Below are positions 1-33,194 of a stretch of 33,194 nucleotides of DNA, piece by piece. Each line of letters opens with the position of its first letter. Position 1 is the stretch's first letter. The stretch covers positions 1 through 33,194 of the forward strand of contig JAURIG010000010.1 in assembly GCA_030832905.1 (NCBI GenBank), given 5' to 3'. The position numbers and the translations under genes are program-made. Below the pieces are notes generated by a model that saw nothing but the letters and a program-made list of their open reading frames with translations, did no database searches and was not told where the DNA came from. This stretch comes from Bacteroidota bacterium. GTDB taxonomy: Bacteria > Bacteroidota > Bacteroidia > NS11-12g > UBA955.

Positions 1-1
1 A

Positions 2-424
2 GGTGCAGGCTATACCTATTTATGGAAACCCAATAACCAAACCTCTAGGACCATTCAAGTTAATTTGCCAGGGGTATATTCTGTAGTTGTTAGAACAGAC
101 AAAGGTTGTACAGCAAGTGATGCCATTGAATTCAAAGATTCTTGCCCTCACTTTATATTTATCCCTAACGCTGTAAGTCCAAATGCTGATCGTTTGAACG
201 ATGCCTTTACTAAGGTGTGGAATTTCACGCCTACTCAATACACTTTTGCCATTTATAACCGTTGGGGAGAGAAACTGTTTACGACAGAAGATGTAAATGC
301 TACATGGGATTGTACTTACAAAGGGGCATTAGTGGAACAAGATATTTACGTTTATAAAATCACCTATTTTGATTCCGACAAACGATGGTATGAACACAGG
401 GGCACTTTCTTTGTTGTTCGTTAG
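2..424 (+). CDS. Secreted protein, 3' fragment with T9SS type B sorting domain
   Basis: This is the C-terminal part of a larger secreted protein. The frame is open from the first bases of the window, so the gene begins upstream. The last ~90 residues form a gliding-motility-associated C-terminal (CHU_C / T9SS type B) domain: FIPNAVSPNADRLNDAF, then IYNRWGEKLF, a W-D-C-T-Y-KG step and a terminal FFVVR strand. In this family the domain directs export through the type IX secretion system and is normally removed or anchored at the cell surface. The preceding residues (VYSVVVRTDKGCTASDAI) look like the end of an Ig/PKD-like repeat. The large protein at 23344-27384 carries the same kind of tail. 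Its TAG stop shares bases with the TAA stop of the convergent radical SAM gene (TTAG at 421-424). The function of the missing N-terminal part cannot be judged. Confidence 0.9.
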   Translation, partial: GAGYTYLWKPNNQTSRTIQVNLPGVYSVVVRTDKGCTASDAIEFKDSCPHFIFIPNAVSPNADRLNDAFTKVWNFTPTQYTFAIYNRWGEKLFTTEDVNATWDCTYKGALVEQDIYVYKITYFDSDKRWYEHRGTFFVVR

Positions 425-1446
425 TGCTTCCAAACTGTACAGCCTTCACTGCAGTTCTGGCATATATCAATGTGTTGACGACCCTTTAAAACCGTTTGCC
501 TAAAGTTTTGATAAGCTTGATTTTTAAAAATAGTTTCAAATGCAGTGGTCTGCACATTGCCCATACTGTACAAAGCATCTTTATCAAAACAACAGGGTAC
601 AATATTCCCATCCCAAGTAAACACTGTAGAATGCCATAAACGCCAACAGTGCTTGAGTTGCTTGGTGTTCAATTGATAGCCGGTCTCAGTGGCTTTGTAG
701 CGAGCATATTCAGGATTACTTGGCATTAAGTCATTGCCTTGTTCGAAATCGTATATTTGAGCTGTTTTGATGGATAAGCGATCTACTTGATACTCTTTAG
801 CCAAACGTTTGATTTCGGGTAATTGATCTTCATTGTGAGAGAATACGATAAACTGCCATACCAATTCTGGTGTATTGCGTTTTAAGTCTTTTTTAGCTTT
901 TACCAATGCCTTTGTTGCATCAAGTACTTTTTGCAATTGTCCGCCAACACGGTATTGGCTGTATGTGTTTTGATCGACGCCGTCAATGGAGATGATTAAT
1001 TTATCAAGTCCACTTAATACAGTTGCTTTGGCTTTAGCCTCATCAATATGGTGGGCATTGGTACTGGTTGAAACATACATTTTCAAATCAGTTGCCGTTT
1101 TAACCATGGGTAAAAACTGAGGATTTAAATAGGGCTCACCTTGGAAATAAAAAGTTAAGTAGATGCTTTTATGGTGTAGGGTTTGAATGATACGTTCAAA
1201 GGTTTCAGTTTGAAGCATGCCAGTAGGCCGATTAAAACTGCGCAATCCGCTCGGGCATTGAGGGCATCTTAAGTTGCAAGACGTAGTCGGTTCAATAGAG
1301 ATTGCCATAGGCCAAGCCCAAACATGCGGTTTTCCTGTCCATTTTGACCAATAATAACTCGCCAATAACAACAGATAATTGCTTAATCTTTTGTGTTGAA
1401 TGGCTTTCCAAATCAACCTTGAACTATGAATAAAAGCAGTCCTCAT
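421..1446 (-). CDS. Radical SAM protein with SPASM domain
   Basis: A 341-residue radical SAM enzyme. The CxxxCxxC cluster motif is C57-C61-C64 (TSCNLRCPQC), and a SPASM-type auxiliary cluster region follows at the C-terminus (C267, C285/C286, C329, C332, C336). SPASM proteins bind additional 4Fe-4S clusters and modify peptides or other substrates; the substrate here is unknown. The start chosen is the ATG at 1446, four bases after the stop of the upstream reductase gene. The frame can be extended to a TTG at 1479, but that would overlap the reductase by 29 bases and adds residues with no recognisable role. The gene is the second of a two-gene minus-strand operon, so the flavin reductase may supply electrons to it (inference). 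No peptide precursor gene is visible beside it. Confidence 0.9.
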   Translation of the reverse strand: MRTAFIHSSRLIWKAIQHKRLSNYLLLLASYYWSKWTGKPHVWAWPMAISIEPTTSCNLRCPQCPSGLRSFNRPTGMLQTETFERIIQTLHHKSIYLTFYFQGEPYLNPQFLPMVKTATDLKMYVSTSTNAHHIDEAKAKATVLSGLDKLIISIDGVDQNTYSQYRVGGQLQKVLDATKALVKAKKDLKRNTPELVWQFIVFSHNEDQLPEIKRLAKEYQVDRLSIKTAQIYDFEQGNDLMPSNPEYARYKATETGYQLNTKQLKHCWRLWHSTVFTWDGNIVPCCFDKDALYSMGNVQTTAFETIFKNQAYQNFRQTVLKGRQHIDICQNCSEGCTVWKH

Positions 1447-1450
1447 AACA

Positions 1451-2158
1451 TCAATCGTATTGTTCTGCTTTGATTTCAAGTCTAGAATAGCCTAAAGATT
1501 TGATGTTTTCGCGCGCCTCCTTTACCATGTTTTGCCAACCACATAAATAGAACAAGGCTTTAGGCCTGTTGGCGAAATCTGATAGGTAATGTGCATGAAC
1601 ATAACCCTTAGGCCCAGACCAATCTGATTGGCTTAATGTAGCTATATAATTGAAGTTATTATGGGTTTTAGCCAATGCATTGAAAGCGTCCGAATATAGT
1701 AATTCGGCTTCTGTTCTACAGCCAAAGTAAAGTGTTATAGGGCCTTTGTGTTTTTGAACATTTAAAAGGTGTTCAATCATTGCCACAAATGGCACAACGC
1801 CAGTGCCGGTAGCGATCATTACTAAGTGACAATTAGGGTCTGGTGATTCAGGTAAAGTAAATCTGCCTTGAGGCATACTGGCTTTAAAAGCGTCTCCAAC
1901 CTGAGCAGAAAATAAAATTGGACTGGCCTTGCCATTGTGTTTAAAAGACACACATAGTTCAACTGTTTTAGGGTTGATTTGTCTGGCCACTGAGTAACTT
2001 CTTTGAAAACTATCATTAGAGGTCTTGAATTCAATGATGATAAATTGACCAGGTATTACCACTACAGGACAATCAAATTCAAATAAGAATACTTTTGTTC
2101 TTGCATTAAGCAAAGTATGGCCAACCAATACTATATCCTTAAACGATTGCTCTAACAC
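1451..2158 (-). CDS. Ferredoxin-NADP+ reductase-like FAD/NAD(P)H oxidoreductase
   Basis: A 235-residue single-polypeptide oxidoreductase of the ferredoxin-NADP reductase superfamily. An FAD-binding beta barrel covers roughly residues 1-105, with the flavin motif RSYSVA at 53-58. A nucleotide-binding Rossmann domain follows, with ATGTGVVPF at 116-124 and the YLCGW motif around C206-G207 that closes the NAD(P)H site. No ferredoxin cluster motif is present, so it should shuttle electrons between NAD(P)H and a separate one-electron carrier or enzyme. The start is a GTG at 2158, six bases downstream of a CATCTTTG -7 box, and no in-frame ATG fits the domain start. The radical SAM gene follows after four bases, so the two are probably cotranscribed. 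The physiological partner is inferred, not shown. Confidence 0.87.
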   Translation of the reverse strand: MLEQSFKDIVLVGHTLLNARTKVFLFEFDCPVVVIPGQFIIIEFKTSNDSFQRSYSVARQINPKTVELCVSFKHNGKASPILFSAQVGDAFKASMPQGRFTLPESPDPNCHLVMIATGTGVVPFVAMIEHLLNVQKHKGPITLYFGCRTEAELLYSDAFNALAKTHNNFNYIATLSQSDWSGPKGYVHAHYLSDFANRPKALFYLCGWQNMVKEARENIKSLGYSRLEIKAEQYD

Positions 2159-2164
2159 TGCTTA

Positions 2165-2172
2165 CAAAGATG
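2165..2172 (-). promoter_or_regulatory. -7 promoter box for the reductase/radical SAM operon
   Basis: CATCTTTG read on the minus strand matches 7 of 8 positions of the Bacteroidota -7 consensus TAnnTTTG. Only six bases separate it from the GTG start at 2158, so the transcript would begin within a few bases of the start codon. The -33 position falls inside the upstream terminator hairpin and does not match well. Confidence 0.5.
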
Positions 2173-2206
2173 CAAAAAAAAACCTTACAGCTAGTGTAAG
2201 GTTTTT
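2173..2206 (-). terminator. Intrinsic terminator of the DUF1573 gene at 2227
   Basis: Eight-base arms accttaca (2182-2189) and tgtaaggt (2195-2202) enclose a five-base loop. A-runs and T-runs extend the stem on both sides. Read on the minus strand, the hairpin ends in a nine-base U tract (2173-2181), which suits termination of the minus-strand gene that ends at 2227. The T run at 2202-2206 could give weak bidirectional function. Confidence 0.85.
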
Positions 2207-2226
2207 AGAGAGAGAAAAATTATTAA

Positions 2227-2652
2227 TTAATCGCCAATCTGCACAGGAGATTTAGGTTTAGATTGCTCTGTTACAATATTGCCTTTGATGTACAGAATAG
2301 ATTGACCAACATTGGTCGCCACTGTAATGTTTTTAGCAAAGTTGCCATTTTTGCCAGAAGAGTCAAAAATAGCAGTAACAGAACCTTGAGCACCTGGAGC
2401 AACAGGCTCTTTGCTGAAGTTTGGAACAGTGCAACCGCAAGAAGCCGTTGCATTAGAAATCACGATAGGCGTAGTGCCTTTGTTGGTAAAGGTAAAGGTG
2501 TATTTTGCCTTAGTACCTTGAACGATTTCTCCAAAGTCATGCGTGGTTTTCTTCCATTCAATTTCTTTAGGCTCATCCGTCAAAGATGGGTTTGAAAAAG
2601 ATTGAAAGCCAAGAGCGATGAAACTCAATAAATAGGTAAAAATTGTTGTCAT
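2227..2652 (-). CDS. DUF1573 domain exported protein, paralogue 4 of the array
   Basis: A 141-residue protein with a hydrophobic N-terminal export signal (residues 1-20) and one DUF1573 domain. Diagnostic segments are THDFGEIVQG (residues 37-46), the SCGCT motif with C72 and C74, a PGAQGS turn and a final IKGNI strand. DUF1573 domains have an Ig-like strand pattern and are abundant in Bacteroidota; no biochemical function is established. The invariant CGC pair could bind metal or form a disulfide (inference). The three neighbouring minus-strand genes encode the same domain. It ends in its own strong terminator at 2173-2206. A weak AATATTTG box at 2680-2687 could serve as promoter, otherwise it is reached by read-through from 3045. 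Confidence 0.9.
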   Translation of the reverse strand: MTTIFTYLLSFIALGFQSFSNPSLTDEPKEIEWKKTTHDFGEIVQGTKAKYTFTFTNKGTTPIVISNATASCGCTVPNFSKEPVAPGAQGSVTAIFDSSGKNGNFAKNITVATNVGQSILYIKGNIVTEQSKPKSPVQIGD

Positions 2653-2697
2653 AAGCAGGTTAACTCGATGGAATAGTTACAAATATTATGCCGAAAA

Positions 2698-3045
2698 TTA
2701 ATTTTTAACATCAGCCTTCAGCCAAACTTCAAAAAGCCCTAAATTACTATAGACAACAATAGATTTTTGCTGTATGCCTTTTTTCTGAGGTTTGAAGCGC
2801 AGCTTTAATTTGAAAGTGTCTCCAACGGCAATTAGTTTATTGGACTCAAGGGTACTTATACAACCGCAACCACTTTGAATATTCTCTATTTCCCAAGTTT
2901 GGTCACTTTTATTGACTGCCCAAATTTGAGTGTTAACGGTGCTGTCATAGGCAATTGAGCCTAATTCAATAGTTTGAGTGGACCACTGAATATTGACCAT
3001 ATTCAAGCTAAGGATAAATGGTATAAAACAACGTGCTATAGTCAT
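2698..3045 (-). CDS. Short divergent DUF1573 domain protein, paralogue 3
   Basis: A 115-residue protein and the most divergent member of the four-gene array. A short hydrophobic leader (residues 4-18) is followed almost at once by the domain: IELGSIAYDS replaces the usual HDFG segment, and the cysteine pair survives as SGCGCIS (C60, C62). The C-terminal strands (KSIVVYSNLGLFEVWLKADV) match the end of the other copies. Function is unknown. The ATG lies immediately after the U tract of the terminator that closes the 4208-3098 transcript, so expression must come from read-through or from a promoter I cannot identify. Missing the DFG segment, it may be a degenerating or specialised copy. Confidence 0.82.
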   Translation of the reverse strand: MTIARCFIPFILSLNMVNIQWSTQTIELGSIAYDSTVNTQIWAVNKSDQTWEIENIQSGCGCISTLESNKLIAVGDTFKLKLRFKPQKKGIQQKSIVVYSNLGLFEVWLKADVKN

Positions 3046-3075
3046 AAAAAAAGCGCTGCAGCAAGCTGCAACGCT
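3046..3075 (-). terminator. Terminator hairpin abutting the start codon of the next paralogue
   Basis: Arms agcgctgcag (3052-3061) and ctgcaacgct (3066-3075) pair with one mismatch around a four-base loop. On the minus strand this is followed by a run of seven U (3046-3052), and the ATG of the next gene follows directly at 3045. The geometry fits an intrinsic terminator for the 3098 gene that also sits in the leader of the 2698-3045 gene. Confidence 0.8.
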
Positions 3076-3097
3076 GTATACATAAAAATTGATGAAA

Positions 3098-3604
3098 CTA
3101 TTTGGCTTTTAATTTAATGGTATTGCCATTTGGCGCAACTGGATCAACAGCTGTTTTGGCTACCACTTCACATTTGAATTTGAATTCATGAACGCCACCA
3201 TTGGTTGTGATTTTAACCGTTTTGTCGTTCACGCCCATTTTGCCGTTGGTGTTAAAACCAACTTTAATGTTAGAGCTTTGTCCTGGCATGATTGGTTCTT
3301 TAGAATAAGTAGGCGTGGTACAACCGCATTGCACTTCGTGGCTCATGATGATTACTGGCTCTTTGCCTACATTAGTGATAACGAAAATGGTTTCTACTTG
3401 ATCGCCTTCAGTCGCTTTGCCAAAATCGTGAAAAGTTTTGTCAAATTTAACATCGTAGGCTTTGTCTGATAAGACAACTTTTGGAGCTTCTACTTTTGTT
3501 GCTTTTACGGCTTTCTTTGGTTTTTTAGCGGCTTGGTCTACTTGAAAAGCTTCCATGCTCAATACTAAGAGCGCTGTAAAGCTAAATAATGCTAGTTTTT
3601 TCAT
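3098..3604 (-). CDS. DUF1573 domain exported protein, paralogue 2
   Basis: A 168-residue protein. The N-terminus is a clear Sec signal (MKKLALFSFTALLVLSM), followed by a lysine-rich linker (residues ~26-45) and one DUF1573 domain: TFHDFGKATEG (57-67), CGCTTP with C93 and C95, an MPGQSS turn and a FKCEV closing strand. The family has no proven activity; the export signal places it in the periplasm or outer envelope. It lies 19 bases downstream of the 194-residue paralogue and is probably cotranscribed with it, with a strong terminator just after its stop (3046-3075). Its CGC segment closely resembles that of the neighbour (QCGCTTPTY versus SCGCTTPNW), which suggests tandem duplication. Confidence 0.9.
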   Translation of the reverse strand: MKKLALFSFTALLVLSMEAFQVDQAAKKPKKAVKATKVEAPKVVLSDKAYDVKFDKTFHDFGKATEGDQVETIFVITNVGKEPVIIMSHEVQCGCTTPTYSKEPIMPGQSSNIKVGFNTNGKMGVNDKTVKITTNGGVHEFKFKCEVVAKTAVDPVAPNGNTIKLKAK

Positions 3605-3623
3605 ATTGTAAAGGTCTGTTAAT

Positions 3624-4208
3624 TTATTTGTTTGTTGGTGTTACTTTAGGACGGTCGCCTTCCATAATGGCTTTTGTCTTAGTGTCTTTTACTTTTTTAG
3701 CAGTTTTGCTTTTTGAAGTGCTTTTAGCTTTAGCTTCAACTTTGTTTTTAGAAGCATCAATTGAATCTTGAGTATGTTTCCATTGGTCAAAAGCATTTGG
3801 CACTAAAACCATGCCTGAAATATTCAATGGGGTAACACCTTCTGAAGTGGTTACAGTAACATTCTTAGAAAAGTAACCTTCTGATGCAGCATTGTATGTA
3901 GCAGTAATTTGAGCGGTTTCGCCTGGTTTGTATACGCCACCTTTCCAGTTTGGAGTAGTACAACCACAAGAAGCTTGCACATTGATCAATGAAATGTCTC
4001 TATTGCCAACATTTTTAAATTCGAAGGTGTAAGAGGCCGGTACGTTTTGCTTCACATTGCCAAAATCATGAGCTGTGACTTTAAATTGTACAAATTCAGG
4101 GTTTAGGCTGGGCTGAGCAACCATAGTAGGCACTTGGCCTGGGGTTTCTTGAGCCATGATCGGAAATACGACCAAGCTGAGCAGCGATGAAAGTAAAATG
4201 TTTTTCAT
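3624..4208 (-). CDS. DUF1573 domain exported protein, paralogue 1 (promoter-proximal)
   Basis: A 194-residue protein, the longest and first-transcribed of the array. It has a signal peptide ending near MAQ (residues 1-20), a short linker, a DUF1573 domain (AHDFGNVKQN at 46-55; SCGCTTPN with C81 and C83; YKPGETAQ turn; LNISG strand) and a basic, Ser/Lys-rich C-terminal tail of about 45 residues that is probably disordered. The tail is unique to this copy and could bind an acidic polymer or envelope surface (inference). The ATG lies seven bases after a CATTTTTG -7 box with a TTTG -33 box 19 bases away, inside an 18-bp palindrome. That arrangement suggests regulated, near-leaderless transcription of this gene and the next. 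Confidence 0.9.
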   Translation of the reverse strand: MKNILLSSLLSLVVFPIMAQETPGQVPTMVAQPSLNPEFVQFKVTAHDFGNVKQNVPASYTFEFKNVGNRDISLINVQASCGCTTPNWKGGVYKPGETAQITATYNAASEGYFSKNVTVTTSEGVTPLNISGMVLVPNAFDQWKHTQDSIDASKNKVEAKAKSTSKSKTAKKVKDTKTKAIMEGDRPKVTPTNK

Positions 4209-4215
4209 ATGAGTT

Positions 4216-4246
4216 CAAAAATGCAATTCTTTTTTGAAATTTCAAA
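4216..4246 (-). promoter_or_regulatory. Promoter of the DUF1573 operon
   Basis: On the minus strand a TTTG -33 box (4243-4246), a 19-base spacer and a CATTTTTG -7 box (4216-4223, 7 of 8 matches to TAnnTTTG) precede the ATG at 4208 by seven bases. Confidence 0.7.
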
Positions 4247-4248
4247 AA
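4231..4248. promoter_or_regulatory. Perfect 18-bp palindrome, candidate operator
   Basis: TTTTTGAAATTTCAAAAA is identical on both strands. It covers the -33 box of the DUF1573 promoter (4243-4246) and lies about 60-80 bases upstream of rsmA, so a bound dimeric regulator could repress the array or affect both divergent units. The regulator is unknown. Confidence 0.55.
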
Positions 4249-4303
4249 CCGTACCAAGAATATATTTCAAGGGAATATTTTAGGCATATCGGGGAATTGA
4301 CTG

Positions 4304-4311
4304 TAAATTTG
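4304..4311 (+). promoter_or_regulatory. -7 promoter box of the rsmA operon
   Basis: TAAATTTG matches the TAnnTTTG consensus exactly and ends four bases before the GTG start of rsmA, implying an mRNA that starts at or within a few bases of the start codon. The -33 region is only T-rich. Confidence 0.6.
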
Positions 4312-4315
4312 AATC

Positions 4316-5086
4316 GTGAAATTCTCAGTCAAAGCCAAGAAACACCTCGGACAACATTTTTTGAATGATCCATCTGTGGCTCAAGATGTGGCTTTGTTGT
4401 TTACTAAACACCCTCAGTCACTGCCGGTGCTCGAAATTGGCCCTGGTACTGGGGTCTTAACAGAACATTTGCTTCAATATTATCCTGCTGTTTCAGCTAT
4501 TGAAATTGATACCGAATCAGTGGCCTATTTGACCACACATTTTGTACCCAAAGGCTTGCACTTAACAGAAGGCGATTTTTTAAAGCATAGTTTTGACCTG
4601 AGTCAAATTGCCAATGATATGCTTATAATTGGGAATTTTCCTTACAATATTAGCTCTCAAATTGTTTTTAAAATTTTAGACAATATTGAACATGTTCAAG
4701 GGTTTGGTGGGATGTTCCAAAAAGAAGTGGCAGAAAGATTGGTCGCCAAAGAAGGGTCTAAAACCTATGGCATATTGAGCGTTTTACTTAATGCTTTTTA
4801 TGATTGTGAGTATGCCTTTACAGTAGGACCTGAAAAATTCACTCCGCCACCTAAAGTGTTTACTGGCGTTATTAAATGTGTTCGAAAGGCCAATACAGTT
4901 TTGCCATGTTCTAAGACTTTGTTCTTTGAAGTGGTGAAGGCAGCTTTTAACCAACGCCGTAAAACATTGCGCAATGCTTTACACAAATTTAATCTGCAAG
5001 AAAGCCATGAATTTGCTAAATTGCGTGCTGAACAACTCAGCGTTCAAGATTTTATTAAACTGACTCAATTCATTGAACAACAATGA
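4316..5086 (+). CDS. rsmA: 16S rRNA dimethyladenosine transferase RsmA
   Basis: RsmA (KsgA) uses S-adenosylmethionine to dimethylate the two adjacent adenosines in the 3'-terminal hairpin of 16S rRNA, a late step of small-subunit assembly. The 256-residue length is normal. Visible motifs are KKHLGQHFLND (8-18), the SAM-binding EIGPGTG (40-46), an acidic EID after the second strand, and the catalytic NFPY at 107-110. The small C-terminal helical domain with FNQRRKTLRNAL is also present. The start is a GTG at 4316, placed by the conserved N-terminal motif and an exact -7 box four bases upstream. It is the first gene of an rsmA-mgtE-capA-like operon; its stop overlaps the mgtE start by four bases (ATGA), suggesting translational coupling. 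Confidence 0.97.
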   Translation: MKFSVKAKKHLGQHFLNDPSVAQDVALLFTKHPQSLPVLEIGPGTGVLTEHLLQYYPAVSAIEIDTESVAYLTTHFVPKGLHLTEGDFLKHSFDLSQIANDMLIIGNFPYNISSQIVFKILDNIEHVQGFGGMFQKEVAERLVAKEGSKTYGILSVLLNAFYDCEYAFTVGPEKFTPPPKVFTGVIKCVRKANTVLPCSKTLFFEVVKAAFNQRRKTLRNALHKFNLQESHEFAKLRAEQLSVQDFIKLTQFIEQQ

Positions 5087-6441
5087 GCCATCAAGTAACA
5101 GATAAAGAACTTTTGGTGCTTATTCAGCCTTTGATCCAAGCTCAGGATCAAGATGGGGTTGTGGCTTTGCTTCAGGACCATCACCCTGAAGACGTTGCTG
5201 ATATTTTTTGGGATATTGAGTTAGATGAAGCCAAATACATTATAAAGGTTGTAGAGAAAGAATACGCAGTTGAAGTGATTCGTTCGCTTGATCCTGAATT
5301 ACAAGAGCGTTTCTTTAAGGGTTATTCACCTCAAGAAATAGCGGACGATGTTATTTCTTATTTGGATTCTGATGACTCTGTAGATATTCTCAATTTATTG
5401 CCGACCAGAAAAGCGGAAGAAGTTTTGTCTTTTTTACATGATCAAGAATATGCCAAAAACCTCACCACAATGTTGCATTACGACGATGACATTGCCGGTG
5501 GTTTAATGGCTAAAGAATTGGTTCAAGTAAAACACAATTGGACGGTGAGCCAATGTATAGAAGAGATCAGAACCCAAGCTGAGGAGGTAGAATCAGTTCA
5601 TACAGTTTACGTTGTTGACGACAGAACCATCTTAAAAGGGGTTGTGTCTTTGAAAGATATTGTATTGTCTAAGGCCCACACCTCTGTAATAGAAATAACC
5701 AATACGGAATTTATTGCAGTCAATGCTTATGCTACAGGAGAGGAAGTTGCTAGATTAATGAACAAATATGATTTGATCACTATTCCAGTAATTGACAGCA
5801 TGAACCGTTTAATCGGAAGGATTACTATTGATGATGTCATTGATTTCATCAAAGAAGAGGCCGATAAGGATTTCCAATTACAAGCGGGTTTGAGTGAGAG
5901 CGTTGCCAGTGACGATAAAGTGCTGATATTATCTAGGGCGAGATTGCCTTGGCTAATGGTAGGCCTTTTAGGCGGCTTAGGTAGTTCGATTTTAGTATCC
6001 CATTTCGAAGGCGACATTTCAGCCTTGCCACAGATAACCTTTTTTATGCCAGTAGTAGCGGCAATGGGAGGAAACGCAGGCGTGCAATCTTCGGCAATTA
6101 TTGTTCAAGGCTTAGCCAATAACACCTTAGCAAGTAAAAACATTATTCCAAAATTGGCCAAAGAATTTGCTGTTTCTCTAATCAATGGTTTGGCTTGTTC
6201 TGCTATATTGTTAATGTTCAATATTTTTCTAGGACAACAATCTAACTTAAGCTTAGTGGTAAGTGTTGCCCTTATCACAGTGATAATTTTTGCATCGCTA
6301 TTAGGGACCATCATCCCATTGATACTCGAAAAGTTCAAGATAGATCCTGCCTTAGCCACAGGGCCCTTTGTTACTACCTTGAATGACGTAGTGGGCTTAA
6401 GTGTGTATTTCTATTTAGGCAGATTAATGTTAGGCGCTTAA
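5083..6441 (+). CDS. mgtE: MgtE magnesium transporter
   Basis: A 452-residue Mg2+ channel/transporter. Domain order is as in characterised MgtE: a helical N domain of repeated short helices (about residues 1-125), a pair of CBS domains (about 130-250) that sense cytoplasmic Mg2+ in the family, a plug helix, and a C-terminal membrane domain with about five helices (285-450). The pore-region motif GGNAGVQS begins at G329, and the conserved membrane aspartate is D435 in TTLNDVVG. It is translationally coupled to rsmA by an ATGA overlap. No M-box or other Mg2+ riboswitch is possible in the four-base overlap, so gating by the CBS module is the likely control. Linking rsmA with mgtE may reflect the Mg2+ needs of ribosome assembly, but that is inference. 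Confidence 0.96.
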   Translation: MSHQVTDKELLVLIQPLIQAQDQDGVVALLQDHHPEDVADIFWDIELDEAKYIIKVVEKEYAVEVIRSLDPELQERFFKGYSPQEIADDVISYLDSDDSVDILNLLPTRKAEEVLSFLHDQEYAKNLTTMLHYDDDIAGGLMAKELVQVKHNWTVSQCIEEIRTQAEEVESVHTVYVVDDRTILKGVVSLKDIVLSKAHTSVIEITNTEFIAVNAYATGEEVARLMNKYDLITIPVIDSMNRLIGRITIDDVIDFIKEEADKDFQLQAGLSESVASDDKVLILSRARLPWLMVGLLGGLGSSILVSHFEGDISALPQITFFMPVVAAMGGNAGVQSSAIIVQGLANNTLASKNIIPKLAKEFAVSLINGLACSAILLMFNIFLGQQSNLSLVVSVALITVIIFASLLGTIIPLILEKFKIDPALATGPFVTTLNDVVGLSVYFYLGRLMLGA

Positions 6442-6445
6442 TCCT

Positions 6446-7729
6446 TTGAAAATTGTAAGACCATATTCAGGTTTTGGAAAGTTGCTTTGCAGCCTCATTT
6501 ATGTCTTGTGTTTACCTTTGTATGTCCTAAAAGGAAAAGCTTGGAAATACCCAAGGGTATTTGAAGAAAATCCACGCTTCATGTCGTTTAAAGACATTCT
6601 GTATTTTGCGTATAAATACTATTTTAAGTCATCTGATTTGCCAGGCAGCGAGCGTGTGCGCCAACATTTTAAACCACTTGGACAGCCAGGTCAATACAAG
6701 AAGTTGGCAACGCTATCTATTGGGGGCGATTTAATGCCTTATGCCATGCTCACAGCTCAAAATACCCAAAACTTATGGCAAAGCGTGGGGCCAGATTTTT
6801 TTGCTTCTGATGTTGTGTTTGCCAATTTGGAAACCCCTTTGGTAAGCCAACTGCCACCTGCATTTGTACCTGAGGTCATGTTGAATGATATGCATTTCAA
6901 TGCCAATGAAGACATGATGCGAGTTTTCTCAGGTAATGCGCAATTCAAAGGCTACGATGTGCTGAGCGTTTGTAATAATCACAGTTTAGACCAAGGCGTT
7001 GAAGGCTTAGATCAAACCTTAGCCTATTTAGAGGCGAATAAAATCAAGGCCGTAGGCGCTAGAAAGGAATCGCAAGACCAAGCTTTTACTATAATCGAAT
7101 GCCATGGCATTAAGATTGGTTTTGTGGCCTTTACTTTTAGTTTAAATCAATTTGAAAGACCCATGGATAAACCATGGAAAGTGAACGCATTGAGGTTGAA
7201 TACCTACAATTGTGATATTCAGGAAATCGTCAATGAAGTTGACTTGTGCAGAGCCGCTGGAGCAGAATTTATAATATGCTCCTTGCATTGTGGAAATGCT
7301 TATCAGGCTTATCCATCAGAACAAACAGTTGACTTGTTTGAACATGTTTTTGAAGCCACTGGTGTTGACATTATTGCAGGGTCTCACCCACACAATTTAC
7401 AACCTTGGACTTTTTATGAGTACACTTCAAAGCAGACCGGCCAAGTCAAAAAAGGATTTGCTATATACAGCTTAGCCGATTTTGTGGCCTATGATATTTA
7501 CACTTGGTGTCATTTGTGTGCGTACTTGAAAATTGAATTGTACAAAGATGAGGCAGGGCAGTTACAATTTTGGCCAATTGTTAAGCCTTTGATCATGCAA
7601 AATCAAAATAACGCTTTGCAATTGCAGTATGCAGAAGTGGTTTTCCAACAAGCACCTTTGAGCGATGAAGTTAAAGACATTAAAGTGCTATACGATATTT
7701 GTATGCAGCCCTTTAAGCCAAGGAGTTGA
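6446..7729 (+). CDS. CapA-family (PGA_cap) metallophosphatase-like protein
   Basis: A 427-residue member of the CapA/PgsA family, calcineurin-like proteins associated with poly-gamma-glutamate or capsule formation. The core starts near residue 85: SIGGDLMP (91-98), FANLETPL (125-132), [11 protein letters not shown] (174-184) and a late GSHPHNLQP, all family metal-site or core motifs. The first ~80 residues are an extra segment with one hydrophobic stretch (about 11-28) that could anchor or export the protein. The start is a TTG at 6446, four bases after the mgtE stop; the first in-frame ATG (residue 46) would cut the hydrophobic stretch. No pgsB/pgsC or capB gene is nearby, so a poly-gamma-glutamate role is unsupported here. 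The 3' end overlaps the convergent thioredoxin gene by 17 bases. Confidence 0.88.
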
Positions 7730-8012
7730 TTTTGTTTTTTAAATCAATACTACTCACCACACCACTTTGACGCCAAAGCGCTTGACCATTTCGGTATAAA
7801 ATCAAAGTAGGGACTCCTTGTATTTTTAGCTCTGCAGCCAATCTTTGATTTTTGTCGACATCAATCTTAATGATTTTTACCTTGTCGCCCATTTGTTGTT
7901 TGAGGTCTTCTAAAATAGGTTTCATGGTTTTACATGGGCCACACCATTCCGCATGAAAATCTATCAACACAGGTTGATCGCCATTAATGATTGCTTGAAA
8001 TGAACTGTTCAT
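7713..8012 (-). CDS. Thioredoxin
   Basis: A 99-residue single-domain thioredoxin. The active site is WCGPC with C24 and C27, and the cis-proline loop is GVPTLILY. No signal peptide is seen, so it should act in the cytoplasm as a dithiol reductant. The start is the ATG at 8012, two bases after the upstream HMA gene stop; a TTG 30 bases further upstream is open but would only add a tail overlapping the HMA gene. It is the last gene of the persulfide operon, where thioredoxin could reduce persulfides bound to the rhodanese cysteine or to the HMA protein, releasing sulfide. This role is inferred from context and from general thioredoxin chemistry. Confidence 0.93.
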
Positions 8013-8014
8013 AT

Positions 8015-8290
8015 TTAGTCGCTTAATTTGCCAATCATGCAACTGGCGTAACTTTTCATTTGGGTTAAAAGGTTGTTGTCGTCGCTAATTTCTGGGTAGC
8101 CTAAAGTTTTTAATTGTTCGCTTAGGCTGCTTCTCAGCGTGCTCTCTTCATGTTCTACTTTTACACTGGCCTGTTCAGGATCTACCTTAACGGTTAAAAC
8201 ACCGGGTATTTCACTGAGTTTGTTTTGAATGGTTTTAGCACAACCACTGCATTTTAAGTTGGCGACTAAAAAGTCATCTGTAATCATCAT
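8015..8290 (-). CDS. Heavy-metal-associated (HMA) domain CxxC protein
   Basis: A 91-residue protein whose first ~70 residues form an HMA fold with the motif [10 protein letters not shown] (C14, C17), characteristic strand VKVEHEE, and the usual beta-alpha-beta-beta-alpha-beta length. HMA domains normally bind Cu(I), Zn(II) or Hg(II) through this pair. The C-terminal ~20 residues ([12 protein letters not shown]) add a third cysteine. No metal-transport ATPase lies nearby. It sits three bases after the CstB-like gene and two bases before thioredoxin, so a sulfur-transfer role or control of a copper-sulfur reaction is possible; plain copper chaperoning is the alternative. The start ATG at 8290 is preceded by a second in-frame methionine at residue 2. 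Confidence 0.87.
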
Positions 8291-8293
8291 AGT

Positions 8294-9709
8294 TTATTGG
8301 TTTAGTTTAGTTTGACAAGTTTGAGTAATGCATGCTAAGCCTAAGGGCTTTATGGCGCTAAACCCCCCTTCAACATCTGCGCAGTTTTGCCAACCCCTTG
8401 CGCTTAAAATAGAAGCGGCTATCATACTGCGGTAGCCTCCTGCACAATGGATAACAAAGGCTTGGTCTTTAGGAAATTCGCTTAGGTGATTGTTGATGTC
8501 ATCTAGGGGAATATTGATGGCATGGCTTAAATGTTCAGATCTATATTCAGCGGCATTTCTGACATCAATGGTTAGTGTGCCGGCCTTGTAAGTTGTTGCA
8601 AATTCAGTTGGATTAAGGCGTTTGATTTGATTGGTCGCAAAACCAGCGGCTTGCCAGGCAGCTATGCCCCCTTTAAGACAGCCTATTGAGTGGTCAAAAC
8701 CAACTCTTGATAATCTTGTAATGACTTCCTGTTCGCGGCCTTCGTCGGCAATAATTAAAATGGCTTGTTTGATATCCGTAATCAATGCGCCTACCCAAGG
8801 TGCGAAATTGCCATCAATCCCAATATTAATAGAGTTGGGAATATGCGCCTTTGCAAAAGCATTGGCATCTCTGGTATCAAGCAAGAGTGCATCAGTGGCA
8901 TTGGCAACTGCCTCAAATGTATGAGGGTCAAGCGCTTTGCTGCCTTTTTCTAAAATGCTGTCAAGACTTTCATACCCTTGAACATTCATCAATACATTTT
9001 TCGGAAAGTAACTCGGCGGTGTGCTTAAGCCATCTAATAGTTCAGCAATGAATTCTTCACGCGTCATGTTGGCTCTTAAGGCATAATTCACTTGTTTTTG
9101 ATGGCCTAAAGTATCAGTAGTTTCCTTGCTCATGTTTTTTCCGCAAGCACTGCCTGCGCCATGGTTAGGGTATACAATTAAATCATCATTGAGCGGCATA
9201 ATTTTGTTGCGCAAGGAATCAAATAAATGATTGGCTAATTTTTCTTGTGTCAGCTCAGCAACAACATGTTGAGCTAAGTCTGGTCTGCCAACATCGCCAA
9301 TGAATAAAGTATCGCCAGTAATAATGCCATGGTCTTTGCCGTTTTCATCTGTCAATAAATAGCAAGTACTTTCCATGGTATGCCCTGGTGTATGTATAGC
9401 AGTGATTTTATAATCCCCTAGTTTAAAGACTTGACCATCAAAAGCAACAACGGCTTCAAAGCTCGGTTTTGCAGTTGGTCCGTAAATGATTTGAGCCCCT
9501 GTTTTATTGGCTAAATCTAAATGGCCCGAAACAAAATCCGCATGAAAATGGGTTTCAAAAACATATTTGATTTTTGCCTGGTCTTTGTCTGCTCTATTGA
9601 TGTATGGTTGCACTTCTCTCAATGGGTCAAAAATGGCTGCCTCGCCATTGTGTTCTATATAATAGGCTGCATGGGCTATACATCCGGTGTAAATCTGTTC
9701 TACTTTCAT
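8294..9709 (-). CDS. CstB-like persulfide dioxygenase-rhodanese fusion
   Basis: A 471-residue protein with three domains. The N-terminal metallo-beta-lactamase fold (about 1-240) resembles ETHE1/persulfide dioxygenases: THFHADFVSGH (H54, H56, D58), HTPGHT and GDTLFIGDVGRPDL supply the non-haem iron site. Two rhodanese domains follow. The first (about 255-360) has no catalytic cysteine (ADEGREQE at the loop), a pseudo-rhodanese; the second (about 375-460) has HCAGGYRS with C422. This order and the inactive middle domain match CstB of Staphylococcus aureus, which oxidises persulfides and makes thiosulfate. It heads an operon with an HMA protein and thioredoxin. A -7 box lies 21 bases upstream, and a CRP-like site covers the -33 region. 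Sulfide or polysulfide detoxification is the likely role. Confidence 0.92.
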   Translation of the reverse strand: MKVEQIYTGCIAHAAYYIEHNGEAAIFDPLREVQPYINRADKDQAKIKYVFETHFHADFVSGHLDLANKTGAQIIYGPTAKPSFEAVVAFDGQVFKLGDYKITAIHTPGHTMESTCYLLTDENGKDHGIITGDTLFIGDVGRPDLAQHVVAELTQEKLANHLFDSLRNKIMPLNDDLIVYPNHGAGSACGKNMSKETTDTLGHQKQVNYALRANMTREEFIAELLDGLSTPPSYFPKNVLMNVQGYESLDSILEKGSKALDPHTFEAVANATDALLLDTRDANAFAKAHIPNSINIGIDGNFAPWVGALITDIKQAILIIADEGREQEVITRLSRVGFDHSIGCLKGGIAAWQAAGFATNQIKRLNPTEFATTYKAGTLTIDVRNAAEYRSEHLSHAINIPLDDINNHLSEFPKDQAFVIHCAGGYRSMIAASILSARGWQNCADVEGGFSAIKPLGLACITQTCQTKLNQ

Positions 9710-9730
9710 ACTTTTTCTAATTTTATACTA

Positions 9731-9738
9731 CAAAATTA
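9731..9738 (-). promoter_or_regulatory. -7 box of the persulfide operon
   Basis: TAATTTTG on the minus strand matches TAnnTTTG exactly, 21 bases before the ATG at 9709. No TTTG-like -33 box is present at the expected position; a CRP-like palindrome overlaps that region instead. Confidence 0.6.
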
Positions 9739-9759
9739 CAAGCCCATTGGCGTCGTATT

Positions 9760-9775
9760 TGTGATATTGGTCACT
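9760..9775. promoter_or_regulatory. CRP/FNR-family-like binding site
   Basis: TGTGA-N6-TCACt reads almost exactly as the CRP consensus TGTGA-N6-TCACA. Its centre lies about 40 bases upstream of the transcription start predicted from the -7 box at 9731-9738, the class II activator position. It is also upstream of the divergent aminotransferase gene. A chance match of this length in AT-rich DNA is possible. Confidence 0.45.
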
Positions 9776-9821
9776 TAAATAGCTGTTTCTTGATAGGGTT
9801 TTATTCTATAGCCATTTCAAT

Positions 9822-9829
9822 TATCTTTG
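9822..9829 (+). promoter_or_regulatory. -7 box of the nucleotide-sugar operon
   Basis: TATCTTTG is an exact TAnnTTTG match, seven bases upstream of the ATG at 9837. The -33 position holds only a T run (9799-9802). The short distance implies near-leaderless mRNA. Confidence 0.6.
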
Positions 9830-9836
9830 CAGTCAC

Positions 9837-10964
9837 ATGGCTCCCACAGAGACTATACCTATGTTGAATTTGCAAGCACAATACTTAAGGCTAAAGCCTG
9901 AGATTGATGCGGCTATTCAAGAGGTATTGTACGCTGCCAATTACATTCAAGGACCAGCTGTTAAATCTTTTGCAAAAGCTTTAGCAGACTACCAAAACAT
10001 TCAATATGTAATACCTTGTGCCAATGGAACGGATGCTTTGCAATTAGCGATAATGGCCCTCGATATGCCTAAGGGTTCTGAAATCATTACCCCAGGGTTT
10101 TCCTACATTGCGGTTGCTGAAGTTTGTAAGCTTTTAGGCTATCAACCTGTTTACCTAGATGTTGATGCCAAAACTTTTAACATTGATATTCAGCAGTTGC
10201 AAGACGCTTTAACAGCTAAAACAAAAGCCATCATTCCGGTGCATTTGTTTGGTCAATCAGCACACATGGAACCCATCTTGAATTTTGCGCAGCAGCATGG
10301 TTTATATGTGATTGAAGATAATGCCCAATCTATTGGTGCCGAGTATACCTTTAGCGATGGTCGCAAAGTTAAAACAGGCTGCATGGGGCATATATCAACC
10401 ACCTCGTTTTTTCCTTCTAAGAATTTAGGCGCTTATGGTGATGCTGGTGCCGTGATGACCAATGATGCTCAATTGGCTGAACGCCTTCAACAAATTGCCA
10501 ATCACGGACAAGTTCAAAAATACCAGCACCAAATCGTAGGGGTCAATTCAAGGATGGATACTTTGCAAGCCGCTATTTTATCGGTTAAATTAAAATACCT
10601 TGATGCGTTTATTGCTGAAAGACAAGCAGTGGCTCACGCATACGATCAGGCCTTTCAAGCCATACAAGGGGTGCAAATTCCATTTGTGCCAAGTTTTACC
10701 ACCCATGTTTACCATCAATACACTTTGGTGTTAAAGCATCCAGTGGAAGCAATAAGAGCCGCTTTGTTGGCGGAGGGCGTTGCTAGTATGGTGTATTATC
10801 CTAAGCCCATCAATGATCATCTGCCATACAAAAGCCAAGAACAATTGCCGGTTGCACAAGCCTTGTGTCAATCAGTTTTGAGTTTGCCAATAGGAACAGA
10901 TATGACAGACGCTCAAATTCAAACCATTATTAATACATTTAAAAACAGTTTAACACATACATGA
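9837..10964 (+). CDS. DegT/DnrJ/EryC1/StrS-family PLP aminotransferase
   Basis: A 375-residue sugar aminotransferase that uses pyridoxal phosphate to aminate a keto group on a nucleotide sugar. The Schiff-base lysine is K195 in [15 protein letters not shown], with the PLP-contacting VIEDNAQS at 158-165 and the substrate-loop motif [14 protein letters not shown] downstream. The sequence style resembles WbpE/WlbC enzymes that act on UDP-3-keto-N-acetylglucosaminuronic acid, but the matching 3-dehydrogenase is absent from the window. Its stop overlaps the ugd start (ATGA), so it is cotranslated with enzymes that make UDP-glucuronate and its decarboxylation product. A 4-keto-pentose substrate is therefore a second possibility. 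Located in the cytoplasm; feeds surface glycan synthesis. Confidence 0.92.
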
Positions 10965-12283
10965 AAATAGCGGTAGTAGGAACAGGTTATGTCGGATTAG
11001 TTACAGGCACATGCTTTGCAGAAGTAGGGCTAAATGTGGTTTGTATAGACATAGATCAGAAGAAAATTGACTTGTTAAAACAAGGGGTATTGCCCATATA
11101 CGAGCCTGGTTTAGATGAAATGGTGAAACGCAATTTTGATAAGGGCCGATTGAGTTTTTCAACGCAATTGAGCGAGAGTATTCAAGATTGTGAAGTCGTG
11201 TTTATTGCCGTTGGTACACCGCCTGACGAAGATGGTAGTGCCGATCTTAAATATGTTTTAGGCGTGGCTTCAGAGATTGGTCAGCACATGAATGATTACA
11301 TGGTAATTGTGACCAAAAGTACTGTGCCGGTTGGGACCGCTAAAAAAGTGAAAACGGCTATACAATTGGCTTTGAATCAAAGAGCAAGTGATTTGAGTTT
11401 TGACGTGGCCAGTAATCCTGAATTCTTAAAGGAAGGCGCAGCCATTGAAGATTTCATGAAACCTGATAGAATAGTTATCGGGGTTGAATCTGAAAGGGCT
11501 CAAGAAGTGATGAGCCGTTTATACAAACCGTTTTTGTTGAATGGTCATCCATGCATTTTCATGGATATTCCCAGTGCTGAAATGACTAAATATGCCGCCA
11601 ATAGTATGCTGGCAACTAAAATCAGTTTTATGAATGATATTGCCAATTTGTGTGAAATCATGGGGGCTGATGTGAATATGGTCAGAAGGGGCATAGGCAG
11701 TGATAGCAGAATCGGTCATAAATTTATTTATCCGGGCATTGGCTATGGTGGATCTTGTTTCCCCAAAGATGTTAAGGCTCTCATCAAAACGGCTAGTGAG
11801 AATGGCTACAACATGCAAGTTTTAAAAGCTGTTGAGCAAGTTAATGAGCACCAAAAAACAGTGATGTTTGATAAACTCAAAAAACACATTGCAGATTTAA
11901 ATGGAAAAACTATTGCCTTGTGGGGACTGTCTTTTAAACCCAAAACGGACGATATGCGCGAAGCACCAAGTTTGGTTTTAATTGATGCCTTGTTAAAAGC
12001 TGGCGCTCAGGTAAAAGCTTATGATCCAGTGGCTATGCACGAAGCCCAAAGAATTTTGGGTAATACCATTCAATACAGCCAAGATCAATACGAAGCCTTA
12101 GCAGATGCAGATGCATTAGTAGTGGTAACCGAATGGCCAGAATTCAGATCACCCAACTTTGATAAGATGTCTCAGATCATGAAGCATAAGGCCATTTTTG
12201 ACGGGCGCAATATTTACGAACCAAGTGATGTTTTGGGGTATGGATTTTATTACGATTGCATAGGAAGGCATACAGGACTATAA
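10961..12283 (+). CDS. ugd: UDP-glucose 6-dehydrogenase
   Basis: A 440-residue NAD-dependent enzyme that oxidises UDP-glucose to UDP-glucuronate in two steps. The N-terminal Rossmann motif is [12 protein letters not shown] (5-16). The conserved SNPEFLKEG (151-159) and the catalytic cysteine C266 in YGGSCFPKD follow, then the C-terminal UDP-binding domain with [18 protein letters not shown]. Length and motif order match the UDP-glucose/GDP-mannose dehydrogenase family, and the glucarate-forming subtype is indicated by the FLKEG context. It overlaps the aminotransferase stop by four bases and ends two bases before the decarboxylase, so the three form a tight operon. Its product is the direct substrate of the next enzyme. 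Confidence 0.95.
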
Positions 12284-12285
12284 TT

Positions 12286-13275
12286 ATGACACAAAAAAGG
12301 GTATTGATCACGGGTGCAGCAGGGTTTTTAGGCTCTCATTTATGCGACCGTTTTATTAAAGAAGGTTACCATGTAATTGGTATGGATAACCTCATTACAG
12401 GTGACCTCAGAAACATTGAACATTTGTTTGCGCTCAAAGATTTTGAGTTTTACCATCACGATGTGTCTAAGTTCGTATTTGTGCCAGGTCATTTGGATTA
12501 CATCTTGCATTTTGCTTCACCTGCAAGTCCTATTGACTATTTGAAAATCCCAATTCAAACGCTAAAAGTAGGTTCTTTAGGTACCCATAATTTATTGGGT
12601 TTAGCCAAGGCCAAAAACGCTAGAATATTAGTGGCCTCAACCAGTGAAGTATACGGTGATCCATTGGTGCATCCGCAAAGTGAAGACTACTGGGGCAATG
12701 TGAATCCAGTTGGTCCTAGAGGCGTATACGACGAAGCCAAGCGTTTTCAAGAGGCCATTACCATGGCCTACCATACTTACCATGGTTTAGAAACTAGAAT
12801 TGTAAGAATATTTAATACCTATGGCCCGCGTATGCGTTTAAACGATGGCAGAGTTTTGCCTGCGTTTATTGGTCAAGCATTGCGAGGAGAAGATTTAACA
12901 GCCTTTGGAGATGGTTCTCAAACCCGTTCTTTTTGTTATGTGGATGATTTAATCGAAGGCATTTATAGATTGTTGATGAGTGATTGTTCAAGCCCAGTGA
13001 ATATTGGTAACCCAGATGAAATAACCATCAACGAATTTGCTCAAGAAATTATTCAATTGACAGGAACAACTCAGAAAGTCGTGTATAAGCCATTGCCAAC
13101 AGACGATCCAAAGCAAAGGCAACCAGATATCAGCAAGGCAACTGCATTGTTGGGTTGGACACCTAAAGTGAACAGGCAAGAGGGGCTTAAATTGACTTTT
13201 GATTACTTCAAAAGTTTAAGCAAAGACCGTTTGTATGAAGCGCCTCATGGCAGAGATTTTCCACTCAAATCATAA
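12286..13275 (+). CDS. uxs: UDP-glucuronate decarboxylase (UDP-xylose synthase type)
   Basis: A 329-residue extended short-chain dehydrogenase. The NAD motif is GAAGFLG (10-16). The active-site block is [20 protein letters not shown] (118-137), followed by YDEAK with Y148 and K152; this block is typical of UDP-xylose synthase, and the R-rich VNPVGPRG segment fits it better than dTDP-glucose dehydratases. The enzyme oxidises UDP-glucuronate at C4, decarboxylates it, and usually reduces the 4-keto intermediate to UDP-xylose. The ATG at 12286 lies two bases after the ugd stop; an upstream TTG is open but would overlap ugd and add no motif. The 3' end overlaps the convergent anti-sigma-like gene by six bases. 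Some homologues release the 4-ketopentose, which matters for the aminotransferase in this operon. Confidence 0.92.
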
Positions 13276-14565
13276 GGGCTTTCTAAAGCTCAATCCTATT
13301 TGTAAATCCCTCATGTGAATGCGGTATTGATTGGCGTTCACCGTCAATGGTTGCAAATAATCTTTGTAGCCTGCGTAAACACCTATATAACCAATGTTGT
13401 TGAATTGCGTGTACAAGGCAAGCTTTGCATTTAATGTGGCATTTATCATCTCTTGTTTACTTACGGTTTTGTTGTCGCCCCAAATCATATCAATATGGGT
13501 GTTGTTTTGACTTTGAATATAGGTTAAGCCTAAGCCAGTACTTAATTGAGCAAAACTATGTTGGCTAATGGCAAAGTCACGGCTGAATTCAATTGGAATG
13601 CTGATGATTTTGTATTTATTGGTGGTCGCCAAGGCATAGTTGGAGGAGGCTAAATACACGGTTGTATCGTTGCCCAATATCACTTTGATTAAAATCTGTG
13701 TGTATTGTAATATTTTACCAGAATTGTCTCTTGCAGCAATATCAAAACTGCTTTCATTCAATTGAATGGCCTCCGTTCTTTGGCCGTATTCACAACCAAT
13801 ACTTAAGCCATATTGTTGTTTCTTGCCCAATTTGTATTGGTAATTGAGTTTGGCGCTAAAGCCACCGCCTTTATGAGTCATTTTGTTTTTGTTGTCCCAT
13901 AAATGGTAATGCACCCATGCTTGAGAATCCTTGTTGATGTCTAAATGGTTTTCAGACATTTGAGGCCCGAAACTTAGCTCTAAGTGGTGTTTACTCATTA
14001 GGCTATTCATCCACTTGGGTGCTTTTTTGCGGTAAGCAGATTGCATTGATGCGTCTTCATAGGTCCAATGTTTAGTGTGATAATCGCTCATTAATAAATG
14101 GGCTTTGTCTTCATTGGTTTCATTTATTTCAATACTTGGGATGAAATTACTTTCCAATGCCATCAATGGATATTGATTGGATGCCATGATGCCGCCTCCT
14201 CGAGTTGCTTGCCATGTGTGGTTGTAGAGCTTGTTAACTTCCATGTAAGGTTGCAAGGCTGTTAAATCAACGCTAGGGGTGCCATTTGCTACTGGCGTAA
14301 TTGTTTTTTCTGCCATGGCAATTGGCAGGCTTTTGCTAGTTTTTGTTTGACTTTGCGCTTTTTTGTCTACTGGTTTAGATGGCAAGTAATGGCCAATGCC
14401 CCAGCTACACAAAGCCACAATGGCTATGCTTAAAAAGAGCCCATACTTTCTTTTAGGCTTTTGCTTAAGCGCTGATTCAATGCCCTCCCACAAGGCAGCC
14501 TGAGGGGCCTCGTGTTCATGCTCAAATGCTTGTTTTAATCGCTTATCAAATTCTTCGTGACTCAT
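13270..14565 (-). CDS. Putative anti-sigma / outer-membrane beta-barrel-like protein
   Basis: A 431-residue protein with three visible parts. A charged cytoplasmic N-terminus (1-40, [24 protein letters not shown]) looks like the short anti-sigma segment found after ECF sigma genes in this phylum. One transmembrane helix spans about 41-60. A periplasmic linker follows (about 60-185), then a C-terminal region (from about 190) of alternating polar/hydrophobic strands, glycine-rich turns and a closing GLSFRKPL, resembling a PorT-type outer-membrane barrel. The gene overlaps the sigma factor by 20 bases, so the two are coexpressed. It may hold the sigma factor at the membrane. A single protein with an inner-membrane helix and a barrel-like domain is topologically puzzling; the barrel assignment rests on pattern only. 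Confidence 0.72.
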
Positions 14566-15103
14566 GTCTTTGTAATTCTTGTTGATACATTTGCCATAAC
14601 ATCGTTCTGGCTCTGGTTAAATAACTTCTTGAGGTGCCTTCTGGCATATTAAGTTTTTCGCCAATTTCTTTGTGGTTAAAGCCATCAATGGCGAACATCA
14701 TTAATACGATTTTGTAGTTTTCTGGTAGTTTTTCGAGCAAAATCATCACCAATTCAGCGTCGAATTGTTCGGGCACATCGTTAAAATGTTCAGGTAGCTT
14801 CAAATGTGGTTCTTCAATATTGACTTGTAATGCCAATCGTTTACCGGCTCTTAGTTGGTTAATGGCCTCATGGATAAAGATGCGAGTCATCCATGTTTCT
14901 AAACTGCTTTTGAATTCAAACTTTCCTAGGTGTTTAAATACTTTGATAAAGGCTAATTGAAAGGCCTCTTGCGCCAGCTCAAAATCTTTTAAATACCGTT
15001 TGCAAATAGCCAACATCTTGCCTGAGTACTTGTTGTAAAGTGCTTGTTGAGCAGAGCGATCTCCTCTTATGCAACCCTCAATAACTTGTTGTTCAGAAAA
15101 CAT
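14546..15103 (-). CDS. ECF-type RNA polymerase sigma factor
   Basis: A 185-residue sigma-70 family factor of the extracytoplasmic-function group. Region 2 covers about residues 10-90 (ALYNKYSGKMLAICKRYL, AQEAFQLAFIKVFKHL, FKSSLETWMTRIFIHEAIN). Region 4 is near the end (LLEKLPENYKIVLMMFAI then HKEIGEKLNMPEGTSRSYL, the helix-turn-helix that reads the -35 element). Regions 1 and 3 are missing, as usual for the group. The ATG at 15103 is preferred over a GTG nine bases upstream. An exact TAGATTTG box lies 23 bases ahead, so it appears transcribed by housekeeping sigma. The overlapping downstream gene probably encodes its membrane regulator; target promoters cannot be predicted. Confidence 0.94.
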   Translation of the reverse strand: MFSEQQVIEGCIRGDRSAQQALYNKYSGKMLAICKRYLKDFELAQEAFQLAFIKVFKHLGKFEFKSSLETWMTRIFIHEAINQLRAGKRLALQVNIEEPHLKLPEHFNDVPEQFDAELVMILLEKLPENYKIVLMMFAIDGFNHKEIGEKLNMPEGTSRSYLTRARTMLWQMYQQELQRHESRRI

Positions 15104-15126
15104 GTACAGCACCTTAAGACCTTAGA

Positions 15127-15134
15127 CAAATCTA
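15127..15134 (-). promoter_or_regulatory. -7 box of the sigma factor operon
   Basis: TAGATTTG on the minus strand is an exact TAnnTTTG match, 23 bases before the ATG at 15103. A CTTT at 15154-15157, 19 bases further upstream, is a partial -33 box inside the end of the deacetylase gene. Confidence 0.6.
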
Positions 15135-15146
15135 AACAAGTAAACG

Positions 15147-15872
15147 CTACAATAAAGATAATATTTTTTTAAACAATTTTCCGAACCAGGTTTTCAACTT
15201 AAAAAGCAGTTTGTTGTTGTGCCCTTTAACATCAATTCTTTGCACTTTGTAGGGGTGTGCAAGTGGTAATTGATTCAAGCGGTTTCCAATTCTAAAGGCC
15301 ACTGATATATTGGCTGTTTTAAAGGCCTCTTTTAAAGTTGTATAGGCTTGAGGATGGTGTTTAGGAAATTGTCCGTAGGTGTAGGCCCAAGCATTGAGCA
15401 TCGGCAACTCAGCGCATTTTTCTTTGGTGCTTTGAATGTGTTGCAGCCAATCTTTGGGGTCAATTTGCATTAGGTTTTCGTGGGCCAAACTATGATAAGC
15501 AAATTCGGTATACTCAGCCATATCTGCAATCTGTTCATGGCTTAAAAATTGTTGTTGAATGCCATCGTGTTCTGTTTGCTTGTTAATGAAATCAGCTACT
15601 AAGAAAATGCAAAACGGCAATTGCCTAGATTTGAATTCAGGATAAGCCAGCTCAAAATTATCGGCATAACCATCATCAAAAGTAATGAGCAATGCATTCT
15701 TAGGCAAAGTTTTGCCTTTTTCGACATGCGCAATAACATCGCTTAGTTTGACTACTGTAAAGTGCTTTTGAACATAATCAAGTTGCCATTGCAATTGTTC
15801 TACACTCACCGTTAAAAAGTTCCTATGTGTAGGCGAGACTTTATGGTACATTAAGACCCTTAGTTTACCCAT
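15147..15872 (-). CDS. Polysaccharide deacetylase (NodB-like) family protein
   Basis: A 241-residue carbohydrate esterase family 4 protein. The catalytic base and metal aspartate are in ITFDDGYADN (D66, D67), and the second motif HSLAH gives metal ligands H127 and H131. These enzymes remove N- or O-acetyl groups from glycans using a divalent metal. No signal peptide is evident: the N-terminus is MGKLRVLMYHKVS, so it may act in the cytoplasm or on a membrane intermediate. The tail is basic and amphipathic (WFGKLFKKILSLL) and could lie against a membrane. It overlaps the upstream glycosyltransferase by eight bases, so the pair probably acts on the same surface glycan or lipopolysaccharide sugar. 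The substrate is unknown. Confidence 0.9.
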   Translation of the reverse strand: MGKLRVLMYHKVSPTHRNFLTVSVEQLQWQLDYVQKHFTVVKLSDVIAHVEKGKTLPKNALLITFDDGYADNFELAYPEFKSRQLPFCIFLVADFINKQTEHDGIQQQFLSHEQIADMAEYTEFAYHSLAHENLMQIDPKDWLQHIQSTKEKCAELPMLNAWAYTYGQFPKHHPQAYTTLKEAFKTANISVAFRIGNRLNQLPLAHPYKVQRIDVKGHNNKLLFKLKTWFGKLFKKILSLL

Positions 15873-16605
15873 GGTTTAATTGATTGAGTTTAATGTATTT
15901 GAGGGTGTGGTACCAAGCGCTTAGGTATGACCAAGTGAAGCCAGCAGATCCATTTAAGACATTGCCATATACGATATAGTGTTTCAAGAAATAAACAGGG
16001 TATAAAGCATAGCATAACCAAAGTGGCCTGTGCTTGCCTTTTGCTTTAAGTTTTAAAGCCCCTTGTTGCGCGTACTTTTCAAGCTTTTCAAAATAATGCG
16101 CTTTGTCTCTGTAGCTGTAGTGTAAAATACGCCCCTTTAAATGGCCTAATTGCCCATGGTGTTTTACTTTTTCGTGAACAATTGCAGCGTCGAAATTGGC
16201 AGATGTTTTATTGAATAAACGCGTGTGCATGTAACGGCTTTCTTTGCCGTAGTTAAAGACTTTGCCTAAAAATACATGTTGAATAGGGATTTCATAGGCA
16301 TCTGTGTTGGCTTGTGGAGAGAATTGAGTCAACTCCTCAATTAAGGCATCAGATAAATATTCATCGGCATCTATATTCAACACCCATTCATTGAGTGTTT
16401 GTGCCACTGCAAATTGTTTTTGTGGCCCGAAGCCGTCAAAGCTGCGTTTGAAAACCCTTGCATTGAATTGGGTTGCAATTTGAGCCGTCTCATCCGTGCT
16501 GTTGTCGTCAATCAATACGATGTCATTACACCAATGCAGCCTGGGCAATATTTTTTTCAAATTGCTCGCTTCATTTTTGGCGATAATGATCGTAGAGATT
16601 TTCAC
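15865..16605 (-). CDS. Family 2 glycosyltransferase (WaaE/KdtX-like)
   Basis: A 246-residue GT-A fold glycosyltransferase. The nucleotide-binding start is ISTIIIAKNEASNL (3-16), with LIDDNSTDET (31-40) and the metal-binding DAD at 79-81 in LNIDADEYL. Further blocks (YGKESRYMHTRLFNK, HEKVKHHG) resemble the WaaE/KdtX group, which adds a beta-glucosyl unit to the lipopolysaccharide core. A hydrophobic stretch near 195-215 may contact the inner membrane. The start is a GTG at 16605, only four bases downstream of an exact TATCTTTG -7 box. It heads a two-gene operon with the deacetylase, lying directly after the ABC-F gene. A role in core or O-chain assembly is likely; the sugar is not predictable. 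Confidence 0.9.
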   Translation of the reverse strand: MKISTIIIAKNEASNLKKILPRLHWCNDIVLIDDNSTDETAQIATQFNARVFKRSFDGFGPQKQFAVAQTLNEWVLNIDADEYLSDALIEELTQFSPQANTDAYEIPIQHVFLGKVFNYGKESRYMHTRLFNKTSANFDAAIVHEKVKHHGQLGHLKGRILHYSYRDKAHYFEKLEKYAQQGALKLKAKGKHRPLWLCYALYPVYFLKHYIVYGNVLNGSAGFTWSYLSAWYHTLKYIKLNQLNHG

Positions 16606-16609
16606 TACA

Positions 16610-16617
16610 CAAAGATA
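16610..16617 (-). promoter_or_regulatory. -7 box of the glycosyltransferase operon
   Basis: TATCTTTG on the minus strand matches TAnnTTTG exactly and ends four bases before the GTG at 16605. A TTG at 16641-16643 lies 23 bases upstream, slightly long for a -33 spacing. Confidence 0.6.
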
Positions 16618-16621
16618 TTCA

Positions 16622-18484
16622 TTACTCTGATAATATGAGCCAACGCTCAGAGAGTTCGTCTATTTCTAATTGTATCTGCTCTAATTCTTGAGCCCAATTT
16701 AACAAGGCTTGGTGGTCAGCACTGCCAGCATTCATAAGCGTTTGTAATGCCTCCTTTTGAACCTCTAATTGTGGGAGTTTTAGGTCAATTTGTTCCAGTT
16801 CTCTTTGTTCTTTGTAACTGAGTTTCTTTTTAGGACTATTGTTGACTGTTTCTTCAATGGGCAACTTTGCTGTTTCAACTGGTTTTTCTGCAGGTTTTTC
16901 CAAATTGGCATATTGGAGTTTATAGTCAGAATAGTTGCCGTAAAAATCTCTGATAAAGCCTTTGTCTTCGAACACAAATAAATGTTCAACCAATTGGTCC
17001 ATAAAGTATCTATCATGCGACACCAATACAATGCAACCATCATAGTCTTGGAGAAAATCTTCCAAAACGTTTAAGGTATCAATGTCGAGGTCATTGGTTG
17101 GTTCGTCTAAGATTAAAAAATTGGGGTGCTCAATCAGCACTTTTAACAATTGCAAGCGCCTGCGCTCACCGCCACTTAACTTGGCAATTGGCGTGTGTTG
17201 AACAGCCGGTGGGAACAAGAACATATCAAGCAGTTTTGCCACAGTTACTTGTTGTCCTCCACCTAGGGTTACATAGTCTGCGATTTCACTCAACTCTTGA
17301 TGCAGAGTATTGCTGTCTGTGAGGGTATTGCTGTGTTGGGTATAATACCCGATTTTCAAAGTAGGACCATGCACCACATTGCCTTTGTCAGGTTGTATGG
17401 TTTGGGTTAATATGTTCAATAAAGTTGATTTGCCTACACCGTTTTTGCCAATAATGCCTATGCGATCATGCTTTTTAAACAAATAGGTAAAGTCATTGAT
17501 CAAACAACGGTCTTGAAATGATTTGTTGATGTGTTCAAGCTCAATGATTTTATTGCCTAAACGCGCAGACTTAACCGACAAATCTATTTGTTGATTATTG
17601 TGCTCCGCATTGACTTTGTCTTCGAGTTGGTGGTAAGCCTGAATTCTACTTTTTGATTTAGTGCCACGGGCTTTCGGCATGCGGCGCATCCATTCTAATT
17701 CTTTTGATAACAATTGTTTGGCTTTAGCCATTTCAGTTGCTTCAATAGTGGCCCTTGATTGTTTTTTCTCTAAAAAATAGGCGTAGTTACCATGGTGAAT
17801 GTATACTTTGGCTCTATCCAATTCTATAATTTGAGTGGCAACAGCATCTAGGAAATAACGGTCGTGTGTAACCATTATTAAAGAAATGTTGTGAGACTTT
17901 AAATGGTTTTCAAGCCATTCAATGGCTTCAAGATCTAAATGGTTAGTAGGCTCGTCTAATAGTAAAACATCCGGATTTTGTAAGAGCAATTGAGCCAATG
18001 CAACACGTTTTTTTTGCCCTCCACTGAGCTGTTTAGTAGGTGTTTTTAATTGGTGTATGCCGAGTTTGCCTAATATTTGCTCTGCCTTTTTTTCAAAATC
18101 CCAAGCATTGTATTGGTCCATTTGTTCCAATAAACGGCTCATTTCAGCATCAGAAACTGTATCAGACTGCAAGGCTTTATCGTAGGCTTTAACCACTTTA
18201 AACATTGGGTTGTCGTGGTTAAATATACTTTCTTCAACTGTGCTATTAGGATCTAAATCTGGTTCTTGTGCTAAGTAACCTATGCTGCAACCAGTGTGCA
18301 AAGCCACATGCCCATGGTCAGGGATAATATTGCCATTAAGTACCTTTAACAGGGTTGATTTACCGGTGCCATTACTGCCCACCAAGGCTAATTTTTGGCC
18401 AGTTTCAAGCCCAAAGCTAATTTGATTGAATAACCACTTCTCTGAAAAAGCTTTTGAAATTTGATCGGCCGATAACAAGTTCAT
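16622..18484 (-). CDS. uup: ABC-F family ATPase, Uup-like
   Basis: A 620-residue soluble ABC-F protein with two ATP-binding cassettes and no membrane domain. Cassette 1 has Walker A GSNGTGKS (36-43), signature LSGGQ (153-157) and DEPTNHLD (177-184). A linker with a basic RMPKARGTKSKSR segment separates it from cassette 2 (Walker A GKNGVGKS at 346-353, signature LSGGE, DEPTNDLD). A C-terminal coiled-coil of about 80 residues (KKKLSYKEQRELEQ onwards) is the Uup hallmark. ABC-F proteins act on ribosomes or in DNA metabolism; Uup is linked to precise excision of transposons and ribosome-related functions. The gene is monocistronic and nearly leaderless: its -7 box ends nine bases before the ATG. 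It shares the upstream gap with the divergent bestrophin gene. Confidence 0.93.
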   Translation of the reverse strand: MNLLSADQISKAFSEKWLFNQISFGLETGQKLALVGSNGTGKSTLLKVLNGNIIPDHGHVALHTGCSIGYLAQEPDLDPNSTVEESIFNHDNPMFKVVKAYDKALQSDTVSDAEMSRLLEQMDQYNAWDFEKKAEQILGKLGIHQLKTPTKQLSGGQKKRVALAQLLLQNPDVLLLDEPTNHLDLEAIEWLENHLKSHNISLIMVTHDRYFLDAVATQIIELDRAKVYIHHGNYAYFLEKKQSRATIEATEMAKAKQLLSKELEWMRRMPKARGTKSKSRIQAYHQLEDKVNAEHNNQQIDLSVKSARLGNKIIELEHINKSFQDRCLINDFTYLFKKHDRIGIIGKNGVGKSTLLNILTQTIQPDKGNVVHGPTLKIGYYTQHSNTLTDSNTLHQELSEIADYVTLGGGQQVTVAKLLDMFLFPPAVQHTPIAKLSGGERRRLQLLKVLIEHPNFLILDEPTNDLDIDTLNVLEDFLQDYDGCIVLVSHDRYFMDQLVEHLFVFEDKGFIRDFYGNYSDYKLQYANLEKPAEKPVETAKLPIEETVNNSPKKKLSYKEQRELEQIDLKLPQLEVQKEALQTLMNAGSADHQALLNWAQELEQIQLEIDELSERWLILSE

Positions 18485-18493
18485 AATACCCTA

Positions 18494-18501
18494 CAAATTT
18501 A
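18494..18501 (-). promoter_or_regulatory. -7 box of the ABC-F gene
   Basis: TAAATTTG on the minus strand is an exact TAnnTTTG match, nine bases before the ATG at 18484. No good -33 box is visible 19-21 bases upstream. Confidence 0.55.
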
Positions 18502-18532
18502 ATTGATTAATCGTTGATATTCAGAATTTAGC

Positions 18533-18564
18533 TTTGGATTTAAGGCTTAAACCCTTGATTTTTG
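18533..18564 (+). promoter_or_regulatory. Promoter of the bestrophin gene
   Basis: TTTG (18533-18536), a 20-base spacer and GATTTTTG (18557-18564, 7 of 8 matches to TAnnTTTG) precede the ATG at 18569 by four bases. Confidence 0.65.
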
Positions 18565-18568
18565 TAGT

Positions 18569-19432
18569 ATGGTAATTTATAATCCCAAAGATTGGTGGAA
18601 GTTGATTTTTAGTTTCCACAAGAGTGATACCTTTAGAATCACTTTGCCAGGAATTGTTGGTATTGCTGTATATACAGCAATCATAGTTTATTCTGAGGTT
18701 GAAATTTTTCACTTGTCTTTTAAAAATACCACCAATATTCATGCTTTGGTCGGTTTTGCCTTGTCTATGTTGTTAGTATTTAGAACAAATTCCGCCTATG
18801 ACAGATGGTGGGAAGGTCGCAAAGCTTGGGGTGGATTTGTTAACAGTTCTCGCAATTTTGCATTTAAAATTAGCGCCTATTTGAAAAACGATGAGCAAAA
18901 ACAATACATTCATTTTTTACTTCAAAATTATTTTATAGCAGTCAAAGAACATTTAAGAGATGGGGTTCAATTCGATGAATTAATTGCACATGGTCAATAC
19001 CAGCCTGAAGTGTTAATACATGAGGGTCATGTGCCAAATCACATTATGCATATGCTGTTTAAAGCCATTCATGCGTCTCATCAAAAAGGAGAGTTAACGG
19101 ATCATCAACTATTATTATTGAATTCTGAACTGCAGTCTTTTACAGATAACCTAGGGGTTTGTGAAAGGATTAAAAAAACACCTATTCCTTATTCTTATAA
19201 TTTGTTTTTAAAAAAGATGATTTTCATCTACATTGCCTCAATGCCATTCGGTTTTGCTATGGATTTTGGTTATTGGTCTGTTCTCATTATTGCTTTTATT
19301 TTTTATGTATTTGCCAGTATTGAGTTGCTTGCTGAGGAAATTGAAGATCCTTTTGGGAATGATGCCAATGATTTACCAACCAATGATTTGACTCAAGGCA
19401 TCCGTAATAATTTAAAGCAAATTCTTTCATAA
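18569..19432 (+). CDS. Bestrophin-family (UPF0187) ion channel
   Basis: A 287-residue membrane protein of the bacterial bestrophin family, which form pentameric anion or cation channels. The start MVIYNPKDWWKLIFSFHKS and the signature RTNSAYDRWWEGRKAWG (about residues 72-88) identify the family. Hydrophobic segments at about 30-47, 55-70, 212-230 and 232-250 match the four-helix layout. The short C-terminal tail (EEIEDPFGNDANDLPTNDL) is the conserved post-helix belt segment of bacterial members. It is followed ten bases later by the LtaS-like gene. The start sits four bases after a -7 box, so the mRNA may be leaderless. Ion selectivity cannot be predicted. Confidence 0.92.
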   Translation: MVIYNPKDWWKLIFSFHKSDTFRITLPGIVGIAVYTAIIVYSEVEIFHLSFKNTTNIHALVGFALSMLLVFRTNSAYDRWWEGRKAWGGFVNSSRNFAFKISAYLKNDEQKQYIHFLLQNYFIAVKEHLRDGVQFDELIAHGQYQPEVLIHEGHVPNHIMHMLFKAIHASHQKGELTDHQLLLLNSELQSFTDNLGVCERIKKTPIPYSYNLFLKKMIFIYIASMPFGFAMDFGYWSVLIIAFIFYVFASIELLAEEIEDPFGNDANDLPTNDLTQGIRNNLKQILS

Positions 19433-19442
19433 GGTTTTACTT

Positions 19443-21284
19443 TTGAAACGCTTCTATTATCTACTTGTAATTAGTGTACTTTTTATCTTGGGCTTCCAGG
19501 CTTCAAGATTGTATTTTATACTTTACCATTTAAGTGTATTTGATGAAGGTTGCTTTATGAGCTTTTTGCGCTCCGCTTGGCATGGCTTCAGCATGGACTT
19601 GTCTGCTACAGCTTATTGTGTATTGCCCTTGTTTCTGATGATGGTGGTTGAATACATCATTAAGATGCCTTTGTCGGTAAAATGGTATCAACTCATTATC
19701 GGCTTAGAATTAACACTTATTGCCTCTATCACCATTGTCGATGCAGAATTGTATTTGCATTGGGGCAATCGATTTAACAATCAAATTTTGGTTTATGCAT
19801 CTCATCCTAAAGAGATGCTTTTGTCTGCTGGTTCAGCCAATTGGTTCAAAAGTATAAGCATGGGATTCGTATTAGCCCTTGTCTTTTTGGGTATTTACAA
19901 ATCACTCATTAAAAACATACAACGCCCAATGGCCTATTCATGGCAATATGCAGTTGTTACGGTGTTTTGTATGGGGCTTAACTTTATAGCTTTGAGAGGA
20001 GGAATTGGGGTAAGCACAATGAGTCCTTCAAGGGCCATCTATGATCAGAAGTCTATTAATAATGCGGCGGCTTTGAATGCTTTTTGGAACGCCTTGTACT
20101 ATTGTTTCAATGATGCCAATACTTTGTATGGTGATGGGTTTAAGGTTGCGACTTCTGAAAGCGCCAAACAATACCTTGATTCAGCGTGCACAGCCTATTC
20201 AGATACATTGCATATTTGCAACCTTAAGCAACCGAATATACTGCTGATTATGCTTGAGAGTTTTACAGCTTCTGCTAGTCAATTGTATACAGGGCACAAC
20301 CAACTGACACCTAATCTTGATGCTTATGCCCAACAACATTTAGCCTTTATGAATTGCTATGCTTCAGGTGATAGAACAGATAAAGGATTAGTGGCCATCA
20401 ACAGTGGTTATCCGGCTCAGCCCTTGTCTTCAATTATTATTTTTCCTGATAAGGTGGCAAAACTAAATAGTTTGTCCAAACAGTTGAAAGGGAATGGTTA
20501 TAGCACAGCTTTTGTGTATGGCGGTGATGCTGATTTTGCTTCCATGAAATCGTATTGTGTTATGCAAGGTTTTCAGCAAATTTTTGATAAGCGAGCCTTT
20601 GCTTCTGATGAGTTAAACAGCAAATGGGGTGCCCACGATGGCGTTATGTTCTCAAAAACTTTAAAGGTCATCAATGGTTTGCCAAAGCCGTTTTATACTT
20701 TAGGTTTAACCTTGAGTAGTCATGAGCCTTTTGATGTGCCATACACCTCTAAAGTACTTCGAAAAGGAACGGATCAATACGCTTTTAAAAATGCCATTGA
20801 ATACACAGATTATGAATTGGGTTTGTTTCTAAAAGCCTGCGAGCAAGCGCCATGGTATGATTCGACTTTAATCGTTTTAGTGGCGGATCATGGCCACGAT
20901 ATAGGCGTGCCCAATGTTGAGTTTTTTGGCAAAGAAAAATTTCACATTCCTATGGTGATTGGTGGTGGAGCGCTTAATCCTCAATACAAAGGCAAAGCGC
21001 TTGATCAATATGTTTCTCAAACTATTTTACCTAGTCTTTTGTTGAAAGCTATGCATCAATCGGTACAGGGTTTTGAGTGGCAAACTGCTGCGACAGATCC
21101 GACTGGGTTTGCTCAATTTCATTATAACAATGGCTTTGGAAGAATTAGCCAATCAGGTTTTTTGTCTTATTACAATGAGAATCATACTTATGGTTTTAAG
21201 GGGGATTCTTCAAAATTGCAAGCATGTGTTAGGCAGGGTGTTTTGTATCAACAAGCTTTGATTGATGATTTCATTCAAAAATAA
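19443..21284 (+). CDS. LtaS-like membrane sulfatase-fold transferase
   Basis: A 613-residue protein with about five N-terminal transmembrane helices (within residues 1-190) and a C-terminal alkaline-phosphatase/sulfatase-fold domain (from about 260). Active-site features match the lipoteichoic acid synthase group: E272 in LMLESF, the nucleophile threonine T312 in SGDRTDKG, WGAHDG and the metal-binding DHGH (D482-H485). In Gram-negative Bacteroidota such enzymes probably transfer phosphoethanolamine or phosphoglycerol groups onto envelope glycans or lipids; the substrate is unknown. The start is a TTG at 19443, needed to keep the first membrane helix, ten bases after the bestrophin stop. The promoter of the next gene begins directly at its TAA. 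Confidence 0.9.
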   Translation: MKRFYYLLVISVLFILGFQASRLYFILYHLSVFDEGCFMSFLRSAWHGFSMDLSATAYCVLPLFLMMVVEYIIKMPLSVKWYQLIIGLELTLIASITIVDAELYLHWGNRFNNQILVYASHPKEMLLSAGSANWFKSISMGFVLALVFLGIYKSLIKNIQRPMAYSWQYAVVTVFCMGLNFIALRGGIGVSTMSPSRAIYDQKSINNAAALNAFWNALYYCFNDANTLYGDGFKVATSESAKQYLDSACTAYSDTLHICNLKQPNILLIMLESFTASASQLYTGHNQLTPNLDAYAQQHLAFMNCYASGDRTDKGLVAINSGYPAQPLSSIIIFPDKVAKLNSLSKQLKGNGYSTAFVYGGDADFASMKSYCVMQGFQQIFDKRAFASDELNSKWGAHDGVMFSKTLKVINGLPKPFYTLGLTLSSHEPFDVPYTSKVLRKGTDQYAFKNAIEYTDYELGLFLKACEQAPWYDSTLIVLVADHGHDIGVPNVEFFGKEKFHIPMVIGGGALNPQYKGKALDQYVSQTILPSLLLKAMHQSVQGFEWQTAATDPTGFAQFHYNNGFGRISQSGFLSYYNENHTYGFKGDSSKLQACVRQGVLYQQALIDDFIQK

Positions 21285-21292
21285 TATCTTTG
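21262..21292 (+). promoter_or_regulatory. Promoter of the small membrane protein-LytS-LytTR operon
   Basis: TTG at 21262-21264, a 20-base spacer and an exact TATCTTTG -7 box (21285-21292) precede the ATG at 21300 by seven bases. The -7 box starts on the base after the stop codon of the LtaS-like gene. Confidence 0.65.
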
Positions 21293-21299
21293 ATTAAAT

Positions 21300-21518
21300 A
21301 TGATAGGTCAACGTTGGGTGCAAAAAAAATGGTTTCCATGGGCTTTTGTGGTCTTATTGCTATGCTTAAACATAGTGGCTTTTCAATTTACCCAAGCATA
21401 TTTTACCCAAGTGTCTGAATTGACTGAGGAGGTAAAAGTGGAGCAAAGTGTTTTGGGCGAAAAGGGTAACATTATTGAGTGGGCCAAACAAATCCTTAGA
21501 TTTTTAAGAAATCCATAA
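21300..21518 (+). CDS. Small single-helix membrane protein, unknown function
   Basis: A 72-residue protein I do not recognise. A basic N-terminus (R5, K9, K10) is followed by one hydrophobic helix at about 12-30. An acidic segment follows (SELTEEVKVEQ), then a C-terminal amphipathic stretch (NIIEWAKQILRFLRNP). Positive-inside logic would place the N-terminus in the cytoplasm and the rest in the periplasm. It is real on three grounds: a full promoter lies just upstream, its TAA overlaps the next ATG in a TAATG junction, and it is in the same operon as a LytS-type kinase and a LytTR regulator. A role as an accessory of the kinase is inferred. Confidence 0.8.
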   Translation: MIGQRWVQKKWFPWAFVVLLLCLNIVAFQFTQAYFTQVSELTEEVKVEQSVLGEKGNIIEWAKQILRFLRNP

Positions 21519-22570
21519 TGCACCAAGCCATTAGCGATACCGTCAAAACACTGTACAAGTATAGAATTCACCATTTGGTGTTTTGGGTATTGTATTTGTT
21601 GATGTGGATGGCCTTGATTGGTCCTGAACCGACATGGAGAAGCACATTCGTGAGTACTTTTGTGGTGTTGTTCTTTCACATTGCTTTAAGTTATTTTAAT
21701 AATTATTTATTGATAGAATGGTTTTTGTTTAGGCGGAAATATTTAGCCTATTTCACTGGCTTATTGTTATCTATTGTATTGACTTGTTACCCTTTGGCGA
21801 TTGTGTCTTACAAGGTCATTACAAGGGATTCTGATAGTATTGCGAGTATCTGGAGTATGCAGTTCTTTATCTATAATGGACTGTTTTTATTGTTCACTGT
21901 GTTGCTTTCAGCTTCCGTTAAATTGTTTAGGAATTGGTACATCAAAGAGCAGAGTAACAATGTACTTCAAAAGTTAAATGTTGAGAATGAATTGCGTTTT
22001 TTGAAGTCTCAAATCAATCCTCATTTCTTATTTAATAACTTAAATAATTTGTATGCGCTTACACTCAAACATTCTGAGTTAGCACCAGATGTTGTGCTTA
22101 AGTTGGCCAATATTTTAAGGTATGGATTGTACGAGAGTCAAAAGCAAAAGGTCTTGATTGATGATGACATCCAATTTGTGAAAGATTATATTGAATTGGA
22201 GAAGCTCAGATTAGGCGATAGAGCAGATGTGCACTTAGAGGTGAATGGGTCTGGTTTTGGTGTTTTGATAGAGCCTTTATTGTTTATTAATTATATTGAG
22301 AATGCGTTTAAGCATGGCGCTAATCCTAGTATAGGTAAGGCTAGGATTGATATTAACTACACAATAGATGCTGCCAAGCAGGAATTGCATTTTAAAATCA
22401 GCAATCAACTACCCAAGGTGCTGAATACCATAGAGCAACAGAAAGTGGGCGGCATTGGTCTGAAAAATGTAGAAACCCGTCTGAATATTTTGTACCCGGG
22501 TAAACACCTGCTTAACATTGAGCAAGCAAATCAAATTTATACAGTTTATTTAACCCTACAATTATCATGA
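21518..22570 (+). CDS. LytS-family sensor histidine kinase
   Basis: A 350-residue membrane histidine kinase of the LytS/YehU (His_kinase) type. Four transmembrane helices occupy about 18-36, 43-62, 76-98 and 115-133 with hardly any extracytoplasmic domain. A coiled linker leads to the phosphorylation motif INPHFLFNNLNNLYAL, with H169 as phosphoacceptor, and to an ATPase domain with NYIENAFKHGANP (N box) and GGIGLKN (G box). Such kinases autophosphorylate and pass the phosphate to a partner regulator, here the LytTR protein that overlaps by four bases (ATGA). Because the sensor has no large ligand domain, the signal may be membrane state or the coupled small protein. Confidence 0.94.
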   Translation: MHQAISDTVKTLYKYRIHHLVFWVLYLLMWMALIGPEPTWRSTFVSTFVVLFFHIALSYFNNYLLIEWFLFRRKYLAYFTGLLLSIVLTCYPLAIVSYKVITRDSDSIASIWSMQFFIYNGLFLLFTVLLSASVKLFRNWYIKEQSNNVLQKLNVENELRFLKSQINPHFLFNNLNNLYALTLKHSELAPDVVLKLANILRYGLYESQKQKVLIDDDIQFVKDYIELEKLRLGDRADVHLEVNGSGFGVLIEPLLFINYIENAFKHGANPSIGKARIDINYTIDAAKQELHFKISNQLPKVLNTIEQQKVGGIGLKNVETRLNILYPGKHLLNIEQANQIYTVYLTLQLS

Positions 22571-23286
22571 GTAAAGTCTTAACCTGCATGGCCATTGACG
22601 ACGAACCATTGGCGCTCGAAATCATTGAAGCCCATATTCAAAAATGCCCTGAATTAAAGCTGATAGCCAAGTGTTCAAATGCCATTGAGGCTTCAGAATG
22701 TTTAAAACAAGAACAACCTGACTTGATTTTTTGTGATATTCAAATGCCTGAGATCAGTGGTTTGGAATTCACAAAGTCTATTCAAGATTCGGGTATTCCG
22801 GTAGTATTTACTACAGCTTATACGGAGTATGCGGTTGAAGCTTTTGCCCTTGATGCATTAGATTATTTATTAAAACCTATTGCCCTTGATCGTTTTAAAA
22901 AGACCGTTGAGCGAGCTGAAGAATACTATGCCATCAAACACCAAGCAGAGCAGCCTAAAGCGGAAATGGGTGAGGGACATATGTTTGTAAAAGCGGATTC
23001 TAAAATGGTTAAAATCAATTACGATGACATTCATTATGTAGAAGCTTTTGCTGATTATGTAAAGATTTACATTTCTGAAGACAAACGCATTGTGACTTTG
23101 CAGACCATGAAAAACATGGAACAAAGTTTACCTGCCAATAAATTTGCTAGAGTGCACCGCTCCTATATTGTTGCGATTGATAGGGTAGAAGCTATTGGCG
23201 CCCATGAGGTTAAGATTGGCAATAAAATGATACCACTAGGTAAGAATTACAAAGAGGCCTTTGCCCAGACCATGAAATTAAAGTAA
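22567..23286 (+). CDS. LytTR-family response regulator
   Basis: A 239-residue two-domain regulator. The receiver domain (1-~120) has the acidic pocket D11-D12, phosphoacceptor D57 in FCDIQMPE, T/S in FTTAYTEYA and the conserved lysine in YLLKPI. The LytTR DNA-binding domain (about 140-239) contains MVKINYDDIHYVEA, TMKNMEQSL and the RVHRSYIV block, all family features. LytTR proteins bind direct repeats upstream of their targets; in Bacteroidota they often control surface or carbohydrate-related genes. It closes the three-gene operon and ends at a strong bidirectional terminator. The target genes are unknown, but the operon is separated from the surface protein at 23344 only by that terminator. 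Confidence 0.95.
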   Translation: MSKVLTCMAIDDEPLALEIIEAHIQKCPELKLIAKCSNAIEASECLKQEQPDLIFCDIQMPEISGLEFTKSIQDSGIPVVFTTAYTEYAVEAFALDALDYLLKPIALDRFKKTVERAEEYYAIKHQAEQPKAEMGEGHMFVKADSKMVKINYDDIHYVEAFADYVKIYISEDKRIVTLQTMKNMEQSLPANKFARVHRSYIVAIDRVEAIGAHEVKIGNKMIPLGKNYKEAFAQTMKLK

Positions 23287-23288
23287 AC

Positions 23289-23321
23289 AAAAAAGGGTGA
23301 AGAAAACTTCACCCTTTTTTT
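23289..23321. terminator. Bidirectional intrinsic terminator
   Basis: AAAAAAGGGTGAAG and CTTCACCCTTTTTT form a 14-base perfect stem around an AAAA loop. Runs of six or more T on either strand let it end both the LytTR operon (plus) and the surface protein gene (minus). Confidence 0.93.
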
Positions 23322-23343
23322 ATGCTAAGCAGGTTGTGATAGA

Positions 23344-26300
23344 TTATCTCAACAAGTTGATCATACCATTGTAATAATGCCATTTTTTGCGGTTGTCTCT
23401 TACCTTTAAGTGGTAGTAGTAGACCTCTTGTTCGCATTCTACACCATTGTATGTGCCATCCCAACGACCAGTGTTGTCATTGCTGTAATACACCTTTTCT
23501 CCCCAACGGTTGAAAATCGTTAATTCAATGCTGAGTGTTGAAGTGTATTTAGGCTCCCAATACGTATTGATGTCATCCTTATTTGGACTGAAAGCGTTTG
23601 GAATAAAGATTCTGTAAATGTCAAGCACTCTTAATTTTTGCATGGTAGTGTCGTTACAACCATGGACAGTACCTGCAACCATAGTTACCACGTATAAACC
23701 AGTATCGCCATAAATATGCTTAGGGTGTTGGATATTATCTGTGCCGCCATCTCCAAACTTCCATTGGTAATAATCAGCACCAGTAGAAGAATTGGTAAAG
23801 CTTACCTCAGGTTCAATGATATCAATAACTCTAGGCAAATAAGTAAAGTCTGCCACAGCTTGAACCCAAGCGTTAACCCCTTGTGTTTTGCTGAAACAAA
23901 TTTTACCATTGTTCAATACCATATTCACTTTAGCATTGTATGCGCCAGCTACAGGATAACTCTTAGGGATATCTGCATGAGTAGCGCCGCCAGTTGAAGG
24001 GGTATTAGTGCTGTTGACGCCATCAAAATACCATTTCCAAGTAAAGCTTGGATTCAATGGGTTTTGAACTTGCGTTTTAGGATATGAGAATTGCGTTGAG
24101 AAAGGTTCGCAACCATCTAACTTAGTGCATAAAGTGCTATCAGTAACCAAAGGCGCTACCCATAAACGAGCAGTTGAATTCAACGAATCAGAGCAACCGT
24201 CGTTTACAAAAACACCAATATCCATTGATTGAGTTGGGGTATAGGTAATGCTCTTGTTATTGCCTAAAGTAGCATTGCTAGCTACATCGTACCATCTGTA
24301 TTTTATTGCTTGAGCTTTACCGCCTGTTGCATTTGCAGTAAGGGTAATTGCCTCGCCTCTGCACAATTCATCACCTACCAATGGACTTAAACTAATTGGA
24401 TTTCTAATGTATAATTTAAATGTGGTTGAATCTGTTCTACTACAGAAATCATTGCCAATAATCAAATAATCACTAGGTGAACTTGGCGGGTTCACTATAA
24501 AGCTTCCCACACTCGCATTGATGGTAGAATCTATGGCTACCCATGCAGCACCATTCTTGCGTTTAAGCACAAACTTAATAGGAAAGTTGTCTGCACTTGT
24601 ACCATTAATTTTCAAGTCAAAAGTTCTCAAATTACAAATGGTATCTACTGGCGTTGGGTTAGTGATATTCAATCCCGTTTTAATTTTAATACTAAAACGT
24701 TTGCTTACTTGTTGGGCATTACAGCCTTGATTCATCTTTAAATTATAGCTTTGATCATCTGGAATAGTTAAGGTGAACTGAGGGTAAGTTTTACTAAAGG
24801 CAGAGTCAATCAAAACATTACCAGTTGTGGTATTGTACAATTTGAATTTATAACCAGTTGAATCGCCACCACTTGCTCTCACATTGATCTTGAAAGGTTG
24901 GTTTTTACAAACTGGGGTCTTGAACATCACCGTATCAATCTTTATGCCTGGTCTAACTTTTACGGTTACATAACCGCTGTCATTTGGAACTGTGCAACCA
25001 TCGCTTACAACTGCTTTGTAGGTAACATCTGTTGATCCCAATGTAACCTGTTTACTTAAGCCAGTGCCTAAGCCATGATCCCAAGTCACCACTTGCATGC
25101 CCGGAACACCACCTGTTATACTCACATTTAGGTCAACTACATTGCCTTCACAAACCAAAGTGTCTTTAGGCATAGTAATTTTTAGACTGTCTCTTACTGT
25201 AACGGTCACATAGGCAGTATCTGCATACCAATTGCCATTGCCATCTTTGGTGCAAGCATCCGTTAAAATAGCTCTGTAGGTAGTAGTTGTTTTGGGGTTG
25301 ACTGTCTTGTTTAAGCCACTGCCTAAACCATGGTCCCAATTCACCACTAAACTACTGCTTAATCCACCTACTGCAGTTGCGCTTATGTCTGTAGAAGTAC
25401 CTCTGCAAATAGTAGTGTCTTTACTGATGCCAATGAAGAAACTATCTCTTAAGAAGATGTTTACTGTATCTCTGCTTGGTGTACAGCCTTTGTAAGTTGC
25501 AGTTACGTAGTAGGATGTATCTCTCAAAGGTTTTGCTAAAGGTTTGTAACACTTAGTGCAACTTAACCAAATATTTGGAGAGAAGGTGTAATTGGTATCG
25601 CCATCTGTTGTTGAGGTTAAATATAAACTATTGCCCAAACAAATAGTGGTGTCTTTAAGTAAATAGATATCTGGTTTTTTGTATACCCTTACTTCAGATA
25701 GGATAGAGTCATCAATAGTCGTTTGGCCATTGCACACCCCGTTGACAGGTCTTTGGGCTATCATAGTAATTTTGTACTTGCCAGTGTCTTTAAAGGTATA
25801 AGTAAAAGACTTAGAAGTTTTAGGGAAACCAGAAAGTAAGGTGCCTGTTTTGTCTTTCGCCAACCATTTCCATGTTACACCAGTTGTAGTAGATCCACTG
25901 CCATCAAAAGTAATACTAGCGTCTTCGCAAACATTGTAAAATAAACTGTCTGGTTCAAAGTCAGCACTGCTTTTGCCATTTACAATAGAGTAAAAACTCA
26001 ATGGTTTAATTGAAGAGCCAGCGTTAAACCCATAAGAACCATGGTCGCCATAAGCGTATAATACAGCAGAGAACCCATAAGGAGAATAAATATTGTGTTT
26101 GCCTAATGTCAAACCATCTTGTTGAATGTATGAGTAACTGGTGTCTTTGTCAACTAAAGTCCATGTAGCGGTAGGGGTTAAACCATCTAATTTGAATGTA
26201 GATCTTGTACTTGTTTTTACTATTACATTCAAAAAGAACTTATTAATCGTTTGAGCATTCTCGCACACAAATGACAGATTTTTAAGGGATTGTTCAGTTG

Positions 26301-27384
26301 GAGGTACCCACATCATCATTGGGTCTGTATCTGTACCAGCAAACCCTGCTTTGTCACAATCTTCTGACATCCCGTACTGGCAAACGCCGATTGGTTTGTT
26401 AGCAATGATTATAGCATTGCTTGGAATGAAGAAGGTATCGCTCATGCCAGCAGTTGATAGGACTTTCGCACGACCATTAACACGAACAACAGTGGAATTT
26501 AAACTTGAAACAACTCTGATCATATCAGCTTTACGTTGTTTTCCTTTTTGGTAAATAGTTGGGATGACTATAAACTTCTTACCCCAAGTGTTGATTGGCA
26601 TCAATTGTTCCCAAAGTTGGTCATAAGAAGAGCCGCAAGAAGTATTAGATCCATACAAAACAGAGGCTCTGTTGTTGCCACTGAATACGGCTATCTTTTT
26701 ACAATCTTTTGCCTGAATTAAAGTACCACTTAAATCATTTTTGTTGGTGCTTGATTTCACCATGTAAGTTTCACCCTTGTTGAGAGTGACAGAAAATAGG
26801 GTGTTAGCCGCCTTGCCACCTGATGTTGCAACTGTAGGTGTAATGTCAACTGTGGTGCCGTTTTCAGTGGCCACAATTAAAAAGGCTGAACGGTAACATG
26901 TATTATTGCCTGATTGGTCACTCATGTGTGAAAATACTCTATAATCTGTACCTAGTGCTTCAATAGGATAAACCAATGTTGCATCACATGAATATTGTTT
27001 AGTGTTCTGAGCAGATACTGACACTGTATCGTTTGCGGTTATTAACAAGCCCATATTTCTAGAGGACGTTGCTTCTGATCCTGTAACATAGCCTTGAGAA
27101 ACAGGCACTAAAACCGTATCAACACCACCACCAGTGCCAATGGAGAAAGGCATATTCACATTGGTGATAAAGTTTTTAACTGATCCTGTAGTCGCTTTGT
27201 TGCAACTTATAACTACTTTTAATTGTGGTGAAGTATTGTCGGAACAACCACCTGTGCCACCAAAGTTTTCCATAAACGATACCCAAAAGGTTTTACCCAG
27301 TGTAGACATTTCCTGAGCTTGTGATGTGTTTGGTAAAACCATGAGGGCGATCATCACGAACAATTTGAAAAGGCTTTTTTGCAT
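23344..27384 (-). CDS. IgGFc-binding/PKD domain surface protein with T9SS type B tail
   Basis: A 1346-residue secreted protein. A signal peptide ends near SQA (residue ~23). An IgGFc-binding-type region (about 110-430) follows, with ALGTDYRVFSH, ENGTTVDITP, LNKGETYMVKS, KIAVFSGNN and a WEQLMPINTWGKKFIV block. A PKD-like domain (about 470-560) and a series of Ig-like cysteine-containing repeats (about 560-1170) come next, two of them near-duplicates sharing VNWDHGLGSGL / VTWDHGLGTGL. A second PKD (YQWKFGDGGTDN) and a final CHU_C sorting domain (FIPNAFSPNKDDIN, IFNRWGEKVYY, MINLLR) complete it. It should be exported by T9SS and displayed or released as an adhesin or matrix protein; a ligand cannot be inferred. 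No TAnnTTTG box was found upstream, but two direct repeats lie there. Confidence 0.9.
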   Translation of the reverse strand: MQKSLFKLFVMIALMVLPNTSQAQEMSTLGKTFWVSFMENFGGTGGCSDNTSPQLKVVISCNKATTGSVKNFITNVNMPFSIGTGGGVDTVLVPVSQGYVTGSEATSSRNMGLLITANDTVSVSAQNTKQYSCDATLVYPIEALGTDYRVFSHMSDQSGNNTCYRSAFLIVATENGTTVDITPTVATSGGKAANTLFSVTLNKGETYMVKSSTNKNDLSGTLIQAKDCKKIAVFSGNNRASVLYGSNTSCGSSYDQLWEQLMPINTWGKKFIVIPTIYQKGKQRKADMIRVVSSLNSTVVRVNGRAKVLSTAGMSDTFFIPSNAIIIANKPIGVCQYGMSEDCDKAGFAGTDTDPMMMWVPPTEQSLKNLSFVCENAQTINKFFLNVIVKTSTRSTFKLDGLTPTATWTLVDKDTSYSYIQQDGLTLGKHNIYSPYGFSAVLYAYGDHGSYGFNAGSSIKPLSFYSIVNGKSSADFEPDSLFYNVCEDASITFDGSGSTTTGVTWKWLAKDKTGTLLSGFPKTSKSFTYTFKDTGKYKITMIAQRPVNGVCNGQTTIDDSILSEVRVYKKPDIYLLKDTTICLGNSLYLTSTTDGDTNYTFSPNIWLSCTKCYKPLAKPLRDTSYYVTATYKGCTPSRDTVNIFLRDSFFIGISKDTTICRGTSTDISATAVGGLSSSLVVNWDHGLGSGLNKTVNPKTTTTYRAILTDACTKDGNGNWYADTAYVTVTVRDSLKITMPKDTLVCEGNVVDLNVSITGGVPGMQVVTWDHGLGTGLSKQVTLGSTDVTYKAVVSDGCTVPNDSGYVTVKVRPGIKIDTVMFKTPVCKNQPFKINVRASGGDSTGYKFKLYNTTTGNVLIDSAFSKTYPQFTLTIPDDQSYNLKMNQGCNAQQVSKRFSIKIKTGLNITNPTPVDTICNLRTFDLKINGTSADNFPIKFVLKRKNGAAWVAIDSTINASVGSFIVNPPSSPSDYLIIGNDFCSRTDSTTFKLYIRNPISLSPLVGDELCRGEAITLTANATGGKAQAIKYRWYDVASNATLGNNKSITYTPTQSMDIGVFVNDGCSDSLNSTARLWVAPLVTDSTLCTKLDGCEPFSTQFSYPKTQVQNPLNPSFTWKWYFDGVNSTNTPSTGGATHADIPKSYPVAGAYNAKVNMVLNNGKICFSKTQGVNAWVQAVADFTYLPRVIDIIEPEVSFTNSSTGADYYQWKFGDGGTDNIQHPKHIYGDTGLYVVTMVAGTVHGCNDTTMQKLRVLDIYRIFIPNAFSPNKDDINTYWEPKYTSTLSIELTIFNRWGEKVYYSNDNTGRWDGTYNGVECEQEVYYYHLKVRDNRKKWHYYNGMINLLR

Positions 27385-27396
27385 ATCCTAATTTTT

Positions 27397-27412
27397 ATTA
27401 ATCGAGCAATTT
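27397..27412. repeat. Direct repeat copy 1 upstream of the surface protein gene
   Basis: ATTAATCGAGCAATTT differs at two of 16 bases from the copy at 27439-27454, with a start-to-start distance of 42 bases, four helical turns. It lies in the 189-base gap between the surface protein gene and the CorC-like gene, where the surface gene has no recognisable -7 box. Confidence 0.45.
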
Positions 27413-27438
27413 AATCAATTAATCTCATAAAAACGCTA

Positions 27439-27454
27439 ATTAATCGGTCAATTT
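27439..27454. repeat. Direct repeat copy 2 upstream of the surface protein gene
   Basis: ATTAATCGGTCAATTT, the partner of the copy at 27397-27412. Spacing by whole helical turns would put two regulator-bound faces on one side of the DNA. The rest of the gap (27455-27543) is AT-rich with nothing else clear. Confidence 0.45.
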
Positions 27455-27543
27455 GATGTAAAAATATTCGTTTTCTAAGCGCGCTTTTTTCAATTGTTTG
27501 ATTTTCAATTTTTTATATTAAATATTTGACCGTTGATTTTTTC

Positions 27544-27551
27544 TATATTTG
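27544..27551 (+). promoter_or_regulatory. -7 box of the CorC-like gene
   Basis: TATATTTG matches TAnnTTTG exactly, 22 bases before the ATG at 27574. TTTG at 27525-27528 is only 15 bases upstream, so the -33 box is poor. Confidence 0.5.
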
Positions 27552-27573
27552 CAGGGGTTCAGCCTTAAATTAC

Positions 27574-28842
27574 ATGCTTATGAATACCGACCTTTTGGTC
27601 ATACTAATCACGCTCATTTGTTCAGCTTTTTTTTCAGGCATTGAAATCGCCTTTATATCTTCCAATAAGTTGCGCATAGAATTGCAAAACAAGCAAGGGG
27701 TATTGAGTGCCAAAATCTTGTCTTGGTATTTGAAAGATCCATCCAGATTCATCAGCACAACATTAATTGGCAACAATGTGTCTTTGGTTGTTTATGGTAT
27801 TTACAGTGGGCAAGTTTTAGATCAGCTTTTGCAAGCTTCAATTCATGATATTTTTTGGCGTTTTGTCTTAATCACAATTTTATCGACCCTGTTGGTCTTA
27901 ATTACCGCAGAATTTTTGCCAAAAGCATTGTTCAGAATCAATCCTGATTTTGTTTTAAATACACTTATCCTGCCTTTTCATATCAGTTATTTTTTGCTAT
28001 GGCCAATTGTGACTTTGATAACCTATTTGTCAAAATTAATTTTGAAGCTTTTGACTGGCGAACAGCATAATGCCTCCCAGCCAGTTTTTAGTAGAGTAGA
28101 CCTCGATCATTTGATATCTCAAACCGGTCAAATTGAATTGAATGATGAAGCTAATTTGAGTACAGAAATGTTCAAAAATGCCTTGGATTTTGGTCAATTA
28201 AAAGTGCGTGATTGCATGGTGCCAAGAACTGAAATTATAGCAATCGAAGATACCGATAGCATAGAGGATTTACACAAACTATTTACGGAGTCAAGGCATT
28301 CTAAAATTCCGGTTTTTAAAGGTAACATAGACAACATTATTGGCTATGCTCATCAGGTATACATGTTTAAGCACCCCAAGCAAATTCAAGAGGCAACAAT
28401 GCCCATTTTAATCACTAATGAGAGTAAGAGTTTACACGATCAGTTAAAAGAAATGACGCTTAAACGCAAGAGTATGGCAGTCGTGGTTGATGAATTTGGA
28501 GGAACGGCGGGTATCATTACCATTGAAGACATTATTGAAGAGATTTTTGGCGAGATTGACGACGAATACGACACAGAAGATTTAGTGGAAGTAAAAGTCA
28601 ATGACAATCAATTTATTTTGAGCGGTAGGCACGAAATTGACTATTTAAATGACACGTATCAAATAGGCATACCAAATGGCGATTACGATACTTTGGGTGG
28701 TTACATTATCAGTATATGTGAGAGCATCCCTAAAGAAAAGGAATTGATTGTTAATGAACTTTTTGAAATTCAAATTCTTCAAATGAAGAATGCTCGAATT
28801 GAAGAAGTAGAGTTAAAATGTTTGCAAAATCATCATGCCTAA
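27574..28842 (+). CDS. HlyC/CorC-family CNNM-CBS-CorC membrane protein (GldE-like layout)
   Basis: A 422-residue protein. A CNNM membrane domain with about four hydrophobic helices covers residues 1-180 (start MLMNTDLLVILITLICSAFFSG). A pair of CBS domains follows (about 205-330; VRDCMVPRTEI and VVVDEFGGTAGIITIEDI), and a CorC/HlyC C-terminal domain ends it (about 340-420). Family members handle Mg2+ or Co2+ extrusion; in gliding Bacteroidota a relative called GldE is known, but the usual neighbour gldD is absent here, so I do not assign that name. The ATG at 27574 is chosen because the promoter box at 27544-27551 lies inside the upstream extension that a TTG start would need; ATG at 27580 is equally possible. 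It overlaps aroQ by eight bases. Confidence 0.88.
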   Translation: MLMNTDLLVILITLICSAFFSGIEIAFISSNKLRIELQNKQGVLSAKILSWYLKDPSRFISTTLIGNNVSLVVYGIYSGQVLDQLLQASIHDIFWRFVLITILSTLLVLITAEFLPKALFRINPDFVLNTLILPFHISYFLLWPIVTLITYLSKLILKLLTGEQHNASQPVFSRVDLDHLISQTGQIELNDEANLSTEMFKNALDFGQLKVRDCMVPRTEIIAIEDTDSIEDLHKLFTESRHSKIPVFKGNIDNIIGYAHQVYMFKHPKQIQEATMPILITNESKSLHDQLKEMTLKRKSMAVVVDEFGGTAGIITIEDIIEEIFGEIDDEYDTEDLVEVKVNDNQFILSGRHEIDYLNDTYQIGIPNGDYDTLGGYIISICESIPKEKELIVNELFEIQILQMKNARIEEVELKCLQNHHA

Positions 28843-29263
28843 AATTCTCCTCATACACGGCCCTAATTTGAACCTTTTGGGCAAGCGAGCGCCTGAAATA
28901 TATGGGTCTAAAACAGCTGTTGATTTGTATGAGGAATTATGCGCCCAATACCCTGTTAAAATAACGTATATACAATCCAATATTGAATCAGATTTAGTAA
29001 CGATAGTTCAATCTGCCAATTGGCAATATGATGGAGTTTTAATCAATGCTGGAGCTTTTTCACATACTTCTGTAGCGCTTGCAGATGCGATTGCTAGTTT
29101 AAGCATCCCAATCATTAATATTCATATTAGCAACATCGAACAAAGAGAAGCATTTAGACATCAAGATTTGCTACAAGCTGTATGCAGTGGCAGTATTGTT
29201 GGGCTTGGTACAGATGGGTACGCATTAGCCTTGGAGTGTTTGTTGGATTTAATCAATCCTTAA
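28835..29263 (+). CDS. aroQ: Type II 3-dehydroquinate dehydratase
   Basis: A 142-residue type II dehydroquinase, which converts 3-dehydroquinate to 3-dehydroshikimate in the shikimate pathway for aromatic amino acids. Conserved features are HGPNLNLLGKRAPEIYG (8-24), giving the catalytic loop arginine R18 and tyrosine Y23, INAGAFSHTSVAL (70-82) and the NIHISN block with H97 and R108 in EAFRHQ. Length is normal for the dodecameric enzyme. The ATG lies inside the last codons of the upstream CorC-like gene (eight-base overlap), so it probably depends on that promoter. Its end overlaps the convergent aspartate kinase by 15 bases. Confidence 0.96.
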   Translation: MPKILLIHGPNLNLLGKRAPEIYGSKTAVDLYEELCAQYPVKITYIQSNIESDLVTIVQSANWQYDGVLINAGAFSHTSVALADAIASLSIPIINIHISNIEQREAFRHQDLLQAVCSGSIVGLGTDGYALALECLLDLINP

Positions 29264-30520
29264 AACCAGCTGCATTGCAGGCCCAAGCACCTGCTTTAAA
29301 AGCGGTGTAGTTTCTGAAAATGCACTCGGAATAGCCGTTTCTGTACTCGGATTGTATATGGTTAACAATTGGCAATCTTTTATTGTATCCACTTGGTATT
29401 CTGAAGACAAGGCTTGACAAAGTTGTTCAATTTTATCTTCTTTAGTGTCGCAGCAGGCAGAAAAACTAATAGCAGAATTTTGCATCACATTGATTCTCAC
29501 TTTGTGTTGAGCAAAGAAATCAAAGATTTTACTCAAGTTGTCTTCTGCAATAAACGAGTAGTTTTTAGTGGAAATATTGAGTAAAGTTTGTTCTGTTTTA
29601 ACAATATAACATTCGGCTTTAAGATTAGCTGCATCATTATTAACCACTGTGCCTATGGCTTTGGTATCAATGAATGAATTGACATATAATTGTATGTTTT
29701 TGCTCTTTAATGGTTGTATGGTTTTAGGGTGAATAACAGATGCACCATAATAAGCCAATTCAATGGCTTGGTTGTAATTAATGGCATCTAATTTAATCGC
29801 ACCAGGGAAGCGCTTAGGGTCAGCATTCATAACGCCTGCAACATCTTTCCATATAGTAACATCTTTAGCATTTAAGCAATAAGCAAATATAGCGGCACTG
29901 TAGTCAGAGCCCTCACGGCCTAAAGTAGTGCTTCTGTTGTGCGTGTCTTTGCCTATGAAACCTTGGGTAATCACAGTGTTGCGTTCAATATAGGGCAACA
30001 ATATGCTTTGAACGGTGTCTTCTGTAATTTGCCAATTGACTCTGCCTTCTCTAAAATTAGAGTCGGTTTGGATAAAATTTCTTGCGTCTACCCATTTGTT
30101 TCTAATGTCAATGCTTTGCAAATAATCACTTACAATTTTAGTGGATAATAATTCACCATAACAAATAATGCTATCGTATACTTCATCATAACTGATTTGA
30201 GGCACAGGTTTTTCAACCAAGCATTCCAATTCCATAAAGAGGTCCTCAAGGTCTGAGAATATATAATGTTTAGGGTCGCTGATCAGGTCTTTTGCAATGT
30301 TAAAATGGAAAGTTTTGAGCGTTTCGAGACTAATTTGCTTTGTGCTTTGATCGTTGTTCCAAAAGCCTGCCACTAACTGCTCAAGGGCATTGGTGGTCTT
30401 ACCCATGGCTGATATCACTACCAAGAGTTTGTCTGTAGCATAATCGGCAATTATGTGTCCGACATTCTTTACTGCTGCTGCGTCTTTAACAGAAGCTCCA
30501 CCAAATTTAAAGACTTTCAT
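29249..30520 (-). CDS. lysC: Aspartate kinase, monofunctional
   Basis: A 423-residue aspartokinase, which phosphorylates aspartate at the entry of lysine, threonine and methionine synthesis. The N-terminal KFGGAS (5-10) is the family nucleotide-binding motif. TTLGREGSDYSA and IWKDVAGVMNADP, then IELAYYGASVIHPKTI, are kinase-core blocks. The last ~120 residues contain ACT-like regulatory strands, so amino-acid feedback is likely, but which effector is not predictable. No homoserine dehydrogenase domain is fused. The protein is monocistronic and divergent from fbp, sharing a palindromic promoter. The symbol lysC follows the usual name for monofunctional enzymes; a paralogue with a thrA fusion may exist elsewhere. 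Confidence 0.92.
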   Translation of the reverse strand: MKVFKFGGASVKDAAAVKNVGHIIADYATDKLLVVISAMGKTTNALEQLVAGFWNNDQSTKQISLETLKTFHFNIAKDLISDPKHYIFSDLEDLFMELECLVEKPVPQISYDEVYDSIICYGELLSTKIVSDYLQSIDIRNKWVDARNFIQTDSNFREGRVNWQITEDTVQSILLPYIERNTVITQGFIGKDTHNRSTTLGREGSDYSAAIFAYCLNAKDVTIWKDVAGVMNADPKRFPGAIKLDAINYNQAIELAYYGASVIHPKTIQPLKSKNIQLYVNSFIDTKAIGTVVNNDAANLKAECYIVKTEQTLLNISTKNYSFIAEDNLSKIFDFFAQHKVRINVMQNSAISFSACCDTKEDKIEQLCQALSSEYQVDTIKDCQLLTIYNPSTETAIPSAFSETTPLLKQVLGPAMQLVLRID

Positions 30521-30530
30521 TCCTTTTGTT

Positions 30531-30546
30531 TATTTTTGCAAAAATA
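30531..30546. promoter_or_regulatory. Palindromic divergent promoter core between lysC and fbp
   Basis: TATTTTTGCAAAAATA is a perfect 16-base palindrome made of two back-to-back TAnnTTTG boxes: plus strand 30531-30538 for fbp (22 bases before its ATG) and minus strand 30539-30546 for lysC (18 bases before its ATG). The lysC side has a TTTG -33 box exactly 20 bases away (30567-30570), inside the first fbp codons. The fbp side has only TTTA at 30506-30509. Confidence 0.75.
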
Positions 30547-30560
30547 CGATTACTTCTGTC

Positions 30561-31565
30561 ATGAATCAAAATCCACTTATTACATTAAACCAATTCATTG
30601 CCGACGAACAAAGCAAATTTCCTAAAGTCAATGGCAATTTATCAAGCATTTTTAGGAACTTACAATTGGCTGCCAAGATGATTAACAGAGATGTTAGAAA
30701 GGCCGGATTGGTTGATATTCTTGGCAATTTTGGTGAAACCAATGTGCAAGGAGAGGAGCAAAAGAAATTAGATGTGATCAGCAATGAAATCTTTATGCGC
30801 TTGATGGACTTGAGTGGTAATTGTGTATGTGTGGTGTCTGAAGAAGATGAAGACATTCACTGGTGCCCAGGCGGTGAAAATGCTAAATACATTTTAGCCA
30901 TCGATCCCCTAGACGGCTCTTCCAACATTGATGTGAATGCCTCTATTGGTTCTATATTTTCAATTTACAAACGTCTATCGCCTGATAAGCCCGTTACTAA
31001 AGAAGATATTCTTCAAGCAGGTATTCACCAAGTAGCCGCTGGCTATATTATCTATGGCACAGCTACTATGTTTGTGTATACAACTGGTAATGGCGTGTTT
31101 GGTTTTACCTTAGACGATTCTATTCAAGAGTTTTGTCTATCACATCCAAATATTATGATTCCTGAAATGGGCAGTATTTTCTCTGTGAATGAAGGCAATC
31201 TAAAAGAATTTCCTGCAGGTGTTCAGGCCTATGTAGATTACTGTAAAGGCAACGATAAAGCAGAAAAACGCCCTTATTCAGCGCGTTATATCGGTTCTCT
31301 CATTGCGGATTTTCATAGAAATTTATTGAAGGGTGGAATTTACATGTACCCACCAACTGAAAAAGCGCCCAATGGCAAGTTGAGATTGTTGTATGAATGC
31401 AATCCAATGTCATTCTTGGTAGAGCAAGCCGGTGGTAAATCACATACTGGTAAACATCGCGTTATGGAAGTTACACCAGAACAGTTTCACCAAAGAGTGC
31501 CTATTTTTATTGGTTCAAGCAGAATGGTAGACCAAGTACTTGATATGATGAATAAAGACGCTTAG
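30561..31565 (+). CDS. fbp: Class I fructose-1,6-bisphosphatase
   Basis: A 334-residue class I FBPase, which removes the 1-phosphate of fructose 1,6-bisphosphate in gluconeogenesis. The metal- and phosphate-binding signature is IDPLDGSSNIDVN; other class markers are CVVSEEDEDI, YSARYIGSLIADFHR and KLRLLYECNPMSFLVEQAGG. The chosen ATG at 30561 fits the conserved start of the family (LNQFIADEQ) and the -7 box 22 bases upstream; a longer open frame reaching 30453 would run through the promoter and into the opposite gene. Stop TAG overlaps the TAA of the convergent ferredoxin gene (TTAG). Divergent pairing with lysC ties central carbon flux and amino-acid synthesis to one promoter region. Confidence 0.96.
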   Translation: MNQNPLITLNQFIADEQSKFPKVNGNLSSIFRNLQLAAKMINRDVRKAGLVDILGNFGETNVQGEEQKKLDVISNEIFMRLMDLSGNCVCVVSEEDEDIHWCPGGENAKYILAIDPLDGSSNIDVNASIGSIFSIYKRLSPDKPVTKEDILQAGIHQVAAGYIIYGTATMFVYTTGNGVFGFTLDDSIQEFCLSHPNIMIPEMGSIFSVNEGNLKEFPAGVQAYVDYCKGNDKAEKRPYSARYIGSLIADFHRNLLKGGIYMYPPTEKAPNGKLRLLYECNPMSFLVEQAGGKSHTGKHRVMEVTPEQFHQRVPIFIGSSRMVDQVLDMMNKDA

Positions 31566-32839
31566 GCTTGGGTCCAATTGCCTCTATCAGATTGAGGGAA
31601 TTGCCAAGGAGCACCATTGTTTTCTAAATTGCTTAACATGCCATTCAATTCGGATGGTGAGGCGCTTTGTTCCATTACCAAGTATTGACGCATTTGCATG
31701 ATGATGTCTACTGGGCTGATATTCACCGGGCAGATGTCAACGCAAGCATTACAGGTGGTGCAAGCCCATAATTCCTCAGCACTGATACTATCGTGCAATG
31801 TTTTGCCATCTGTATAATCTTTGCCATGTTGGTCCTTAAGTGGGCCTAAGGTTTCAATACGGTCTCTTGTATCCATCATCACTTTTCTTGGCGATAGTAA
31901 TTTACCTGTTTGATTGGCGGGGCATACACTTGTGCAACGGCCACACTCAGTACAACTGTAGGAATCCATTAGGTTTTTCCAAGTTAAGTCTGTAACATCT
32001 TTGGCGCCAAAGCCTTCAGGCGCTTGGTAGTTTTCTGGAGGTGCTGCATTGGGGTCTAACATCAATTGAACTTCAGTGGTCACTGATGCCATATTGGGTA
32101 TATAGCCTTTGGCGTTTAGATTGCTGTAATAAGTATTAGGGAAAGCTAAGAAAATATGTAAGTGTTTGCTGTAGGGGATGTAATTGATAAAGAATAAAAT
32201 GCCAATCCAATGAAACCACCAGGCGATTTCTACAATTAAATGCAATTGGCTTGCAGAAAATTGGTTAAAAAAGCCAACATATAAACTGCTGATTGGCATG
32301 TGGAATTGAGCCTGCAAGGCAGCATCGGCAGCGTTCATCACTATAAGCGCTTTCATTAGAACGATCTCTATTAACAAAATGTAATTGGCGTCTAATACAG
32401 GCCAGCCCTTCATTTCAGTGCCTTTAAAGCGATTAACTTGTCCGAAGTTTCTGCGCACTAAGAAGACCACACAGGCCAAAATGACCAACATGCTTAAGAC
32501 CTCAAAGAACCCTATAACAACGCCATAAAAGTTGCCTAGAAATGAGGCGAAAGCTCTGTGGGTACCCAAAATACCATCGACTATGATTTCTAAAACTTCT
32601 ATGTTGATGAGAATAAAACCTGCATAAACAATCACATGAAAGAACGCAGCCAAGGGTCTTCTGCCCATTTTACTTTGTCCCATTGCTACCGTTAGCATGG
32701 TGCGAAGTCTTAAACCAGCTTGATCGCTGCGGTTCTCGTCTTTACCTAATAGGATATTGCGTTTAATGCTGGCAATACGTTTGGCACACAAGGCTATGCC
32801 CAGGCCAGTGATGAGTATGAAAGCGATTTGACTAATCAT
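31562..32839 (-). CDS. Membrane-anchored dicluster 4Fe-4S protein (HdrE/NarI plus HdrD-like)
   Basis: A 425-residue protein. The N-terminal part (1-~230) has about five to six hydrophobic helices, resembling the cytochrome b-like subunit of heterodisulfide reductase- or nitrate reductase-type complexes. A C-terminal dicluster ferredoxin domain follows with CTECGRC-TSVC-P (C296, C299, C302, C306) and CTTCNAC-VDIC-P (C360, C363, C366, C370). It probably passes electrons between quinones and a soluble partner. In related genomes the next gene usually encodes a CCG-domain protein; here fbp lies convergent after the stop, so the partner is elsewhere or absent. The ATG at 32839 is preferred to a TTG at 32854. 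No clear promoter was found upstream. Confidence 0.88.
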   Translation of the reverse strand: MISQIAFILITGLGIALCAKRIASIKRNILLGKDENRSDQAGLRLRTMLTVAMGQSKMGRRPLAAFFHVIVYAGFILINIEVLEIIVDGILGTHRAFASFLGNFYGVVIGFFEVLSMLVILACVVFLVRRNFGQVNRFKGTEMKGWPVLDANYILLIEIVLMKALIVMNAADAALQAQFHMPISSLYVGFFNQFSASQLHLIVEIAWWFHWIGILFFINYIPYSKHLHIFLAFPNTYYSNLNAKGYIPNMASVTTEVQLMLDPNAAPPENYQAPEGFGAKDVTDLTWKNLMDSYSCTECGRCTSVCPANQTGKLLSPRKVMMDTRDRIETLGPLKDQHGKDYTDGKTLHDSISAEELWACTTCNACVDICPVNISPVDIIMQMRQYLVMEQSASPSELNGMLSNLENNGAPWQFPQSDRGNWTQA

Positions 32840-32879
32840 AAAATGAAGCTTCAATATTAATCAAAAAAAGAAAAAATAG

Positions 32880-32910
32880 TTTGGATAAAGTTAAAAAAAG
32901 AATATTTTTG
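32880..32910 (+). promoter_or_regulatory. Promoter of the tRNA-Phe gene
   Basis: TTTG (32880-32883), 19 bases, then TATTTTTG (32903-32910) is the best promoter in the window, with both boxes exact. Transcription should start about ten bases before the mature tRNA. Confidence 0.85.
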
Positions 32911-32926
32911 CACTCCCAATTACTGA

Positions 32927-32999
32927 GGTACCTTAGCTCAGTTGGTAGAGCAAAGGACTGAAAATCCTTGTGTCCCTGGTTCGATTCCTGGAGGTACCA
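32927..32999 (+). tRNA. tRNA-Phe (GAA)
   Basis: A 73-nt tRNA. The acceptor stem is GGTACCT with AGGTACC and discriminator A at 32999. The D arm is GCTC-AGTTGGTA-GAGC, and the anticodon arm is AAGGA-CTGAAAA-TCCTT with anticodon GAA at 32960-32962. The T arm CCTGG-TTCGATT-CCTGG has one U-U mismatch in the middle of the stem, unusual for a tRNA. The 3' CCA is not encoded (CCT follows), so it must be added. It is a single-gene unit with its own promoter and terminator. Confidence 0.97.
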
Positions 33000-33004
33000 C
33001 CTTC

Positions 33005-33038
33005 GCCCTTCGTAGCTTTAGCATAGAAGGGCTTTTTT
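33005..33038 (+). terminator. Intrinsic terminator of the tRNA-Phe gene
   Basis: GCCCTTC (33005-33011) and GAAGGGC (33026-33032) form a seven-base stem with a 14-base loop, followed by TTTTTT (33033-33038). It lies six bases after the tRNA. Confidence 0.85.
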
Positions 33039-33081
33039 ATTTACACGGTTTGTTTTTTTTAAGATGCTACTCAGGGCTTCG

Positions 33082-33096
33082 GTGGTCAATGACCAC
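33082..33096. promoter_or_regulatory. 15-bp palindrome of unknown role
   Basis: GTGGTCA-A-TGACCAC has perfect seven-base arms around one base. It may be an operator for a gene beyond the window edge. Between 33097 and 33194 I see nothing that supports a gene: a short open frame from an ATG at 33118 runs off the edge, as does an open frame on the other strand. Confidence 0.35.
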
Positions 33097-33194
33097 TAAG
33101 GGGATATAATTAGATCAATGATTGGTTATTCTCAATTTTATTGGATATCAAATAGTTTGTTAAAATTTCTCGAAAGAATACCAAAACTTTTGTT

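Follow-up and report, generated by a model that had tools for sequence, protein, structure and literature searches.

DUF1573 domains occur in every one of the 59 relatives' genomes studied here (59 of 59), yet the literature searches made gave nothing on their function: the excerpts obtained for DUF1573/PF07610 contained no redox measurement and nothing on function beyond listing. An array of four consecutive DUF1573 genes, each encoding an intact Cys-Gly-Cys (CGC) motif, raises the question of whether such paralogues form a set with distinct jobs or are local duplicates, and of what their shared motif does. The array was analysed in a 33,194-nucleotide stretch of DNA (the window), which is contig 11 of a Bacteroidota assembly of 1.95 Mb that is 85% complete.

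Open reading frames, Pfam scores and CGC positions all agree with the preliminary description of four minus-strand genes (2227-4208) with one DUF1573 domain each and the CGC intact (Table 1). In a Pfam scan at E<=0.001, g1 to g4 scored 91.4, 94.9, 64.1 and 113.1 bits against DUF1573 (PF07610), all four above the curated cut-off of 26.1 bits, and the only other family listed was HYDIN_VesB_CFA65-like_Ig; a conserved CGC is not a stated Pfam criterion for DUF1573. The linkers were also as described, with a basic Lys-rich C-terminal tail in g1, a Lys-rich N-terminal linker in g2 and almost none in g3, and g4 was found to carry a short conserved KPKSPVQIGD-like C-terminal tail that had been overlooked. 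Export, proposed for all four products, was evident by eye for g1 and g2 and less evident for g3 and g4, the N-termini of which have no clear basic start. Pairwise identity among the cores of g1 to g4 is only 16-39%. At E<=0.001 the source genome yields nine DUF1573 matches, of which the array accounts for four; those outside the window lie in a triple-match protein, a likely lipoprotein encoded between nusB and yajC, and two further ORFs.

Table 1. Features of the DUF1573 array and its surroundings (window coordinates).
Feature	Position	Strand	Description
Intrinsic terminator after g4	2178..2206	minus	predicted
g4 (slot 4)	2227..2652	minus	141 aa; DUF1573, CGC C72-C74, conserved C-terminal peptide KPKSPVQIGD
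Sigma-54-like element TTCGGCATAATATTTG	2680..2695	minus	between g3 and g4; conserved above flanks
g3 (slot 3)	2698..3045	minus	115 aa; minimal DUF1573 protein, CGC C60-C62, evolves faster than the other three
Intrinsic terminator between g2 and g3	3052..3075	minus	T-run ends at g3 start codon
g2 (slot 2)	3098..3604	minus	168 aa; Lys-rich N-terminal linker, DUF1573, CGC C93-C95
g1 (slot 1)	3624..4208	minus	194 aa; DUF1573, CGC C81-C83, Lys-rich C-terminal tail
Sigma-54-like element TTGGTACGGTTTTTGAA	4241..4257	minus	5' of g1; conserved above flanks
ksgA (rsmA)	4316..5086	plus	divergent neighbour, synteny anchor; TIGR00755, 240 bits

The gene ksgA was located in 56 of the 59 genomes, and its surroundings were read in the 34 other same-family genomes in which it was found. 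The array adjoins ksgA in the same order and orientation in all 16 readable genus loci, the window's own included; the genus genome G003, without a ksgA match, lies outside this count. All four genes are present in 14 of these loci, the other two being G001, which has no slot 3 gene, and G006, whose contig ends after the second gene. In other genera of the family, a run of three or four DUF1573 genes lies beside ksgA in 7 of 19 loci (G017, G018, G022, G025, G027, G030 and G035), and runs away from ksgA were seen in G023 and G026. In a tree of 100 of the 107 domain rows (the seven omitted came from multi-domain or weak long ORFs), each genus slot formed a single clade, with support of 100, 99, 98 and 93 for slots 1 to 4 and clade sizes of 16, 16, 14 and 15 rows; the gene in third place in G001 had been assigned to slot 4 by sequence prior to the tree. 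Recent duplication is rejected in view of the one clade per slot and the conserved order.

The appendages of the four proteins follow the same division. The basic C-terminal tail of slot 1 (48-64 residues) is kept in 15 of 16 genus rows, the Lys-rich N-terminal linker of slot 2 in 16/16 and the KPKSPVQIGD-like end of slot 4 in 15/15, the last being seen also in several family members, and slot 3 has almost no extension in genus rows. The slot 1 exception is G005 (L014:2331-2894), in which an apparent frameshift shortens the tail and the DNA beyond still codes for a Lys-rich stretch. The preliminary description had allowed that the array would be just local duplication if homologues proved single and scattered; within the genus they are kept as an ordered array of four separate orthologous groups. 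The conserved order, with an orthologous group of its own at each position, supports a set whose members have distinct jobs. For the genus, the array is shown to be an old, fixed module of four non-redundant, specialised DUF1573 paralogues. That the four products may act together, as was suggested at first, is plausible.

AlphaFold2 single-chain models of g4 (pLDDT 92.2) and g3 (pLDDT 96.6) have the same order of eight strands, and that of g4 is a confident all-beta PapD-like sandwich. Comparison of the g4 model by Foldseek and VIA-align gave HYDIN (2e6j), a Porphyromonas gingivalis protein of unknown function (2qsv), VesB, CEP192, the VAP-A MSP domain, ASH domains and pilus chaperones such as FimC and Caf1M; CsgC and DsbD were not among the matches listed. 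A PDB sequence search with g4 alone gave no significant match, and one with an alignment gave HYDIN and FAP74. The DUF1573 fold here is predicted to be PapD/HYDIN-like, with the CGC placed by the models at the loop just before the fifth strand, i.e. between strands four and five. A CxC motif is present in 100 of the 103 domain rows counted, almost all of which come from loci fetched by synteny (the census covers 103 of the 107 rows, with four from other source-genome loci omitted), and is kept even in slot 3. Only an Asn and the two Cys are invariant in a 73-row alignment, which combines g1 to g4 with 69 of the 80 relatives selected, some of them chosen by the pattern ASCGCT, and this invariance is somewhat flattered because the 11 relatives left out are partly divergent.

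Selenocysteine (Sec) in a UGC/UxC-type motif usually marks redox chemistry. DUF1573 (pfam07610) appears, in the portions obtained of three published selenoprotein lists, with a UxC/UGC motif that places Sec at the first Cys (PMC2398784, PMC9312934, PMC13188914), and a thiol-redox role of the CGC is favoured because such versions of the family exist. In the window all four motifs read Cys-Gly-Cys (table 11), with no in-frame TGA, and g1 to g4 scored 58.2, 28.4, 54.8 and 35.0 bits against the NCBIfam OS_HP2 (seleno)protein model NF041425, none of the four passing its cut-off of 100. According to extracts from two further papers, the Ig-like protein CsgC has an invariant CxC with a measured potential of -139 mV (PMC3173608), and peptides containing CGC act as mimics of disulfide isomerase (PMC4316792). 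In view of the Sec versions, the CsgC precedent and this mimicry, the mechanism preferred for the CGC domains is an envelope thiol-disulfide exchange, proposed with moderate confidence. A disulfide or redox role shared by the four CGC motifs gains support from the Sec versions of the family.

It is also conceivable, though rather unlikely, that the products are a binding set, in which the domains act as PapD/MSP-like adaptors or chaperones for envelope proteins, whose peptides or strands they bind, while the CGC does no more than stabilise a loop by its disulfide and the tails provide specificity. The closest folds among the matches listed (HYDIN, VesB, CEP192, VAP-A MSP, FimC and Caf1M) point in this direction, and we know of no redox role for HYDIN, MSP, ASH or pilus chaperone domains. 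Paralogue-specific tails would fit partner binding as well, but Sec at the first motif position in relatives, as given in the parts of the lists obtained, is hard to reconcile with a structural bond, and both Cys are retained even in the fast-evolving slot 3.

The array is also divided by an intrinsic terminator. The terminator between slots 2 and 3 was found by script in 13 of 15 genomes, the script having missed G005 and G016, of which G016 was found separately as the fourteenth; the terminator after slot 4 is present in 15/15 genus genomes. After slot 1 a terminator was found in 0 of 16 genomes, and after slot 3 in 1 of 14, with a dubious stem. The array would comprise at least two transcription segments because of the strong terminator between g2 and g3. 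Five sigma-70-type sites were found between 2100 and 4400, none of them on the minus strand, with 5.7 expected by shuffling. The only RNA element found by Rfam in the window is a tRNA at 32927-32999.

A GGYAY-N5-TTG element precedes gene 1 in 16/16 and gene 4 in 15/15 genus loci, its information content being 1.6-1.7 bits per column, compared with 0.6-0.7 for the flanking columns. The slot 1 element is TTGGTAC-like followed by TTTTTGAA and the slot 4 element is TTTCGGCAC-like with ATTTG after it; in genus members TTTGAA or TTTGTT forms the second half. Compared with the -24/-12 promoter of sigma-54, for which the published consensus in the excerpt obtained is TGGCAC-N5-7-TTGCT (PMC12316311), the array element is alike in having GG, ten bases and then G. 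The GG and the first G of GC stand at the correct spacing in 31/31 genus elements, from which the C of GC is absent, and the full canonical TTGC is present in several relatives, e.g. TTTGGTATGGTAATTGCTT and TTTGGCACAGACATTGCTT. RpoN is encoded in the source genome and in 55 of the 59 relatives' genomes. Of the canonical TTGGYAYN5TTGC, the source genome has just two copies.

Enrichment of the element was assessed with a loose pattern (gap of 5-7, later narrowed to 5-6) and a strict one, which was fixed after the genus and family elements were known, so that only a set of 80 Bacteroidota loci was unseen, eight of which were dropped as duplicates of genomes already used. Outside the genus, the element precedes 9 of 12 array first genes, against 15/225 (loose) or 3/225 (strict) other genes of the same stretches. 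At the unseen loci it precedes 10/20 (loose) or 9/20 (strict) array first genes, against 11/394 and 6/394 other genes, an enrichment that for the strict pattern has a Fisher p of about 8e-10 (1e-7 without two near-copies); the remaining 11 of the 20 array first genes have no strict element. Counts at the unseen loci were 0/30 for later array genes, 5/33 for single genes and 1/18 (loose) or 0/18 (strict) for triple-domain genes. The three of these 12 arrays outside the genus without the element are those of G018 and G025, with RpoN present, and of G035, with no RpoN match. The G035 genome (L043) is about 100% complete, and G025, which has RpoN, is its genus mate.

The element is likely to be a sigma-54 promoter. 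Against this stand the missing C in the genus, the rarity of the canonical form in the source genome, the arrays of G018 and G025 that lack the element despite RpoN, and the unseen array first genes with no strict element. Less probably, and in our view unlikely, it is some other site, e.g. an unusual primary-sigma promoter or an operator. Primary-sigma promoters of Bacteroidota end in TTTG, and the genus elements have TTTGAA or TTTGTT in place of TTGC as their second half; against this, sigma-70-type promoters need a longer gap than the roughly five bases that separate the halves, several relatives carry canonical boxes matching the published sigma-54 consensus, and RpoN is nearly universal in the relatives set. 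The element and its enrichment before the first genes of DUF1573 arrays are new here. The only other exact slot 1-type copy in the source genome, TTGGCACAGAATTTGAA at G000:C175:6126-6142 (L132, about 3127-3143, minus), sits just upstream of an M23 peptidase/LysM gene, hinting at a wider envelope regulon. The initial observation of four tandem paralogues stands, and in stronger form than first read: the set is conserved and kept in order, and its members have specialised separately and apparently have promoters of their own.

The 80 loci, picked from public Bacteroidota genomes by the CGC-type pattern ASCGCT, show DUF1573 runs of one (52 loci), two (8), three (13) and four (7), six of the seven four-gene runs apparently coming from genomes already in the family count. 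The four-gene array is lineage-specific, because 52 of the 80 loci show a run of one and 28 a run of two to four. A scan of 97 of the 103 listed flanking proteins (80-600 aa only, and with four of the triple-domain loci only) gave 13 YajC and 6 NusB. Because these are among the flanking genes, single-copy DUF1573 is linked with export machinery, from which the array is separate. Single DUF1573 genes lie directly before yajC in named Bacteroidota (L102:4833-5635 and similar loci). In the source genome, a single DUF1573 gene with a lipobox-like LSAC lies between nusB and yajC (L135:2022-2504, minus).

The possibility that the array forms an operon with the reductase and radical-SAM genes downstream of it was weighed and rejected. 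Both adjoin the array in 9 of the 15 other genus loci fetched (G001, G002, G007, G009, G010, G012, G013, G015 and G016), but different genes occupy this position in G004, G005, G011 and G014, and the loci of G006 and G008 end too early. These genes are regarded as neighbours and not as parts of the array, because they are replaced in four loci and a terminator follows g4 in 15/15 genus genomes. In the window they are a flavin/NAD reductase-like gene and one of the radical SAM/SPASM type (421-2158), beyond which lies a plus-strand ORF (2-424) that is truncated where the window begins and has a CHU_C type IX secretion signal domain at its end.

The remaining two explanations fare worse. Vicinal cysteines can bind soft metals, and the CGC might serve metal handling by binding a soft metal such as Cu(I) or Zn(II), either by itself or in a site that several domains share. 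An iron-dependent stimulon table does include a DUF1573 gene of Bacteroides thetaiotaomicron, in the part of that source obtained (PMC10434189), but the metal site, which had been raised at first alongside a disulfide, is very unlikely: there is no conserved third metal ligand, because the 73 rows have no invariant residues other than one Asn and the two Cys, and the only metal transporter gene near the array, mgtE, is encoded behind ksgA on the opposite strand and remains linked to ksgA. Local duplication leaving redundant or decaying copies with no joint role is highly improbable and already disfavoured, for although tandem runs are common in the family (28/80 loci) and slot 3 evolves fast (mean identity 0.47 across 14 genomes) and is absent in G001, each slot is one genus-wide clade with its own tail, slots 1, 2 and 4 retain 73-74% identity (0.73-0.74 across the same genomes), and the regulatory elements are more conserved than their flanks.

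The preferred explanation as a whole, a fixed module of four specialised and separately promoted paralogues with a thiol-redox role for the CGC, is offered tentatively, as possible but short of probable. Under it, g1 and g2 would be read from a sigma-54-type promoter and halted by the terminator that follows, elements and terminators being recognised by conservation and their sigma-54 identity being what we infer, and g4 would have a sigma-54-type promoter and terminator of its own. Transcription of g3 might come via leakage through the first terminator or from an unseen promoter. The distinct tails (basic C-terminal tail, basic N-terminal linker, none, and KPKSPVQIGD) would guide the same reactive domain to different partners. 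A bolder and unlikely version is a sigma-54-controlled, four-member periplasmic thiol system built on PapD/HYDIN-like Ig domains, which would act on freshly exported proteins, as the yajC neighbourhood might suggest, with the tails docking the CGC domain to different partners or to each other as a relay; in that case DUF1573 would add a very widespread class to the redox-active Ig folds, besides CsgC and the DsbD N-domain.

The fixed set of four paralogues without redundancy, the probable promoter class, the neighbourhood of secretion genes and the Sec clue together give a concrete handle on a family of unknown function. If the redox reading is true, many Bacteroidota would carry a disulfide system that thioredoxin-fold searches miss.

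Among known systems, CsgC and the N-terminal domain of DsbD are periplasmic beta sandwiches of the Ig type in which two cysteines stand close together, as CxC in CsgC according to the extract obtained (PMC3173608), and the array products may resemble them in this. However, g1 to g4 have no Pfam match (E<=0.001) to either and the fold matches listed for g4 are PapD/HYDIN-like, and the CGC lies between the fourth and fifth model strands here, whereas the CxC of CsgC joins the BC loop to strand C. PapD-like pilus chaperones have two Ig-type domains per protein, and g1 to g4 have one each. OS_HP2 (NF041425) matches the same domain stretch of g1 to g4 and its UxC/UGC motif is shaped like CGC, but all four score below its cut-off and have Cys at both motif positions. 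The NusB-DUF1573-YajC neighbourhood is alike in containing a single DUF1573 gene, also in the source genome, where the product is a likely lipoprotein, but the array genes lie elsewhere, have no lipobox by eye and fall in other clades. As to DUF1573 (PF07610) itself, g1 to g4 are above its cut-off with the CGC present, and the family here takes the form of four ordered, separately conserved paralogues with promoter-like elements.
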